From Lysobacter sp. HDW10 (GTDB taxonomy: Bacteria > Pseudomonadota > Gammaproteobacteria > Xanthomonadales > Xanthomonadaceae): 64,000 bases of DNA. The DNA lies in contig NZ_CP049864.1 of assembly GCF_011300685.1 (NCBI RefSeq), positions 2,100,885 to 2,164,884 of the forward strand, given 5' to 3'. Each line of letters begins with the position of its first letter. Within the stretch, counting starts at the first letter, position 1. The translations under genes and the position numbers were made by a program. Positions 1 through 64,000 of this stretch are shown here, piece after piece. The notes below the pieces were generated by a model. The model was not told the origin of the DNA. It made no database searches and saw nothing but the letters and a program-made list of their open reading frames with translations.

Positions 1-259
1 AAGGCACATTGAGCTGACGTTTCACTTCAGCGAGTACACGCAAGCCTTCTTCCATGCCCGGGCCGCGAAAACTGTTCACGGAGGTTCGGTTCGCTTTGTC
101 GAAGCTGGATTTGAAGATGAAAGGAATCCCCAAGCTTTGGGTGATTTCTTTCAAAGTGCCTGCGGTATCGACCTGCAATTGTTCGGATTCGACAACACAC
201 GGGCCCGCAATGAGAAAAAACGGCTTGTCCAGCCCAACTTCAAAACCGCAAAGATTCAT
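1..259 (-). CDS. kdsA: 3-deoxy-8-phosphooctulonate synthase, N-terminal part (cut by window edge)
   Basis: The minus strand from an ATG at 259 reads [20 protein letters not shown] followed by CVVESEQLQ, and later [12 protein letters not shown] and [10 protein letters not shown]. These are the N-terminal blocks of KdsA, which condenses arabinose 5-phosphate with phosphoenolpyruvate to give Kdo 8-phosphate for LPS lipid A/core synthesis in the cytoplasm. Only the first 86 codons are present; the rest lies left of the window. An AAGGA ribosome site sits about 7 nt before the ATG. The gene starts 29 bp after the pyrG stop in the same direction, so a pyrG-kdsA operon, common in proteobacteria, is likely. 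Confidence 0.92.
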
Positions 260-288
260 TCAAATATCCTTTTCGCGAGCTGCAGCGA

Positions 289-2004
<1,716 letters not shown>

Positions 2005-2230
2005 TTACCGATTCGTACCGGGAGTTGCTCGCCTTTCTGCAAAGGCAATAGAAAAGTCCGTCAACACCGCGTGAGCCACATCATGAAAGCGGGCTACTAA
2101 AAGCGGAGACGATTCGCCGACGTGTTGGCTTGCCTTCGTGCATGTGGTGATCGCGAGGACTAAACCACGGAAGATTTGTTGCTTGTCGTGTCCTGAGCTA
2201 ACGCAACAGATAACAAACGCCCATCTACTA

Positions 2231-2265
2231 TTGCATTCTACAAATATCTTTGTAGAATTGCATTT
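2231..2265 (+). promoter_or_regulatory. arsR promoter with embedded palindromic operator; probable leaderless start
   Basis: TTGCAT at 2231-2236 (-35), a 16-bp spacer, TAGAAT at 2253-2258 (-10, 5 of 6 to consensus), then exactly 7 nt to the ATG at 2266. A perfect inverted repeat TTCTACAAA-TATC-TTTGTAGAA occupies 2236-2257, covering the spacer and -10. It is a natural ArsR autorepression site. No Shine-Dalgarno can fit between operator and ATG, so transcription probably starts at or next to the A of the start codon. The promoter assignment is inference from spacing; the palindrome is directly visible. Confidence 0.7.
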
Positions 2266-2613
2266 ATGAACGATGATGCTGCCATATCCGCTTTATCCGC
2301 CCTTGCGCACGCAGACCGGCTGACCGCCTTCCGACTTTTAGTGAAGGCGGGTCCCAAAGGTGTTGCATCGGGCGACATTGCCGAGCGTCTCTCGATTCCG
2401 CCGACGCGAATGAGTTTTCACTTGGCCACGCTAGAACGGGCTGCGCTTGTGCGTTCGTGGCGTGACGGTCGGCGGGTGCTCTATGCGGCCAGCTACGAAA
2501 ATATGCGCCAGCTCCTGGCCTTTCTCACCGCGGACTGCTGCTCAGGGAACCCTGAAATCTGCGGCGACCTCATCAAACTCGCGCCCGTCTGCACTTCGGA
2601 TGCTTGCCCATGA
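2266..2613 (+). CDS. arsR: ArsR-family arsenic-responsive repressor
   Basis: A 115-residue winged-helix repressor with the ArsR fold: ALAHADRLTAFRLLV, the recognition region GDIAERLSIPPTRMSFHLATLE, and the wing RSWRDGRRVLYAA. The usual ELCVCDL metal site in the DNA-binding helix is missing. Instead Cys91, Cys92, Cys99, Cys109 and Cys114 cluster at the C-terminus (DCCSGNPEIC...CTSDAC). This resembles ArsR types that bind As(III) through C-terminal cysteines, so the protein probably dissociates from its operator on arsenite binding. It heads the arsRCHB operon, and its stop overlaps the arsC start (ATGA). The ATG lies 8 bp after a perfect palindrome, consistent with autoregulation. Confidence 0.92.
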   Translation: MNDDAAISALSALAHADRLTAFRLLVKAGPKGVASGDIAERLSIPPTRMSFHLATLERAALVRSWRDGRRVLYAASYENMRQLLAFLTADCCSGNPEICGDLIKLAPVCTSDACP

Positions 2614-3065
2614 GTAATCGCACGTCCGCACATGTCCAATGTGGCCCAACCATGACCGTCACCATTTACCACAACCCTTCCTGCGGCACGTCCCGCAACA
2701 CACTAGAAATGATCCGACAGTCGGGCGAAACACCCGAAGTCATAGAGTACCTGCAGGTGCCGCCGACTCGGGCAAAGCTCGCGGAGTTGATCGCCGACAT
2801 GGGCATGGTCCCGCGCGACCTGTTACGTCAGAAGGGCACGCCCTACGTTGAGCTTGGATTGGAGAATCAGGCGTTGACCGACGACCAGCTCTTGGACGCG
2901 ATGATGGCGCATCCCATCCTCATCAACAGGCCGATCGTCGTGACCGAAAAGGGCACGGCACTGTGCAGACCTTCGGAGAAAGTTCTGGACCTCCTAGCCA
3001 AACCAATCGCGACGTTTATGAAGGAAGACGGCGAAGTCGTGGGGACATTCGGGACCTTCGCGTGA
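2610..3065 (+). CDS. arsC: Arsenate reductase, glutaredoxin-dependent type
   Basis: Contains the class signature [17 protein letters not shown] with the catalytic Cys in SCGTSRN, then [38 protein letters not shown] and [11 protein letters not shown]. These are the thioredoxin-fold ArsC blocks and conserved arginines that reduce arsenate to arsenite with glutathione/glutaredoxin. Start choice: ATG 2610 overlaps the arsR stop as ATGA (translational coupling) and gives a 14-residue extension before the family start. ATG 2652 ([11 protein letters not shown]) matches the usual N-terminus but has no ribosome site. Either is possible. The product arsenite would be exported by the ArsB encoded downstream. 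Confidence 0.95.
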
Positions 3066-3787
3066 ACGAAAATCTGTTGAACGATTTGCCGAATATCGAC
3101 TCGGCCCAACTCCATCCTATCGATACCGGCATCCTAGCCGCGCCTAGCGATCCGACCCATCCACCGCGCATCTTGGTGCTCTACGGCTCCATACGTGAAC
3201 GCTCTTACTCGCGTTTTCTCGCGCAGGAGGCGGCGCGGTTGTTGCATTGGTATGGCTGCGAAGTGCAAATTTTTGACCCACGCGACCTACCGCTTCCCGA
3301 TGGCGCGGCTCCGGATCATCCCAAAGTTCATGAACTGCGCGAGCTGGCCAATTGGTCTGAGGGCATGGTGTGGGTGAGCCCGGAGCGCCATGGAGCAATG
3401 ACCGGGACTATGAAGGCGCAAATCGATTGGATTCCGCTGACGGAAGGCGCGAAGCGGCCAACCCAAGGCAAGACTTTGGCCGTCATGCAAGTTTCCGGCG
3501 GCTCGCAGAGCTTCAACGCGGTCAACCAACTCCGTGTCCTCGGCCGCTGGATGCGCATGGTGACAATCCCCAACCAATCATCCGTCGCCAAGGCGTTCCA
3601 AGAGTTTGACGAGGCCGGCCGCATGAAATCTTCGTCCTACTACCAGCGCTTGGTCGATGTCTGCGAAGAACTGGTCAAGTTCACGTGGCTCGTGCGCGGT
3701 CGATCCGCTTATCTCACGGATCGATATTCCGAACGTGTGGAGAGCGCCGAGGCGCTTTCCGCACGCGTCAACCAGCGCTCAATCTAA
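3062..3787 (+). CDS. arsH: ArsH NADPH-dependent FMN reductase / organoarsenical oxidase
   Basis: A 241-residue flavodoxin-fold protein. It shows [25 protein letters not shown] (FMN phosphate loop), [24 protein letters not shown], and [22 protein letters not shown], all typical of ArsH. Characterised ArsH enzymes reduce flavin with NADPH and oxidise trivalent organoarsenicals to less toxic pentavalent forms. The start is a GTG at 3062 that overlaps the arsC stop (GTGA), so the genes are translationally coupled. An open frame extends upstream inside arsC, but the homologous N-terminus ([11 protein letters not shown]) argues for the GTG. It is third in the ars operon, before arsB. Confidence 0.94.
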
Positions 3788-3805
3788 AGTTTTCCGGCGC
3801 GTGCA

Positions 3806-5113
3806 ATGCTAGCCCTCGCGATCTTTGTCGTCACTCTCATATTCGTCGTTTGGCAACCGCGCGGCTTGGGAATAGGCTCGTCCGCGATCACCGGCGCGGC
3901 TGTCGCACTTGCGACAGGTGTGGTTGGCTGGAATGACATCGGCACGGTATGGGGGATCGTGTGGGACGCCACGTTTACCTTCGTCGCCTTGATCGTGATT
4001 TCACTGATTCTCGATGAGGCTGGGTTCTTTGAATGGGCTGCGCTGCACGTCGCGCGCTGGGGCGGCGGCAATGGTCGAAAACTTTTTCCGCTGGTAGTGC
4101 TGCTAGGCGCAGCGATAGCGGCCGTGTTCGCCAACGACGGTGCCGCGCTGTTGCTGACGCCCATTGTCCTGGCGATTCTATTGCGCCTCGATTTCCCGCC
4201 TGCGGGTGCTTTGGCGTTCACAATCACCTGCGGCTTCATCGCCGACTCCGCAAGCCTGCCGCTGGTGGTATCCAACCTGGTAAACATTGTCACCGCTCAT
4301 TACTTCGGCGTTCCGTTCGACCGCTATGCCGCGATTATGGTGCCAGTCAATCTTGTGTCGGTCGCCGCAACTCTACTGGTGCTCTGGCTTTGGTTCCGTC
4401 GCGATATTCCGGCCAGCTACACAGTAGGCGCGTTGGAGCAGCCCCGAGACGCGATCAGCGATCCAATCGTGTTCCGTGCGGCATTTCCGCTGCTGGCGTT
4501 GTTGCTGATCGCCTACTTCGTCACCGGCCCGCTTGGCATCCCTATCGCACTGGTGACAGGCGCGGCAGCGTTGATCTTGATGACAATCGCGGGGCGCTGG
4601 CTGACTGGCGGCCGAGGCGCGACAGTCGCACTTGGCAAGGTGTTACGCGGCGCGCCATGGCAGATCGTGTTGTTCTCGCTCGGTATGTACCTGATCGTTT
4701 ACGGCCTTGGAAATGCTTGGCTCACAGTGGTTGCTACCCGCGTTCTCACTTGGTTGGCTGCGCAAGGTACGTTCGTTGCCACGATCGGGACCGGCTTTGG
4801 TGTCGCCGCGCTCGCATCAGTGATGAACAACATGCCTTCGACTCTCGTAGGGGCCTTGGCCATCGACGCGGTCAACGTTCCACCGCTTACACGGGAGCTG
4901 ATGATCTATGCAAACGTGGTGGGCAATGATCTCGGCCCTAAGTTCACGCCCATTGGATCGCTGGCGACGCTGTTGTGGTTGCACGTGCTCGCAGGTAAAG
5001 GCCAGCGGATTACTTGGGGCCAATACATGAAGGTCGGGCTCATTCTCACTCCGCCCATTTTGCTAGCCACCTTAATAGCGTTGTGGCTCTGGCTTCCAAT
5101 TGTGACCTCTTGA
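3806..5113 (+). CDS. arsB: Arsenite efflux transporter ArsB
   Basis: A 435-residue inner-membrane protein with about twelve hydrophobic segments. ArsB/ion-transporter superfamily blocks are present: ISLILDEAGFFEWAALHVAR, FANDGAALLLTP, TCGFIADSASLPLVVSNLVN, SVMNNMPSTLVGALAID and VVGNDLGPKFTPIGSLATLLWLH. The length matches bacterial ArsB (about 430). It extrudes As(III)/Sb(III) driven by the proton gradient. It starts 18 bp after arsH as the last gene of the operon; there is no arsA, so the pump is probably a secondary carrier. No strong ribosome site is seen before ATG 3806. Confidence 0.95.
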   Translation: MLALAIFVVTLIFVVWQPRGLGIGSSAITGAAVALATGVVGWNDIGTVWGIVWDATFTFVALIVISLILDEAGFFEWAALHVARWGGGNGRKLFPLVVLLGAAIAAVFANDGAALLLTPIVLAILLRLDFPPAGALAFTITCGFIADSASLPLVVSNLVNIVTAHYFGVPFDRYAAIMVPVNLVSVAATLLVLWLWFRRDIPASYTVGALEQPRDAISDPIVFRAAFPLLALLLIAYFVTGPLGIPIALVTGAAALILMTIAGRWLTGGRGATVALGKVLRGAPWQIVLFSLGMYLIVYGLGNAWLTVVATRVLTWLAAQGTFVATIGTGFGVAALASVMNNMPSTLVGALAIDAVNVPPLTRELMIYANVVGNDLGPKFTPIGSLATLLWLHVLAGKGQRITWGQYMKVGLILTPPILLATLIALWLWLPIVTS

Positions 5114-5133
5114 TGCCTGTGGGCGCGCTGTCC

Positions 5134-5403
5134 TCAAGGACGGCGCTGCTCCTCTTCTTCCTCTTCATCGCCGGTCTTTGACGACTTTTTAGCCTTCTTG
5201 GCGTTGGCGTCGGCCTTGGCCTTCGCCGCCGTATCGGCATGCTGGCTATGATCCATTTGACTATGGTCCATCTTGCTGTGGTCCATGGTTTCTGATGCTT
5301 GCTGTTTGGTCTTGTCGACCTTGGCCTGTGCGAAGGCACCGCCCGCGACAGCCATTGCCGCAGTGCCTACTGCCATCAACACGACCCATTTTTTGAGTTT
5401 CAT
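5134..5403 (-). CDS. Small exported Met/His-rich protein (MDHS repeats)
   Basis: An 89-residue protein with a signal peptide (MKLKKWVVLMAVGTAAMAVA, probable cleavage after GGAFA). It continues with the repeated motif MDHSKMDHSQMDHSQH, then a Lys/Ala-rich stretch and an acidic tail (EEEEEE). MDHxxM motifs occur in copper-binding periplasmic proteins, so metal binding in the periplasm is a reasonable inference, not shown. The ATG at 5403 has a GGAG ribosome site at 6-nt spacing; a GTG 12 nt upstream is in frame but less well placed. It converges on arsB with a 20-bp gap. No family is recognised with certainty. Confidence 0.75.
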   Translation of the reverse strand: MKLKKWVVLMAVGTAAMAVAGGAFAQAKVDKTKQQASETMDHSKMDHSQMDHSQHADTAAKAKADANAKKAKKSSKTGDEEEEEEQRRP

Positions 5404-5503
5404 GCTTTGCTCCACGGTCCTGAATTAGGACACCCTTATTTTCGCAGCTTTAGCTGAACCGCGCCTGCCCGTACACTGTTTGAATCGACTGACTTGGTTA
5501 TTC

Positions 5504-7393
5504 ATGAATACTCGCTACAACGCTTCCGATATTGAAGTCCTATCCGGCCTGGATCCCGTCAAACGCCGTCCGGGCATGTACACCGACACCACGCGGCCGA
5601 ACCATTTGGCCCAAGAAGTCATCGATAACGCGGTCGACGAAGCCCTCGCCGGTCATGCCTCACGCATTGACGTCGTGCTCCACGCAGACGGCAGCTGTGA
5701 AGTGTCAGACGACGGCCGCGGCATGCCGGTGGACATTCACCCCGAGGAAGGCATTCCCGGCGTCGAATTGATCCTGACGCGTTTGCATGCGGGCGGCAAA
5801 TTCAGTAACCGCAACTACACCTTTAGCGGTGGCCTGCATGGCGTCGGTGTTTCGGTCGTCAATGCCTTGTCGACACGCGTGGATGTGTTCATCAAGCGCG
5901 ACGGCAACGAATACAAGATGTCTTTCGCCAACGGCGATCGCACCTCGGCATTGGAAGTGGTTGGGACGGTCGGTAAAAAGAACACAGGCACACGTGTGCA
6001 TTTCTGGCCGGACGGCAAATATTTCGATACACCGAAGTTTTATCTTCGTGCGCTCAAACACCTCTTGCGCGCCAAGGCTGTGCTCTGCCCTGGACTGACC
6101 GTCACTTTGTTTGACGAAGCCAGTGAAGAGAAAGTGCAGTGGTACTACGAAGACGGTCTGAGTGATTATTTGAATGGCGAGTTGGGCGATATCGAACGCT
6201 TGCCACCTGACCTGTTTGTCGGTCAGCTTAAGAAAGACACAGAAACCGTTGACTGGGCGATCGCATGGTTGCCGGAAGGCGAGTTGGTGCAGGAAAGCTA
6301 TGTCAATTTGATTCCGACAGCGCAGCACGGCACCCATGTGAATGGTTTGCGGACTGGGCTCACCATGGCCTTGCGCGAATTCTGTGAATTCCAGAATTTG
6401 CTGCCGCGTGGTGTGAAGTTGGCACCGGAAGATGTGTGGGACCGCGTGGCGTTCGTGCTGTCTTTGAAGATGCAAGAACCGCAGTTCTCCGGCCAGACCA
6501 AAGAGCGCTTAAGTTCACGCCAAGCAGCGGGCTTTATTGAAGGCGCCTCGCACGATGCGTTCTCATTGTGGTTGAACACACATACCGAACTCGCGACGCG
6601 CATTGCGCAACTCGCGATCGAACGTGCGTCCGCGCGTTTGAAGACCGAGAAGCAAATTGTTCGTAAAAAAGTCACGCAAGGTCCTGCCCTGCCCGGCAAG
6701 CTCGCGGATTGTATTTCTCAGGACTTGTCACGCACCGAATTGTTTTTGGTCGAAGGTGACTCTGCAGGTGGCAGTGCACGCCAAGCACGCGACAAAGACT
6801 TCCAAGCAATCTTGCCGCTGCGCGGGAAAATCTTGAACACTTGGGAAGTTGCCTCCGGGCAAGTGCTTGCGTCAGATGAAGTGCATAACTTGGCGATTGC
6901 AATTGGGTGTGACCCCGGCAAAGACGATATCTCTGGCTTGCGTTACGGCAAAGTCGTGATCTTGGCCGACGCGGACTCGGACGGCTTGCATATCGCCACT
7001 TTGTTGGCTGCCTTGTTTGTGCGCCACTTCCCTGCATTGGTCAATGCAGGCCATGTATTCGTCGCAATGCCACCGCTGTTCCGCGTCGATGTGGGCAAGC
7101 AGATGTTCTATGCGCTGGACGAAGAAGAAAAGCGCATTCTGCTTGAGCGCGTCGAGCGCGAAAAAATGAAAGGCGTCGTCAGTGTCACGCGCTTTAAAGG
7201 CTTGGGTGAAATGAATCCCATGCAATTGCGCGAGTCCACAATTCATCCGGACACCCGTCGCTTGGTGCAGTTGACCGTTGATGACGAAGAAGAAACCCGT
7301 AGCTTGATGGATATGCTGCTTGCGAAAAAACGCGCTTCCGACCGCAAGTCGTGGCTCGAACAAAAAGGCGACTTAGCGACGTTGGAGGTTTGA
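5504..7393 (+). CDS. parE: DNA topoisomerase IV subunit B
   Basis: A 629-residue type IIA topoisomerase ATPase subunit. GHKL ATPase motifs: VIDNAVDEALAGHA, DDGRGMPVDIHPEEG and GGLHGVGVSVVNALS. The TOPRIM domain has LVEGDSAGGSARQARD, ILPLRGKILN and the acidic pair in DADSDGLHI. The length (about 630) and lack of the GyrB-specific insertion fit ParE rather than GyrB. With ParC (not in the window) it decatenates daughter chromosomes. ATG 5504 begins the conserved TRYNASDIEVLSGLDPV; an in-frame TTG 24 nt upstream is unlikely. The next gene starts right after its stop. Confidence 0.95.
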   Translation: MNTRYNASDIEVLSGLDPVKRRPGMYTDTTRPNHLAQEVIDNAVDEALAGHASRIDVVLHADGSCEVSDDGRGMPVDIHPEEGIPGVELILTRLHAGGKFSNRNYTFSGGLHGVGVSVVNALSTRVDVFIKRDGNEYKMSFANGDRTSALEVVGTVGKKNTGTRVHFWPDGKYFDTPKFYLRALKHLLRAKAVLCPGLTVTLFDEASEEKVQWYYEDGLSDYLNGELGDIERLPPDLFVGQLKKDTETVDWAIAWLPEGELVQESYVNLIPTAQHGTHVNGLRTGLTMALREFCEFQNLLPRGVKLAPEDVWDRVAFVLSLKMQEPQFSGQTKERLSSRQAAGFIEGASHDAFSLWLNTHTELATRIAQLAIERASARLKTEKQIVRKKVTQGPALPGKLADCISQDLSRTELFLVEGDSAGGSARQARDKDFQAILPLRGKILNTWEVASGQVLASDEVHNLAIAIGCDPGKDDISGLRYGKVVILADADSDGLHIATLLAALFVRHFPALVNAGHVFVAMPPLFRVDVGKQMFYALDEEEKRILLERVEREKMKGVVSVTRFKGLGEMNPMQLRESTIHPDTRRLVQLTVDDEEETRSLMDMLLAKKRASDRKSWLEQKGDLATLEV

Positions 7394-8062
7394 GTGCGTA
7401 TGGCAGACGATCGACACCTTGACTTGGGTTGCGGCAAATTTCCGCGCAACCCGTATGACCGCAAAACGCTGTGTGGCGTCGATATTCGCCCCTTACAGAT
7501 TGAAGGTGTCGACTATCGACCCGCCAATCTCACGCTTGACCCGATTCCGTTTGACGACGACTACTTCGCGTCTGTGTCTGCGTTTGATTTCATTGAACAT
7601 GTGCCGCGCATTTTTCCGACCACCGATGGTCGCGGCACCCGAGCACCTTTCATTGATGTCATGAACGAGGTGTGGCGCGTGCTGGCACCGGGCGGACGCT
7701 TCTATGCCATCACGCCGGCTTGGCCACACCCGCAAGCATTTGCGGATCCGACACACGTCAACATCATTACCGAAGACACCGTGAACTATTTCTGCGGTGA
7801 CAATCCGCTGGGTCGCATGTACGGGTTCACCGGCACCTTCAAGTTGCTGAGGCAAGACTGGGTCAATCCCGAACAATCGCGTCACGCCGACGCCGATAAC
7901 GAAGCCAATGCGCTGCGCGTCAAACGCTACGCATCAGGCGGGAAGCAATTGGCACAGCGCTGGCGTCATTGGTCTCGACGCATGCGCGGCAAACCAGAAG
8001 AGACCTTTGTGGATCAGTTCTGGTTGCGTTGGGAACTCGAAGCGGTCAAACCCGGACGCTAA
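7394..8062 (+). CDS. SAM-dependent methyltransferase (class I)
   Basis: A protein of about 222 residues. The motif I glycine loop HLDLGCGKFPRNP is near the N-terminus, followed by GVDIRPLQIEGVDY (acidic residue binding the SAM ribose), DDYFASVSAFDFIEHV and VWRVLAPGGRFYAITPAWP, as in class I methyltransferases. Substrate unknown. The stop codon of parE is followed directly by a GTG start (7394) with GGAGG 5 nt upstream; an in-frame ATG at 7400 is the alternative. It is probably co-transcribed with parE. The C-terminus is basic and Arg/Trp-rich. Confidence 0.85.
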   Translation: MRMADDRHLDLGCGKFPRNPYDRKTLCGVDIRPLQIEGVDYRPANLTLDPIPFDDDYFASVSAFDFIEHVPRIFPTTDGRGTRAPFIDVMNEVWRVLAPGGRFYAITPAWPHPQAFADPTHVNIITEDTVNYFCGDNPLGRMYGFTGTFKLLRQDWVNPEQSRHADADNEANALRVKRYASGGKQLAQRWRHWSRRMRGKPEETFVDQFWLRWELEAVKPGR

Positions 8063-8083
8063 ACTGCGCCGAATCTGTCCGGC

Positions 8084-8626
8084 TTACATCGCCTTCAGCG
8101 CGTCGAGTGTGGCTTTGACGTGGCCGTTGGGGCTCATTTCTGAGTGCACATGCACAATTTTTCCGCTGGGCGCGATCACATACGACGTCCGGCTGGACCA
8201 GCCCGGCTTCAACGCCAGAACCGCATCATAGGTCTTGGCAATCTTCGCCCCCGGATCCGCAGCGACTGGAAATTTACCGCTGCACAGCTTCGTGTCTGCG
8301 GAGAACTTTGAGAGTTGATCAAGATTGCCCGCAGTGACCCCGATCACCGTGGCCTTGTAGGTTTTGAATTGATCAATCGCCTCAGAGAACAAGTGCGCTT
8401 CTACATTGCAGCCCGAGGTATAGGCCGCGGGGAAGAAATACACAACTACCGGCCCCTTCTTCAGGGCGTCTGCGAGGGTGAATGTGAACGCCTTACCGCC
8501 TAAATAGGCCTGTGCTTTGAAGCTCGGCGCGGTGTCGCCCGCTTTCAATTCCGCGTTGGCAGGTGCAGCCATGAAGACGACTGCAGCAACGGCTGCGACC
8601 AATGTGCGCTGAAGGGCAGTATTCAT
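8084..8626 (-). CDS. Exported peroxiredoxin (AhpC/TSA, BCP/PrxQ-like)
   Basis: A 180-residue protein with a signal peptide (MNTALQRTLVAAVAAVVFMA, cleavage after APANA). The thioredoxin-fold peroxiredoxin core shows KAGDTAPSFKAQA, VVVYFFPAAYTSGCNVEAHLF with the peroxidatic Cys in YTSGC, and RTSYVIAPSGKIVHVHSEM. The Cys in DTKLCSGKF may act as resolving residue. It would reduce peroxides in the periplasm. The start ATG at 8626 is preferred because it gives a clean signal peptide; another ATG lies two codons upstream. It diverges from the S9 peptidase gene. Confidence 0.88.
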   Translation of the reverse strand: MNTALQRTLVAAVAAVVFMAAPANAELKAGDTAPSFKAQAYLGGKAFTFTLADALKKGPVVVYFFPAAYTSGCNVEAHLFSEAIDQFKTYKATVIGVTAGNLDQLSKFSADTKLCSGKFPVAADPGAKIAKTYDAVLALKPGWSSRTSYVIAPSGKIVHVHSEMSPNGHVKATLDALKAM

Positions 8627-8766
8627 GTGCATACGTCTCAAAACCGAGTGAGCCCAGAGCATACGCGCGTGCCGTCATGGATGCGAGAAGGCGACGACAC
8701 TGGACGGCATGCAGGTCATCGCGGTAGCGTAGTCAAGTTGCATTTCAGACACTTTTTGGGGACAAC

Positions 8767-10698
8767 ATGTTTAAACGCATTCTCGTAGTTGCGGGCGCTA
8801 TTGCCTGTGGCTCGGCTTTCGCGCAAGCGCCATCTGCAATGGATCTTTCGCGCCATGCAGAAATCAATCAGGTCGCGCTTTCACCCGACGGCAAATACGT
8901 CGCGATGACGGTACCGACGGCCGACGAAAAAGAAACCCAATTGCAAATTGTTTCGTTGGATGGCAGCGGCAAAACGCAAACACTCCGTTTCGGCCGACTC
9001 GAACACGTCAGCGACATTATTTGGACCGCCGATGATCGCGTGACCTTGGCACGTGCACGCACGCTTCCACTGCGTCCGTTGCCGGTCAGCATGGGTCAAC
9101 TGTTCTCGACCAACCTGGATGGCACCGATCAAGAGACCCTCTTCGGCTATTTCCGTGACAGCGGGTCGACAACGGGTCGCCGCAAAGACCAAGGCTTCGC
9201 GAAGGTGGCGCAGGTCATCGACAAAGAGCCGGGCGCAGCACTTGTCCAGTTCACCTGCTGGGACTGCGGCGAAACCCCGGACACCGTGGTGTACAAAGTC
9301 GATACACGCACAGGTCATCGCTCCGAAATTGAGCGTGTCAAAGGCTCAGCGGCAATCTTCTTCGATCAAGACGGCAAATCACGCGCTCGCGTGTTGTATG
9401 ACGTTGATGGCGAACCCAAGAAAATCGAATGGCGCAAAGTGCAGGACGGTGCTTGGTCTGAAATGCCGCGCGCCATTGCGGGTCGCGACATTGACCACGC
9501 CTTCTTTTCGAAAGACGGCAAAACGATGTTCGCTGTATTGACCAACAACGGCGAAGCAACCTCGTTCTACAAGATCGATGTAGCCAGCGAAACTCGAACT
9601 GAACTCCCCAGCCGTGCAGGTTTTGACGTATCGGGCATTTTGCGCGCGGGTCGCGGTGGTGAACCGTTCGGCTCGATGACCGATGCAGGCAAGCCGACCA
9701 TCAAGTATTTCGATCCGACCTCTGAGTACGCGAAGCTACATGCCGGCATGTTGAAGGCGTTTCCGGGTCAGCTGGTTGAGATTCTGAACTTTACCCGCGA
9801 CAACAAGAAGGTGCTCATTTATGTGCACTCAGATCGCAATCCCGGTGCTTGGTATGTCGTCAATCGCGACGACAACAGCTTGCAATTGGTGGCTGAAGCA
9901 ATGCCGTGGATCAAGTCGCAAAACTTGGCGCCGATGATGCCGATCGAATTCAAGTCGCGTCATGGCGAAACGCTACAAGCCTTTGTCACGCGTCAAGGCA
10001 GCGGCCCACAGCCCATGATCGTGTTGCCGCATGGCGGTCCGCACGGGCCGTACGATAGATGGGGCTTCGACCCCGACGTGCAGTTCTTTGCGACCCGCGG
10101 TTACACGGTGATTCAAGTCAACTATCGCGGCTCAGGTGGCCAAGGCAAGAAGTTTGAAGAGCTTGGGTATCGCGAATGGGGCGGCAAGATGCAGGACGAT
10201 CTTGCAGATGCCGTCAAGGTGGCGATCGACAACAAGTGGGCGGACGCCAAGCGCGTCTGTACGTTTGGCGCAAGCTACGGCGGCTACGCTGCGTTGATGC
10301 AGCCGATCCGTTTTCCAGAGCTGTATCGTTGCGCCATTGGTTATGTCGGCGTGTACGACCTCACCGTGATGAACAAGGCGGGTGATATTCCGGACACCGA
10401 ATCGGGTCGTCGCTATTTGAAGCGCGTCCTCGGCGACGACAAGGCTGTGTGGATTGCTAATTCACCGGCACGCAACGTCGACAAGATCAAGGTGCCGGTC
10501 TTCCTTGCGCAAGGTGCCATCGATAACCGCGTGCCGATGGACCAGTTCAATGCGATGAAGAGCGCAATGAGCGCGAATGGCATCAAGGTCGAAACCATGG
10601 TCGCTGCGGGTGAAGGCCACGGCTTCTTTGATCCGAAAAATCGTGAAACCTTGTATTTGAAGATGGAAGATTTCTTGAAGCGTAATAACGCGCCTTAA
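8767..10698 (+). CDS. S9-family prolyl oligopeptidase-like exported peptidase
   Basis: A 643-residue serine peptidase. Signal peptide MFKRILVVAGAIACGSAFAQ. The N-terminal region is a beta-propeller (SPDGKYVAM, SKDGKTMFAV). The C-terminal alpha/beta hydrolase domain has the nucleophile motif GASYGGYAALM near residue 500, PHGGPHGPYDRWGFDPDVQF, the acid GAIDNRVPMDQ and the histidine GEGHGFF. It would cleave peptides in the periplasm or outside. GGGGA precedes the ATG. A strong hairpin terminator follows. S9 peptidases of this layout are numerous in Xanthomonadales; the substrate is not predictable. Confidence 0.9.
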   Translation: MFKRILVVAGAIACGSAFAQAPSAMDLSRHAEINQVALSPDGKYVAMTVPTADEKETQLQIVSLDGSGKTQTLRFGRLEHVSDIIWTADDRVTLARARTLPLRPLPVSMGQLFSTNLDGTDQETLFGYFRDSGSTTGRRKDQGFAKVAQVIDKEPGAALVQFTCWDCGETPDTVVYKVDTRTGHRSEIERVKGSAAIFFDQDGKSRARVLYDVDGEPKKIEWRKVQDGAWSEMPRAIAGRDIDHAFFSKDGKTMFAVLTNNGEATSFYKIDVASETRTELPSRAGFDVSGILRAGRGGEPFGSMTDAGKPTIKYFDPTSEYAKLHAGMLKAFPGQLVEILNFTRDNKKVLIYVHSDRNPGAWYVVNRDDNSLQLVAEAMPWIKSQNLAPMMPIEFKSRHGETLQAFVTRQGSGPQPMIVLPHGGPHGPYDRWGFDPDVQFFATRGYTVIQVNYRGSGGQGKKFEELGYREWGGKMQDDLADAVKVAIDNKWADAKRVCTFGASYGGYAALMQPIRFPELYRCAIGYVGVYDLTVMNKAGDIPDTESGRRYLKRVLGDDKAVWIANSPARNVDKIKVPVFLAQGAIDNRVPMDQFNAMKSAMSANGIKVETMVAAGEGHGFFDPKNRETLYLKMEDFLKRNNAP

Positions 10699-10720
10699 GC
10701 AAACGCTGATTTGAGCGCTA

Positions 10721-10750
10721 AAAAGCCCTTCCACATGGAAGGGCTTTTTT
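10721..10750. terminator. Bidirectional rho-independent terminator between convergent genes
   Basis: AAAAGCCCTTCC-ACAT-GGAAGGGCTTTTTT: a perfect stem with A and T tracts on both sides, between the S9 peptidase stop and the hutG stop. It can serve both strands. Confidence 0.9.
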
Positions 10751-11526
10751 TATCCGAGTGCGGCTTCGATCATTGCGCGCACGAGCTGTTGAATGCGCTC
10801 GGCTTTGTTGGCGTCCCAAATGCCCTTCGCTTCATCCATGTAAACGCGCTGACTCATTTCGAGCTGTATGGCTTCGATACCGGTTGCGGGTTTGCCATAG
10901 TTTCTTGTGATGTAACCGCCTTTGAAACGGCCGTTGACGACGAAGTCGAAGTCCTCTTGTGCGGCCAGCACAGCTTCGATGCGTTGCTGTGTTTCGGGCG
11001 TACAGCTTGTGGTGCTTGCGGTGCCTAAATTCAGATCGGGCAATCGACCGTCAAACAAGAACGGCAATTCACCTTTGATGGAATGTCCCTCCCACAAGAT
11101 GACGCGGCCATGCAGGTCTAGCAGTCGCTGCAATTCTGTCGACAGGGCGTTGTGATACGGACGCCAGTAGCGTTCAACACGCGCACGCACTTCGGTTTCA
11201 TCCGGTTCTGCTTGCGGTAGATACACCGGTGCGCCCGAGAATTGAACGGTGGGACACAGGCCTGTCGTGTTTTGCCCGGGATACAAAGAGACATCGTCTT
11301 CGCCGCGATTCAAATCGATCACGTAACGCGAATGCTCTGGCACGATCAATGAGCCGCCCGCTTCGATCACCCACGCATACATGCGCGCCATATCCCAATC
11401 GGTATCCGGCACTGCACGCGCCTCGGGCGTCAGCCGTTGCGCGATGTCATCTGGTACGCGTGTGCCGTTGTGCGGCACGCTGACCAAGAGCGGCAAGCTG
11501 CCTTGGTGCAAGTTAAAAATTGTCAT
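10750..11526 (-). CDS. hutG: N-formylglutamate deformylase
   Basis: A 258-residue N-formylglutamate amidohydrolase. It contains LLVSVPHNGTRVPDDI, the metal/active-site region VPDTDWDMARMYAW, YVIDLNRGEDDVSLYPG, LWEGHSIKGELPFLFDG and FKGGYITRNYGKPATGIEAIQLEMSQ. In the histidine pathway it hydrolyses N-formylglutamate to formate and glutamate. ATG 11526 has AGGAAGGG upstream; an in-frame extension to 11586 lacks homology. It lies 22 bp downstream of an FAD amino-acid oxidoreductase gene on the same strand, probably one operon. No other hut genes are in the window. Confidence 0.9.
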   Translation of the reverse strand: MTIFNLHQGSLPLLVSVPHNGTRVPDDIAQRLTPEARAVPDTDWDMARMYAWVIEAGGSLIVPEHSRYVIDLNRGEDDVSLYPGQNTTGLCPTVQFSGAPVYLPQAEPDETEVRARVERYWRPYHNALSTELQRLLDLHGRVILWEGHSIKGELPFLFDGRLPDLNLGTASTTSCTPETQQRIEAVLAAQEDFDFVVNGRFKGGYITRNYGKPATGIEAIQLEMSQRVYMDEAKGIWDANKAERIQQLVRAMIEAALG

Positions 11527-11548
11527 GTCTATGGTCCCTTCCTCAACA

Positions 11549-12808
11549 TCAGACAAAGCGCGCAGGCGCATACGGGCGGGGATCAATGACAGGTGGCGCG
11601 CCGGTGATCAAATCCGCCATCAACTGACCGGTGCCTGCACTCATGCTGACACCCATCATGCCGTGACCTGTCGCAAGCCACAGGTTCGGTTTGCCGGGCA
11701 CCGGCCCAAGTAAGGGCATGTCATCCACCGACATGGGGCGCCAACCGAACCAGCGTTCTTGTACGCGCGGGCCAACCGGCGCATGTAAGAACGCATGCGC
11801 GCCGCGTGTGAGGGCATTCAAACGTTTTTCGTTGAGGTCGGTGTTGTAGCCGCTGAACTCCATCGTGCTGCCTAAGCGATAGCCGCCCTCCCACGCGGTG
11901 ACGCAGACCGAACAATCGCGCAACACCAAGGGCCGCTTGGGCACAATTTCCGGCGGATCGTAGGTAATTGAATAGCCTTTGCCAGGTTGGATGACGCCGC
12001 GTAGCCACGGGCTATCGAGCATCTTCGACATCAAGGGTGACCAAGCACCGGTTGCGATCACGACATCTTTTGCGTTGAAGTTTGTCTCACCACTTTGGGC
12101 TTGCCATCCATCACGGATTTTCGACAGTGATTGCAGTGGTGTGTGTTCGAGAATGCGTCCGCCTAAACGCGTGACTTGTGCGGCGAGACACGACAACCAT
12201 TGGTCGGGTCGGAGCATGGCATCACTGTCAAAACGGAGTGCGCCTACAAGGCCTGGGCGAAGCGCGGGTTCCATCGCTTCGTAGGTGGGACCATCGATCA
12301 CTTCGGGCCTTAAACCGAGTGCTTTCAGCAAGGGCACTTCTTTCATCTCATGCTGCATCGCGTGTTCGCTGCGAAACACATAGTCTTCGCCGCTTCGTTC
12401 GAACTGACAGTCCATGGCGTAGCGCGCCACCCAGTCTTCAATACGTGCGCGTGAATCCGTGAGCAGCGCGTATTTGCCGCGCGCACTCGTTTCCCAATCG
12501 CGCGTGTTCGAGCGCAGCGCAAACCTGAGCAACCAACGCCAACGCTGGAAATCAAACTTCGGCGACACGTACAATGGTGCATCCGGATGCAACAGCGACC
12601 GCAAGGCTTCGGTCACAACGCCGGGTGCGGCCAACGGCGGCGCATGACTTGGCGTGAGCGTGCCGCAATTGCCATGCGAGGCGCCGGCACCCACATACGT
12701 GGCTTCAATCACACACACGCTGCGTCCCGCCTCGAGCAAAGCCAATGCAGTGGCGAGACCGATGACCCCGCCGCCTACTATCAGTACATCGGTGTTTTCG
12801 TTTGGCAT
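11549..12808 (-). CDS. FAD-dependent D-amino-acid dehydrogenase-like oxidoreductase (DadA type)
   Basis: A 419-residue DAO-family flavoprotein. The dinucleotide fold DVLIVGGGVIGLATALALLE is at the N-terminus, then GAGASHGNCGTL, FDSDAMLRPDQWLSCLA, VVIATGAWSPLMS, PGKGYSITYDPP and the C-terminal LWLATGHGMMGVSMSAGTGQLMADLI. This is the pattern of DadA and of D-hydroxyproline dehydrogenases, which pass electrons to the respiratory chain at the inner membrane. Exact substrate unresolved. ATG 12808 is chosen over an in-frame GTG two codons upstream. It is followed by hutG, suggesting amino-acid catabolism. Confidence 0.85.
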   Translation of the reverse strand: MPNENTDVLIVGGGVIGLATALALLEAGRSVCVIEATYVGAGASHGNCGTLTPSHAPPLAAPGVVTEALRSLLHPDAPLYVSPKFDFQRWRWLLRFALRSNTRDWETSARGKYALLTDSRARIEDWVARYAMDCQFERSGEDYVFRSEHAMQHEMKEVPLLKALGLRPEVIDGPTYEAMEPALRPGLVGALRFDSDAMLRPDQWLSCLAAQVTRLGGRILEHTPLQSLSKIRDGWQAQSGETNFNAKDVVIATGAWSPLMSKMLDSPWLRGVIQPGKGYSITYDPPEIVPKRPLVLRDCSVCVTAWEGGYRLGSTMEFSGYNTDLNEKRLNALTRGAHAFLHAPVGPRVQERWFGWRPMSVDDMPLLGPVPGKPNLWLATGHGMMGVSMSAGTGQLMADLITGAPPVIDPRPYAPARFV

Positions 12809-12831
12809 ACGCACATTCTAAATGCGCGGCT

Positions 12832-14250
12832 TCAAGCCGTCTGCGGATCCGGCGTTGCGCGCAGGGTCGGCGCACGCCCGTACGTCATCCAACGCCATAG
12901 CCATTCCATCGGGCCGTATTTGAAGTAGCGCAGCCACGCGGCACTGAGCCCTAACTGCACGAGCCAAAGCACGCACACGAATAGGATTTGTTGGAACCGC
13001 GGCATGCCCCATTGCTGCAGCCCCCAGCCGTAAAAGACGAAAGCACACACCAGCGATTGCATGAGGTAGTTGGTGAGCGCCATGCGGCCAGCGGGCGCCA
13101 TCCAGTTCATGACCGCGCGTAGGCGGGAACACTGCAACGCGCGCACGACCAATGCGATGTAAGCCAGCGCCATGAAGGGCGCAGCGATGGTGCGCATCGC
13201 GGCAGCCACGATCGGGCGACCCATCGCGACGCCCTCGCCCTTTGGCACCCAGTCGCTGACCCACATCGACGCAGCGGTGAGCGCCAACGCAAATGGAAAC
13301 ACCCAGAGCCACGTTCGCCAGAAGCTACGGTAATTTTCTGCGTTCACCATCAGGCCGGATTGGATAAACCACATGCCAATGAGAAACATGGGAATCGCCA
13401 AGATTGAAAACCAGGCGTAGTTCGGCATGTGGTGTTCGGTGAAGGATGTGTAGCGCTGCGCGAGGCCCACTTGGAAACTTGGCGATTGAAACGCAATCGT
13501 TTCATCGTGTTCGAATTGCGCGGTGCGTTGATGCTGCTTTCGTTCTGCCGTCTTTTGTTCGGTCGTTTGCGCTGTAACGTGTGCTGGCATGGTGACGAGC
13601 ATGAGCCCACTGACCAGTTGCCCCAAAGCAAACACCGCATAGAGCGCGACGCCTGCGCGCCAGAAACGCCAACGTTTATCGGGTGAACGCAGATACGGCG
13701 CGAGTATGGCGGCAATGCATAGGGGCGCGGCGTAGCCCGCCCAATTCATGTTGTTCGTGACTAAACACGCGGCTGCAACGACAGCAGCCGCTAGAAACCA
13801 ATGCCAGGGGCGCCCGAATAGGGTCAACAGCAACATCAACGCGATGATTGCGTAGCCATACAAGATGTCGCCATTCCACAACACTATGGCGTGCGTGATG
13901 CCGAACAACGCCAATGCAAAAGTGCGGCGCAAATAGGGCCTGACGAACGGTGCATTGCGCTTGCGTGCACGCGCGAGCATCAGCGCGAAGCCCATGCCGA
14001 ACAACAAGGCAAACAGCAGCCAAAATTTCCCTGTGACAAAGACCATCACGCACCAACCTGCAAGGCGATCGATGCCCGTGAGGTCCGGCGAGAGTCCGGG
14101 ATTAAATTTGTACGTCGGGCCGTTGAAGAATTCGACATTCATCAAGCAGATGCCGAGCAAGGCAAAGCCACGTAAAACATCCATGCGTTGAATGCGCTCG
14201 GTTCGTTCCACCGGGCCCAAGCTTTGGTTCGCGTCCTTGGAATGTGGCAT
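12832..14250 (-). CDS. DUF418 (YeiB-like) inner-membrane protein
   Basis: A 472-residue polytopic protein. The heparan-alpha-glucosaminide acetyltransferase-like N-terminus RIQRMDVLRGFALLGICLMN and the C-terminal DUF418 region (MAPAGRMALTNYLMQSLVC, FYGWGLQQWG, YGPMEWLWRWMTYGR) define the YeiB family, whose function is unknown. About ten hydrophobic segments are visible. A charged Lys/Glu/Gln-rich loop (TEQKTAERKQHQRTAQF) sits mid-protein. Start ATG 14250 is chosen over a further upstream in-frame start. It lies downstream of slyD but is separated from it by a terminator. Confidence 0.85.
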   Translation of the reverse strand: MPHSKDANQSLGPVERTERIQRMDVLRGFALLGICLMNVEFFNGPTYKFNPGLSPDLTGIDRLAGWCVMVFVTGKFWLLFALLFGMGFALMLARARKRNAPFVRPYLRRTFALALFGITHAIVLWNGDILYGYAIIALMLLLTLFGRPWHWFLAAAVVAAACLVTNNMNWAGYAAPLCIAAILAPYLRSPDKRWRFWRAGVALYAVFALGQLVSGLMLVTMPAHVTAQTTEQKTAERKQHQRTAQFEHDETIAFQSPSFQVGLAQRYTSFTEHHMPNYAWFSILAIPMFLIGMWFIQSGLMVNAENYRSFWRTWLWVFPFALALTAASMWVSDWVPKGEGVAMGRPIVAAAMRTIAAPFMALAYIALVVRALQCSRLRAVMNWMAPAGRMALTNYLMQSLVCAFVFYGWGLQQWGMPRFQQILFVCVLWLVQLGLSAAWLRYFKYGPMEWLWRWMTYGRAPTLRATPDPQTA

Positions 14251-14286
14251 GCGTGTGCTCTGTCTCTGATTCAAGGGGTATAGCAC

Positions 14287-14317
14287 CAAAAAAAAACGGC
14301 CGCACTAGGCGACCGTT
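14287..14317 (-). terminator. Rho-independent terminator of slyD
   Basis: On the minus strand AACGGTCGC-CTAGT-GCGGCCGTT forms a 9-bp stem with one G-U pair, followed by a run of Ts. It lies 24 bp after the slyD stop. Confidence 0.8.
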
Positions 14318-14340
14318 CTTAACTTCGTTGACGCGGCAGC

Positions 14341-14820
14341 TTAGTGCTGATGACCGCCGTCGCCGTGCACGTGACCGTGCTCGAGTTCTTCCGCTGTGGC
14401 TTCGCGCACTTCCAAGATTTCGATGTCGAAATGCAGGTCTTTGCCGGCCATCGGGTGGTTCAAGTCGACGTCAACCGTGGTCAGACCCACTTTCTCTACG
14501 GTCACTGCGCGCGGACCGAAATTGGTTTGCATGACAACTTGCATGCCCGGTTCGACCTTGGCATCACCGAAGTGCTTCTTCGGAATGCGTTGGCTCAGAC
14601 CTTCGCGGCGTTCGCCATAGGCTTCAGCGGACGGCACTTCGACGCTGAAGTTCTCACCAGCTTCGCGATTGTCCATCGCTTTTTCCAAACCCGGAATGAT
14701 GTTGCCGTGGCCGAACAAAATGGCCAGCGGCTGGCTGTCTTTGGAGGTTTCCGAGGCCGGTTGACCTGCTTCACCCACCGAATAATGGAAGCGCACGACG
14801 CTATCTTTCGCAATTTTCAT
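14341..14820 (-). CDS. slyD: FKBP-type peptidyl-prolyl isomerase SlyD
   Basis: A 159-residue protein. The FKBP core begins KDSVVRFHYSVGEAGQP, followed by LAILFGHGNIIPGLEKAM, the insert-in-flap chaperone domain (EAYGERREGLSQRIP, DVDLNHPMAGKDLHFDIEI), and a His-rich tail HGHVHGDGGHQH. This is SlyD: proline isomerase and metallochaperone, able to bind Ni(II) through the tail; here the tail is shorter than in E. coli. Cytoplasmic. It is monocistronic, with a terminator downstream, and divergent from an NlpC/P60 gene. Confidence 0.93.
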   Translation of the reverse strand: MKIAKDSVVRFHYSVGEAGQPASETSKDSQPLAILFGHGNIIPGLEKAMDNREAGENFSVEVPSAEAYGERREGLSQRIPKKHFGDAKVEPGMQVVMQTNFGPRAVTVEKVGLTTVDVDLNHPMAGKDLHFDIEILEVREATAEELEHGHVHGDGGHQH

Positions 14821-14929
14821 TAAATTCTTCTTCTAAGGTGTTGATTTTTGGTTGCTGGTGGGTGCAGACTTCACCCGTTAACTACAAAGTTGTTCCACTT
14901 CGTAGCTGCATTATCCGGGGAGCGAGGCG

Positions 14930-15466
14930 ATGAAACCAGTGCATATTCGGAATTCATGCGTAAAAACCTTGATTTTCCTGGCGCTCTGCACGCCTTTGAC
15001 GGTGCTTGCCGCACCCGGGGAAGACAACAACGCCGAGCCGCCTTCCACCGCACAGGGCTGGAATGTCCGCATGATTCACGGTCAGGACGCGGTCAATGCG
15101 GTTCTGATTCGCGCAATTAGCCTTGTGGGGACGCCTTATCAATGGGGGGGCGCGACGCCGGGCAGCGGTTTTGACTGCAGCGGGCTGGTGAACTTCGTCT
15201 TTAAGGACATGTTGAATGTCCAATTGCCGCGCACATCTCGTGAGCTGGCCGAGGCGCAGGGCCCGCGGATCGACTTCGACGACCTGAAACCCGGCGACCT
15301 GGTGTTCTTCGGGGCGAACGGCGTGGTCAGCCATGTCGGCATCTATATCGGCGAGCGCCGCTTTATTCACGCGCCGCGCACGGGCACGGTTGTGCGCTTG
15401 GAACAGATCGATAAAAGCTATTGGACCGGCCGCTATACCGGTGCCCGCCGCGTCATCGAGACGTGA
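14930..15466 (+). CDS. NlpC/P60 (C40) cell-wall endopeptidase, paralogue 1
   Basis: A 178-residue exported protein with a signal peptide (KTLIFLALCTPLTVLAA). The NlpC/P60 domain begins ISLVGTPYQWGGATPGSGFDCSGLVNFVF with catalytic Cys83, then PGDLVFFGANGVVSHVGIYIG with His135 and FIHAPRTG with His147. Family members hydrolyse D-glutamyl-diaminopimelate bonds in peptidoglycan peptides. GAGG precedes the ATG. The next gene encodes a close paralogue (same GTPY-WGG, LPR-SR and HAPRTG blocks), so the pair probably arose by tandem duplication. A third, longer family member lies at 52765-53982. Confidence 0.9.
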   Translation: MKPVHIRNSCVKTLIFLALCTPLTVLAAPGEDNNAEPPSTAQGWNVRMIHGQDAVNAVLIRAISLVGTPYQWGGATPGSGFDCSGLVNFVFKDMLNVQLPRTSRELAEAQGPRIDFDDLKPGDLVFFGANGVVSHVGIYIGERRFIHAPRTGTVVRLEQIDKSYWTGRYTGARRVIET

Positions 15467-15618
15467 TCGGCGAGTGAACTGAATGTGATGGCCATGTGAG
15501 GCAATGCCGCGTTTTGTGCATTCAGGTCACACTTTTAATGCCTTTTTAACGTTATCTGAACGCTTTTGACCCTTGGATTCGGCAAAATCACTTTCACGTT
15601 TAGCCGAATGAAGAAATC

Positions 15619-16251
15619 GTGACGATGACTGAGACGACCGCAAGCCGCCTCCGCCGTCTGCCCAAGCAGACCGCTACGACCTCACTACTGATTTTTAGCC
15701 TTGTTTGTGCCGCACCGGCTTTTGCCCGTGATGCGATTGCAAACAGCACGTCTAATCCGGATCAACGTACCAGCGTCACCGACGAATTCAGCGCTACTGC
15801 GCTTTCTGATGCACAAGCCCTGCTCGATCTGACCAATGGCCAAAACGCCATGCTCGCAGGCAAGACTCAAGATTCCAGCCGCATCCAAAAGCTCCTCTCT
15901 GGCGCGATGGCGCTGATTGGCACCCCGTATCGTTGGGGCGGCACTTCGACCAGCGGCTTCGATTGCAGCGGCTTGGTGGGCTACGTGTTCCGCAATGCCT
16001 TGGGCATCAACCTGCCGCGCGTCTCGCGTGACATCGCGCACGAAGGCAAGGCCGTGAGCCGTTCCGAATTGATCAAAGGCGACTTGGTGTTCTTCTCCAA
16101 GGGCCGCGTGATCGACCACGTTGGCATCTATGTCGGCGAAGGCAAGTTCTTGCACGCCCCGCGCACCGGCCGTGACGTCACCATCTCCAATCTCGACGGC
16201 TACTGGGGCGCCCGCCTCGTCAGCGCCCGCCGCATCGCCGTCGAAGGCTAA
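15619..16251 (+). CDS. NlpC/P60 (C40) cell-wall endopeptidase, paralogue 2
   Basis: A 210-residue paralogue of the preceding protein. Signal-like segment TSLLIFSLVCAAPAFA, a low-complexity linker to about residue 88, then GTPYRWGGTSTSGFDCSGLVGYVF with catalytic Cys116, GDLVFFSKGRVIDHVGIYVG with His167 and FLHAPRTG with His179. Predicted periplasmic peptidoglycan peptidase. The start is GTG 15619 or ATG 15625 (two codons apart). A 152-bp gap separates it from paralogue 1, so it may have its own promoter. It ends just before a terminator and the left repeat array; its last 60 bp are C-rich on the coding strand. Confidence 0.9.
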   Translation: MTMTETTASRLRRLPKQTATTSLLIFSLVCAAPAFARDAIANSTSNPDQRTSVTDEFSATALSDAQALLDLTNGQNAMLAGKTQDSSRIQKLLSGAMALIGTPYRWGGTSTSGFDCSGLVGYVFRNALGINLPRVSRDIAHEGKAVSRSELIKGDLVFFSKGRVIDHVGIYVGEGKFLHAPRTGRDVTISNLDGYWGARLVSARRIAVEG

Positions 16252-16278
16252 TTCCCCCGTATCCTCGTAGTAAGAAAT

Positions 16279-16311
16279 CGGGTCGCCCAAAAGGCGGCCC
16301 GCTTTCTATTT
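16279..16311 (+). terminator. Rho-independent terminator after NlpC/P60 paralogue 2
   Basis: CGGGTCGCC-CAAAA-GGCGGCCCG (9-bp stem with one G-U pair) followed by CTTTCTATTT. It abuts the first repeat unit at 16310. Confidence 0.8.
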
Positions 16312-16392
16312 AACGGTACCAGGTTCAGTTAATTCCCTTTAACGGTGACAGGTACAGTTAATTCCGCTTAACGGTGACAGGTTCCGTTAATT
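16310..16392 (+). repeat. REP-like array, left side of the RAYT: three direct 25-bp units, 29-bp period
   Basis: Units start at 16310, 16339 and 16368, exactly 29 bp apart, each beginning TTAACGG and ending GTTAATT. The middle unit reads TTAACGGTGACAGGTACAGT then TAATT. Small differences exist (ACC for GAC in unit 1, TTCCG for TACAG in unit 3). The same unit occurs inverted at 17139-17250 on the other side of the transposase gene, and as a palindromic pair inside the gene at 52765. This is the arrangement expected of REP/BIME sequences mobilised by the RAYT between the arrays. Confidence 0.9.
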
Positions 16393-16464
16393 GGGATAAG
16401 TCTGGGTGTGGGGCGCGATTGAATCCGATAGGCGCGGCGGTCGTCAGTTCGCACACTTCGGTGC

Positions 16465-17148
16465 ATGGCGAGACTTCCACGATTAGATATTCCAGGTGTG
16501 CCGCAGCATGTTGTTCAACGCGGGCACAATCGGCTTCCGTGCTTTCTGGACGATATCGATCGTCACCACTACAAGAAGTTGCTTGCGAAGTACGCGACGC
16601 GGATGGACTGCGCAATCCATTCGTATGTGTTGATGAGCAACCATGTGCATCTGTTGGTGACGGCGTCTGAGCCGCACGGCGTTTCACGCATGATGCAGGG
16701 GCTGGGTCGTAATTTCGCGGGGTACTTCAATTTGAAGTACGAGCGCACCGGGGCGCTGTTTGAAGGTCGCTTCAGATCTTGCTTAGTGGACAGTGAAGCC
16801 TACGTGCTGGAGTGCTATCGGTATATCGAGCTCAATCCCGTGCGAGGACGAATCGTCGCGTCGCCTGATGCGTACCGATGGTCGAGCTATGCACACAATG
16901 CATTGGGATATACGGATCCCCTCATTACGCCCCACGATTGCTACCTGAGACTTGGTGAATCCGATGTTTCTCGAAGGCATCGTTTCGAAGCGTTGGTGGC
17001 GCAAGGCTTGCCTGCGCACATCGTCGATGAAATACAAACCTATTTACGCCAGCAACGTGCGCTGGGTGGCGATGCGTTTCGCAGCATGGTCGAGCAGAAG
17101 ACCCAACGCTTCGCGGGTGTGCGTCCGCCGCACCGGCCCCATAAGTGA
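16465..17148 (+). mobile_element. REP-associated tyrosine transposase (RAYT, IS200-like Y1 family)
   Basis: A 227-residue single-domain Y1/HUH nuclease. It starts MARLPRLDIPGVPQHVVQRG, has the metal-binding HUH motif MSNHVHLLV (His60, His62), FNLKYERTGALFEGRFRS, and the candidate catalytic tyrosine in RYIELNPVRGRI (Tyr120). It ends in a basic tail. RAYTs are usually single-copy domesticated relatives of IS200/IS605 transposases that cut and spread REP palindromes as single-stranded DNA. Here inverted arrays of one repeat flank the gene on both sides. The TGA stop lies inside the first right-hand repeat unit. The gene is full length; no frameshift is seen. Confidence 0.9.
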
Positions 17149-17250
17149 ACCTGTCCCCGTTAACTCCAATTAACTGTACCTGTCCCCGTTAACTTCAATT
17201 AACTGTACCTGTCACCGTTAAGTGGGGATAACTGTACCTGTCACCGTTAT
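17139..17250 (-). repeat. REP-like array, right side of the RAYT: four inverted units, 29-bp period
   Basis: Four copies of the 25-bp unit in the opposite orientation to the left array, at 17139, 17168, 17197 and 17226, again 29 bp apart. The form is AATTAACTGTACCTGTCACC then GTTAA; units 1 and 2 have TCCCC instead of TCACC. Unit 1 is degenerate at its left end and contains the transposase stop. Unit 4 supplies the TAA stop of the minus-strand thioesterase gene. Confidence 0.9.
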
Positions 17251-17726
17251 TTGGTTTTGTAGCGTTCGATGGTTTGTTCGATGCCTTTGCTTAGGGCTAG
17301 GACTTTTAGGGCGTATTCGGAGAGTTGGCGGTCTTCTTCGGTTTGGGGTTGCCATTGGGGGGCGGCGGTGGGGGTGCCTTCGGGGTCGACAGAGACGAAG
17401 ACGATGACGCAGTGTGTGCAGAGGCGTTCTTCGCCGCCCATGGGGTCGGCCGCGGTCACGTCGATGGAGAAGTGCATGCTCGTGTTGCCGGTGTAGATCA
17501 ATTTGGCAGTGATGGTGACCAAGTCGCTGGTTTTGATCGGGGCGACGAAGCGGATGCCGCCGACGGCGACAGTGACCGAGTACATGCCGCTCCAACCGAC
17601 GGCCGCGGCGTAGCCGGCTTGGTCGATCCACTTCATCACCACACCCCCGTGCACCTTTCCGCCGTAGTTGACGTCGGTGGGTTGTGCGAGGAATCGCATC
17701 ACTAATTCGCGGCGTGTGCCACTCAT
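17247..17726 (-). CDS. Acyl-CoA thioesterase, hot-dog fold (YciA-like)
   Basis: A 159-residue single hot-dog domain. MRFLAQPTDVNYGGKVHGGVVMKWIDQAGYAAAVGW holds the catalytic acidic residue of the hot-dog helix, followed by RFVAPIKTSDLVTITAKLIYTG and CTHCVIVFVSVDPEGTP. YciA-type enzymes hydrolyse a range of acyl-CoA thioesters in the cytoplasm. The stop codon TAA lies in the outermost repeat of the right REP array. The 3' part of the gene is unusual in base use: its coding strand is C-rich because the plus strand leaving the repeat is G/T-rich (for example 31 G and 10 C in 17341-17400). Confidence 0.88.
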   Translation of the reverse strand: MSGTRRELVMRFLAQPTDVNYGGKVHGGVVMKWIDQAGYAAAVGWSGMYSVTVAVGGIRFVAPIKTSDLVTITAKLIYTGNTSMHFSIDVTAADPMGGEERLCTHCVIVFVSVDPEGTPTAAPQWQPQTEEDRQLSEYALKVLALSKGIEQTIERYKTK

Positions 17727-17799
17727 GATTTATCTCCGCTGCGTGAGCTGCCATTATGTGCAGGTATTTGGTGAAGGCGCATTGCGTCGGGAGCACAAC

Positions 17800-18219
17800 A
17801 TGTTGCGCAGTATTGCAGGGGCACTCGCAGGCGTGATCACAGCATTTGCCACCATCTTTGCGGTGGAAGCCATCGGACATCAGTTTTTCCCGCCGCCGCC
17901 AGGCATCGCCGCGAACACACCCGCAGCCATGGCTGAGTTTATGAAAGCAGCACCGGTGGGTGCATTGTTGTCGGTGTTAATCGCATGGTGCCTCGGCGCA
18001 CTCGTGGGTGGTTTTGTGGCTGCATGGATCTCGCAAAAGAACCGCGCCATGGTTGCGCTGTTTCCCGCAGGCTTGGTCCTCACGGGTGTCATCGGCATGC
18101 TGACGATGGTGACGCATCCGCTTTGGATGGCCATTCCTGCCGTCGTGTTGCCCATTCCACTCGCCTTCCTGGGCGCGCAACTTGCACCGAAAGGTAAAGC
18201 CGCAAAGGAACTGAGCTAA
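17800..18219 (+). CDS. Small integral membrane protein of unknown function
   Basis: A 139-residue protein with about four hydrophobic segments: SIAGALAGVITAFATIFAVE, VGALLSVLIAWCLGALVGGF, LFPAGLVLTGVIGMLTMV and IPAVVLPIPLAFLGAQLA. A proline-rich loop FFPPPPGIAANTP lies between segments 1 and 2. GGGAG precedes ATG 17800; longer in-frame starts upstream overlap the divergent thioesterase gene and are not supported. Its TAA overlaps the ATG of the Nudix gene (TAATG), so the two are co-translated. No family recognised. Confidence 0.75.
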   Translation: MLRSIAGALAGVITAFATIFAVEAIGHQFFPPPPGIAANTPAAMAEFMKAAPVGALLSVLIAWCLGALVGGFVAAWISQKNRAMVALFPAGLVLTGVIGMLTMVTHPLWMAIPAVVLPIPLAFLGAQLAPKGKAAKELS

Positions 18220-18707
18220 TGCCGTATACACCGATCATCGGAACCTTGGGCTACATCCTGTCTCCCGAAGGCGACAAGGTCTTGATGGTGCATCGAAACG
18301 CACGCAAGGACGATGAACACCTGGGCAAGTACAACGGTCTCGGCGGAAAGCTCGAGGACGATGAAGACGTCATGGCCGGGATGATTCGTGAAATTCGCGA
18401 AGAAGCCGGTATCGAATGCACAGCCCTGCAACTCCGTGGCACGGTGAGCTGGCCGGGCTTTGGCAAGAACGGTGAAGATTGGCTGGGCTTCGTATTCTTG
18501 ATTACCGAATTCGAAGGCACACCGCATTCTGAGAACCCCGAAGGGCCCCTCGAGTGGATTGCCATAGACAAGCTAGACACCCTACCGATGTGGGAAGGCG
18601 ATCGCTATTTCTTGCCCCTCGTATTCGATAAAGAACTCCGTCCATTCCATGGCGTCATGCCATACAAAGATGGACGTCCAGTGCGCTGGCATTGCACGCG
18701 TCTATAG
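18219..18707 (+). CDS. Nudix hydrolase (MutT/8-oxo-dGTP diphosphatase-like)
   Basis: A 162-residue protein with a perfect Nudix box: G-KLEDD-E-DVMAGMI-REIREEAGI, preceded by KYNGLGG. The N-terminus TLGYILSPEGDKVLMVHRN and the C-terminal RYFLPLVFDKELRPFHGVMPY resemble 8-oxo-dGTP diphosphatases that sanitise the nucleotide pool. The substrate is not certain from sequence. The start overlaps the preceding membrane protein gene by one base. It converges on dnaE2 with a 2-bp gap; the placement next to the mutagenesis cassette may be coincidental. Confidence 0.88.
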   Translation: MPYTPIIGTLGYILSPEGDKVLMVHRNARKDDEHLGKYNGLGGKLEDDEDVMAGMIREIREEAGIECTALQLRGTVSWPGFGKNGEDWLGFVFLITEFEGTPHSENPEGPLEWIAIDKLDTLPMWEGDRYFLPLVFDKELRPFHGVMPYKDGRPVRWHCTRL

Positions 18708-18709
18708 GC

Positions 18710-21700
18710 TCAGTGGAAATCGCGCGACTCAATGCGCAAGCGCCCTAACAACTCGCTTTGGTCTTGAAGCTGCCCCGCGATGACATGGCATACGCCATCG
18801 ATCTTCTCCCAACGGCCATAGACCACCATCAAGTTTGAAGCCAACAGCTCACGGCGCTGGCGCATCGCATGCGCGGGCCACACCACCACATTGACCAAAC
18901 CGAACTCGTCTTCCAAGGTGACGAAGGTCGTGCCCTTGGCCGTCGATGGTCGTTGACGCATGGTCACCAAACCCGCCACACGTACATACCCGCCGTGTGC
19001 ACGTTCTTGCAGCGTGCGCGAGGACAGCACACGCTGTCGATCCAGCATGCGCCGTAACAATGCCATCGGATGCTTCTCAAGCGTCAGCCCCATGCTGCGG
19101 TAATCCGCCGTGGTCTCTTCTACGCAATCGGGCGCCGCCAATTGCACCACCTCTTCCGCAGGACTGTGATCCAACAAAGGCATGGGCTTCTCAATACCCC
19201 ACATCGCCCAACGGCCTTCATTGCGATGCCCCACAAGACTCCGTAACGCACCCGCCTCGGCCAAGAGATGTCGCGCCCGCGCATCCAAACCGGTGCGCCG
19301 ACATAAATCCGCCACATCCCGGAACGGTGCTTGCATTCGTGCCGCCACAATCGCTTCCGCTTGCCGCGTAGACAGCCCGTTAATCGCGCGCAACCCCACA
19401 CGAATATCAGGCTGCGCTTGTGCATCACGCGCATCGACCAAGGTGTAGTCAACCGCACTGTATTGCACATCAATCGGCAACACCTGCACAGAAGCACGCT
19501 CAGGGCTACCCCGTTTGGCGTCTTGAATAATCTGACTAGGTGAATAAAACCCCATCGGCTGCGCGTTCAACAAGGCGCACGCAAAAGCCGCAGGCTCATG
19601 ACGCTTCAACCAACAACTCGCATACACCAACTTCGCGAATGACGCCGCATGACTTTGCGGAAATCCGTAAGACCCAAACCCCTTGATCTGTTCAAAAATC
19701 TGTTCGATGAATGTGTCGTCATAGCCCTGCCCCCGCATCAAGTCACGAATACGGATACGATGCGATTCCATATCACCTCCCCGTCGCCACGCAGCCATCG
19801 AACGACGCAGATTGTCAGCCTCACAGGCGGAATAGCCCGCGTGTATCACCAGCTCCATCACTTGCTCTTGAAACAACGGCACACCGAGTGTCTGTTTCAA
19901 GATCGCTTCCACACCGGGCGAAGGATACGTCGGCGTTTCACGCCCCATTCGACGGCGCAAATACGGATGCACCATGCCGCCTTGAATTGGACCCGGCCGC
20001 ACAATCGCCACCTGCACAATGAGGTCGTAAAACGTGGCTGGCTTCAAACGCGGCAGCATGCTCATCTGCGCGCGAGATTCTATTTGGAACACACCAATCG
20101 TGTCAGCCCTTTGCACCATCGCATAGGTCTGCGGATCTTCACGCGGAATCGTGGCGAGCTGAAGCGTGCGTCCGCGATGCTGTTTGCATAGATCGAACGC
20201 TTTGCGAATACAGGTCAACATGCCCAAAGCCAAGCAATCGACTTTCAGCAGTCCCATCGTGTTCAAGTCATCCTTGTCCCATTGAATGATGGTGCGATCA
20301 GCCATCGCCGCGTTTTCAACGGGCACCACCGTACTCAGTGCGGCTTCTGAAATAACAAAACCACCCACATGCTGTGAAAGATGACGCGGGTGCCCCTTCA
20401 ATGCCGAGGTCAGCCGAACAATGCGTTGAATGATGGGGCTGTCAGGATCAAACCCCGCTTCTCGCAAGCGATCTTCCATCGGTGTGTCATTACGCCCCCA
20501 GCCATGACACCCCGATAACCGACTGCATTGCTCTTCAGGCAAACCGAAAGCCCGCGCCACATCACGCACCGCACTGCGACCGCGATAGCAAATCACCGTA
20601 GCTGCCAATGCCGCACGATCACGCCCGTACTTGTTGTAGATGTACTGCAACACCTCTTCACGACGTTCGTGCTCGAAGTCCACATCGATATCGGGTGGTT
20701 CATCGCGCGCCTTAGAGAGAAAACGCGCCATCAACAAACGGGTCTCTGCCGGATTCACCGCCGTAATCCCCAGCGCGAAACACACTGCCGAATTGGCCGA
20801 AGACCCACGCCCCTGACAGAGAATGTTGCGACTTTCAGCAAAACGCACGATGTCAGCCACTGTCAGGAAGAATGGTTCGTACGCAAGCTCAGCAATCAGT
20901 TCGAGCTCGGCTTCAATCGTGGCACGCACCTGCACAGGCACGCCTTCAGGCCAGCGCCGTTGAATACCTTGCTCAGTCAAAGCACGTAGATGCGTGGTGG
21001 CGGTTTCACCCGCAGGCACCAACTCGCGTGGATAGGCGTAATGCAAATCACGCTTCAGATCGAACACGCAACGTGCTGCCAAATCGACCGTGGCTTGCAG
21101 CAATTTGGGCGGATAGATATTGCCCAATGCACGACGCCCACGCAGATGACGCTCGCCATTACGAAACAAACTCGCACCGCATTCGCTCAAAGGCTGACCC
21201 ACACGAATAGCAGTGACCACATCTTGCAAAACGCGGTCAGTGCGCAAAGCCATATGCACATCGCCGCAGGCAATCGCAGTCATCCCCAGATGCACCGATA
21301 CACCCAGCAATTGCACCAAGCGTGCGTGGTCGTCTCGGTCGCGGTGCAGCTCGACTGCAAGATGTGCATCGTCACGAAACACCTTGCGCACCCACGCGCC
21401 TTCTGCAGGCTTCGCTTGCACATCGGGCAACCACACCGCGAACACGCCCCGATCGGGATGCGGCGCAAAAATAGCTTCAACATCTGCGCGATGCAAAATG
21501 TAACTGCCCTTCTGGCCCGCCCTTCGCCCACGCGTGATGAGTTCGCACAAACGTGCATAGCCTTGCGCATCCCGCACCAATAAAACGAAACGCACACCGC
21601 ATTGCAATGTGAACTCGGCGCCTGTGATCAATCGCACCTGTGTGCTTTGCGCGGCCTCCCATGCACGTACGATGCCGGAGAGACTGCACTCGTCGGTGAT

Positions 21701-21853
21701 GGCTAAGGCTTGATAGCCACAGTGTTGCGCACGCTCGAACAAAGCCTGCGCCGACGACACGCCGCGCAAAAAGCTGAAGTCGGAGAGGCAATGCAGCTCT
21801 GCGTAGGCGGGTAAGGACGGCGACTGCGCCGCCTGTTCAAGCGAACCAGCCAT
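18710..21853 (-). CDS. dnaE2: Error-prone DNA polymerase III alpha subunit DnaE2 (ImuC)
   Basis: A protein of about 1047 residues. The PHP domain starts [20 protein letters not shown], with [14 protein letters not shown]. The C-family polymerase core holds [16 protein letters not shown] and the catalytic carboxylates in [20 protein letters not shown]. The C-terminal OB fold shows [20 protein letters not shown] and VVVWPAH. DnaE2 extends across lesions after SOS induction, together with ImuA and ImuB. ATG 21853 lies 17 bp inside the imuB 3' end, so the genes are translationally coupled. It is last in the lexA2-imuA-imuB-dnaE2 operon. Confidence 0.95.
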
Positions 21854-23276
21854 GCAGCATCCAATGCGTCTGCTCACCTGGCGCTGTGAAAACCCACGCT
21901 CGCTGACCCATCCGCGTTTCCACTACGTAGTAGTCGCGACGCGCGTCTTCGCCATCCCACCAACCACTTTCCAGACGCTCAGGGCCCGACAGAATGCGCG
22001 CATGTGTATCGCGCAAAGGGATGGGCCTAGGCAACAACCACAAAGGCCGCGGTGGCCGCGGTGGCCGCGCCGGCGCCGGCTTCAGACAAGGCGCATCCTG
22101 TGCACCTTGCACACGCTGCCATGCACGCTCAGGACGCGGATCGTCACCCGCCGCCACACGATGCACAGCACTGTCGCCTAAGCGTGCACGCAAGCGTTCG
22201 CGCAACTGCGGCCATGGCAGGCTGCAACTGTTTTTCAGATCGAAGAGATCACGCACACTGGGCGTGAAAGCCGGCAACTCACGTGCGATCAATCGCACAC
22301 CCACCACAGGTGCAGGAATCTGCACGCGCTCCAAACGACTCTTGGCAATATCAAACAAAATCGACGGCTCGCGTTCCGAAGTGATGAGCCCCACTTGCAT
22401 GTCGGTGTGTTGCCCCTGCCCTTCATGCTCTAACCGCAACAGAAAATGCTGCACACCGCCATCACGAATCGACAGATGCACCGCCAAGTCCTGAATCAAA
22501 CGACGTATCGGAAACAACAAGGCCTGCTGCGCACTCACTTCGTACTCAAGCGCCACACGCGCATCAAAATGATCGGGCGGCGCATACAAAGGTAAAGCTT
22601 CAAAGGCCTGCCCCTGCATCTTTGCCAATAACTCAGGCACCTCTGCCCCTACGCGTCGACGCAAACCGTCAGAAGGCAAAGCCATCACCTGGCCCAACTT
22701 ACGAATGCCCATGTCCTTCAAACGTGCTGCGGTTTTTTCAGGCAAACCCGCGCAGTCCACCGGCACTTGTTTCAAAGCACGCAGCATCACTGCTTCTTCG
22801 GGCACCGCAAATCCATCTTGTAGCTGTGCAAATACATGGGCTGCGCGCGCCACTGGCGCCATCGCAATCCGGTGTTCGAAACCGAGTTCAGACAACTCAC
22901 TGCGCAAGCGCGACTCGATCACAGGCCAAGGCCCGAATAACTGGAAGCTCGCCTTCACTTCCAACACGATGGCATTCGGCCACACCGCGCTCACCTGCGA
23001 ACTATGCCGGTACGCCCACGCAGCCAAAAACTGCTGCCAGTTGGACTCACTGGCCGCGTCATAAGGCATGCATTTCAACTCCGGCAGGATTGCCTGCGCC
23101 GTGGCTAAACGCATGCCTGCTGAAATCCCCCGTGTTTGTGCAGCGTCATTCACCGAATGAATCAAACGCGATTGCATATGCCCCTCGACCAAGGCCACAG
23201 GCGCGTCGGGGGTTTGCACTTGTCGTAATGCCGCGTCGAGCGCCAAACGAGGTAGATGGATGCAGGCCCACAACAT
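21837..23276 (-). CDS. imuB: ImuB, catalytically inactive Y-family polymerase homologue
   Basis: A 479-residue protein. It starts [20 protein letters not shown] and has the Y-family-like region [21 protein letters not shown] with helix-hairpin-helix [23 protein letters not shown]. The N-terminal block has LPRLALDA where active Y-family enzymes carry the metal-binding acidic residues, in line with ImuB being a non-catalytic adaptor for DnaE2, the sliding clamp and ImuA. The C-terminus has the proline/arginine-rich segment [15 protein letters not shown], encoded by a GC-rich short tandem repeat near 22040-22080, then a conserved tail. It follows imuA by 8 bp. Confidence 0.93.
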
Positions 23277-23284
23277 GCGTCAGC

Positions 23285-23890
23285 TCAACAACGCACCACG
23301 GCTTGCGGCACAGCGGCACCTTTGCACTTACGCACTTGCCATGTCGCTTGTGCCACGCATTCCAAACGCAGCGTGGCCGGCGAAGGATTTTGCAAATGCT
23401 TGCGATCACGCAAAGCAAAGCCCATGCAGGCCCCACTGTCTGCAGCCACTTGCAAACGACGCAAGGTCGCCATGTCTGAGGCTTGCGGCCAGCCCACCAC
23501 CACTTGGCAGCATCCACTGCGCAAGGTTTGCTCAAATGCCCACGCCGCATGCTTAGCATCGGCTTCAATCACATGCAGATGTTTCAGATTTACGCCCATC
23601 GCTTGCCATGCAGGCGCATAAGGCAAATACGGCGGTGCCACCAAAGCCACATCACCCCCTGCTTGGGTGATACGTGCCACCACCGGCGCCAGCAAAGACA
23701 ATTCGCCGACCCCATCGCCTGGCAATAACAACTCGGTGAGGGCGCCACGCGGCCAGCCCCCTTGCGGCAAAATCGCATCCAGCGCAGCAAAGCCTGTGTC
23801 TTCGCCTTCGTGATCGGGCACACGGGTTTGCCCGGCATGCCAAACGCGGCGATCGGCCAACAATTCGGGGATAGAAGCCACTTGTGCCAT
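23285..23890 (-). CDS. imuA: ImuA, RecA/SulA-like accessory protein of translesion synthesis
   Basis: A 201-residue protein: MAQVASIPELLADRRVWHAGQ, DTGFAALDAILPQGGWPRGALTELL, a weak P-loop-like LPGDGVGELSLLAPV, and ALVAPPYLPYAPAW. This is the ImuA family, distantly related to RecA, which partners ImuB and DnaE2 and is needed for induced mutagenesis. It starts 3 bp after the lexA2 stop, in the same operon and probably controlled by LexA2. Confidence 0.92.
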   Translation of the reverse strand: MAQVASIPELLADRRVWHAGQTRVPDHEGEDTGFAALDAILPQGGWPRGALTELLLPGDGVGELSLLAPVVARITQAGGDVALVAPPYLPYAPAWQAMGVNLKHLHVIEADAKHAAWAFEQTLRSGCCQVVVGWPQASDMATLRRLQVAADSGACMGFALRDRKHLQNPSPATLRLECVAQATWQVRKCKGAAVPQAVVRC

Positions 23891-23893
23891 GAC

Positions 23894-24526
23894 TTACTCG
23901 GGCCGCACTAAACCGCAGTACAGACCTTCAATAGCGAAGTCGCTGCCTGGCGGAATTTCGATGGGTGGGTAATCCGGATTACGCGGCAGTAAGCGAATGT
24001 GATGCGCACTGCGTTCCAAACGCTTGATCGTGATCTCACCTTCGATACGCGCCACCACAATTTGTCCATTGCTTGCATCGTTGGCGCGCTTCACAGCGAC
24101 CAAGTCACCTTCGAAGATGCCGTCGTCTCGCATTGAATCGCCGTAAACGCGCAAGAGGTAATCGGGTGCTTGCGAAAACAAGGCGCGGTCAAGCAAGACA
24201 TGTTTATGCACATCGGCATCCGCACCGATCGGCGCACCAGCCGCCACCCGCCCCAACACCGGCAGATTCAGACGGTCTTCGCGAACCCGTTCGCGTGAGC
24301 CGCCACGTCGCGTTTTAGACATGCGAATGCCGCGTGCTTCATTGGCGCGGACTTCCAGATAGCCCTGCGCCTGCAAACGCTTTACATGCTTATGCGCCGC
24401 ACAGGCTTGGGCGAAACCGAAGGCATCCGCAATTTGCTGCAGGCTGGGTGGCACGCCTTCGGCCTCAATATGGGTTTGGATCCAGGCGAGAACTTCACGT
24501 TGGCGAGGGGTGAGATCTGAGGTCAT
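23894..24526 (-). CDS. lexA2: LexA-type repressor (LexA2) heading the imuAB-dnaE2 operon
   Basis: A 210-residue LexA homologue distinct from the recA-linked one. The winged-helix domain starts MTSDLTPRQREVLAWIQTHI, with PSLQQIADAFGFAQACAAHKHVKRL. The self-cleavage site is Ala96-Gly97 in LGRVAAGAPIG. The catalytic dyad is Ser131 (GDSMRDDGIF) and Lys168 (GEITIKRLE). It should repress its own operon until RecA-stimulated cleavage. ATG 24526 starts the family N-terminus; an extension to 24580 runs through the operator and is rejected. The recognition helix differs from LexA1, which fits the different operator upstream. Confidence 0.93.
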   Translation of the reverse strand: MTSDLTPRQREVLAWIQTHIEAEGVPPSLQQIADAFGFAQACAAHKHVKRLQAQGYLEVRANEARGIRMSKTRRGGSRERVREDRLNLPVLGRVAAGAPIGADADVHKHVLLDRALFSQAPDYLLRVYGDSMRDDGIFEGDLVAVKRANDASNGQIVVARIEGEITIKRLERSAHHIRLLPRNPDYPPIEIPPGSDFAIEGLYCGLVRPE

Positions 24527-24562
24527 GGGTAAAAATCTATTTACCTTGAAAGGCGAATGCAA
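24527..24562 (-). promoter_or_regulatory. lexA2 promoter and candidate LexA2 operator; probable leaderless start
   Basis: On the minus strand: TTGCAT (24562-24557), 17-bp spacer, TAGATT (24539-24534), then 7 nt and the ATG. A perfect inverted repeat GGTAAA-N6-TTTACC covers 24528-24545 and encloses the -10 box. No Shine-Dalgarno is present. The -35 hexamer is identical to that of arsR. The palindrome does not match the LexA1 box, so this is proposed as the LexA2-specific site. The operator identity is inference. Confidence 0.68.
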
Positions 24563-24665
24563 GGACTTTCCATGCACCATTTGGGCACGGCAATATCTCA
24601 GAGCGTGAGACGGTTTCAGATCAAACGCTTGGGGCGCAGATTTGAGAAATGACTGAATTCAGTCA

Positions 24666-24711
24666 GGGGGCGATGAAGCCCCCTTGTGGCAAAAATTCCG
24701 CCACAAGGGGG
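24666..24711. other. Two mutually exclusive hairpins between the czc operon and lexA2
   Basis: A perfect 12-bp stem CCCCCTTGTGGC (24679-24690) and GCCACAAGGGGG (24700-24711) with a 9-nt loop, overlapping a second stem GGGGGC-GATGAA-GCCCCC (24666-24683). It lies 7 bp after the czcA stop. It may terminate the czc transcript, but no U-tract follows the stem on the minus strand (the Us are in the loop), so it may act by pausing or protect the 3' end instead. Confidence 0.55.
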
Positions 24712-24717
24712 TGTCCC

Positions 24718-27700
24718 TTACACCTGAGAGACACCGGCCTTACGTTCAGACCGCTCCGCCAACCACTCGTACAACACCGGCAGCAAGACCAAGGTCAGCA
24801 AAGTGGCGCTGATCAACCCGCCCACCACCACCGTTGCCAACGGTCGCTGCGTTTCAGCACCCACACCACTCGAAAACAACATGGGCACCAAGCCAAGAAT
24901 GGCCACGCTCGCTGTCATCAACACAGGCCGCAAACGCAATGTCGTCCCTTGAACCACCGCATCACGCACGGACAATCCCTTGCCGCGCAACTCATTCAAG
25001 AAACTCACCAGCACGATGCCATTGAGCATGGCTACACCAAACACGGTAATGAATCCGATGGCCGAAGGCACCGATAAATACTGACCCGTCACCCACAAAG
25101 CCACCAAGCCACCGATCGTGGCAAACGGCACATTCGCAAGGATTAACAAGGCGTACTTCAAAGAGTTGAACGTCGTAAACAACAACACGAAAATAAAGAA
25201 GATTGTGACCGGCACAATCAAAGCCAACTTTGCCAATGCGCGTTGTTGGTTTTCAAAAGCACCGCCCCACTCGATCCAATAGCCCGGTGGCAATTTGATC
25301 TTTTGACCTAGCGCGAGATTCGCATCCCTCACGAAACTATCAACGTCACGTCCGCGCACATCCATTTGAATCACGGCATGACGTTGCAACTGCTCACGAC
25401 GCACAAACGAATAGCCCTCCACGATAGTCACTTCCGCCACTTCAGACAAAGCCACCACCGCACCTGTCGTGGCCCGCAGCGGAATCTGTCGCAAAGCCTC
25501 AATCGAACTGCTAGAGGCTTCGTCCAAACGCACCGCGATGTCGAAACGCTTCACCCCATCCAACAACACACTGACCGGTTCGCCACCCACCCCATTACGA
25601 ATAATGGTCAGCACTTCTTCTGCATTCATGCCATGTCGTGCCAGTGCTGCCCGATTCACAGCAATGCGAATTTGTGGTTTGCCCACGTTCGCTTCCAGCG
25701 ATAGATCCGCCACGCCTTCAACACCCGCCAACACGGATTTGATCTGACCGCTAAGTTTGTCTAACTGTTCCAGATCTTGACCATAGAGTTTGAGCGCCAA
25801 TGTAGCGCGCACACCCGAAATCAACTCTTCCACCCGCATTTGAATCGGCTGCGTAAAGCCAGGCAAGACGTTAGGCACCGTTCTTTCCAAGGTTTCTTGC
25901 ATTGCATATTCAAGCTGTTTTATATCGCGGCCGGTGGTCCATTCGTCTTCAGGTTTGAGCGCCGTGTAGATCTCCATGTAATTCACATCGGCAGTTTCGC
26001 CTTTCTCGGCACGACCAATCATCGAGACCGTCGTTTCCACTTCGGGAAATGTCTTGAAGGCCTCAGCAATGACATGGCTTGTTCGAATCGACTCATCCAA
26101 TGAAGTCGAAGGAATGCCCGTCACACGCCACATGATTGACCCCTCCTGCAGCTGTGGCATGAACTCTTTTCCGAGGAAAGGAAACAGTGCCAAGCTCGCT
26201 ACCAATGCAGCAACCGCACTGAGAACGACCGCCTTCTTGTTCACCAATGCTCTGTCTAACAAAGGGCGATACAGTTTCTTGACGTGTGTGACGAGCCAGG
26301 TGTCTCGCTCTTCTCGAGGCTTCAAGATCAAAGCGGCCAAGATAGGAATCAACGTCAGACTCAAAACCAATGACCCCGCCATTGCGAACGCAATGTTGAA
26401 AGCCATCGGTTTGAACATCTTGCCTTCAAGCCCCTCAAGCGAAAATAGCGGTAAGAACACGACGATGATGATCACAATCGCGAATGAAATAGGATTCGCC
26501 ACTTCTTTTGCGGCGGCCAACACCGCCGCCGTTCGATTAACGTTTTCACCTTGCGCCTTAAGCTCGGACATCATGCGAAACGAATTCTCGACCATCACCA
26601 CCGCACCATCGACCATCATCCCGATGCCAATCGCCAAACCTGCCAGCGACATCAAGTTTGCAGAAAGCCCCGCGTATTGCATGCCGATGAAGGCAATGAG
26701 CATCGCCATTGGCAATGTTACGATCACGACAATAGCTGAGCGGATTTCACCCAAGAACAGAAAGAGCACGATCGCTACCAATATCGAGCCTTCGATCAAG
26801 GCACGCACCGCTGTACCGACTGCCTTGTTCACCAAGTCAGTCCGCTCATAGATGGGTTTGAGCACCATAGTTTTCGGCAATGCAGCACGCACAACATCGA
26901 GTTTGTCTTTGACCGCATCCACGACGTCTTTCGCATTCTCGCCAATACGCGCGAGTGCTTGCCCCATCACCACCTCTTGGCCGTCTCGCGTGACCGCACC
27001 AAAACGCGGCGCAGGTGCTTGGACAATGCGCGCCACATCACGCAAATAGACCGGCGCACCGTCTTCAGCTTTCAAGACAATGGCACCGATATCTTCAGTC
27101 GACTTCAACAAGCCCAAGCCACGCACCAAAAACTGTTCACGCCCGACGTCCATTACATTGCCGCCGACCTGCCCGTTGTTGGCAGGTATCGCATTGATGA
27201 CATCGTTAAAGCCCAAGCCACGCGCATAAAGCTTTTGCGGATCGACACGCACTTGAAACTGGCGTTCGCCTCCACCCCACGAAGTCACGTCATCCACACC
27301 TTGCGCCGTACGCAAAATCAAACGCACCGTCCATTCTTGCCAAGTGCGCAGATCCATGTCCGACACTTGATCTTTAGTGACGCCAGGCGCGCGTTCCACT
27401 GTGTACCAATACACCTGCCCCAGCCCTGAGGTGTTCGGCCCCATGCTGGGTTTGCCGTAACCTTCGGGCAAGCGATCACCGATCTCTTGCAAACGCTCAT
27501 TGACCAACTGGCGTGCGAAGTAGATGTCCATGTCGTCTTCGAAATACACCGCGACATACGACAAACCAAACAGGCTGACCGAACGAATGTCTTTCACCTT
27601 TGGCAAACCTGCTAGCGCAGATTCCACCGGCGTGCTCACCAACTGCTCAACGTCTTCGGCGGCGAGCCCAGGAGATTCCGTATAGACATTCACCTGTACA

Positions 27701-27831
27701 GGTGTGACATCTGGGAACGCATCAATAGGCACGTTGCGTATCGCTTGCACGCCCAAGAATGCCACTACAGAAAACGCGATTAACACCAAAAACTTGTAAC
27801 GCAAAGACAACTCAACAAGACGACTCAACAT
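24718..27831 (-). CDS. czcA: Heavy-metal efflux RND pump, CzcA/CusA family
   Basis: A 1037-residue inner-membrane RND transporter. It starts MLSRLVELSLRYKFLVLIAF and shows NVPIDAFPDVTPVQVNVYTE. The transmembrane proton-relay segment GLAIGIGMMVDGAVVMVENS carries the Asp and Glu of heavy-metal RND proteins. About twelve membrane segments and two large periplasmic loops are evident. The family exports divalent or monovalent metals (Zn, Co, Cd, Ni, Cu, Ag); the motif with VDGAVVMVEN favours divalent-type pumps, but the metal cannot be fixed by eye. It is the last gene of the czcI-C-B-A-like operon, 27 bp after the adaptor gene. Confidence 0.93.
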   Translation of the reverse strand: MLSRLVELSLRYKFLVLIAFSVVAFLGVQAIRNVPIDAFPDVTPVQVNVYTESPGLAAEDVEQLVSTPVESALAGLPKVKDIRSVSLFGLSYVAVYFEDDMDIYFARQLVNERLQEIGDRLPEGYGKPSMGPNTSGLGQVYWYTVERAPGVTKDQVSDMDLRTWQEWTVRLILRTAQGVDDVTSWGGGERQFQVRVDPQKLYARGLGFNDVINAIPANNGQVGGNVMDVGREQFLVRGLGLLKSTEDIGAIVLKAEDGAPVYLRDVARIVQAPAPRFGAVTRDGQEVVMGQALARIGENAKDVVDAVKDKLDVVRAALPKTMVLKPIYERTDLVNKAVGTAVRALIEGSILVAIVLFLFLGEIRSAIVVIVTLPMAMLIAFIGMQYAGLSANLMSLAGLAIGIGMMVDGAVVMVENSFRMMSELKAQGENVNRTAAVLAAAKEVANPISFAIVIIIVVFLPLFSLEGLEGKMFKPMAFNIAFAMAGSLVLSLTLIPILAALILKPREERDTWLVTHVKKLYRPLLDRALVNKKAVVLSAVAALVASLALFPFLGKEFMPQLQEGSIMWRVTGIPSTSLDESIRTSHVIAEAFKTFPEVETTVSMIGRAEKGETADVNYMEIYTALKPEDEWTTGRDIKQLEYAMQETLERTVPNVLPGFTQPIQMRVEELISGVRATLALKLYGQDLEQLDKLSGQIKSVLAGVEGVADLSLEANVGKPQIRIAVNRAALARHGMNAEEVLTIIRNGVGGEPVSVLLDGVKRFDIAVRLDEASSSSIEALRQIPLRATTGAVVALSEVAEVTIVEGYSFVRREQLQRHAVIQMDVRGRDVDSFVRDANLALGQKIKLPPGYWIEWGGAFENQQRALAKLALIVPVTIFFIFVLLFTTFNSLKYALLILANVPFATIGGLVALWVTGQYLSVPSAIGFITVFGVAMLNGIVLVSFLNELRGKGLSVRDAVVQGTTLRLRPVLMTASVAILGLVPMLFSSGVGAETQRPLATVVVGGLISATLLTLVLLPVLYEWLAERSERKAGVSQV

Positions 27832-27858
27832 GGGGCACCTCGCACTGTTAGCAGATGA

Positions 27859-28986
27859 TCAATGCCCATGACCGTCTCCAAGCTGTGATTTGAGCAATTG
27901 CGATTTCAGCGAGAAGGCACCCTCTACGACTATTACGTCACCCGCTTTGAGTCCCTCTTCAATCACAGTGGAATCCCCGATGACGGCCGCTGTTCGCACG
28001 GGCGTCGCCTCGAGCACGCCGTTCGCACCACGACGAAACACGACCGAATCACCCTCCATTTGAATCAAGGCCGTCGTCGGCACAACCAAAGTCAGCGCCT
28101 CTCCTGCATCGCGAGTGGCATCGAGATATACATCGACAAAGTCACCTGCATGCAAATAGTCCTCCTTATTCGGAACTTCGATGCGTATCACTGCATTACG
28201 GGTGGTTTCGGAAGTTCTGTGCGCCGAGCGCAAAACGCGTCCAAGGATCCGTCGGCCATCGACCACAACCGTTGCCCGCGACCCCACAGCAATGCTAGAC
28301 ACCGCGACTGTCGGCAAAGTGGCATCGACCCAAACGCTTGACTCGTCCACCAACCGATACAACGGCTTGCCAGGCTCAATACGCTCACCCACCACAAAAT
28401 CATCGGAAGTAATCCGTCCCGCATGCGGTGCACGCAAAGTGAATTGCCCATTGACTGAGCCCTCAGAAGTGCCGGGCAAACCATAGGCCTGTGCTTTTGC
28501 ACGCGCGCGGTCGACCGCCACTTTGGCTTCACTGATTCTTCGGCCCGCAACGGCTTCACGACCCAAGGCAGACACACGTCGCCACTCTTGCTCCGCAATT
28601 CGCAAATCCGCTTGTGCATCCGACACTGCAACACTCGTTAGCGTAGCCAGCGGCGTGCCTGCACTCACCTCATCACCCAACTTGGCGTAACGACGCACCA
28701 CCAAAGATTCAACACGCGGTGTGATCAAGGTCATGCCATAGGCACTGTCCAACACTTCACCTGGCGCGCGCAGTTGGCCTTCCGGCGTTGAAGGCTGCAG
28801 CGTTTCGAAACGAACGCCCGCAGCTTTAAGTGCCAAGTCATCAAGCTTCAAGCTGCGACTTGCCCGTCCAGTTTCACCGTGCCCAGTTTCAGCGTCTATG
28901 TTTGCCACATCAGCCGGCTTTGAACAGGCCGTTATGGCCAACATCCATGCAGCCATCAGCGGCAACACCTTCAAACGTGCATTCAT
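27859..28986 (-). CDS. czcB: RND periplasmic adaptor, CzcB/CusB-like lipoprotein
   Basis: A membrane-fusion protein with a lipoprotein signal MNARLKVLPLMAAWMLAITA and Cys in the lipobox ITAC. Barrel-sandwich and hairpin segments: GEVLDSAYGMTLITPRVES, KLGDEVSAGTPLATLTS, FTLRAPHAGRITSDDFVVGERIEPGKPL. The C-terminus ends HGH. It links CzcA to the outer-membrane channel. ATG 28986 has GAGGA 9 nt upstream and gives the best signal peptide. ATG 29004 overlaps the czcC stop as ATGA and is a real alternative. Confidence 0.9.
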   Translation of the reverse strand: MNARLKVLPLMAAWMLAITACSKPADVANIDAETGHGETGRASRSLKLDDLALKAAGVRFETLQPSTPEGQLRAPGEVLDSAYGMTLITPRVESLVVRRYAKLGDEVSAGTPLATLTSVAVSDAQADLRIAEQEWRRVSALGREAVAGRRISEAKVAVDRARAKAQAYGLPGTSEGSVNGQFTLRAPHAGRITSDDFVVGERIEPGKPLYRLVDESSVWVDATLPTVAVSSIAVGSRATVVVDGRRILGRVLRSAHRTSETTRNAVIRIEVPNKEDYLHAGDFVDVYLDATRDAGEALTLVVPTTALIQMEGDSVVFRRGANGVLEATPVRTAAVIGDSTVIEEGLKAGDVIVVEGAFSLKSQLLKSQLGDGHGH

Positions 28987-29000
28987 GTCCTTATGTCCTC

Positions 29001-30287
29001 TCATGGTGCGCCCTCCATGCCTGCCCACTGTTCAAGTTGCCCACTGAACACCAGATAGTCCGTGTACGCACGAAACAGTCGTGATTCGAGTTCCAAGCCC
29101 GCCATTTGCGCTTCCAAGGTTTGATTGAGCTGAAGGAGATATTCGGACGTCGACATCTCGCCTTCTCGCCACAGCTTTTCCAAGAGATCAGTGCGTCGAT
29201 CGATGTCCGTACCCTGGCTGCTCTGCCACACCTGCCACGCAGCCCGTGTGCCGGCATAGCTTTCGGCTGCGCGACGGCGGTTCGTTTCCAAGGCCAATTC
29301 CACACGTTTCAATCGGGCTTCTGCGACGTCCACGTCAGACTGCGCGGCCAGCACTTCAGCACGATATGTGTTGCGCACGTGCAAGGGAATGCTGATGCTC
29401 ACGCCGTAGGCATCGTACCTAGCGCCACGCCCGTTAAAATCTTTGCGACTGCTATACGCACCAATCGTCGGGTCTGCTTGGCGATTCTTGTTTGCGACAA
29501 TGACTTCGCGATTTGCCAGATCAAGTGCCGACTTTGCCGTCAACCACTCAGGTAAGGCTTGCGTACCCGAATCAAACTGCGCCATTTCAGGCGCTCCAAA
29601 TTCAAAGGGCGATTCGGTATGGGCCGTTTCTGTCACGCCCCCGACTACGCGAAAACGTGCCTCGGCATCAATCAAATCTGTCATCAACTGAGCGTTCTCA
29701 GCGGTGGACTGCTCCCGCGCAAACAAGGCAAGATCACGCTCTAAACCCGAAATGTCACCCACTGAAAATTGCTTACGCGCGAGCTCCGCAAAACGTTGCA
29801 ACAAAGCCTGACGCCTATTACCAATCGCAAGCCGTCTACGCGCATTGCGCGTGTCTGACCAACTCAACAACCAATCACGCACAAAATCACGTCGAAGCAC
29901 TTGGGCTTCCGCAGTTGTCAACGCAACTTGCGCGCTGGCGGCATCACGACGCGCACGACGCTTGCCGGCAAGGTCCAACGTGAGATTCATACCGGCCGCA
30001 ATCGTGCGCTCTGGTCCATCTTCGTCTTGAGATAGCACAAGCTCAGGGTTATAAAGCGGCTGACTTGCCGCCTGCAGTCGCGCACGCGCCGCAGACAACT
30101 GCGCGTCGATCGACCGGCTATCAGGATGGTGCTGCCAAGCATCACGAAGCGCCGATTGCAAAGCCTTCGGCGCTTGGTTGGCCGGTCGTTCGGCTGCAAA
30201 TGCCGACTGGCCGAACACGCCGATCACGGCGATCGCCAACACATACCGCACGACGCAACGTCGATACGGCCTTCGAATAGAAAACAT
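29001..30287 (-). CDS. czcC: TolC-family outer-membrane efflux protein, CzcC-like
   Basis: A 428-residue protein with a signal peptide (YVLAIAVIGVFGQSAFA) and two repeats of long coiled-coil helices typical of outer-membrane efflux proteins: LQSALRDAWQHHPDSRSIDAQ, LQAASQPLYNPELVLSQDEDG, ANREVIVANKNRQADPTIGAY, YDAYGVSISIPLHVRNTYRA. It forms the outer-membrane channel of the tripartite metal pump. It lies between the CzcI-like gene (64-bp gap upstream) and czcB (its stop overlaps a possible czcB start). Confidence 0.92.
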   Translation of the reverse strand: MFSIRRPYRRCVVRYVLAIAVIGVFGQSAFAAERPANQAPKALQSALRDAWQHHPDSRSIDAQLSAARARLQAASQPLYNPELVLSQDEDGPERTIAAGMNLTLDLAGKRRARRDAASAQVALTTAEAQVLRRDFVRDWLLSWSDTRNARRRLAIGNRRQALLQRFAELARKQFSVGDISGLERDLALFAREQSTAENAQLMTDLIDAEARFRVVGGVTETAHTESPFEFGAPEMAQFDSGTQALPEWLTAKSALDLANREVIVANKNRQADPTIGAYSSRKDFNGRGARYDAYGVSISIPLHVRNTYRAEVLAAQSDVDVAEARLKRVELALETNRRRAAESYAGTRAAWQVWQSSQGTDIDRRTDLLEKLWREGEMSTSEYLLQLNQTLEAQMAGLELESRLFRAYTDYLVFSGQLEQWAGMEGAP

Positions 30288-30351
30288 AAGGGAATCCTCT
30301 GAAAAAGACGGCGTCCCAACGACCTCAAGTCGCAGGGGAATTCACGTCAGT

Positions 30352-30729
30352 TCAGACAATCGGAGGGCGGAGCTCGGCAAGTGGCGTGGTACCGGTTGGC
30401 AAACTGACTTGCCCCCGCTCGGACAAGAATGCATAGACCGCGACCAAATTACGTTGGGCCATGGGTAGTGCCGGCGCGTGATGACACGCACAATGCGTAC
30501 ACGCTTCCAGATGATTGACCACGCCTTTCTCGCTCCCTCCATCGTTGGCCGCTTTCACATCGATGGTGTGTACAGCCACGGCATCGGTATCGGGAAACCG
30601 ATACTCATGCTCGGCACAAACGGCCGTCGTTGCGATCTTCATCGCAAAAATGAACAGCACGAACACTGCCAACTGCGCGGAAGCACGCAAATGTCCCAGA
30701 AGGCCAGCGGGTCGAGACTTGGAAAACAT
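30352..30729 (-). CDS. CzcI-like small exported Cys/His-rich protein, first gene of the metal-efflux operon
   Basis: A 125-residue protein. An N-terminal hydrophobic segment LAVFVLFIFAMKIATTAVCA acts as signal peptide or anchor, followed by AEHEYRFPD and the metal-ligand-like cluster HLEACTHCACHHAPALPM. Position (directly before czcC), size and the paired Cys/His clusters resemble CzcI of Cupriavidus, a poorly understood regulator-like protein of the czc system. Identification rests on context and composition, not on a clear family signature. Start ATG 30729 is chosen over an in-frame GTG at 30750. Confidence 0.65.
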   Translation of the reverse strand: MFSKSRPAGLLGHLRASAQLAVFVLFIFAMKIATTAVCAEHEYRFPDTDAVAVHTIDVKAANDGGSEKGVVNHLEACTHCACHHAPALPMAQRNLVAVYAFLSERGQVSLPTGTTPLAELRPPIV

Positions 30730-30865
30730 CGCTAAAGAGTACCGTTCCACGGGTCAGTTACACAATCTCATTCATTCGGAGCGCGGTTTGAGAATGCGGG
30801 GTATCCATGTTAACCTTCACGCCCTGTTCGGCGACGGGTTTTCCGCTCCCAGCAACAGTCTATGG

Positions 30866-30969
30866 TGGCCCCGTCGGCCCCTCGCGACACTAACCTGAAA
30901 ACTCCGCCAGGGCCGGAAGGCAGCAACGGTATTAGGCGACGTGGGTGCCGAGGATCGTTGGCGGGGCCA
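30866..30969 (+). ncRNA. ffs: 4.5S RNA of the signal recognition particle (small bacterial type)
   Basis: The conserved SRP domain IV core is present: CTCCGCCAGGGCCGGAAGGC then AGCAACGG, 30901-30930. It is enclosed by a long hairpin whose arms begin GGCCCCGTCGGCCCC and end GCGGGGCC, followed by a short T run (30975-30979). The length of about 104 nt fits the small bacterial SRP RNA that binds Ffh. The exact ends are inferred from the stem. In the 364-bp stretch 30730-31093 without protein genes I see only this RNA and the leader of the next gene. Confidence 0.9.
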
Positions 30970-31093
30970 TCACCTTTTTGGATCCCCCCAATTGGGACCG
31001 GGCTCATCCGATAAGATCAATTATCGACCCCAATAGTTTCCATCGACAGATGCGAAATTCCCCGATGCAAAACACTGATCCCAGCAGGACATC

Positions 31094-31843
31094 ATGAGCT
31101 TGCTTACAAAGTGCCTCGTTGCATCGGCAGCACTGGTGATTGTTGCCTATTTGGCTGTCATCGCCCTGCTTTACTTCAATCAAAACAAGTTCATCTACTA
31201 CCCCACTGGACGCAGTAGTGAAGTGCCTTCGTTTGTCATGCATCGCGACGATGCGAATATCGTTGTGTCGACGGATTCCATTCAAGGCACACAAGCCATT
31301 CTCTATTTCGGAGGAAATGCGGAAGATGTCTCGCAATCCGTCCGGCAACTGAGTAGCGCGTTCCCGGGAAAAGCCATTTATGCGATGCACTATCGCAGTT
31401 ATGGCGGGAGCACAGGCAGCCCTTCAGAACGCGCACTCATTTCTGATGGACTGGCGTTATACGACGCGATCGCCACACATCACCCGAACATTACGCTCGT
31501 TGGTCGCAGCTTGGGTAGCGGCATTGCGATCCAAATCGCCGCGAAAAAACCCGCTGAGAAACTCATACTCGTCACGCCCTATAACAGCATTCTCGAGCTG
31601 GCCCAATCGCAATTCAAGCTATTTCCGGTGCAGTGGATTCTTAGGGATACATTTGAATCATGGCGTTATGCACCCAAAATCCGCGTTCCCACAACCCTCT
31701 ATGTGGCGTCACACGATCAAGTGATTCCGAATCAAAGTTCTTACGCGCTTGCACGCGCCTTCCCACCGGGCATTGCACGGGTTGTCACGTTGCAGAATAC
31801 TGATCACAACTCGATTTCAGCATCACCCGATTACTTGAAATAG
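31094..31843 (+). CDS. Membrane-anchored alpha/beta hydrolase (BEM46/ABHD17-like)
   Basis: A 249-residue protein. The N-terminal signal-anchor is LVASAALVIVAYLAVIALLY, then NKFIYYPTGRSSEVPSF. The hydrolase core is AILYFGGNAEDVSQSV (oxyanion region), YAMHYRSYGGSTGSPSE, the nucleophile elbow LVGRSLGSGIAIQIA, the acid VASHDQVIPNQSS and a late DHNSI histidine. These are the BEM46-like serine hydrolases of unknown substrate. CAGGA precedes the ATG. It is followed 9 bp later by a VOC protein gene, probably co-transcribed. Confidence 0.82.
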   Translation: MSLLTKCLVASAALVIVAYLAVIALLYFNQNKFIYYPTGRSSEVPSFVMHRDDANIVVSTDSIQGTQAILYFGGNAEDVSQSVRQLSSAFPGKAIYAMHYRSYGGSTGSPSERALISDGLALYDAIATHHPNITLVGRSLGSGIAIQIAAKKPAEKLILVTPYNSILELAQSQFKLFPVQWILRDTFESWRYAPKIRVPTTLYVASHDQVIPNQSSYALARAFPPGIARVVTLQNTDHNSISASPDYLK

Positions 31844-31852
31844 CGAGGATCT

Positions 31853-32251
31853 ATGACCACTCAAGCCTTTATCAATCTGCCGGTCGCTGACCTGCCCAAA
31901 TCGATCGCATTCTTCGAAGCATTGGGCTTTAAGCGCAACCCGCAATTCTGCGATGACAATGCCGCCTGCATCGTCATCAGCGACACCCTCTACGTGATGC
32001 TCTTAGTCCATACGCGATTCAAAGACTTCACGCCAAAAGACATCTGCGACACAAGCAAAGCTGTTGAAGTTCTGATCTCACTCAGCTGCGATAGCCGCGA
32101 GCAGGTGGATCACTTAGTCGCGCAAGCCTTGGCAAATGGCGGCACGACTTATGACAAACCAGAAGACTATGGCTTCATGTACACGCATAGCTTCGTCGAC
32201 CTCGACGGCCATGGCTGGGGCTTGCTGCATATGAGCGGCGCGCCGGCTTAG
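31853..32251 (+). CDS. VOC-family (glyoxalase/extradiol dioxygenase fold) protein
   Basis: A 132-residue protein: MTTQAFINLPVADLPKSIAF followed by FEALGFKRNPQFCDDNAACI, VISDTLYVMLLVHTRF, and the C-terminal SFVDLDGHGWGLLHM typical of vicinal oxygen chelate proteins. Conserved His and Glu ligands are not all evident, so the reaction is unknown. AGGA lies 3 nt before the ATG. Its stop overlaps the stop of the convergent MBL gene by four bases. Confidence 0.82.
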   Translation: MTTQAFINLPVADLPKSIAFFEALGFKRNPQFCDDNAACIVISDTLYVMLLVHTRFKDFTPKDICDTSKAVEVLISLSCDSREQVDHLVAQALANGGTTYDKPEDYGFMYTHSFVDLDGHGWGLLHMSGAPA

Positions 32252-32991
32252 CGCGGCGTACGCAAAGCGATCACTTCACCCTGACGCGCCACGCGATGAC
32301 CGCGTGCCGCCAAGGCGTCGCCTTCTTCTACCGAGGCATAGTGATACAGCACGCAACGCTTTTGCGTCTCTGCATCGTAGTGCGCTTCAAAATCTTCCAC
32401 GCCGGTATGCGATGGGTTGCCGTGTAACGCGCAATCGTGCGCAATGAGTTCGTCATCATTGGCGAAGACTTGCAACACTTCCGGGATCGGCCGTGTATCG
32501 CCCGTCCACACCAAGCTGCCGGGCACACGTAAGCCATAGGCACTCTCCGGCCAGTGGTGACGCACAGGAAAGACCTGTAAACGGACACCTTCATGCCAGA
32601 ACGCATCCCCCACTGGAATCAGCTGGAAGGCATCCCAGAAGTTCGCGCCACCTTCGGCCAATACATTTGGGTAGTCCGCCACACGCTTGTGCAGCAACGG
32701 CACCACGGTCACCGGGCAATACACACGTACTTTGCCGCGACGCGCCGGGTTGAAGTAGGTGTCGACAAACAACCGCTCAAACCCACCGACATGATCCAGA
32801 TGGGTGTGCGTAATGAACAGCGCTTTCGGCATCTCGCCATACGTCGATTGAAAATGCGTCAGCCCTTCCGGACCGCAATCAATCGTGAGCCACGGCGCAC
32901 CGTCTTTCTCGATCGTGCACATCGCCGAGCCCAAGGTCGGCCCTGCGGAAGCGTTCCCGACACCCTGTAAGCGCAATTGCCAAGTGCTCAT
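32248..32991 (-). CDS. Metallo-beta-lactamase fold hydrolase
   Basis: A 247-residue MBL protein with the zinc motif FITHTHLDHVGGFERL (HxHxDH), a later histidine at FPVRHHWPESAYG, the bridging aspartate in LVWTGDTRPIPE, and a final HYAS. The family includes RNase Z-like and lactonase-like enzymes; the substrate is not identified. It starts with an ATGA overlap on the kdkA stop, so it is translationally coupled to the LPS Kdo kinase gene. Confidence 0.85.
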   Translation of the reverse strand: MSTWQLRLQGVGNASAGPTLGSAMCTIEKDGAPWLTIDCGPEGLTHFQSTYGEMPKALFITHTHLDHVGGFERLFVDTYFNPARRGKVRVYCPVTVVPLLHKRVADYPNVLAEGGANFWDAFQLIPVGDAFWHEGVRLQVFPVRHHWPESAYGLRVPGSLVWTGDTRPIPEVLQVFANDDELIAHDCALHGNPSHTGVEDFEAHYDAETQKRCVLYHYASVEEGDALAARGHRVARQGEVIALRTPR

Positions 32992-33731
32992 CGCATGCTT
33001 TCCCGATAGGCCGATGTCACCGCCATGATGACCGCAGACGCCAATGCTGCATTGCCATTACACACCTTATGCACTGAACGTTCAAAACGCGCGAGGTTGT
33101 CTTGCTGCCAGTCGTGATCGCCTTTCAAACGGCGCTCGCTCTTATCAAAATCAATCAGGTGTCCGAATCCCTGCGTATCAACCAACACGTTGTGCGCGTT
33201 CAAGTCTGCATGCAAAATGCGCGCCTGATGAAAGCGCGCAATCATGATTCCGATGCGTCGCCACAGACGCTCGTCATGCATGCTGTCTTCAAGCATCGAC
33301 GCAAACGTGCGCGTGTTTGGAATCGTGCCTACCAAGATCGCCGCGCGATAGCGCAAACCTGTGCGCCAGTGAATCGATGCAATCGGCTCTGGCACAGGCA
33401 ACTTGAGTTCGCGCATCAAAGCCAACAGCTCAAGTTCGTTATGACTGCGAACGTTCTGTCGACCGCTCCACACAAATGCATCACGCGAAAAACGCGCCAT
33501 CTGGCCGCCGCGCAAATAATGTCGAAGCACGGCCGAACCAAACGGGCCGTTCACAAACCAAGCGGCGCCGCGCCCGCCGTTCGCAACCGGCTTGATCGCC
33601 TCGCCCCAACTCGCAGGATCGAACCACTCCGGTTTAGGATGTTCGACAAGGCTCGGATTGAAGACGAGCTGTCCCGCTCCGCGCGCATCGGCGAAGTCCA
33701 TGGACTGCATCGATTGCGCGCCACCCTTCAT
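32988..33731 (-). CDS. kdkA: 3-deoxy-D-manno-octulosonic acid (Kdo) kinase
   Basis: A 247-residue protein-kinase-fold enzyme: RGAAWFVNGPFGSAVLRHYLRGGQMAR (nucleotide-binding lobe), SHNELELLALMRELKLPVPEP, the catalytic loop RILHADLNAHNVLVD and the metal-binding LIDFDKSERR. This is the WaaP/KdkA family, which phosphorylates Kdo of the LPS inner core, as in Haemophilus and Xanthomonas. It is divergent from a glycosyltransferase-9 gene across only 28 bp. The N-terminus could start at 33731 or a few codons later (two further Met). Confidence 0.88.
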   Translation of the reverse strand: MKGGAQSMQSMDFADARGAGQLVFNPSLVEHPKPEWFDPASWGEAIKPVANGGRGAAWFVNGPFGSAVLRHYLRGGQMARFSRDAFVWSGRQNVRSHNELELLALMRELKLPVPEPIASIHWRTGLRYRAAILVGTIPNTRTFASMLEDSMHDERLWRRIGIMIARFHQARILHADLNAHNVLVDTQGFGHLIDFDKSERRLKGDHDWQQDNLARFERSVHKVCNGNAALASAVIMAVTSAYRESMR

Positions 33732-33759
33732 GAAAACAGTTTAACAAGTCGGATAAGAC

Positions 33760-34824
33760 ATGCTTGTGGCAACCCCCAAAGAGATTTGTTTGCTCCGCCT
33801 TTCCGCCCTCGGCGACGTCACGCACGTGCTACCCGTGATCAATACCTTACAAACGGCTTGGCCTGAGACGCGGATCACCTGGCTCGTCGGTCGCGGTGAA
33901 CAAAAACTGCTGGAAGGCCTGCCCGGCGTGGATTTCGTCGTTTACGACAAGAAGTCCGGGTTCAAGGGCATGCGCGAGATTGGTCGCACGCTAAAAGCCA
34001 AATTGGGTGCCCACCGAAAGTTCGATGCCCTCCTGCAGATGCAAGTCGCCGCGCGCGCAAATCTGCTCTCGGCCTTCGTGCCCGCGACAATGCGCGTGGG
34101 CTACGACGCATCGCGCTCCAAAGATTTGCATGGCCTGTTCATCAATACGCGCATTGAAGATCGCCCCGGCATTCATGTCTTAGACGCGATAGGCAGTTTC
34201 GTCGAACCCCTTGGTCTGACACCTCTTCCGGTCACTTGGAAGATGCCCGTCCCAGAGGATGCATTTGAATGGGCACGCGCACAGTGGCCAGACGATGGCA
34301 GGCCTGTGTTGGCGATTTCGCCCTGCTCGAGTCACGTCAAACGCAATTGGTATGCCGACCGCTATGCCGCCGTTGCCGATCATGCAGTCACGCGCGGCTG
34401 GCGTGTCGTCTTATGCGGCGGGCGATCTGAGCTCGAACGCGCGATGGGCGATGCCATTCTCGCCGCCATGAAACACGACGCGCTCGACCTCATCGGCAAA
34501 GACACATTGAAGCAACTGCCGGCACTCCTCGCACGCGCAGATCTACTGATGACACCCGACTCCGGCCCCATGCATATCGCCAATGCGATGGGCACGAAAG
34601 TCTTAGGTCTACATGCTGCAAGCAACCCAAGACGCAGCGGCCCCTATTCGGACACACGCTACTGCGCGGACCGCTACGACGATGCCGCGCGCAAATATCT
34701 AGGGAAGCCCGCAGCTGAACTCAAGTGGGGCACAAAGATTGAACACGACGATGTCATGCAACTCATCACCGTGGAAGACGGCATCGCTGCCTTTGAACGT
34801 TACGTCGCCGACGGCGCGCGGTAA
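33760..34824 (+). CDS. Glycosyltransferase family 9 (LPS heptosyltransferase-like)
   Basis: A 354-residue GT9 enzyme. The N-terminal block is EICLLRLSALGDVTHVLPVI, then ITWLVGRGEQKLLEGLPGVD, VAARANLLSAFVPATMRVGYD, LAISPCSSHVKRNWYADRYAA and the C-terminal ADLLMTPDSGPMHIANAMGT (ADP-heptose binding). WaaC/WaaF family members transfer L-glycero-D-manno-heptose to the Kdo-lipid A core at the cytoplasmic face of the inner membrane. Which heptosyltransferase it is cannot be decided. The neighbouring kdkA supports an LPS inner-core role. Its 3' end overlaps the convergent DUF6165 gene by 25 bp. Confidence 0.87.
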   Translation: MLVATPKEICLLRLSALGDVTHVLPVINTLQTAWPETRITWLVGRGEQKLLEGLPGVDFVVYDKKSGFKGMREIGRTLKAKLGAHRKFDALLQMQVAARANLLSAFVPATMRVGYDASRSKDLHGLFINTRIEDRPGIHVLDAIGSFVEPLGLTPLPVTWKMPVPEDAFEWARAQWPDDGRPVLAISPCSSHVKRNWYADRYAAVADHAVTRGWRVVLCGGRSELERAMGDAILAAMKHDALDLIGKDTLKQLPALLARADLLMTPDSGPMHIANAMGTKVLGLHAASNPRRSGPYSDTRYCADRYDDAARKYLGKPAAELKWGTKIEHDDVMQLITVEDGIAAFERYVADGAR

Positions 34825-35207
34825 TCTTCGTACGATTTTTCTTCCACGTATGAAGATCCCAAAGCCAAGTTGATGTCTTTCTTGATCTTGGCGCGCACGT
34901 CATTTTCGAAATACACGCTACGGGCCAATTGAATAAATTCATCGTCGAAGGCTTGTGCCTTTTCTTTCAGACGAATGTCGTCTTCAATCACCCAAAGGCG
35001 TTCGTTCACCGCTTTGAGATCCGCACGCAAAGCCGCGATGTCCTGCTTTGATGCCGGATGCGCGGCCCAAGTGGCATCCAAGGCCGTCAGCTCATTGCGC
35101 ACATTGGCCAGCTTCGCGGCATCGTTCATGCGTTCAGATTTGATCTGGAGAATCGCGATCTTGTCGAGCAATTCACCGAAGGACACGGGCACTTGGATTT
35201 CAGACAT
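34800..35207 (-). CDS. DUF6165-like protein, probably LPS-associated
   Basis: A 135-residue soluble protein: MSEIQVPVSFGELLDKIAIL followed by QIKSERMNDAAKLANVRNEL, then a helical region VNERLWVIEDDIRLKEKAQAFDDEFIQLARSVY. No catalytic motif. I recognise it as the DUF6165 type often found beside LPS glycosyltransferase genes; the function is unknown. ATG 35207 is preferred; an in-frame GTG lies three codons upstream. It converges with and overlaps the GT9 gene. Confidence 0.75.
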   Translation of the reverse strand: MSEIQVPVSFGELLDKIAILQIKSERMNDAAKLANVRNELTALDATWAAHPASKQDIAALRADLKAVNERLWVIEDDIRLKEKAQAFDDEFIQLARSVYFENDVRAKIKKDINLALGSSYVEEKSYEDYRAPSAT

Positions 35208-35257
35208 ATCAGACACCTGTAAATGAGGCCCCCAGTGTAGCGCCAGCCCCGTGTGGC

Positions 35258-35286
35258 TTGCCGAACGGCCGGCATCCGACTAACAT
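35258..35286 (+). promoter_or_regulatory. Promoter of tRNA-Ser(CGA)
   Basis: TTGCCG (35258-35263), 17-bp spacer, TAACAT (35281-35286), with the tRNA 5' end 13 nt downstream. Confidence 0.6.
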
Positions 35287-35299
35287 AGGCGGCCATTCT

Positions 35300-35389
<90 letters not shown>

Positions 35390-35399
35390 GAATTGCTTC

Positions 35400-35433
35400 A
35401 AAGCCCCTGATCATTCAGGGGCTTTGTTGTTTT
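35400..35433 (+). terminator. Rho-independent terminator after tRNA-Ser(CGA)
   Basis: AAAGCCCCTGA-TCAT-TCAGGGGCTTT followed by GTTGTTTT. The A-rich left side means it may also act on the convergent gene. Confidence 0.9.
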
Positions 35434-36010
35434 AGGCGGCTAAAACGTATTGGATCACGTAGTAGCCCACCAAATACAGCAGGGCGATGCCTGCCAGCAA
35501 CACTTGAACACGCGGGTCTTTCGCACGCCAGCCAATCAAGGCGATGAGCAGCATCAATACCGCATGGATGGCGTAAGCCTCGCCCAATAGATGCCAGCGG
35601 CTATTGCCCTTAATGGCGGTGTCGACAAGATCAATCAGCGTAATTGCAGCGATCAGACCAAAGAATGCGCCCCGTCGATGCATCAGGTAGCCTTCGTAGC
35701 TTCCATGCTCGCCCACATCGCCCGGGAACAAGAAGGTCGCCAAGACGTAATACAGCGACGCGTAGGCAATGATGAAAAGGTAGGTCCCGAAGGTCCAATG
35801 CCGCACTTGGGTCAGCCCCGCTTCCCACCACCAGAAGGTCACGATCGATAGCAGCACCCACACCACCCAGCTCATATGCAGCCACGACCACCGATAGCGG
35901 GTCGGCTTCTCAATCAGCAAGGTGATGCCCGACAGCAATTTCGTGATGCCGAGCCCAAGAATGATGCCGAGCACCACGCGAATATGCAGATAGAGCTGCT
36001 CGTTATCCAT
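35432..36010 (-). CDS. Polytopic membrane protein of unknown function
   Basis: A 192-residue protein with about six hydrophobic segments: VVLGIILGLGITKLLSGITLL, MSWVVWVLLSIVTFWWWEAG, YLFIIAYASLYYVLATFLF, GAFFGLIAAITLIDLVDTA, AYAIHAVLMLLIALIGW and VLLAGIALLYLVGYYVI. An AGGGG ribosome site precedes ATG 36010. No family recognised. It sits between tRNA-Ser and a zinc-ribbon protein gene that diverges from it. Confidence 0.72.
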   Translation of the reverse strand: MDNEQLYLHIRVVLGIILGLGITKLLSGITLLIEKPTRYRWSWLHMSWVVWVLLSIVTFWWWEAGLTQVRHWTFGTYLFIIAYASLYYVLATFLFPGDVGEHGSYEGYLMHRRGAFFGLIAAITLIDLVDTAIKGNSRWHLLGEAYAIHAVLMLLIALIGWRAKDPRVQVLLAGIALLYLVGYYVIQYVLAA

Positions 36011-36084
36011 CGCTGTCCCCTTCAAACATCACGGATGGCTTTCATCCTCTGTATTCTTGTGATTGGTGTCAAACAGGGGGCCCC

Positions 36085-36657
36085 ATGACTACACAGACCG
36101 AGTGCTGGAACTGCACGGCGACGATGACTGCGGAAGATCCGGTGTGCCCGCGCTGCGGCCAAGCACCCAAAGACGATACGCCGCCGCCACCCACGCCGAA
36201 AGAACGCATCAAAGAAGCCGTGCAATTGGCACCGTTGTGGGCCAAGATCGCCGCAGGTATCGTCCTCGCGCTCATCCTCTTGTATCTCTGGAACCCGAGC
36301 AAAGGGCACAAGACCGACGTCGAGCCACCGAAAGCAGAAGCCAATGCCGCACCCGCAGCGCCTGCCCTGCCCAAACGCGATGGCCGTACCCCTGAAATGG
36401 AAAAGACCGCGGGCCAAGTGTGTCTGATCGCGCGACATGCCAAATCCATCACGGATTGCCAAATCACAGGCATCAGCCAAGAGATCGACATTCGCGCACC
36501 TGTCTATACGGAAGAGGCACAGCCGCTCTGTGACGAGCTCGCAAACTTGGTTCGCGCGAAGACTGGCGCCTTCCAAGGTACCGAGTGGAACCTGCGGATT
36601 TTCAGTACGCAAACCAAGGGCTACGCACTGGCGCAGTGCAAGTTGTCGACCTACTGA
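36085..36657 (+). CDS. Zinc-ribbon membrane protein of unknown function
   Basis: A 190-residue protein. It starts MTTQTECWNCTATMTAEDPV and continues CPRCG: a CxxC...CxxC zinc ribbon. A proline/charged linker follows, then one transmembrane segment LWAKIAAGIVLALILLYLW, a Pro/Ala-rich stretch (EANAAPAAPALP) and a C-terminal domain with Cys residues (VCLIARHAKSITDC, LCDELANLV). It is probably anchored with the ribbon in the cytoplasm and the C-terminal domain in the periplasm. No function is assigned. The phosphate operon follows 61 bp downstream. Confidence 0.75.
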   Translation: MTTQTECWNCTATMTAEDPVCPRCGQAPKDDTPPPPTPKERIKEAVQLAPLWAKIAAGIVLALILLYLWNPSKGHKTDVEPPKAEANAAPAAPALPKRDGRTPEMEKTAGQVCLIARHAKSITDCQITGISQEIDIRAPVYTEEAQPLCDELANLVRAKTGAFQGTEWNLRIFSTQTKGYALAQCKLSTY

Positions 36658-36676
36658 TGAGGATCGCCGCGGAAGG

Positions 36677-36694
36677 CTGACATATAATCGTCAA
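36677..36694 (+). promoter_or_regulatory. Candidate PhoB box upstream of the DUF47-pit operon
   Basis: CTGACATATAATCGTCAA matches 14 of 18 positions of the two-repeat PhoB box (CTGTCAT-AWAW-CTGTCAY). It contains a perfect TATAAT (36683-36688) that may be a -10 box instead; no good -35 precedes that. The start codon is 25 nt downstream. Confidence 0.4.
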
Positions 36695-36718
36695 AATTTT
36701 CGCGATACGGGCCTGCCC

Positions 36719-37345
36719 ATGTTTTCACTGCAAACGATCTTCGGTTCCGGCAAACAGTTCTTTGATTTGTTGGACGAAGCGGCAGATGCCGCGCACGAAA
36801 GCACAAAGGCCCTCTCTCAGATGTTGAAGAATCCGGCGGCGAACTTGTCGTTGGATGCCTTCAAACTCGCGCGTCAACGCGAGCGCGTCGCATCGGACAA
36901 AATCAATCACGCTTTGGTGGATAGCTTCATCACCCCGATCGAACGCGAAGACATCGAATCGTTGAGCTCGGCGCTCTACAAAATCCCGAAACAAGTCGAA
37001 CGTTTTGCAGACCGTTACGACCTTGCGCGTCACCGCTTGGAACACATCGAATTCGCGCCGCGCGCTGCGATGCTCGAGCAAGCAGCCGGCGTGGTCGTTG
37101 AGATGGTGTCCGAACTGCGTCACATGCGCGTTGAAGAAATGAGCAGACTCAACGAGCGTTTGCGCGTGCTTGAAGCCGAGGCCGATCGACTGCTGCTTGA
37201 AATGCACCGTGAGATCTATTCGGGCCGCTTGGATGCTGCCGATATGTTCTTGCTAAAAGAATTCTTCGAGATTCTGGAAAAAGCCATCGATCGATGCCGC
37301 GAAGCCGGTGTGGTGGCTTATCAAATCGTTCTGAAGAACTCCTGA
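36719..37345 (+). CDS. DUF47/PhoU-like Pit accessory protein
   Basis: A 208-residue all-helical protein: MFSLQTIFGSGKQFFDLLDE followed by AADAAHESTKALSQML, an HALVDSFITPIEREDIESLSSAL signature, and the C-terminal LFEIL-type helices with AIDRCREAGVVAYQIV. DUF47 proteins (TIGR00153 type) are encoded next to Pit transporters and are thought to modulate them like PhoU. ATG 36719 starts the family N-terminus; no clear ribosome site is seen. pit follows after 10 bp. Confidence 0.9.
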   Translation: MFSLQTIFGSGKQFFDLLDEAADAAHESTKALSQMLKNPAANLSLDAFKLARQRERVASDKINHALVDSFITPIEREDIESLSSALYKIPKQVERFADRYDLARHRLEHIEFAPRAAMLEQAAGVVVEMVSELRHMRVEEMSRLNERLRVLEAEADRLLLEMHREIYSGRLDAADMFLLKEFFEILEKAIDRCREAGVVAYQIVLKNS

Positions 37346-37355
37346 GATCACGCTG

Positions 37356-38480
37356 ATGCTGACCCTCTTGCTGCTGGTGATCTTCGCCGCACTGGTCTTC
37401 GAGTTCATCAACGGCTTCCACGACACGGCAAACTCGATTGCCACCGTCGTCGCCACGAAGGTGCTGACACCCGGCAAGGCCGTGATGTTGGCCGCCTCAA
37501 TGAACTTGATCGGCGCGTTCTTCGGCACCGCAGTAGCGAAAACCATCTCTTCCGGCCTGATTGACGCAGAGGTCGTTCAAGTGACATCTCAGGTGATCTT
37601 GTGCGCACTGATGGGCGGCATTACCTGGAACCTGATTACCTGGTGGTTCGGTCTGCCCTCTTCGTCTTCCCACGCCCTCATTGGCGGTCTATGCGGCGCG
37701 GCTTTGTCTGCTTCGCATGGCAACTGGCATGCCTTGGTCTGGTCGCAAGCCAGCGTTGAAGGCTGGACACATAACAAAGGCTTGCTGTGGAAAGTTGTGC
37801 TGCCGATGGTGTCTTCGCCATTAGCAGGCTTCCTATTGGGCGTGCTGATCTTGGCACTGCTTTACGCCCTCATATACGGATTGAGCAAGGTACCCGGTGT
37901 TTTGGGCCGTTTTGCGCGTCCGCGTTGGGTCAATGCCTTCTTCGGTAAAGCGCAATTGGCCTCTGCGGCTTACATGGGTTTTGCACACGGCAGCAATGAC
38001 GCGCAAAAAACCATGGGCATCATCGCGCTCGCTTTGTTTGGCGCGCAAGCCGCAGGCACCTTGGACACCCTGCCCGCGTGGCTCGCGTTCTTGCACCCAA
38101 GCAGCAGCGACAACGCGCATATCGACTCTTGGATCATCGCCACCTGTGCATTGGTGATGGCAGCCGGTACCGCAGCAGGCGGCTGGCGCATCATCAAGAC
38201 CTTGGGTCACAAGATGGTGAAGCTGCAGCCAATCGACGGTTTTGCCGCTGAAACGGCATCGGCCACGATCTTGGTAACCGCAGCGCATTTCGGTATGCCG
38301 GTGTCGACCACGCACAGCATTTCGACGGCCATCATGGGTGTGGGCTTCGGTAAGAACCCGAAAGCGCTCAAGATCACGGTGATTGAACGCATTATTTGGG
38401 CGTGGATATTGACCATCCCGGCAGCGGGTGGTGTCGCCTACTTGCTGTACAAAATTGTTGAGCGAATGGGTTGGGCCTAA
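37356..38480 (+). CDS. pit: Low-affinity inorganic phosphate transporter Pit
   Basis: A 374-residue PHO4-family permease. The duplicated family signature occurs as FINGFHDTANSIATVVATK near the N-terminus and AYMGFAHGSNDAQKTMGIIAL in the second half. Other conserved parts are WWFGLPSSSSHALIGGLCGA and FGMPVSTTHSISTAIMGVG. About ten membrane segments. It imports metal-phosphate with protons across the inner membrane. It is co-transcribed with the DUF47 gene. Confidence 0.94.
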   Translation: MLTLLLLVIFAALVFEFINGFHDTANSIATVVATKVLTPGKAVMLAASMNLIGAFFGTAVAKTISSGLIDAEVVQVTSQVILCALMGGITWNLITWWFGLPSSSSHALIGGLCGAALSASHGNWHALVWSQASVEGWTHNKGLLWKVVLPMVSSPLAGFLLGVLILALLYALIYGLSKVPGVLGRFARPRWVNAFFGKAQLASAAYMGFAHGSNDAQKTMGIIALALFGAQAAGTLDTLPAWLAFLHPSSSDNAHIDSWIIATCALVMAAGTAAGGWRIIKTLGHKMVKLQPIDGFAAETASATILVTAAHFGMPVSTTHSISTAIMGVGFGKNPKALKITVIERIIWAWILTIPAAGGVAYLLYKIVERMGWA

Positions 38481-38502
38481 GGCCTAATCCTTTAGCGTTT
38501 GC

Positions 38503-39837
38503 TCAAAGCCTCGCGTCCACGATTTCTCGTGGAAGTACATGCTTGACGTCATAGACCACACACGTGGGCTTTCCAAGACCGCGGATGTACTCTTGCTTCA
38601 TCGCCTTGAATTCAGCATGCCCGACAGCCAAGATCACGGCGTCATAGACACCCTGCTCTGGCTGATCAATCAAACGAATGCCAAATTCTCGCTGTGCTTC
38701 GTCCGCATCGACCCACGGATCAAATACGTCTACGACGGCGTTATACCCGTGCAATGACTGCACCATTTCAATGACACGCGTATTGCGCAAATCCGGGCAG
38801 TTCTCTTTGAAAGCAAATCCCAAAACCAACACGCGCGCACCGCCCGGGCTCATGCCTTTTCGCACCATCAGCGAAATGACTTGATCCGCGACAAATGATC
38901 CCATTCCATCATTTGTTCTTCGCGCCGCGATAATGAGATCCGGGTAGTACCCGACGCTCTGCGCCTTTTGAATCAGATAGTACGGATCTACGCCGATGCA
39001 ATGTCCGCCCACCAATCCGGGCTTGAATGGCAAGAAGTTCCACTTTGTACCTGCAGCTTCAAGCACATCGTTTGTATCGATGCCAAGCCGCTGAAAAATC
39101 AACGCGAACTCATTCATCAGTGCGATATTCACATCGCGCTGCGTGTTCTCAATTACTTTAGACGCTTCGGCGACCTTGATTGATGAAGCTTTGTGCGTAC
39201 CGGCGACAATAATTCGCCCGTAAAGCGCGTCTACAAAATCAGCCACATCTTCTGTAGAACCTGACGTGACCTTCTTGATATTCGGAAGGCGATGGGACTT
39301 ATCGCCTGGGTTAATTCTTTCGGGAGAATAGCCTAAGGAGAAATATCCCTTTCCTTGCTCATCCAACTGCATCGCAGATGTTTGCGAATCTGCGCCGTTA
39401 ACTCGCAGGCCTGAGGCTCGCTCCAAAATAGGCGCGCAAACTTCTTCCGTGCAACCAGGGTAAACCGTGCTTTCGAAGATCACAGTATCGCCGGGTTTCA
39501 AAATACTGCCAATGGCTTCACTTGCCTTTTCCAATGGCGTTAGGTCCGGCCGTTTTGCCAAATCAATAGGCGTCGGAACCGTCACAACGTAGACGTTGCA
39601 TTCTGAAATATCGTTCAGCTGGTCTGAAAAGCGCAATTGAGTCGCTTCGGCCAACAACTCCGGTTCAACTTCCAGCGTACTGTCTTTGCCGGATTTCAGT
39701 TCGGCAATACGTGGCGAATTTATGTCATAGCCGATGGTTGCGAACTGCTTGCCAAATTCCACAGCTAGCGGCAAGCCTACATATCCCAAACCGACGACCG
39801 CAATCTTTACGCCATCCAGATTAACCTGGTTAATCAC
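38503..39837 (-). CDS. UDP-N-acetylhexosamine 6-dehydrogenase (TviB/WbpO-like nucleotide-sugar dehydrogenase)
   Basis: A 444-residue member of the UDP-glucose/GDP-mannose dehydrogenase family. Rossmann motif [18 protein letters not shown], then [35 protein letters not shown], the catalytic [17 protein letters not shown], and [17 protein letters not shown]. The [18 protein letters not shown] blocks point to the TviB/WbpO group, which makes UDP-N-acetyl-uronic acids for surface polysaccharide. Before [12 protein letters not shown] it carries an extra segment of roughly 15 to 18 residues ([18 protein letters not shown]). Three 60-bp lines counted by hand (39181-39360) are 48% GC. No glycosyltransferase or polymerase genes are adjacent, so it looks like an orphan or acquired gene. 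Confidence 0.9.
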
Positions 39838-39937
39838 AAAATCCCCTAACCTCAGCGGAATGCTTCAGCCTCTAGTATGACGTGGCGCGCGGCAATGGCG
39901 AAGGGCTTAACCCGAGACGCCCTGAAGTAACCCTTGC

Positions 39938-40798
39938 TCAGGGAGTCGTGCTGGGCGATATCGGGGGCACATCGAAATGGTTGCGTACATTTGCCGACAA
40001 ATACGGCGCGAACACGCTAGCCGGCACATCGACCCTTTGCACGCCATCGGCATAGCCGGCAACTTGGTACGGCGGGAAGATAAAAGTGATGCCGATCATC
40101 TTGCCATTACTGTCTAGCATTGGCTCGAAGTCTTGATAGTTTTCGGCGCTGGGCTGAGTGCCTTCTTCTACCAAGGGTTTCAATTGGGCGAGTAAGGCAG
40201 CTTTTTCTGCATCGGAAAGCTGATCTTCTTCGAAGCGCTCGCCTGCCTGCTTTAACAGCGCTTCTTTCACGAATTTGGACAGGGCTTGCCACCCTTCCGG
40301 GGTGGACACCAAATCATTGGCTGTGATGAGCCGTTCGCCGCGAACGTCCCAAACAAATCGGCGAATCAAAGCATTCCCATGTTCGCCACCGGTATACATG
40401 CTGCCGTCAGCCGAGAAGGTGCGTACAGCGGGGCTGTTGCCCGGGAGTTCTCGGAATTCCAAACTCAAGTCATAGGGCGCGCCCGGCGAGCCAGGCTTTA
40501 CATCGCGCGCAGCAATGATGAGCCGATCGCGCGAAGCATCTGCAAAAGCCTTGATTTCAGACTTGAGCGGTGGCGGAATGCTGACATCTTTTGGAAAGGT
40601 GATGCCGATCAGGTATGTGGGCTTTTGTTCGATGATGTCGGTTAGATCGACATCGGCCACCTGCGCTGCACCGGCTTGCGCACTAGGCGTATTCACAGCG
40701 CCCGGAGAAGGTGTTTTGTCACAACCAGCGATCAAGGCTGCCATGACGACACTCACCGCCATCGGCAGGCACCAACGTTTTGCCACCACGCCATACAT
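39938..40798 (-). CDS. DUF3298/DUF4163-type lipoprotein
   Basis: A 286-residue lipoprotein: signal MAVSVVMAALIAG with lipobox Cys in ALIAGC. The domain order is a DUF4163-like N-terminal half (LIGITFPKDVSIPPPLKSEI, YDLSLEFRELPGNSPAVRTFS, YTGGEHGNALIRRFVWDV) and a DUF3298-like C-terminal half (LSDAEKAALLAQLKPLV, ITFIFPPYQVAGYADGVQRV). Such domains occur in RsiV-type anti-sigma factors and peptidoglycan deacetylases and may bind cell-wall components. Its ATG overlaps the stop of the GNAT gene (TAATG), so the two are coupled. Confidence 0.82.
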   Translation of the reverse strand: MYGVVAKRWCLPMAVSVVMAALIAGCDKTPSPGAVNTPSAQAGAAQVADVDLTDIIEQKPTYLIGITFPKDVSIPPPLKSEIKAFADASRDRLIIAARDVKPGSPGAPYDLSLEFRELPGNSPAVRTFSADGSMYTGGEHGNALIRRFVWDVRGERLITANDLVSTPEGWQALSKFVKEALLKQAGERFEEDQLSDAEKAALLAQLKPLVEEGTQPSAENYQDFEPMLDSNGKMIGITFIFPPYQVAGYADGVQRVDVPASVFAPYLSANVRNHFDVPPISPSTTP

Positions 40799-41079
40799 TA
40801 GTTCGAGTTCCGCAGATCTTCGTATTCGGGGTGTTTGGTGATATACGCGTCAGCATAAGAGCACGCAGGAATGACTTTCAAGCCTTCTGCGCGCGCATAG
40901 TCCAACGCAGTCTTCATGAGCGTCCCGGCAATTCCTCGACCCCCGATCTCACTCGGCACAATGGTGTGATCGATCGACATCACAGCGTCGTCCATGTGGT
41001 ACTCGATATAGCCGGTATGCCCATCTACTACAGTTTCGAATCGATGCCGCGTGGCATCGTGTTTGACGGCGGCAGACAT
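40798..41079 (-). CDS. Small GNAT-like N-acetyltransferase (YidJ/YjdJ type)
   Basis: A 93-residue minimal acetyltransferase: RFETVVDGHTGYIEYHMDDA, IDHTIVPSEIGGRGIAGTLMKTALDYARAEG (acetyl-CoA loop GGRGIA) and VIPACSYADAYITKHPEY. This is the short Gcn5-related family with human GNAT-like homologues; the substrate is unknown. ATG 41079 has GGGAG 3 nt upstream and the family start; a longer open frame upstream is rejected. It overlaps the start of the lipoprotein gene by one base. Confidence 0.85.
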   Translation of the reverse strand: MSAAVKHDATRHRFETVVDGHTGYIEYHMDDAVMSIDHTIVPSEIGGRGIAGTLMKTALDYARAEGLKVIPACSYADAYITKHPEYEDLRNSN

Positions 41080-41220
41080 AGACTCCCTTTGTGACACGTC
41101 ACTGTCACTGCATCTCAAATTTGAGCGCTCATTTTCAACAATAGCCCGTCCAGAGGATGTGAGTGTGGCGTCAAGATGACCACACGTTAAACTGACGCTT
41201 GCCATTTAAGAGCATGAAAT

Positions 41221-42993
41221 ATGAAGCGATACGTCTGGATACTGGGTGCCTCCCTATTTTCTGGTAGTGCCTTGGCGGGAGCCGCTGCGGACCTACACAG
41301 CACGGCTGAAAAGAACGGCTTCGTACGCACGGCGCGTTACGCCGAGACCATTGCCCTCTGCGATGCATTTGAGCGACATTATCCGGGCAAGGTCGACTGC
41401 ACGACGTTTGGCACGACGCCTGAAGGGCGTCCGCAGAAGGCCATGATTATTTCGCCCAGCGGTTACCTGAGCCCGAAGACGGCCAAGGCCAACAAGCAAA
41501 CCGTGCTCTTGATTCAAGGCGGCATCCACGCCGGGGAAATCGACGGCAAGGACGCAGGCTTTCAAGTCTTTAGACAAATGTTGGATGGCGAGCTTGGCAA
41601 AGACATTCTGAAGAATGTGGTTGTGGTGTTCGTACCTGTCTTCAATGTCGACGGGCATGAAAATTTCCGCGCATGGAACCGACCCAATCAGCGTGGCCCC
41701 GAGGAAATGGGCTTCCGCACCACTGCGCAGCGCTACAACTTGAACCGTGACTATTTAAAAGTTGAAGCGCCGGAAATGCGCGCAATGATGGGCTTGGTGC
41801 GTGCATGGGATCCGGCGGCTGAAATGGATTTGCATGTCACTGACGGTGCGAAGTTTCAGCACGACATTTCAATCACCGCAGAGCCGGTCAATTCCGGTGA
41901 TGACGACCTGCAAGTTTTGGGTCGTAAGGTGCGTGACCAAGTGATCGATGAGTTGAAGTCTGCCGGCAACAAGCCGGTTGCCTTCTATCCGAGTTTTGAT
42001 GATTCAGAAGACCCGATGTCCGGCTTCACCGATAGCGTGAGCCCGCCGCGTTTTTCGAATGGGTATTTCGTGCTGCGCAATCGCATCGGCATTTTGGTGG
42101 AGACGCATTCTTGGCGCACCTACCCTGAGCGTGTGGCTTCGACGCGCACGTCGATCATTGGTTTGGTGAAAGCGGCCAGTCGCGATGGTGCCGATTGGCA
42201 AGCCCGTATGACGCGCGCTGACCAACGTGCAGCCATGTTGGGCGGTTCGCGCGTTGCTGTGACGTATGACACCGACAAACAAGCGCGCACGATCGACTTC
42301 TTGGGCTATGCCTATGCGCGCACGAAGTCTGCGGTTTCCGGCGACTTGATGACGCGTTACGACGAAAGCAAGCCGGAAGTGTGGAAGTTGCCCTTGCGCG
42401 ATGTCGTGCATCCTTCGGAATTCATCGTTGCGCCTAAGGGCGGCTATGTCGTGTTGGCTGCGTGGCGCCCGTATGTGCAGCCGGTCTTGGACGCCCATGG
42501 CGTGACCTATTCGAAGATCAAGCAAGGCGCGAAGGCGGCTGCCGTGGAAACATTCCGCGCCGATGAAGCCAAGTTCGCCGCAACCTCGTTTGAAGGCCAC
42601 CAACGCCTGACATTGAAGGGTCAATGGAAGGCTGAGAACTACGACATTCCGGCAGGCAGTTTGTATGTGCCTGTGAATCAGGCGTTGTCGCGTGTGGTCA
42701 TCAATTTGTTTGAGCCCGCGGCACCGGATGCCTTGGTCGGCTGGGGTGTGTTCAACAACGCTTTTGAAAGCAAGGAATACATGGAGCCCTACGTGGCCGA
42801 AGAAGAAGCTGAAAAGATGTTGGCCAAAGACCCGGCATTGAAGAAGGCGTTTGAAGCGCGATTGGCGCAAGATCCGGCCTTTGCCAAATCACCTTCGGCG
42901 CGCTTGAACTTCTTCTATCGTCGTCATGCGGCGTTTGATCCGAAGTTGAACTTGTATCCAGTCGTTCGTACGGACAAAGCATTGACGCGCTAA
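41221..42993 (+). CDS. Exported M14-family zinc carboxypeptidase-like peptidase
   Basis: A 590-residue protein with a signal peptide (YVWILGASLFSGSALAG). The M14 domain has the zinc ligands GGIHAGEIDGKDAGFQVF (HxxE), VPVFNVDGHENFRAWNRPNQ, RYNLNRDYLKVEAPEMRAMM, DLHVTDG (third zinc His), and the catalytic glutamate in ILVETHSWRTYPERV. A long C-terminal extension (from about residue 330) has no obvious domain. It is predicted to act in the periplasm or outside. It is followed 14 bp later by the RNase gene, perhaps one transcript. Confidence 0.88.
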   Translation: MKRYVWILGASLFSGSALAGAAADLHSTAEKNGFVRTARYAETIALCDAFERHYPGKVDCTTFGTTPEGRPQKAMIISPSGYLSPKTAKANKQTVLLIQGGIHAGEIDGKDAGFQVFRQMLDGELGKDILKNVVVVFVPVFNVDGHENFRAWNRPNQRGPEEMGFRTTAQRYNLNRDYLKVEAPEMRAMMGLVRAWDPAAEMDLHVTDGAKFQHDISITAEPVNSGDDDLQVLGRKVRDQVIDELKSAGNKPVAFYPSFDDSEDPMSGFTDSVSPPRFSNGYFVLRNRIGILVETHSWRTYPERVASTRTSIIGLVKAASRDGADWQARMTRADQRAAMLGGSRVAVTYDTDKQARTIDFLGYAYARTKSAVSGDLMTRYDESKPEVWKLPLRDVVHPSEFIVAPKGGYVVLAAWRPYVQPVLDAHGVTYSKIKQGAKAAAVETFRADEAKFAATSFEGHQRLTLKGQWKAENYDIPAGSLYVPVNQALSRVVINLFEPAAPDALVGWGVFNNAFESKEYMEPYVAEEEAEKMLAKDPALKKAFEARLAQDPAFAKSPSARLNFFYRRHAAFDPKLNLYPVVRTDKALTR

Positions 42994-43007
42994 AGGGAGT
43001 CTGATCG

Positions 43008-43496
43008 GTGGGCAGACAGCGAAATCGACGTGAGCGGATGAATGATCGCGCGTTGCGATCACCGATGCGGGGTTGGATCGCAATCTTCGGCTGCGCCTTG
43101 TTGGCCGTTTGGTTGCTGTCGCGGCAATTCTCTGGCGTGGCGTCGGCTGAGGCACCGGCGCCACAAGGCCCTTCGATTGAGAGTCGTACGACTGAACACA
43201 CGCAGGCAGCGCATGCGCCACAGGCAAACACGTCAAACCTGCCCGTCGAGGCCATCGAAACGCTGCGCAAGATTCAAAGTGGCGGGCGATTGCCGTATCG
43301 ACGTGATGGTGTGGTGTTTGAAAATCGCGAGCGTCTGCTGCCCGACAAACCACGCGGCTACTACCACGAGTACACCGTGCCGACGCCCGGCCTCAATCAC
43401 CGTGGCGCGCGTCGAATCGTGACCGGCGGCAACCCGCCCGAGATTTGGTATTACAGTGCCGATCATTACCGGAGTTTTAGGCAGGTGGAACCATGA
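43008..43496 (+). CDS. Secreted guanyl-specific ribonuclease (barnase/RNase Sa-like)
   Basis: A 162-residue protein. It has a basic N-terminus, then one hydrophobic signal/anchor segment GWIAIFGCALLAVWLLS, a linker, and a microbial RNase (N1/T1) domain: LPVEAIETLRKIQSGGRLPY, DGVVFENRERLLPDKPRGYYHEYTVPTPG, RGARRIVTGG, and YYSADHYRSF. By comparison with RNase Sa the catalytic set is Glu in HEYTV, Arg in NRE and RGARR, and His in DHY; all are present. It should cut RNA 3' of guanine outside the cytoplasm. The start is GTG 43008 with GGGAG 8 nt upstream; ATG 43038 is an alternative. It overlaps the barstar-like gene by 4 bp. Confidence 0.88.
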   Translation: MGRQRNRRERMNDRALRSPMRGWIAIFGCALLAVWLLSRQFSGVASAEAPAPQGPSIESRTTEHTQAAHAPQANTSNLPVEAIETLRKIQSGGRLPYRRDGVVFENRERLLPDKPRGYYHEYTVPTPGLNHRGARRIVTGGNPPEIWYYSADHYRSFRQVEP

Positions 43497-43957
43497 CGAC
43501 ATCTGACGAACTGCCCTATGCATCGCCCACCTTGCTGCATGGGCATCCGATCAGTTTGATTGCGCGCGAGGACCTGCCGGCCTTGCTTGCGGAGTGTGCT
43601 GAAGAAGACATCACACCGATCGACGTCTATGTGCGCGCGGCCTTGAATAAACATGCGATGTTGGAAGCCTTCGCCAAAGGCATGCAGTATCCCGAGCCCG
43701 ATCAGTTCGGTTTCAACTGGGATGCCTTTGAAGACGCCATCAATGATTTGTCATGGCTGCCGGGTTCGGGCTTCGTGGTGATATTCAGCACCCACGAGCA
43801 CGCGGCCAAATCGGACGCCGAAGACCTGCACATGTTGCGCGAGATTTTGACCCAAGCGCATGTGAACTGGGCCGAGTCTGAAATCCCTTTCCGTACCTAT
43901 GTGGTGAGCCACTCGGATGACAGCTTGAACGGCCGTTCAAGCGGCCATTCACATTGA
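43493..43957 (+). CDS. Barstar-like ribonuclease inhibitor
   Basis: A 154-residue cytoplasmic protein with no signal peptide, beginning MTTSDELPYASPTLLHGHPI. Barstar-family features are the helix KHAMLEAFAKGMQYPEPDQFGFNWDAFEDAINDLSWLP and the strand GFVVIFSTHEHAAK. The acidic residues of FNWDAFEDAIND correspond to the barstar face that plugs the RNase active site. It overlaps the RNase gene as ATGA, which ensures coupled synthesis of inhibitor and enzyme. Its role is to protect the cell's own RNA. Confidence 0.88.
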   Translation: MTTSDELPYASPTLLHGHPISLIAREDLPALLAECAEEDITPIDVYVRAALNKHAMLEAFAKGMQYPEPDQFGFNWDAFEDAINDLSWLPGSGFVVIFSTHEHAAKSDAEDLHMLREILTQAHVNWAESEIPFRTYVVSHSDDSLNGRSSGHSH

Positions 43958-44010
43958 GGCGTACACTATGTGCCCGCGAAGCGCCACTGCTTTCGCCAAA
44001 GGCGCACGCC

Positions 44011-45846
44011 ATGAGTACTGAAACCACCCCCACCTCCTTTGCCGATCTCGGCCTGTCCGATGGCTTGCTCAAAGCCCTGAAAGACGTTGGTTACGAGCAT
44101 CCGTCCCCGATTCAAGCGGCCACCATTCCGCCCTTGATGGAAGGCCGCGACGTGCTTGGCCAAGCACAAACCGGAACCGGTAAAACCGCCGCATTTGCGT
44201 TGCCGTTGCTGTCGAACATCGACCCCAAGCTGAACAAGCCGCAGGTGCTCGTTCTGGCGCCGACGCGCGAGCTGGCGATCCAGGTCAGTGAGGCCTTCCA
44301 TAAATACGCCTCGCATTTGCAGGGCTTCAACGTGGTGCCGATCTACGGTGGCCAGAGCTACACCCCGCAGCTGTCTGCGCTGAAGCGCGGTGCGCATGTG
44401 GTCGTGGGTACGCCGGGCCGCGTCATTGATCACCTCGAAAAGGGTTCGCTTGACCTGTCTGGCCTGAAAGCCTTGGTGCTGGACGAAGCGGACGAAATGC
44501 TGCGCATGGGCTTCATCGACGATGTCGAAGCCGTGCTCAAGAAGACGCCCGAAGGCCGCCAAGTCGCATTGTTCTCAGCGACGATGCCGGCCGTGATTCG
44601 TCGCATTGCGCAAACCTATTTGAACAATCCGGTTGAAGTCACGATCAAGTCGACGACGACGACCGCGGCCAACATCACGCAGCGCTATTGGGCGGTCAGT
44701 GGTGTGCACAAACTCGACGCCTTGACCCGCATTCTCGAGGCCGAACCGTTTGACGGCATGATCATTTTCTCGCGCACCAAGATTGGTACCGAGGAATTGG
44801 CTGAGAAGTTGTCTGCGCGTGGCATTGCCGCGGCAGCGATCAATGGCGACATGGATCAGAAAGCGCGCGAGCGTACGATTCAACGCTTGAAAGACGGCAA
44901 CATTGACGTCTTGGTCGCGACCGACGTCGCCGCACGTGGTTTGGACGTTGAGCGCATCAGCCACGTCGTGAACTACGACATTCCGTATGACACCGAAAGC
45001 TATGTGCACCGTATCGGCCGTACCGGTCGTGCCGGTCGCAAAGGTGACGCGATCTTGTTCGTGACCCCGCGTGAGCGTGGCATGTTGCGTTCTATTGAAC
45101 GCGCTACGCGTCAAACCATCGAGTCGATGGCCTTGCCGACGGTGGCTGACGTCAACACGCGTCGTGTCGAGCGTTTCTTCGAAAAGGTGACGGGTGCGCT
45201 TGACGGTGATGGCGTTCAACCTTTGAAAGAAATGCTTGAGCAGTTCGAACGCGAGCGCAATATCCCGATGTCGGAAATCGCCGCTGCCCTCGCCCACTTG
45301 GTGCAAGGTAAGAAGCCGCTATTGCTCGATGCGCGTGATGAAGCCGCTGGTGCGAAGGGTTTTGCAGCCGATCGTCCGGAACGCAGCAGCCGCAAAGAAC
45401 GCATGGGTCATGACGGTGAGCGCCCAGAACGCAAGCCGCGTGCACCGCGCGCTGAAGGCCCGATCTCAGATGTGCCGATGGAAACCTTCCGCATAGATGT
45501 CGGTCATTCGCATCAGGTGAAGCCAGGCAACATTGTCGGCGCCATTGCCAATGAAGCAGAGATCGACGCACGCCATATTGGCCGCGTGGATATCCGCGAC
45601 GATTACTCGCTGGTCGATCTGCCGCAAGGCATGCCGGACGAATTGCTCTCGTACATGAAAAAAGTGCGTGTGGCGGGCCGTCCGATTCAATTGCGCGTGG
45701 CGACCGACGCCGACATCAATGCGCCGTCCTTCCGTCCGCGCAAAGGCAAGCCGGAAGGTGGCTTTGAACGTCGCGAAGGCGGCTACCCACCGCGCGGCCC
45801 GAAGAAGTTCGGCGGCGGTGGCGGCGGCAAGAAATTTCGCGACTAA
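44011..45846 (+). CDS. deaD: DEAD-box ATP-dependent RNA helicase (DeaD/CsdA)
   Basis: A 611-residue helicase. Q motif and motif I: FADLGLSDGLLKALKDVGYEHPSPIQ and AQTGTGKTAAF. Motif II: VLDEADEML. Motif III: FSATMP. Motifs V/VI: VATDVAARGLDVERI and HRIGRTGRAGRKG. The C-terminus has a DbpA-like RNA-binding domain (MSEIAAALAHL, FRIDVGHSHQVKPGNIVGAI, IGRVDIRDDYSLVDLP) and a glycine-rich basic tail (FGGGGGGKKF). CsdA-type helicases act in ribosome assembly and cold-stress mRNA decay. ATG 44011 is the family start; open frame upstream to 43954 is rejected. The stop overlaps that of a convergent 56-residue gene. Confidence 0.94.
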   Translation: MSTETTPTSFADLGLSDGLLKALKDVGYEHPSPIQAATIPPLMEGRDVLGQAQTGTGKTAAFALPLLSNIDPKLNKPQVLVLAPTRELAIQVSEAFHKYASHLQGFNVVPIYGGQSYTPQLSALKRGAHVVVGTPGRVIDHLEKGSLDLSGLKALVLDEADEMLRMGFIDDVEAVLKKTPEGRQVALFSATMPAVIRRIAQTYLNNPVEVTIKSTTTTAANITQRYWAVSGVHKLDALTRILEAEPFDGMIIFSRTKIGTEELAEKLSARGIAAAAINGDMDQKARERTIQRLKDGNIDVLVATDVAARGLDVERISHVVNYDIPYDTESYVHRIGRTGRAGRKGDAILFVTPRERGMLRSIERATRQTIESMALPTVADVNTRRVERFFEKVTGALDGDGVQPLKEMLEQFERERNIPMSEIAAALAHLVQGKKPLLLDARDEAAGAKGFAADRPERSSRKERMGHDGERPERKPRAPRAEGPISDVPMETFRIDVGHSHQVKPGNIVGAIANEAEIDARHIGRVDIRDDYSLVDLPQGMPDELLSYMKKVRVAGRPIQLRVATDADINAPSFRPRKGKPEGGFERREGGYPPRGPKKFGGGGGGKKFRD

Positions 45847-46013
45847 ACGCGCGGCAGAGCAAACGCAGGCAGCGGCAAGCCGAATGCCTGCGCAAACAGC
45901 CAATACGCAATGACAGCCATCGCGATCCATAGCAAGACCTTGAACGCAAAGCTCAAGGTCTTGATCGCGAGCCAAAGCAGTAAGACGAGTACTGCGATCG
46001 CAACCCAACTCAC
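45843..46013 (-). CDS. 56-residue membrane protein translationally coupled to trhO
   Basis: A short gene starting with GTG at 46013, whose TGA overlaps the trhO stop as GTGA. The protein begins MSWVAIAVLVLLLWLAIKTL, continues SFAFKVLLWIAMAVIAYWLF and ends AQAFGLPLPAFALPRV: two closely spaced hydrophobic helices, the first with a Lys. Support: exact GTGA coupling, uninterrupted hydrophobic pattern, and filling of the whole gap between trhO and deaD, ending in a 3-bp overlap with the deaD stop region. No family recognised; function unknown. Confidence 0.7.
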   Translation of the reverse strand: MSWVAIAVLVLLLWLAIKTLSFAFKVLLWIAMAVIAYWLFAQAFGLPLPAFALPRV

Positions 46014-46774
46014 AGCGGGCCGTCCTTAGCGCTGGCGAATTGAACGCCCTGCATGGGTTTCAATTGAGGGTCGAGTGCGACGCGTTCGTCAAAGACGAAG
46101 CAGCCGCCCGTGTAGCCGGTTTCACCGACATCTTCGAAGTAGCGCAAGATACCGCCCTCTAGTTGCATGACGTTTTCGAACCCTGCCGATGCCAGGAACG
46201 GGGCGGCCTTTTCGCAGCGCACGCCGCCGGTACAGAAGCTGACGATGCGGCGGCCTTCCAATTGTCCACGGACCGTTTCAACCGCTTCAGGCAGGTCATT
46301 GAATTTTTTGATCGGCAAGGTGACGGCATCTGTGAACGTGCCGAACGCCACTTCTTGTTGATTGCGTGTATCGAGCATCACCACTTCGCGGCCTTCGTCG
46401 TCGTGTCCTTGCGCAAACCAACGTGCCAGCGTTTCCGGCAGCACTGAAGGTGAACGTGCGGCACCGGTCGCGGCAGGTCTGCCCGCGAATGAAATAATCT
46501 CGCGCTTTTGTTTGACCTTGAGGCGTCGGAACGGGACGTCTTCGCTCCAGCTGCGTTTGATGACGAGACCGGCGAGGCGCGTATCTTCTTGGAGTTCGGT
46601 CAGACAGGCTTCCAGGCTTTCTGGCTCACCGGCTAAAAAGAAGTTCACGCCTTCAGGCGCCACCAACACCGAACCAAGCAGCGCGTGCGCGTCGCAAATC
46701 GAATAGATGCGCTCGGCCGTGTCTGGGACGTCGTGGATGTCAGCGAAGTGGTACGCCGCGATATTCAGAATCAT
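46010..46774 (-). CDS. trhO: tRNA uridine(34) 5-hydroxylase, rhodanese type (TrhO/YceA)
   Basis: A 254-residue protein: an N-terminal acylphosphatase-like part (MILNIAAYHFADIHDVPDTA, HALLGSVLVAPEGVNFFLAG) and a rhodanese domain with VVMLDTRNQQEVAFGTF, FNDLPEAV and the active-site loop VSFCTGGVRCEKAAPFLASAGF, then MQLEGGILRYFEDVGETGYTGGCFVFDERVAL. This is the TrhO family, which hydroxylates U34 of tRNAs using molecular oxygen. It is upstream of, and overlapping, a 56-residue membrane protein gene. Confidence 0.92.
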   Translation of the reverse strand: MILNIAAYHFADIHDVPDTAERIYSICDAHALLGSVLVAPEGVNFFLAGEPESLEACLTELQEDTRLAGLVIKRSWSEDVPFRRLKVKQKREIISFAGRPAATGAARSPSVLPETLARWFAQGHDDEGREVVMLDTRNQQEVAFGTFTDAVTLPIKKFNDLPEAVETVRGQLEGRRIVSFCTGGVRCEKAAPFLASAGFENVMQLEGGILRYFEDVGETGYTGGCFVFDERVALDPQLKPMQGVQFASAKDGPL

Positions 46775-46802
46775 GCGGCCATTTTAGCGTTGTCGCGCCG
46801 GT

Positions 46803-47147
46803 TTAGCGTTTGTCTGCAAAGGCGAAGGCTACGGCACCCAACAAGCACGCGAAGGCGGCCAGATGGTTCCAGCGCAGGCGCTCATCAAACATGAAGTAGG
46901 CGAACACCACGAAAACCACCAAAGTGATGCATTCCTGCGCGATCTTCATCTGCGTCAGGCTGAGTGTCATGGCGCCGGCACGATTGCCGGGCACCATGAA
47001 CATGTATTCAAACAAGGCGAGTCCCCAGCTAGCGAGAATCGCGATCCAAACCGGACTGTGTTTGAACTTGAGGTGCCCGTACCACGCAAAGTTCATGAAG
47101 ATGTTGGAGACCGTCAACATCAACACGAACTTCCAGGTCGCGGGCAT
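46803..47147 (-). CDS. DMT-superfamily DUF486 membrane protein
   Basis: A 114-residue protein with four hydrophobic segments: KFVLMLTVSNIFMNFAWYGH, VWIAILASWGLALFEYMFMV, ITLVVFVVFAYFMFDERLRW and AAFACLLGAVAFAFA. VPGNRAGAMTLSLTQMKIAQE between segments 2 and 3 is diagnostic of DUF486. Function unknown; the fold resembles half of a drug/metabolite transporter. It starts 5 bp after the M1 peptidase stop on the same strand. Confidence 0.88.
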   Translation of the reverse strand: MPATWKFVLMLTVSNIFMNFAWYGHLKFKHSPVWIAILASWGLALFEYMFMVPGNRAGAMTLSLTQMKIAQECITLVVFVVFAYFMFDERLRWNHLAAFACLLGAVAFAFADKR

Positions 47148-47152
47148 CTCGC

Positions 47153-48862
47153 TTACTTACCGCGCTTGGCTGCAGCCGCCGCTGCCGCCGCAACAGCCGC
47201 GCGCTCGGCTTCGTCTTTGCGCCACGCAGCGATTTCTGGCTGGTCTTTGAGCACCTTGCTGTCGGGATCCAAGGTGTAGGTTTCGAACGGCTTGAGTTCA
47301 AAGCTGCCCTTGCCTTGATTCATCGGCAATTTCACCACGCGATTTCCAACGCGCACGTCAATCGGCAACGGGAAAGGTTTGCCATTACCTGTTTGCCATT
47401 CGACGTTCACACGGTGTCCGCTCTGTGTTGCCACCAACGCGGGAATCTTCGCTTCACGCACATAGGCATCGAAGAACCACGCCCACTTTTTACCTGTGAT
47501 CTTGTCGACGATCGCGACGTAGTCGTTGGTGGTGGCGTAACGCGGCTTGAAATTGCCGGGCTTCGGATCGTTGCGACCGTAGACGAGCTCGCGCATGCTG
47601 CGACGGAATGCCGCATCACCAATCTGATTGCGCAAGGTGTGCAGAATCCAAGCGCCCTTGTAATAGATGTCCGTGCCCGGGTCGATCGCTTCCGCTGCGG
47701 CTTCGCCATGTGGCCGAGGTTTGCCACTGACCATGGCATGTGCATTGCGAATCAAACCGCGTTGACGAAGCATCTCTGCGTCGTAGTTCACGCGGCCACG
47801 CAGCCACTCCAAATACAGTGGCTGCATGTACATGGCAAAGCCTTCGTGCAACCACATGTCGTCCCAATCGGCATTGGTGATTTGATTGCCAAACCACTCA
47901 TGCGCGAATTCATGGTTCATCAGCCAGTCGTAGCCGTTGATGTCTTTCTTGTAGCCATTGCCATATGCATTGATCGTTTGGTGTTCCATGCCCAAATGTG
48001 GCGTTTCGACAATGCCGACTTTGTCTTTCGGAAACGGGTACGGACCGACAACTTCTTCGAAGAAGTTGAGATACAAAGGCAGTTCTTCATAGAGGCCGCG
48101 CGCTTTGGCGTCATTGCCCTTGAGGTAATAGAAAACCATCGGCAAGGTGTTGCCGAATCTGCTTTGATAGTTCGACTTCAGCGTGTCATACGGTGCGATG
48201 TTCAGTGCGATTGCGTACGTGGTCGGTTCGGTCGCTTTCCAGTTGTAGGTGGTCCAACCGTCTTTGCTGCTTTCACCCAAGAACACACCGTTTGATGCAG
48301 CGACCAAACCTTGCGGCACGGTGATGTGCTGAATCACTTGCAGTGGTTTGCCCATCGGGTGGTCGACGCACGGCCACAATAAATCACAGCCCTCGCCTTC
48401 AACGGCGGTCGCAATCCACGGTTGTCCGCTCGGCGTTTTTGCCCACACAATGCCGCCGTCCCACGGTGCGCGCTTCGCGACTTGTGGGCTGCCGGCGTAG
48501 ACCAATTTCACTTCGAATGCCGTATTCGCCGACGCTGCGACGGGGAAGCTGATGCGGCCTTCCTTCCAGCTGTACTCGGATTTCGACAACACTTTGCCGT
48601 TCACTTCAAAGCGCGACAACGCATAGCGCGGGTCGAGTTCAATGGCGAATTGTTGAATGGCATGTTTCGGCGTGAAGGTGAGACGCGCCTCGCCTGCAAG
48701 GGTTTTCTTGGTCGGGTCGACTTTGAAAGACAGCTCGGCGACATCGAAGCGTGTCGATTGCTGTTCGAGCGTCATGCCGAGGCCCGATGTGGCGGTGTAA
48801 TCAATCGCGAAAGCAGGCGCCGTAGCGCCTGCGAGAATCAGCGTCAAAACATGCTTGCGCAT
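47153..48862 (-). CDS. Exported M1-family aminopeptidase-like metallopeptidase
   Basis: A 569-residue protein with a signal peptide (MRKHVLTLILAGATAPAFA). The M1 beta-domain runs to about residue 200. The catalytic domain has LGMEHQTINAYGNGY (in place of GAMEN) and the zinc site MNHEFAHEWFGNQI with the third ligand in WLHEGFAMY. An Ala-rich tail (AVAAAAAAAAKRG) ends the protein. Predicted periplasmic aminopeptidase. It follows the M48 gene by 4 bp, so the two are likely one transcript. Confidence 0.9.
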   Translation of the reverse strand: MRKHVLTLILAGATAPAFAIDYTATSGLGMTLEQQSTRFDVAELSFKVDPTKKTLAGEARLTFTPKHAIQQFAIELDPRYALSRFEVNGKVLSKSEYSWKEGRISFPVAASANTAFEVKLVYAGSPQVAKRAPWDGGIVWAKTPSGQPWIATAVEGEGCDLLWPCVDHPMGKPLQVIQHITVPQGLVAASNGVFLGESSKDGWTTYNWKATEPTTYAIALNIAPYDTLKSNYQSRFGNTLPMVFYYLKGNDAKARGLYEELPLYLNFFEEVVGPYPFPKDKVGIVETPHLGMEHQTINAYGNGYKKDINGYDWLMNHEFAHEWFGNQITNADWDDMWLHEGFAMYMQPLYLEWLRGRVNYDAEMLRQRGLIRNAHAMVSGKPRPHGEAAAEAIDPGTDIYYKGAWILHTLRNQIGDAAFRRSMRELVYGRNDPKPGNFKPRYATTNDYVAIVDKITGKKWAWFFDAYVREAKIPALVATQSGHRVNVEWQTGNGKPFPLPIDVRVGNRVVKLPMNQGKGSFELKPFETYTLDPDSKVLKDQPEIAAWRKDEAERAAVAAAAAAAAKRGK

Positions 48863-48866
48863 CGGT

Positions 48867-49781
48867 TTACCTGAGGGATGCAGTTTGCTGCGTACCCCCC
48901 GGATTCTTGCAGAAACGGGCGCGGTATTCCATGGCCTTGGGCATCAAGGCTTGCAATTCCTTGATACGCGTACCGGCGCTTGGGTGGGTCGACGAGAACT
49001 CAGGCTGTGCCTGACCACCGCTGACTTGGTCCATGCGCTGCCAAAGCGCGATGGATTCTTCGGGGTTGAAGCACGCGGCCGCGGCGAGCATTAAGCCGAA
49101 CTCATCGGCTTGCGATTCTTGGTGACGTGCGAACGGCAGCTGCGACGTCACACCATAGGCGGAGAACACGGCCTGTTGCATGCTCGGGTCCATACCGCTC
49201 ATGGCGCCCGCCATCGCACCAATTTGTTCGAGGCGTTGTTTCGCCATGCGTTGTGCGCCGTGACGCAACAAGGCATGCGAGATTTCATGTCCCATCACCA
49301 CAGCCATGGCATCAGCGTTCTGCGCGACAGGAATCAAGCCCGTGTACACCGCCATTTTTCCGCCGGGTAAGCAGAACGCATTGACCTGATCTGATTTCAA
49401 GACAGCGACTTGCCAATCAAAGCTCTTTTCCACGTGCGCGGATTTTGCGTTGTGCTCTGCGGCGAGTGCATCAGACACCTGTGGGATGACTGCGACCAAG
49501 CGTTGCGCAATCGCGCTGACTTGTTGGCTCAGTTCCGAATTGGCGGGGAGTTGTTGTTCTTGTTGCAGCACTTCTTGGAATGCCTGCAAACCCATATTCG
49601 ATTCTTGCTCGGCAGACAGGCTGCGGTCGATCAGAATCTTTTCGCCGGTTTCCGGTTGCACTTGGCGATTCGAGAAGTAGTAGTACGCGCCGTACATCAA
49701 CATCAAAGCGACGATGATCAAACGCGGACTGATACCAAAGCCGCGACGACGCGGGTACTGACTGCCAGGATCGTTCTGCAT
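48867..49781 (-). CDS. Membrane-anchored M48-family metallopeptidase
   Basis: A 304-residue protein. A short cytoplasmic N-terminus (MQNDPGSQYPRRRGFGIS) is followed by one transmembrane segment PRLIIVALMLMYGAYYYF. The M48 domain has the zinc motif VMGHEISHALLRHGAQRMAK, with NAFCLPGGKMAVYTGLI before it and QADEFGLMLAAAACFNPEE as the third ligand region. M48 enzymes such as LoiP/HtpX act in envelope quality control. AAGGAG lies 8 nt before ATG 49781. It is in a row with the SUMF1-type gene upstream and the M1 gene downstream. Confidence 0.9.
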   Translation of the reverse strand: MQNDPGSQYPRRRGFGISPRLIIVALMLMYGAYYYFSNRQVQPETGEKILIDRSLSAEQESNMGLQAFQEVLQQEQQLPANSELSQQVSAIAQRLVAVIPQVSDALAAEHNAKSAHVEKSFDWQVAVLKSDQVNAFCLPGGKMAVYTGLIPVAQNADAMAVVMGHEISHALLRHGAQRMAKQRLEQIGAMAGAMSGMDPSMQQAVFSAYGVTSQLPFARHQESQADEFGLMLAAAACFNPEESIALWQRMDQVSGGQAQPEFSSTHPSAGTRIKELQALMPKAMEYRARFCKNPGGTQQTASLR

Positions 49782-49798
49782 GTATGAAACTCCTTGTC

Positions 49799-51655
49799 TC
49801 AAATATCTCGCGCAACCCGAAAGCCGGTTCGCGCATTGGTGATGTCATGGGCTTGTGCCATTCTCCACGCAGAACGATGCTGCGCGGGCGAACTGGCCCA
49901 AGACCCGCCCCTGATCACACGACTGCGGCAACCCGGATTGGTCCATGCAGACCCGTCCGCCGGTGCGCGCCGATAGCCCTGATGCCAGCAGTCGGATGTC
50001 CACTCGCTCACATTGCCTGCCATGTCGTGAAGGCCGAATGCATTGGCGCGGTATTGGCCGACCGGCGCAGGACCCCATTCACCGTCACGGTAATTGGGAA
50101 ATGCGTTGGCCCAGCGTCGCCCTGAGGGTGAGACGTCGCCGTCGCCCGTCAGGTTGCCCAGCACCGATGTCGGCATCGCATTGCCCCATGGGAAACGTCC
50201 GGGATTGGTGGCGCGCAAGGCGTACTCGAATTCGGATTCGTGCGGCAGACGATAGGCGCGCCGTGTTTCCGTGCTGAGCCACGCGGCATAGGCTTCGGCA
50301 TCGCGGACGTCGACATGTACGACCGGGTAATTTGCAGGTGCAGGCTTGCCGGCGTAGTCGTCGCGCCAAGTGACGCCGCTGCTGCGCGCGAAATTGCCGG
50401 TGCGTTCGTTATAGATAATGGAATGTCCGCGACGCTCTGCGCGCGATCTGAAGCCGGTGGCGCGTACGAACGCCGCGAATTCGCCGACGGTGACTTCATT
50501 GAGCGACATCGCAACGCCGCGTACGAAGTGAACGCGATGCGCGGGCATTTCTGAGGGTCGCGCATCCGGGTCATCTTTGCTCGCGCCCATCATCATCATG
50601 CCGATCGGTAAGACACGCATCTCCGGTGCAAACCCGCCGCTGCGCAGCGCTTCTTTGAACTGTTGGCCCATTTGGAAGCTGCCGTAAGCGCGCGCAGTAT
50701 CAATTCTGCGTTGCAGCTCTGCGACGGAGCCATCCCCTTTCACCGCCAGTCTTTTCATTTCAGACAAGTTGGCTTGTGCACTGCTGATAGCGCCACGGGC
50801 GCCGGGATCTTGCAAATCAATCAATGCGTCGTTGTACAGGTCGATGACCTGTTGCATGCGTTGCTTTTCCAGTGCGCGCCATTGCGCGGCAATGTAGGGC
50901 TTGTTTTCAATGACCGCATCTGAAAACTGCATCCAGCGGGTGACGTTTTCATAGTCGCGGGCGGCAGACGCGCGCCATGCTCTTACTGCCAAGGCACGCT
51001 GCACACCGTGTAACCCTGCAATAGCACGGACATCGTTGGGTCGGTTTCGCAAGACTTCCTTGAAATCGACTTGTGCACCGATGTTCTGCTCGCCGAGTCG
51101 GTCGGTGGCGAGTTCTTTGTCGGCCAATAGCAATAGCGCTTCCAAGCGGTCCGAGGCATCGACGCGGGACAAGTACAACTGCGTTTCGGCGTCGTCGCGC
51201 GCTAGGGTTCTGAGGATGGCGGCGGCGAGGTGGGCTAAGCGATCCGCCTCGGGATCATTGTTGGCCAATGCTTTGAGTTGCGCGTCGCCTTCGACGATGA
51301 CGGCATGCGCCACCTGTCGTCGCAGGGTTTCGAATGCTTCGCCTTGTGCGCCTGCCAAGCGCGCGGCGTACACATGTGCGGCGGCGCTTCGATCGCCTTC
51401 AAGCATCCGGCCTTCACGCAATGCCTTTTCTGCAAGCGCCATTTGCGCTTTAAAGGTGGGCTCGCCACTTGCGCGGGGCGCTTGCCAGTCCAGCGGAAAT
51501 TCGGTGAGTTCGGAGGCGCTGACGCTGACCAAGCCTTCTCGCTCGGCACTTGTCGTATTCGTCGGTGCGTCATCGCGCACGCATGCCGTCAGTGCGAGCG
51601 CAATGAACGCACTGATGAGCTGAGTCTTCGAGAATTTCAACGTGACATTCCGCAC
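49799..51655 (-). CDS. SUMF1/formylglycine-generating-enzyme-fold lipoprotein
   Basis: A protein of about 618 residues. A lipoprotein-like signal (TQLISAFIALALTAC) precedes a long helical region of about 330 residues with repeat-like alpha helices (ALAEKALREGRMLEGDRSAA, LLLLADKELATDRLGEQNIG). The C-terminal FGE-sulfatase domain has MSLNEVTVGEFAAFVRATGF, YPVVHVDVRDAEAYAAWLS, RLPHESEFEYALRATNPGRFPWG, GLHDMAGNVSEWTSDCWHQGY and RVIRGGSWASSPAQHRSAWR. The fold is shared by many non-enzymatic proteins and the active-site cysteine pair of true FGE is not obvious, so the function is open. The start is uncertain (GTG 51655, GTG 51670 or TTG 51640). It is divergent from rnd across 18 bp. Confidence 0.82.
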   Translation of the reverse strand: MRNVTLKFSKTQLISAFIALALTACVRDDAPTNTTSAEREGLVSVSASELTEFPLDWQAPRASGEPTFKAQMALAEKALREGRMLEGDRSAAAHVYAARLAGAQGEAFETLRRQVAHAVIVEGDAQLKALANNDPEADRLAHLAAAILRTLARDDAETQLYLSRVDASDRLEALLLLADKELATDRLGEQNIGAQVDFKEVLRNRPNDVRAIAGLHGVQRALAVRAWRASAARDYENVTRWMQFSDAVIENKPYIAAQWRALEKQRMQQVIDLYNDALIDLQDPGARGAISSAQANLSEMKRLAVKGDGSVAELQRRIDTARAYGSFQMGQQFKEALRSGGFAPEMRVLPIGMMMMGASKDDPDARPSEMPAHRVHFVRGVAMSLNEVTVGEFAAFVRATGFRSRAERRGHSIIYNERTGNFARSSGVTWRDDYAGKPAPANYPVVHVDVRDAEAYAAWLSTETRRAYRLPHESEFEYALRATNPGRFPWGNAMPTSVLGNLTGDGDVSPSGRRWANAFPNYRDGEWGPAPVGQYRANAFGLHDMAGNVSEWTSDCWHQGYRRAPADGSAWTNPGCRSRVIRGGSWASSPAQHRSAWRMAQAHDITNARTGFRVARDI

Positions 51656-51671
51656 ATGGGGTATTGTCACG
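51641..51671. promoter_or_regulatory. Inverted repeat in the rnd / SUMF1-lipoprotein divergent start region
   Basis: CGTGACA (51641-51647) and TGTCACG (51665-51671) are perfect 7-bp inverted arms separated by 17 bp, spanning both divergent start codons. It could bind a dimeric regulator of both genes. No regulator is known; it may be chance. Confidence 0.35.
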
Positions 51672-51673
51672 CA

Positions 51674-52768
51674 ATGACTGTAGAAAGCGAAACGCCGACC
51701 TCGATCTGGGTCGATTCCCCTGAGATTCTCACCGCCCAACTCGCCCATATTCGCGGCGCCATCGGGATCGACACTGAATTTGTACGTGAACGGACGTTCT
51801 GGCCGAAGCTCGCCTTGGTGCAGATTGCGACCGAGGATGCGGTGCTGTTGGTGGACTCCAAAGTGCCAGGCATCAACGAGGCATTAGCGCCGCTGTTGTC
51901 CAATCCAGACATTCTCAAGATCATGCATGCGCCGGGCGAAGATTTCATCGCTTTCATCCATGGGTGTGGTTTGGCGCCGTATCCGGTGTTCGATACGCAG
52001 CTGGCCGCGACCTTGGTCGGCTTGGGGCACGGCATGGGCTACGCGCGATTGATGCAGGCCTTGTTCGAAATCGACATCGACAAAGGTGAGACGCGATCAG
52101 ATTGGATGCGACGTCCGTTGAGTGCATCGCAGTTGAAGTATGCAGTGGAAGACGTGCGCTATTTGCATGAGGCACACCGCGTTCTGTCTGAGCAGCTCGA
52201 CACGCTCGGCCGCAGCGAATGGATGCAGCAGGAAAGTGAGGCCTACTTTGCTTCGCAATCAGTCGATGCACCGGAGCGCTGGGCGCATATGGGTGCGCGT
52301 GCCGGGCAACGCATGGACCGTGCGGGTCAAACACGATTGTTGCGCCTGATGCGTTGGCGTGAAGCACGGGCACGTGCGCGTGATTTGCCGAAAAACTGGG
52401 TGCTGCCGGTTGAAGCGGCCATCGACTTGGCCGAAGCCGATGCGCAAACCGAAGAAGTGGTGAACCAGATCTTGCTGAAGCATCCACGTGCGCCGCGTAA
52501 TTTGGCCGCTGCGATGCTAACCGCGATGCACACCGTGGGCGAAGACGAAGACAACATGCCCTTATTGATCGACGACCGCGATCGCGACAAATCCAGAGTG
52601 CGTGCGTGGCAAAGCAAGGTCACACAAATCGCTAATGAACTTGGCGTCGACGAGGGTGTCATCGCTTCGCGCAAAATCATTCAAGCCTATTTGGATGCGG
52701 GCGAATGGCCGGAGTCGGTCACCGCGTGGCGCAAGTCGCGCTTGGATGCCGGTGCACCGCCTGCATGA
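51674..52768 (+). CDS. rnd: Ribonuclease D
   Basis: A 364-residue 3'-5' exoribonuclease. DEDD exonuclease motifs: IGIDTEFVRERTFWPKLALVQ, IMHAPGEDFIAFIHGCG and the third motif LKYAVEDVRYLHEAHRVL (Tyr/Asp). An HRDC domain follows: LMRWREARARARDLPKNWVL and LKHPRAPRNLAAAML. It trims tRNA and other small RNA 3' ends in the cytoplasm. Its TGA overlaps the ATG of the third NlpC/P60 gene. It shares an 18-bp divergent start region with the SUMF1-type gene. Confidence 0.92.
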   Translation: MTVESETPTSIWVDSPEILTAQLAHIRGAIGIDTEFVRERTFWPKLALVQIATEDAVLLVDSKVPGINEALAPLLSNPDILKIMHAPGEDFIAFIHGCGLAPYPVFDTQLAATLVGLGHGMGYARLMQALFEIDIDKGETRSDWMRRPLSASQLKYAVEDVRYLHEAHRVLSEQLDTLGRSEWMQQESEAYFASQSVDAPERWAHMGARAGQRMDRAGQTRLLRLMRWREARARARDLPKNWVLPVEAAIDLAEADAQTEEVVNQILLKHPRAPRNLAAAMLTAMHTVGEDEDNMPLLIDDRDRDKSRVRAWQSKVTQIANELGVDEGVIASRKIIQAYLDAGEWPESVTAWRKSRLDAGAPPA

Positions 52769-53982
52769 AAACGCGTGCGCTCATTCTCTCTGGCGTCATC
52801 GTGCTTGCCCTGGGCTGCACACACGTACGCCCCAACGCCGAAACCGCCGCAAACGTCCCCGCATCCGTCCCTGCGCCATACACGCTCGCAGACATCAAAG
52901 CCCCCGTCCCCGCACGCAACGGCAGCGCCGACCTGCAAGTCCCCGGCGTCACCGCCCCCATGCTCACCGCCGACTATTGGATAGCGCAACTGGACGACCC
53001 AAACAAAACCCTGCACACACCCGAAGAAATCGCGCGCCTAAACGCAAACACCTACACCCAAGCCGCCAACCTCTACGCCCTCGATGCCCTACCCCCCACC
53101 CTCCCCGGCGCCGTAGTCCAAAACGCCATCACCCAACTAGCCAAAGCCGCAAAACCCACCCTAATAAACGCCCACGGCAAATTAACGGTGACAGGTACAG
53201 TTAATTCGGAATTAACGGTACCTGTCACCGTTAATGTTCGGTGGGGGACGGTGGTTAGTCGGGCGGATTTGCGGGCGGTGCCTTCGGATGTGCGGGCTTA
53301 TAGCAAGGCTGAGGATATTGAGATCAATATTGATCGGCTGCAGGAGTCGGCGGTTTTCCCGGGGTGGGCGGTTGCGATTTTGCATACCAGTGCCGATGGG
53401 CAGTGGTACTTTGTGAACGCTTATAACTATCGGGCTTGGGTTAAGGCGGATGCGATTCGGGTGGTCGATAAGGAAGCGGCGTTAGCACGCAACGCGGCCG
53501 TTCAACCCACACCGCTGCCCTATACGCGCGCCAACATCTTGCGAACGGCGTTTCGCTATTTGGGCGAGGCCTATGGCTGGGGCCACGCGAGAGGTACGCG
53601 TGATTGCAGTGGGTTTGTTTCTGAGGTGTATGCGGCGGTGGGCATTGTGATGCCACGGAATACAGGCGACCAACGCGATATCCCGAACTTTCATGCCACG
53701 CGGTTCACAGCGAAGAGTACGCACGCTGAGCGAATGCAAGCGATCAACGCTGCATTACCCGGCGACCTCATTTTCATTCCGGGTCACGTGATGATGGTGC
53801 TGGGCCGTTGGAATGGCTTGACCTACGTAATTCATGACACGCCGGGTGTGCGCATTGCGAATCATGCATTGCCGCTTTACGGTGTCTCCGTGACACCGCT
53901 AGAGACGCTCGAGCCGCTCTCAGGCAGTGTAGGCACGCGGTATATCGACATGATTCAGGCGATTACGCGACCGTACAAATAA
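52765..53982 (+). CDS. NlpC/P60 lipoprotein with SH3b domain, interrupted in frame by a REP palindrome
   Basis: A 405-residue exported hydrolase of the N_NLPC_P60-SH3-NLPC_P60 architecture. Lipoprotein-type signal to Cys18 (VLALGC); N-terminal stabilising domain with YWIAQLDDPNKTLHTPEEIA; SH3b-like domain about 158-235 (VVSRADLRAVPSDVRAYS, FPGWAVAILHTSADGQWYFV); C-terminal NlpC/P60 with RTAFRYLGEAYGWGHARGTRDCSGF (Cys281), GDLIFIPGHVMMVLG (His341) and VIHDTPG (His357). Residues 140-157 (LTVTGTVNSELTVPVTVN) are encoded by the 53-bp repeat palindrome and form an inter-domain insert. Coding DNA before the palindrome is C/A-rich and after it G-rich, an abrupt switch. ATG 52765 overlaps the rnd stop (ATGA). 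Confidence 0.88.
   Translation: MKTRALILSGVIVLALGCTHVRPNAETAANVPASVPAPYTLADIKAPVPARNGSADLQVPGVTAPMLTADYWIAQLDDPNKTLHTPEEIARLNANTYTQAANLYALDALPPTLPGAVVQNAITQLAKAAKPTLINAHGKLTVTGTVNSELTVPVTVNVRWGTVVSRADLRAVPSDVRAYSKAEDIEINIDRLQESAVFPGWAVAILHTSADGQWYFVNAYNYRAWVKADAIRVVDKEAALARNAAVQPTPLPYTRANILRTAFRYLGEAYGWGHARGTRDCSGFVSEVYAAVGIVMPRNTGDQRDIPNFHATRFTAKSTHAERMQAINAALPGDLIFIPGHVMMVLGRWNGLTYVIHDTPGVRIANHALPLYGVSVTPLETLEPLSGSVGTRYIDMIQAITRPYK
53182..53234. repeat. Palindromic pair of the RAYT-associated REP unit inside a coding sequence
   Basis: A direct 25-bp unit (53182-53206) and an inverted one (53210-53234) with a CGG spacer; arms match at 24 of 25 positions. The sequence is the same unit as in the arrays at 16310-16392 and 17139-17250, about 36 kb away. 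The unit is open in only one of three frames on each strand, and the element sits in exactly that frame, so the host gene reads through it. Confidence 0.93.
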
Positions 53983-53984
53983 AT

Positions 53985-54004
53985 ACGGCCCCAAAAGGGG
54001 CCGT
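53985..54004 (-). terminator. Terminator for tRNA-Ser(GCU)
   Basis: ACGGCCCC-AAAA-GGGGCCGT, a perfect 8-bp stem. On the minus strand it is followed by ATTTATTT. It lies 9 bp downstream of the tRNA 3' end and just after the NlpC/P60 stop. Confidence 0.8.
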
Positions 54005-54012
54005 GTGCAATC

Positions 54013-54105
54013 TGGCGGAAACGGAGGGATTCGAACCCTCGATGGAGCTTTTGACCCCATACTCCCTTAGCAGGGGAGCCCCTTCGGCCTCTCGGGCACG
54101 TTTCC
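54013..54105 (-). tRNA. tRNA-Ser (anticodon GCU)
   Basis: Minus strand: acceptor GGAAACG/CGTTTCC, D arm with CCCGAGAGGCCGAAG, anticodon stem-loop CTCCCCTGCTAAGGGAG (anticodon GCT), long variable arm, TPsiC arm GAGGGTTCGAATCCCTC, discriminator G and encoded CCA. It is downstream of csrA, as in many gammaproteobacteria. Confidence 0.96.
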
Positions 54106-54136
54106 GGGATGTGAGCAGCGATGCTGTCAGTCGGCA

Positions 54137-54165
54137 AGGATAGCCGCTTGACGCAAAAGAATCAA
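54137..54165 (-). promoter_or_regulatory. Promoter of tRNA-Ser(GCU)
   Basis: Minus strand TTGATT (54165-54160), 17-bp spacer, TATCCT (54142-54137). The -10 is about 31 nt from the tRNA 5' end. Confidence 0.55.
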
Positions 54166-54178
54166 AAAGTTTGTGCGC

Positions 54179-54382
54179 TTAGGTCTCGCTCGCGGGCTCG
54201 GTCGATTCGCCCGGCTCGTCGTCGTGGCGGATCTTTTGGAAGATCTCTTCCCGATGCACGGCGACGTCTTTCGGCGCGGTAATGCCGACGCGCACTTGAT
54301 TGCCCTTCACGGCCAACACCGTCACGGTGACTGATTCGCCAATCATCAAGGTTTCGCCAACCCGGCGCGTCAGAATCAACAT
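54179..54382 (-). CDS. csrA: Carbon storage regulator CsrA (RsmA)
   Basis: A 67-residue RNA-binding protein: [20 protein letters not shown] followed by [31 protein letters not shown]. The RNA-contact residues Arg6-Arg7 and the VAVHREEI strand/helix are intact. The C-terminal tail [14 protein letters not shown] is variable in the family. It binds GGA-containing mRNAs to control translation and decay. GGAG lies 8 nt before the ATG. It is downstream of alaS in the conserved recA-recX-alaS-csrA order. Confidence 0.95.
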
Positions 54383-54430
54383 TGGTACTTCTCCATGTCC
54401 ATTGGCGGGGTCCCTCCCGATTGAACGCCC

Positions 54431-54470
54431 ATACTATCCAAGAATCCCAAGCGGCTCAAAATTTTGAGCC
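54431..54470 (-). promoter_or_regulatory. csrA promoter overlapped by an 18-bp perfect palindrome
   Basis: Minus strand TTGAGC (54459-54454), 17-bp spacer, TAGTAT (54436-54431). The palindrome GGCTCAAAATTTTGAGCC at 54453-54470 contains the -35 box and ends 8 bp before the alaS stop. It could be an operator or a weak alaS 3' hairpin; no U-tract follows it on the minus strand. Confidence 0.45.
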
Positions 54471-54477
54471 TTTCGGT

Positions 54478-57117
54478 TCACGCACCAGCTTGACTTGCGA
54501 CCCAGGCCGGGACCGCCGCGAGCACTTCTGCCGCGTTCGGCAAATCATCTGCCCCACCCTGCGCCATGTCTGCGCGTCCACCGCCGCGGCCACCCAACTG
54601 ACCTGCGACGTGTCCGAGCAATTTACCGGCATTCACTGACCTCTGTGCGTCACCTGAGACACCCGCCACCATGGCCAACTTGCCTTGGCCGTCAGCGCCT
54701 GCCAACAAGATCACGGCATTTTGAAGTTGGGACTTCAGGCGATCGACGGCGTCACGCAGCGCCTTCGCATCCAGGCCTTCCATGCGTGCCGCAACAACCT
54801 TGATGCCTTGGATATCGACGGCCGTGCCGGCAAGATCTGCGGTGGCATTGCCGGCGGCTTTCGCCTTCAACGCATCGAATTCTTTTTGCAACTGCTTTTG
54901 CTGTGCGATCAGCGCTTTCAATTTGTCGCCCGATTCACGCGCATTGCCGCCGAGTTGGCTTGCCAAGTCTTCCAAGCGTTGCTCGAACTCTTCGACGAGA
55001 TCCAACGCATCTTGACCCGTCACTGCTTCAACGCGCCTGACGCCTGCGGACACACCGCCTTCCGAAACAATCTTGAACAAGCCGATATCACCTGTGCGCC
55101 GCACGTGTGTGCCGCCGCAGAGTTCGATTGAACCTTGACCAAACTTCAGCACCCGCACGTGCTCGCCGTATTTCTCGCCGAACAAGGCCATTGCACCGAA
55201 ATCCAATGCCTCTTGCATGCCCATGTTGTGGACTTCGCCTTCGTGGTTCGCTCGAATCTCATCATTGACGCGGCGTTCGATCTCGCGAATCTGTGCGCGT
55301 GTCATCGGCTCGAAATGCGAGAAGTCGAAACGAAGGCGATCGGGCGCAACCAGCGAACCCTTTTGTTGCACATGCGTGCCCAAGACCTCGCGCAAAGCCG
55401 CGTGCAACAGGTGCGTCGCGCTGTGATTGAGAATGGTGGCGCGACGGCGTGTTTCATTGACGAAAGCACTGACGCGATCGCCGACACGCAGCGTGCCATC
55501 CGACAAGCTGCCGATATGGGCGTGGAATTGACCTGCGATCTTCTTCGTATCGGTGACATCGAAACGAATACCTTCGCCTTCGAGCATGCCTGCGTCACCG
55601 ACCTGGCCACCTGATTCGCCATAGAACGGTGTCGAATCGAGCAGGACCACGGCGGTTTGACCTGTTGAGATCGATTGCACGGGTAGATTGTCAACGAGCA
55701 ATGCCACCACTTGCGCACCTTCACCGGCAAGCGTTTCGTAGCCCGTGAATTGCGTCGGTGAAAGTTGTGCGACCAACTCTGCCGGCATGCTGAGACCGCC
55801 ACCGAATTTGCCTGCGGCACGGGCGGTGTCTTTCTGCTGGTTCATCGCGACATTGAAACCGTCGGTGTCCACCTGCATGTTGCGCTCGCGCGCCATGTCT
55901 TGGGTGAGATCGAGCGGGAAGCCGTAGGTGTCATACAAACGGAATGCATCCACACCCGGAATGGTTTCCGGATGTTGATCGGCCAGATCATTGAAGATGC
56001 GCATGCCCGCATCCAAGGTCTGCGCGAACCGCTCTTCTTCTGCAAGCAATGCGCGTGAGATCAGTTCTTTTTGCGTGCGCAAGACCGGATAGGCCTCGCC
56101 CATCAGCGCGTCCAGGGTGTCAACCAACTTATGGAAGAACGATTCGCGCACACCGAGCATCCAACCGTGACGCAATGCACGGCGAATAATCCGGCGCAAG
56201 ACATAACCGCGACCTTCGTTGCTCGGCAAGACGCCATCAGCGATTAAGAAGCTCGATGCACGAATGTGGTCCGCAATCACACGAAGTGATTTGTTATCGA
56301 GATCCGACGTGTGCGTGAGCGCTGCGGCTTTCGCGATCAGTGCCTTGAAGAGGTCGATCTCGTAGTTGCTATGAACGTGCTGCAAAACGGCAGTGATGCG
56401 CTCCAAACCCATACCCGTATCCACACAGGGTGCGGGCAAGGGTGTCAGCGTGCCATCGGCTGCGCGATCAAACTGCATGAACACGTTGTTCCAGATTTCG
56501 ATGAAGCGATCACCGTCTTCATCCGGAGAACCCGGCGGACCACCGGCGTAAGTTTCGCCGTGGTCGTAAAAGATTTCAGTGCACGGACCGCACGGCCCGG
56601 TGTCTGCCATTTGCCAAAAATTGTCGGACGCAAACGGTGCACCTTTGTTATCGCCGATGCGAATGATGCGATCTTCCGGCAAGCCGACCACATCGCGCCA
56701 AATGGCAAAGGATTCGTCATCGGTGTGATAGACCGTGGCGAGCAGTCGCTCTTTCGGCAACTTCCAAACGACCGTCAGCAACTCCCACGCCCACTCGATG
56801 GCTTCTTTCTTGAAGTAATCGCCAAACGACCAGTTGCCCAACATCTCAAAGAAGGTGTGATGTCGCGCGGTGTAGCCCACCTGGTCCAAATCGTTGTGCT
56901 TGCCACCGGCGCGCAGACAACGCTGCACGTCAGCTGCGCGTACATAACTGCGCTTCTCCGCGCCCAAGAAGACGTCTTTGAACTGCACCATGCCGGAGTT
57001 CGTAAAGAGCAAGGTCGGGTCGTTGCCCGGCACGAGACTGGCGGATGGAACGATGGTGTGACCGCGCTCGGCAAAGAACTCGAGAAATTCGCGGCGGATA
57101 TCAGCAGTGGTCTTCAT
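54478..57117 (-). CDS. alaS: Alanyl-tRNA synthetase
   Basis: An 879-residue class II synthetase (E. coli 876). Aminoacylation domain: [56 protein letters not shown]. The editing domain has zinc ligands [16 protein letters not shown] and the [17 protein letters not shown] block. The C-terminal C-Ala domain has [14 protein letters not shown]. It charges tRNA-Ala and clears mischarged Ser/Gly. ATG 57117 is the family start; no Shine-Dalgarno is visible before it. It lies between recX and csrA. Confidence 0.96.
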
Positions 57118-57198
57118 AAAATACGGGGCAGCGGACAACAGTCGGCGGGAAAACCACTAGGTTATCAGGCTGAATGCGTCGCCGTACCGTATTTGGAT

Positions 57199-57723
57199 TC
57201 AGTATTCGTCTTCAAAATCACATTTCAGCGCGGCGCGGACGTGGTCCATGCTGAACCCGCGACGCAGCAGGTGGTCTGCGGCTTTCCGCTGAGCGGCCCG
57301 ATCTTGCTCGAATGCCGATGGGAAGCGTCTACGGATATGCTCATGCGCCAAAGCGGACCAAGAGGTCTCGACAGTCTCTAGAGCGCTGGAAATGGCAGAT
57401 GCGCTGAGTGCATGCAGCTTAAGCTCTGCCTTGATTCGAAGCGGGCCGTAGCCACTGGACACTTTGCTTCGAACCCATTGTTCAGCAAAACGCGCGTCGT
57501 CTTGCCAGCCGGCCTCCGTCAACTTCTCGACCGTCGCTTGCGCGTCTGCGCTGCTCACCCCTTTGTACTCAAGCTTTTGCTTGAGCTCTTTCTTGGAGTG
57601 TTCACGCCGAACCAGCAGCACCAAGGCGCGCTGGGTCGGCGTCAACTCCGGTCTTTGCCGGCGCGGGCGCGAGGAGTTGCCCGACACCGGCAAGCCGGTA
57701 TCTTGCTCAGGCTTCTGCGTCAT
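57199..57723 (-). CDS. recX: RecX, regulator of RecA
   Basis: A 174-residue helical repeat protein: [73 protein letters not shown], and a third repeat [17 protein letters not shown]. RecX proteins cap RecA filaments and limit recombination. Its ATG 57723 lies 17 bp inside the recA 3' end, so translation is coupled to recA; an in-frame GTG at 57735 is the alternative. The N-terminal 30 residues are Arg/Pro-rich and variable. Confidence 0.9.
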
Positions 57724-58738
57724 CCTTCGCGTCACGCGGTGCTTCTTCAGGCACTAATTTTTCGCGGAGCGCAGCTTCAAGCTGCTGCGCAATGGCCGGA
57801 TTGTCTTTCAGGTACTGACGTGCATTTTCTTTACCTTGGCCAATGCGCTCGCTGCCGTAGCTGTACCACGCACCGGCCTTATCAACCAGCTTGGCTTCCA
57901 CAGCCATATCGATGATTTCGCCTTCACGCGAAATACCTTCGCCATAAAGGATTTCCGTCACGACTTGCTTGAACGGCGGTGCCAATTTGTTCTTAACGAC
58001 CTTGATGCGCGTTTGGTTGCCGATGATTTCATCGCCCTTCTTGATCGCGCCGATACGACGAATATCCAAGCGAACCGATGCATAGAACTTCAACGCGTTA
58101 CCACCCGTCGTCACTTCCGGGCTTTGGCCCGGCATCATGATGCCGATCTTCATACGCAGCTGATTGATGAAGACCACCAAGCAGTTGCTGCGCTTGATGT
58201 TGCCCGTGAGCTTACGCAGGGCTTGGCTCATCAAACGCGCTTGCAGACCCGGCAATTGGTCGCCCATTTCACCTTCGATTTCAGCGCGCGGGGTCAGTGC
58301 TGCCACGGAGTCCACGACCACGATATCCACGGCGTTCGAACGCACCAACATGTCGGCGATTTCCAAGGCTTGCTCGCCTGTGTCGGGCTGCGACAACAGC
58401 AAGTCATCCAGATTCACGCCCAGCTTTTGTGCATAAATCGGATCAAGCGCGTGCTCTGCGTCGATAAAGGCTGCCGTACCACCTGCCTTTTGGCATTCTG
58501 CGATGGCTTGCAGGGTCAACGTGGTTTTACCCGACGATTCCGGTCCATAGATTTCAACAACACGGCCCTTCGGCAAACCACCAATGCCAAGTGCGATATC
58601 GAGCATCAGCGAACCGGTACCGATGGTTTCAACGGCTTCTGCATTACGGTCGCCCATACGCATGACCGAACCTTTGCCAAACTGCTTCTCAATCTGACTC
58701 AGTGCCGCCGCCAAGGCGCGTTGCTTGTTGTCTTCCAT
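57707..58738 (-). CDS. recA: RecA recombinase
   Basis: A 343-residue protein: [20 protein letters not shown], Walker [34 protein letters not shown] (Walker B region), L2 and the [14 protein letters not shown] segment. It forms filaments on single-stranded DNA for recombination and triggers LexA self-cleavage. AGGAAG lies 5 nt before ATG 58738. Upstream, only a degenerate LexA1-type box (58833-58847) can be found, unlike the strong one at lexA1. Confidence 0.97.
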
Positions 58739-58904
58739 GTTTACTTCCTCGCTGATTCGAATGTTTGATTCGTGTTGGATACAGTCTCGGATGCGCCCGT
58801 CGCACACATTGCGACGCCGCACAAACCGTCTGAAAAATAATTACTGACACCCACACGGACGGCTATCGGTGTGTTGCCCGAACCTCGGTGGGAAAAAGAC
58901 GCTT

Positions 58905-59555
58905 TCATCGATTGGGGCGCACCAAACCGCAATACAAGCCTTCAATCGCGAACTCTTGCCCGGGCATCACTTCGATCGGTGCGTAGTCCGGATTACGTGG
59001 CAACAGGCGAATGCGTTCACCCGTATTTTTGAAGAGCTTGACGGTGATTTCTTCGTCGATGCGCGCGACAACAATCTGACCGTTGCGCGCATCTGCCGTG
59101 CGATGCACACCAATCAGGTCGCCATCGAAGATGCCCTCGTCACGCATGGAGTCACCTTTCACCTTCAAGAGGTAATCGGGCTTGGGCGAGAAGAACACCC
59201 GATCGACCACCACGAAACTATCGCTGTGTGCATCGATGTCCGCACCTATCGGCAAGCCAGCGGCAACCTGCCCCAACACCGGCAATCGAACGAAGTCATC
59301 GTTTGCAGCCGGTGCCAAGGCGAAAGACGCTTGCACCGACTTCGGCGCTTGCAGGATACGCAGCCCGCGCGCCTTGCCAGGCATGCGCTCAATGGCACCG
59401 GCCGCTTCCAGCGCCTCTAGGTGGTATTGGGCCGCGCGGACACCCTTGAAACCAAAAGCACGGGCGATTTCTGTTTGCGCGGGCGGCATGCCCTCAAGCT
59501 CAATGCGCTCGGCAATGAACTCGAGAATGGCGTTTTGGGTGTCGGTGAGCTTCAT
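58905..59555 (-). CDS. lexA: LexA repressor (LexA1, recA-linked)
   Basis: A 216-residue SOS repressor: MKLTDTQNAILEFIAERIEL, recognition region PAQTEIARAFGFKGVRAAQYHLEAL. Cleavage site Ala99-Gly100 in LGQVAAGLPIG; catalytic Ser136 (KGDSMRDEGIF) and Lys173 (EEITVKLFK). It represses SOS genes until RecA-stimulated autocleavage. ATG 59555 is directly preceded by a TTAG-N6-TACTA box with no ribosome site. It lies between pncC and recA. It is distinct from LexA2 at 23894-24526. Confidence 0.95.
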   Translation of the reverse strand: MKLTDTQNAILEFIAERIELEGMPPAQTEIARAFGFKGVRAAQYHLEALEAAGAIERMPGKARGLRILQAPKSVQASFALAPAANDDFVRLPVLGQVAAGLPIGADIDAHSDSFVVVDRVFFSPKPDYLLKVKGDSMRDEGIFDGDLIGVHRTADARNGQIVVARIDEEITVKLFKNTGERIRLLPRNPDYAPIEVMPGQEFAIEGLYCGLVRPNR

Positions 59556-59591
59556 GTGAGTAGTAATACTACTAACAGGCCCAGCCCGCAA
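59556..59591 (-). promoter_or_regulatory. lexA1 promoter with Xanthomonas-type SOS box; probable leaderless start
   Basis: Minus strand: TTGCGG (59591-59586), 17-bp spacer, TATTAC (59568-59563), 7 nt, ATG. The SOS box TTAGTAGTATTACTA (59575-59561) fits the TTAG-N6-TACTA consensus known for Xanthomonas LexA and covers the -10. No Shine-Dalgarno is present. The box is certain by sequence; the leaderless start is inferred from geometry shared with arsR and lexA2. Confidence 0.75.
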
Positions 59592-59619
59592 GCATTTTTT
59601 GCAAAAAGGCCGCTAAGGC

Positions 59620-60123
59620 CTATTCGGTCGGCTTTTGGTCCAGCTCAACCCCAACGCCGGCCAAGGCGGCAGCCACCGTTTGGCGCCGAACGGCCTCGCG
59701 ATCGCCTTCAAATTGGAACCGCTCGGCGCGCGCATAGCCGCCGCGACGCTTCCAACCAATCCACACCGTGCCCACGGGCTTGTCAGCGCTACCGCCGCCA
59801 GGGCCGGCCACGCCGGTCACAGCCACAGCGATACTCGCGCCTGAGTTGACCACGGCACCTGACACCATTTCGATCACGCATTCGCGGCTGACAGCACCGA
59901 ATTCCTCTAAGGTCTGCGGGCGCACGCGCAGCAGGGCCTGCTTTGCTTCGTAGCTATAGGCCACCATGCCGCAATCAAACCATGAGGAAGACCCGGCCAC
60001 CGACGTCACCACTTTGGCGATCCAACCCCCGGTGCAACTTTCGGCGGTCGCCAAACGTTGATGCTGTGCAAGCATTTTTGCTCCGACTTGACTGGCAAGT
60101 GCTTCGAGCGCTGAGTCGTCCAT
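59620..60123 (-). CDS. pncC: CinA C-terminal-domain nicotinamide-nucleotide amidase
   Basis: A 167-residue protein equal to the CinA/YgaD amidase domain: AKMLAQHQRLATAESCTGGWIAKVVTSVAGSS (catalytic Ser-Thr region), FDCGMVAYSYEAKQ, GAVSRECVIEMVSGAV, AVTGVAGPGGGSADKPVGTVWIGW. It deamidates nicotinamide mononucleotide to recycle pyridine nucleotides. AGAAGG lies 4 nt before the ATG. It is upstream of lexA1-recA on the same strand, as in other gammaproteobacteria, and divergent from mutS. Confidence 0.92.
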   Translation of the reverse strand: MDDSALEALASQVGAKMLAQHQRLATAESCTGGWIAKVVTSVAGSSSWFDCGMVAYSYEAKQALLRVRPQTLEEFGAVSRECVIEMVSGAVVNSGASIAVAVTGVAGPGGGSADKPVGTVWIGWKRRGGYARAERFQFEGDREAVRRQTVAAALAGVGVELDQKPTE

Positions 60124-60262
60124 AGTGCCTTCTGACCGAATGCGAACACTGAGTTTAGAGCAAGTGTCACCTCACCGGGCATCGTAAAATGCCTGTGAAA
60201 CATCGCAATATGAAACGCTCATTTTGGCGAACTTGAACACGAACCCGGAAAATCCGCGAGAC

Positions 60263-62866
60263 ATGGATGTGAAAGACAGTTCGAAGAATGAACGCGGTGC
60301 CGACGGTCATACGCCTTTGATGAAGCAATTCTTCGCTGCCAAAGCGGAGTTTCCAGACGTGCTGTTGTTTTTCCGCATGGGCGATTTCTACGAGTTGTTC
60401 TACGACGACGCGCGCAAAGCAGCGGCACTGCTCGACATCACTTTGACCAAACGCGGCAGTAGCGCTGGTGAGCCCATCCCGATGTGCGGTGTGCCTGCGC
60501 ACGCGTATGAAGGCTACTTGGCACGCTTGGTCGCGTTGGGAGAATCTGTCGCCATTTGCGAACAAATTGGCGATCCCGCCACGTCGAAAGGTATTGTCGA
60601 ACGCAAGGTCGTGCGTGTGGTCACGCCAGGCACTTTGACAGACGAAGCATTGCTCGACGATCGTCGCGACAACATTTTGTTAGCGATTTCTCGCGGTAAG
60701 CACGGATTCGGACTCGCGTGGGCCGATGTGTCTGCAGGCCGCATGCTGGCGAACGAAGTGGCAGACGAAGACGCATTGGAGGCCGAAGTCGCGCGCTTGT
60801 CTCCTGCCGAAACGCTCATTGCGGACGACGATGCCTACCCCGCTTTCATTGAACAACTGAAAGGTGTGCGAAAACGTGCGCCTTGGCTGTTCGACTCAGA
60901 CGCGGGCCAACGCAAGTTGGAGCAGTTCTTCAAAGTGCAGGATCTATCTGCATTCGGCATTCAAAACCAAGCGTTGGCGATTGCGGCCGCAGGCGCCCTA
61001 CTCGGCTATGTCGAAGAAACGCAAAAACAACAGCTCCCCCACCTCACACACATCGCCACCGAACCGACCAGCGAATCCATCACGCTCAATGCCGCAACGC
61101 GCCGGCATCTTGAATTGGATACACGCGTCGATGGCGACATCAGACACACACTTTTGGGCGTACTCGACTCGACGCGCTCACCGATGGGCGGCCGTTTGCT
61201 GCGTCGTTGGCTACAACGGCCGTTGCGTGATCAGTCCATTTTGAATCTGCGCCTGCAAGCCGTCGAAGCATTGTTGCAATCGAATGCGGTCGAAGATCTC
61301 CGTGATGTCCTACGTGGTTTGGGCGACATGGAACGGATTCTTTCGCGTGTGGCATTGCGCAGTGCGCGACCGCGCGATCTTTCGACATTGCGCGATGGCC
61401 TGACATTGGCGCCGCAACTTCAGCAAACACTGTCGCGCATTGAATCGCCGATGCTGGCTTCGCTCGCTGCGGAACTGGGCGGGCATGCTGACACGCAGGC
61501 ACTGCTGCAACGTGCGGTTGTCGAACACCCACCGATGCTCGCACGCGATGGCGGCGTCATCGCTGAAGGCTTTGATGCAGAACTTGATGAACTGCGCCGT
61601 TTGTCGACCCATGCCGATCAATTCTTAGTGGACTTGGAACTGCGCGAACGCGAGGCCAGTGGCATTGCCAATTTGAAAGTCGGTTACAACCGCGTGCACG
61701 GCTACTACATCGAAATCAGCAAAGGACAAATTGATCGCGCGCCCACGCATTACACGCGTCGTCAGACCCTGGCCAATGCAGAGCGTTATATCACCGAAGA
61801 ATTGAAATCCTTCGAAGACAAAGTGTTGTCTGCGCGTGACCGTTCACTGAGCCGCGAGAATGCGTTGTATGCCGAACTGGTTGAGTCGCTCAACGTTGAA
61901 CTCGAAGCGCTGAAGCGATGCGCCACGGCACTCGCGACACTCGATGTATTGACGGGCTTTGCCGAGCGCGCCGATGCACTGGATTGGCGCAAGCCCACCT
62001 TAAGCGCAGAAAACGTCTTGAAAATCGACGCAGGTCGCCACCCGGTTGTTGAAGCGGTGCGCGCCGCGCCGTTCACACCGAATGACGTCAACTTGGATGA
62101 CGCACATCGCATGTTGGTCATTACCGGCCCGAACATGGGCGGCAAGAGCACCTATATGCGACAAACGGCGTTGATTGTTTTGCTTGCGCATATCGGGAGT
62201 TTTGTCCCCGCTGCCGCTGCGACGCTCGGCCCCATTGATCGCATTTTGACGCGCATCGGCGCGGGCGATGATTTGGCGAAGGGTCAATCGACCTTCATGG
62301 TTGAGATGACCGAAACCAGCTACATCCTGCACCATGCGACTGAGCATTCATTGGTGTTAATGGATGAGATTGGTCGCGGCACGAGCACCTATGACGGTTT
62401 GGCATTGGCTCACGCCTGCGCGCGTCATCTTGCAGAACACAATCGAAGCCATACGTTATTCGCGACGCATTATTTTGAACTCACCGCATTGGCAACACCC
62501 GGCAGCGGCATTGAAAACGTGCATCTCGATGCGGTCGAACACGGCGAAACCTTGGTCTTCATGCATCGCGTTAAGCCCGGTCCTGCGGATCGCAGTTATG
62601 GCTTGCAAGTGGCGAGCCTCGCCGGGATGCCACGCACGGTGATTCGCGATGCGCGCGCACATTTGGCCGAACTTGAAGCGCATGCACAGGCACATGGCAC
62701 TGCGCCACAAGCGCCGATGACACCGGAGCGCTTGGACGCGCCACAACAAATTGGTTTGTTTTCGCCCGCAAGCGCCGCATTGGATGCCTTGCAATCCATC
62801 GACCCAGATGAGCTGACACCCAAACAGGCGCTTGAGGCACTGTACCGGCTGAAGTCGCTGACCTGA
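60263..62866 (+). CDS. mutS: DNA mismatch repair protein MutS
   Basis: An 867-residue protein. The mismatch-recognition motif [19 protein letters not shown] (Phe-x-Glu) is near the N-terminus. Clamp and lever domains follow, then the ABC ATPase with Walker [42 protein letters not shown] (signature), Walker [21 protein letters not shown] and FATHYFELT. The C-terminal end [14 protein letters not shown] is the tetramerisation region. ATG 60263 is chosen; a TTG 39 nt upstream is possible, and neither has a clear ribosome site. It is divergent from pncC. Confidence 0.96.
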
Positions 62867-62909
62867 GCGCGGGCATAACGTTCTCTTAAGCGAATTCGGC
62901 GCATGATAG

Positions 62910-62935
62910 GCGGCGCGGGGGGCGCACCGCTTTTT
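62910..62935 (+). terminator. Rho-independent terminator after mutS
   Basis: GCGGCGCG-GGGGG-CGCACCGC followed by TTTTT; an 8-position stem with one mismatch, 44 bp after the mutS stop. Confidence 0.65.
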
Positions 62936-62941
62936 CCATTC

Positions 62942-62978
62942 ATTGGGCTTGACTATCAATGATGGAGAAACAATCGAT
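62942..62978 (+). promoter_or_regulatory. Possible OxyR site upstream of the catalase gene
   Basis: Four tetranucleotides at 11-bp steps, ATTG-N7-CTAT-N7-GGAG-N7-CGAT, match 12 of 16 positions of the OxyR pattern ATAG-N7-CTAT-N7-ATAG-N7-CTAT. It is 52 nt before the catalase ATG. Weak on its own; plausible by context. Confidence 0.3.
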
Positions 62979-63030
62979 TTCTCTTTTATCTGTGCGACAG
63001 GCACAGTGGTTTTTCACACAGGAGAGCGTC

Positions 63031-64000
63031 ATGAGCCAGAACGATCCGAAAGCCTACAAATCTGCAGCCTCGCCCGCGGCGTCTGCAGCCTTGCAGAAGA
63101 AGCTGTCACGCACGCCTGAGGTCAAACATGGCGAATGCCCTGTGACACGATTGACCACCAATGCCGGCGCACCGGTGGCCGAAAACCAAAACAGTCTCAC
63201 AGCGGGACCTCGCGGTCCGCTGTTGGCGCAAGACCTGTGGTTGAATGAGAAACTCGCGAACTTCGTTCGTGAAGTGATTCCCGAGCGTCGCATGCATGCC
63301 AAGGGCTCTGGTGCATTCGGCACGTTTACGGTGACAAACGACATCACGAAATACACGCGCGCTGCGATCTTTTCAAAAGTCGGCAAGAAAACTGAAATGT
63401 TTGCACGCTTCACCACGGTGGCCGGCGAACGCGGTGCCGCAGATGCAGAGCGCGACATCCGCGGTTTTGCGTTGAAGTTCTACACCGAGGAAGGCAACTG
63501 GGACATGGTGGGTAACAACACACCCGTGTTCTTTATTCGTGACCCGCGCAAATTCCCTGACCTCAATAAAGTCGTGAAGCGCGACCCGCGCACGAATCTC
63601 CGCAGCGCAACGAATAACTGGGATTGGTGGACACTGCTCCCCGAAGCGCTGCACCAGGTCACGATCGTGATGAGTGACCGCGGCATTCCCCGCACCTACC
63701 GTCACATGCACGGTTTCTCGTCACACACCTATAGCTTCTGGAACACAGGCGGTGAACGTTTCTGGGTCAAGATGCACTTCATCAGTCAACAAGGCCTCGA
63801 ACATTTGACCGACGCGCAAGCGACTGAATTGGTCGGCCATGACCGTGAAAGTCATCAACGTGATTTGTACGAGTCGATTGAACAAGGCAATTTCCCGAAG
63901 TGGAAAATGTTTGTGCAGATCATGCCGGAAGCGGATGCAGAGACCTATCGCATCCACCCGTTCGATCTCACCAAGGTCTGGCCGAAATCGGACTACCCGT
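63031..64000 (+). CDS. Clade-3-like monofunctional heme catalase, N-terminal part (cut by window edge)
   Basis: The first 323 codons of a catalase from ATG 63031, with GGAGAG 4 nt upstream. Residues: [20 protein letters not shown], the heme-site histidine in [35 protein letters not shown] with the distal Asn, [34 protein letters not shown], and [20 protein letters not shown]. It decomposes hydrogen peroxide in the cytoplasm. No stop occurs before the window end; the reading frame is intact. The clade assignment is a guess from the small-subunit N-terminus. Confidence 0.93.

Follow-up and report, generated by a model that had tools for sequence, protein, structure and literature searches.

The closest described systems are REP/BIME elements with their RAYT (TnpAREP), and REPtrons, in which short palindromic units, arranged in inverted pairs, lie beside the gene of a Y1 HuH transposase; some units are in frame within genes and are proposed to sit in flexible linkers or loops (PMC3733652). 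The same paper describes RAYT-flanking TIRs ('TIRYT'), whose copies flank a RAYT in inverted orientation and are also dispersed as monomers and dimers. According to PMC8266576, TnpAREP remains joined by a tyrosine link to the 5' end that it cuts, and the 3'-OH freed there 'can serve to prime replication'; such priming is named as a possibility for the spreading of REPs. Here we describe a RAYT-linked repeat of Lysobacter sp. HDW10 and the DNA around its copies. The genome (G000) is a single contig of 2.18 Mb and includes the stretch of 64,000 nt that was analysed (the window).

The RAYT gene of the window (16465-17148, plus strand), the proposed actor, encodes a protein that matches PF01797 (Y1_Tnp; E=1.4e-12) and has the HuH motif as HVH at residues 60-62. 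NCBIfam NF047646 was the best family, yet its score of 55.7 bits is below the curated cut-off of 80. Three repeat units on the plus strand lie to the left of the gene (16310-16390) and four on the minus strand to its right (17141-17250), i.e., inverted copies are found on both sides of the RAYT, with further copies dispersed in the genome, as for RAYT-linked TIRs. The flank to the right of this array (17251-17550, in the 3' part of a thioesterase-like gene) is G/T-rich. The RAYT follows an NlpC/P60-like gene both here (window 15.9-17.15 kb) and in the sister species (G003), and the rayT of E. coli adjoins the NlpC/P60 gene yafL (L287, 46712-48134).

The repeat unit (TTAACGGTGACAGGTACAGTTAA) is a 23-bp imperfect palindrome, of a length within the 20-40 bp of palindromic REPs, and contains neither a GTAG nor a CGTC tag. 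In the window a degenerate form of the unit matched 16 times, at 9 places (0.00 in shuffles), namely at the NlpC pair and at the arrays beside the RAYT. The whole genome has 21 unit matches at up to three mismatches, and the core GGTGACAGGTWC brought out two more, a second unit at 2071989 and a match in ParC. The repeat is dispersed at 10 sites if the RAYT locus is counted as one and the ParC match is kept as an extra. Five of these are in frame within genes (NlpC, a MutT-ThiE fusion, TamB, a TlpA-like lipoprotein and a patatin-like protein); the remaining five are intergenic or at gene ends. Apart from the RAYT locus and the NlpC site, which is +/-, the eight sites comprise three +/- pairs, one +/+ pair, two -/+ pairs and two single units. 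The repeat occupies the gap between the two Pfam domains in the MutT-ThiE fusion, precedes the Pfam domain in the TlpA-like lipoprotein and lies inside the Pfam match in TamB and the patatin-like protein. None of 59 other genomes of the order contained the unit at up to two mismatches. A strict-pattern scan of genome_contigs, from which the records of G000 itself were possibly left out, returned no records, and a relaxed scan returned 42 scattered single matches that form no family.

The NlpC site is an inverted pair in an intact, lipoprotein-like NlpC/P60-SH3 gene (52765-53982, plus strand), composed of unit 1 (53182-53204, plus strand, translated LTVTGTVN) and unit 2 (53212-53234, minus strand, translated LTVPVTVN). 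The pair had been predicted to be a RAYT-associated REP inserted in frame into a domain linker and domesticated there, and the underlying sequence facts are real. The gene is open throughout, the pair is translated as LTVTGTVNSELTVPVTVN (residues 140-157), and the catalytic residues C281, H341 and H357 are all present. SH3_6 covers residues 186-227 and NLPC_P60 residues 267-348 (Pfam), and therefore the repeat precedes the SH3 domain. As stated, both strands of the unit have a TAA in two of their three frames; the single frame in which the pair is read is thus forced by the stops in the others. The strong mRNA hairpin that had been expected was borne out by computation (-42.4 kcal/mol, z -8.9; 0 of 200 shuffles equally stable). 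Intragenic copies were indeed found elsewhere, in frame at four more sites. Nothing in the analysis points to a use of the peptide, as 'domesticated' would imply, and in-frame REPs, with the proposal that they sit in linkers or loops, had already been published (PMC3733652).

The two flanks of the NlpC pair differ strongly in composition. The top strand is C/A-rich on the left (52880-53181; GC skew down to -0.56), where third codon positions beside the repeat are nearly all C or A, and G/T-rich on the right (53235-53500; GC skew up to +0.38); the GC skew changes from -0.56 (53025-53174) to +0.37 (53175-53324). Such flips were measured as the keto-skew step, i.e., (G+T minus A+C) of the right 100 bp minus that of the left 100 bp, with controls at 14,944 positions (20 stretches of 20 kb, 400 kb in all; sd 0.148, maximum 0.56). 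The step was positive at all 10 repeat sites (0.38-0.92), of which six exceeded all 14,944 controls and all were within the top 0.7%. With 200-bp windows seven sites exceeded all controls, the other three being in the top 0.35%, 0.84% and 1.7%. With the RAYT arrays counted apart, the mean step of the 11 arrays was 0.573; when 11 control positions were drawn at random 200,000 times, the highest mean was 0.200. The NlpC step (0.89) was the largest in 464 kb sampled; the sites at 727423 and 2071954 are modest. The direction was the same at +/-, +/+, -/+ and single-unit sites, the orientation of the units being irrelevant. In successive 50-bp bins the outward G+T content was 0.691, 0.615, 0.578, 0.574, 0.543, 0.515, 0.526, 0.532, 0.524 and 0.500, and further out ~0.48-0.50; all 20 outward flanks exceeded 0.5 in the first 50 bp, and the G+C content near the repeats stayed at ~0.58-0.62.

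In this genome, substitutions around the 23-bp repeat form a local, strand-asymmetric footprint with the repeat at its centre. On the outward strand, which has its 5' end at the repeat, C and A have been lost and G and T gained, most of all by C>G. The footprint peaks at the repeat, fades over ~250-400 bp and affects coding and non-coding flanks alike. The outward strand is G/T-enriched on both sides of the centre, the same polarity as that of a leading strand running away from a replication origin. An extended palindrome was considered as the cause and rejected (the identity of the reverse-complemented left flank to the right flank equalled that of shuffles, and there was no marked motif). 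Regarding outward promoters in the repeat, no sigma-70-like sites were found within 52800-53700.

Comparison with relatives indicates that the flip arose in the HDW10 lineage. It is absent from G003, which has the closest orthologue, a syntenic NlpC gene that is repeat-free at this position. Within 50 codons of a repeat, and considering only codons for identical residues, the upstream third-position G/T content was 0.17 compared with 0.56 in G003 (n=237 codons; seven of seven genes shifted), and the downstream content 0.81 compared with 0.63 (n=160 codons, five genes). The downstream shift is clear in TlpA, the patatin-like protein and NlpC, whereas TamB is nearly unchanged (0.66 vs 0.64) and MutT-ThiE is reversed (0.70 vs 0.80, n=20 codons). 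Over nine genes, four-fold sites within 25 codons upstream were C 0.76, A 0.17, G 0.06 and T 0.01, compared with C 0.34, A 0.12, G 0.35 and T 0.19 far from repeats; upstream two-fold purine sites were 0.92 A and downstream four-fold sites 0.65 G. Codons with changed residues shift as well (outward G/T +0.80 per codon near the repeat, falling to -0.16 far from it), and therefore the pressure is not confined to synonymous sites; residue identity was 0.64 near repeats and 0.71-0.77 further out.

Substitutions were polarised in six genes by taking as ancestral the base agreed on by the relatives used (G003 and at least one more), which are distant, so that the polarisation is crude; 'near' denotes the outward strand within 100 nt. 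On that strand C>G was found at 28 of 161 positions near and 24 of 743 far (p=1e-9), and C>T at 18 of 161 near and 46 of 743 far (p=0.04); A>G (6/101 near, 19/486 far) did not differ significantly. G>A was rarer near the repeats, at 1 of 168 positions compared with 67 of 829 far from them (p=7e-5). All substitutions together amounted to 78 of 522 near and 248 of 2,551 far.

The manner in which the repeat arrived differs among genes. The original prediction expected NlpC orthologues to lack some 18 residues; instead, all 12 same-genus orthologues examined (drawn from 16 other same-genus genomes) have 33 residues between two anchors where HDW10 has 27, and therefore the repeat replaced native sequence. 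The repeat peptide stands in place of a conserved stretch, with a net loss of six residues; the gene is intact and the pair does precede the SH3 domain, but the expected clean insertion is not what happened. In TamB there is no change of length, and the repeat match is 22/23 in HDW10, 16/23 in G007 and G008 and 13/23 in G003. Contrary to the original reading, the TamB peptide is nearly native: G007 and G008, neither of which yielded a RAYT, read PLTVTGTVG there. TamB of relatives (L148, L149 and L150, compared with L006 1501-1523) natively encodes LTVTGTV where HDW10 has the 22/23 repeat, and here the repeat was apparently written onto resembling sequence. MutT-ThiE is longer in HDW10 by 9-12 residues, and the alignments of TlpA and the patatin-like protein fit neither insertion nor replacement decisively. 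Since the outcomes in NlpC, TamB and MutT-ThiE differ, the repeat arrives in several ways, some of them looking like conversion onto resembling sequence. The in-frame linker reading belongs to a known kind, and some of its details are wrong.

A further repeat-like site lies in ParC (40620-40642, ~40.6 kb; L081 10621-10643); it consists of synonymous differences and has a flip of its own. The match to the repeat is 18/23 (19/23 by degenerate consensus), compared with 10-12/23 in five relatives. The peptide is identical to that of G003 over 30 residues, and therefore the DNA differs synonymously only and nothing was inserted. The step is 0.46 (0.00-0.16 in the relatives), with third-position G/T contents of 0.25 before the site and 0.85 after it. 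By our own arithmetic a 12-mer of this kind is expected by chance about once per genome, and the site may therefore be a chance match, one that the process recognised. Weaker repeat-like sites do not flip (mean step 0.027 at 62 positions with 15/23 matches and 0.043 at 14 positions with 16/23).

The effect is strong in HDW10, weak in its sister G003 and absent in the others tested. In G003 the same two neighbours enclose an orthologous RAYT (58%), whose repeat is a different one; in L271 1270-2285, compared with window 16310-17250, the syntenic RAYT is kept and the repeat is wholly changed to the unrelated AAAGGGGGTCAGAGTGACTT. A second repeat family (AAAATGGGGTCAGATGAAATTTT-like) directly adjoins the RAYT-linked repeats of G003 (L280, L282, L283, L286). 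The seven repeat sites of G003 have a mean step of 0.186, positive at six of seven with 100 bp and at seven of seven with 200 bp; this mean is matched by 0.05% of random sets of seven, and two sites carry most of it. There was no step at 77 clusters of a related repeat superfamily in 15 other genomes (mean -0.03), at 24 further clusters in five more genomes (mean -0.04) or at 19 E. coli clusters (mean -0.11; 250 kb, with a REP consensus). The process is therefore not general to RAYT repeats. Steps at the RAYT loci of other genomes were mixed. Regarding the 14 clusters of G074, 13 were positive at 100 bp (mean ~0.13), part of which is due to A/T tracts at the element edge; these clusters (L131-L140) form a clean inverted-pair family (AACGGGGTCAGAGT, ~50-100 bp), preceded by A tracts and followed by T tracts.

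The strong footprint is that of one genome, read by comparing sequences. The pattern is well supported; for its cause we infer, at somewhat less than an even chance, recurrent RAYT nicking with outward strand-displacement synthesis, which would leave an origin-like mutational footprint. The RAYT, as a HuH Y1 enzyme, would recurrently cut at the repeat on either strand, and the free 3' end would prime short outward synthesis. Extension of this end would displace exactly the strand that bears the footprint, with its 5' end at the repeat. The displaced strand would be single-stranded for a time and its cytosines could be damaged; deamination, uracil removal and C-inserting bypass would yield C>G and some C>T. 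C>G is the change expected from that sequence of steps. Repetition over evolutionary time would recode the flanks, and copying of the repeat during such events would produce replacement (NlpC) or overwriting of resembling sequence (TamB, ParC); such copying would also account for near-identical units beside saturated flanks. Of the results that speak against a purely additive mutational model, the shortage of G>A near repeats weighs most, as additional mutation would not by itself lead one to expect it; saturation with back-mutation (multiple hits) may explain part of it. The pattern suggests that the repeats are local mutation hot spots. More tentatively, RAYT and repeat might together form a site-directed local mutator, each repeat being a mini-origin of outward synthesis started by the transposase, with C>G-led strand-specific hypermutation over 250-400 bp and with the repeat written over resembling host sequence, also in working genes.

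The main rival is selection on RNA, by which transcripts entering the repeat from either side would be kept C/A-rich and G-poor, e.g., for Rho loading or clean folding of the hairpin. The polarity suits RNA that is C-rich and unstructured where it enters the repeat from either side, and the G>A suppression suits a fixation bias. However, the effect should then lie mainly on approached flanks, whereas outward G+T in the first 100 bp was 0.629 in the eight flanks left by sense transcripts and 0.669 in the 12 approached, gene orientations being assigned by hand from the genes at the sites and the sequence. Termination within five working genes would be of no evident benefit, residues change too, and the partial, intragenic ParC site shows the flip; we regard this explanation as unlikely. 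The palindrome rather than the RAYT could also be responsible, through cruciform cutting (SbcCD-like) or topoisomerase cutting followed by repair. Inverted pairs fold into very stable hairpins, and single units are near-palindromic, so symmetry would be natural; yet two single-unit sites also flip, 57 perfect 10-bp hairpins in the control stretches (overlapping starts counted) had a mean step of 0.078 and a maximum of 0.34, and E. coli REPs have no step. Moreover, classical 5'-end resection exposes the other strand, from which the opposite polarity is expected, and we regard this origin as improbable.

The view that the repeat is an ordinary REP inserted in frame into a linker, and that the flanks are incidental, fits the NlpC copy, in frame in an intact gene, and the filled interdomain gap of MutT-ThiE; clean insertion is contradicted by the replacement in NlpC, and the account, which leaves the flanks unexplained and does not compete for them, appears highly doubtful. 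A preference of the repeat for targets where composition already flips would cover all 10 sites without any mutation, but it is scarcely credible and was rejected, as the orthologous repeat-free positions of G003 have no flip and no place without a repeat in the 464 kb sampled had a step above 0.52, compared with 0.89 at NlpC.

A composition footprint whose strand and range are defined records events on DNA at REP-type sites, and bears on how such repeats spread and on whether RAYT cutting primes DNA synthesis. If it is mutational, the repeats would act as local mutators on the genes around them, and five of the sites here lie within reading frames. Anomalies of codon usage or skew in bacterial genes can mark a repeat and not gene transfer. 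A literature search (titles and beginnings of abstracts) found no paper that links such repeats with strand skew; the flank footprint, statistically strong, is apparently undescribed in the literature searched.

Among known systems, diversity-generating retroelements combine a reverse transcriptase with adenine-specific change, whereas the spectrum here is cytosine-led. Strand-coordinated mutation clusters beside double-strand breaks switch strand at a central point and are cytosine-led, and the footprint resembles them in both respects; unlike them, its strand polarity is opposite to that of 5'-end resection. It is also like the footprint of human replication origins, where local mutagenesis is centred on the start of DNA synthesis (PMC9645720), although the centre here is a 23-bp bacterial repeat at which initiation is inferred. 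As with REPINs, several sites are inverted pairs; unlike REPINs, the repeat also occurs as direct pairs, tail-to-tail pairs and single units, and in very few copies. It shares with REP/BIME elements and REPtrons the short palindromic units, the inverted pairs, the adjacent gene of a Y1 HuH transposase and the in-frame copies, but it has no GTAG or CGTC tag, occupies only 10 sites and carries a footprint in its flanks. TIR/TIRYT is probably the best label for the repeat, which is inverted on both sides of its RAYT and dispersed as monomers and dimers, and which differs from described TIRs in its footprint and in the native coding sequence that it has replaced or overwritten.
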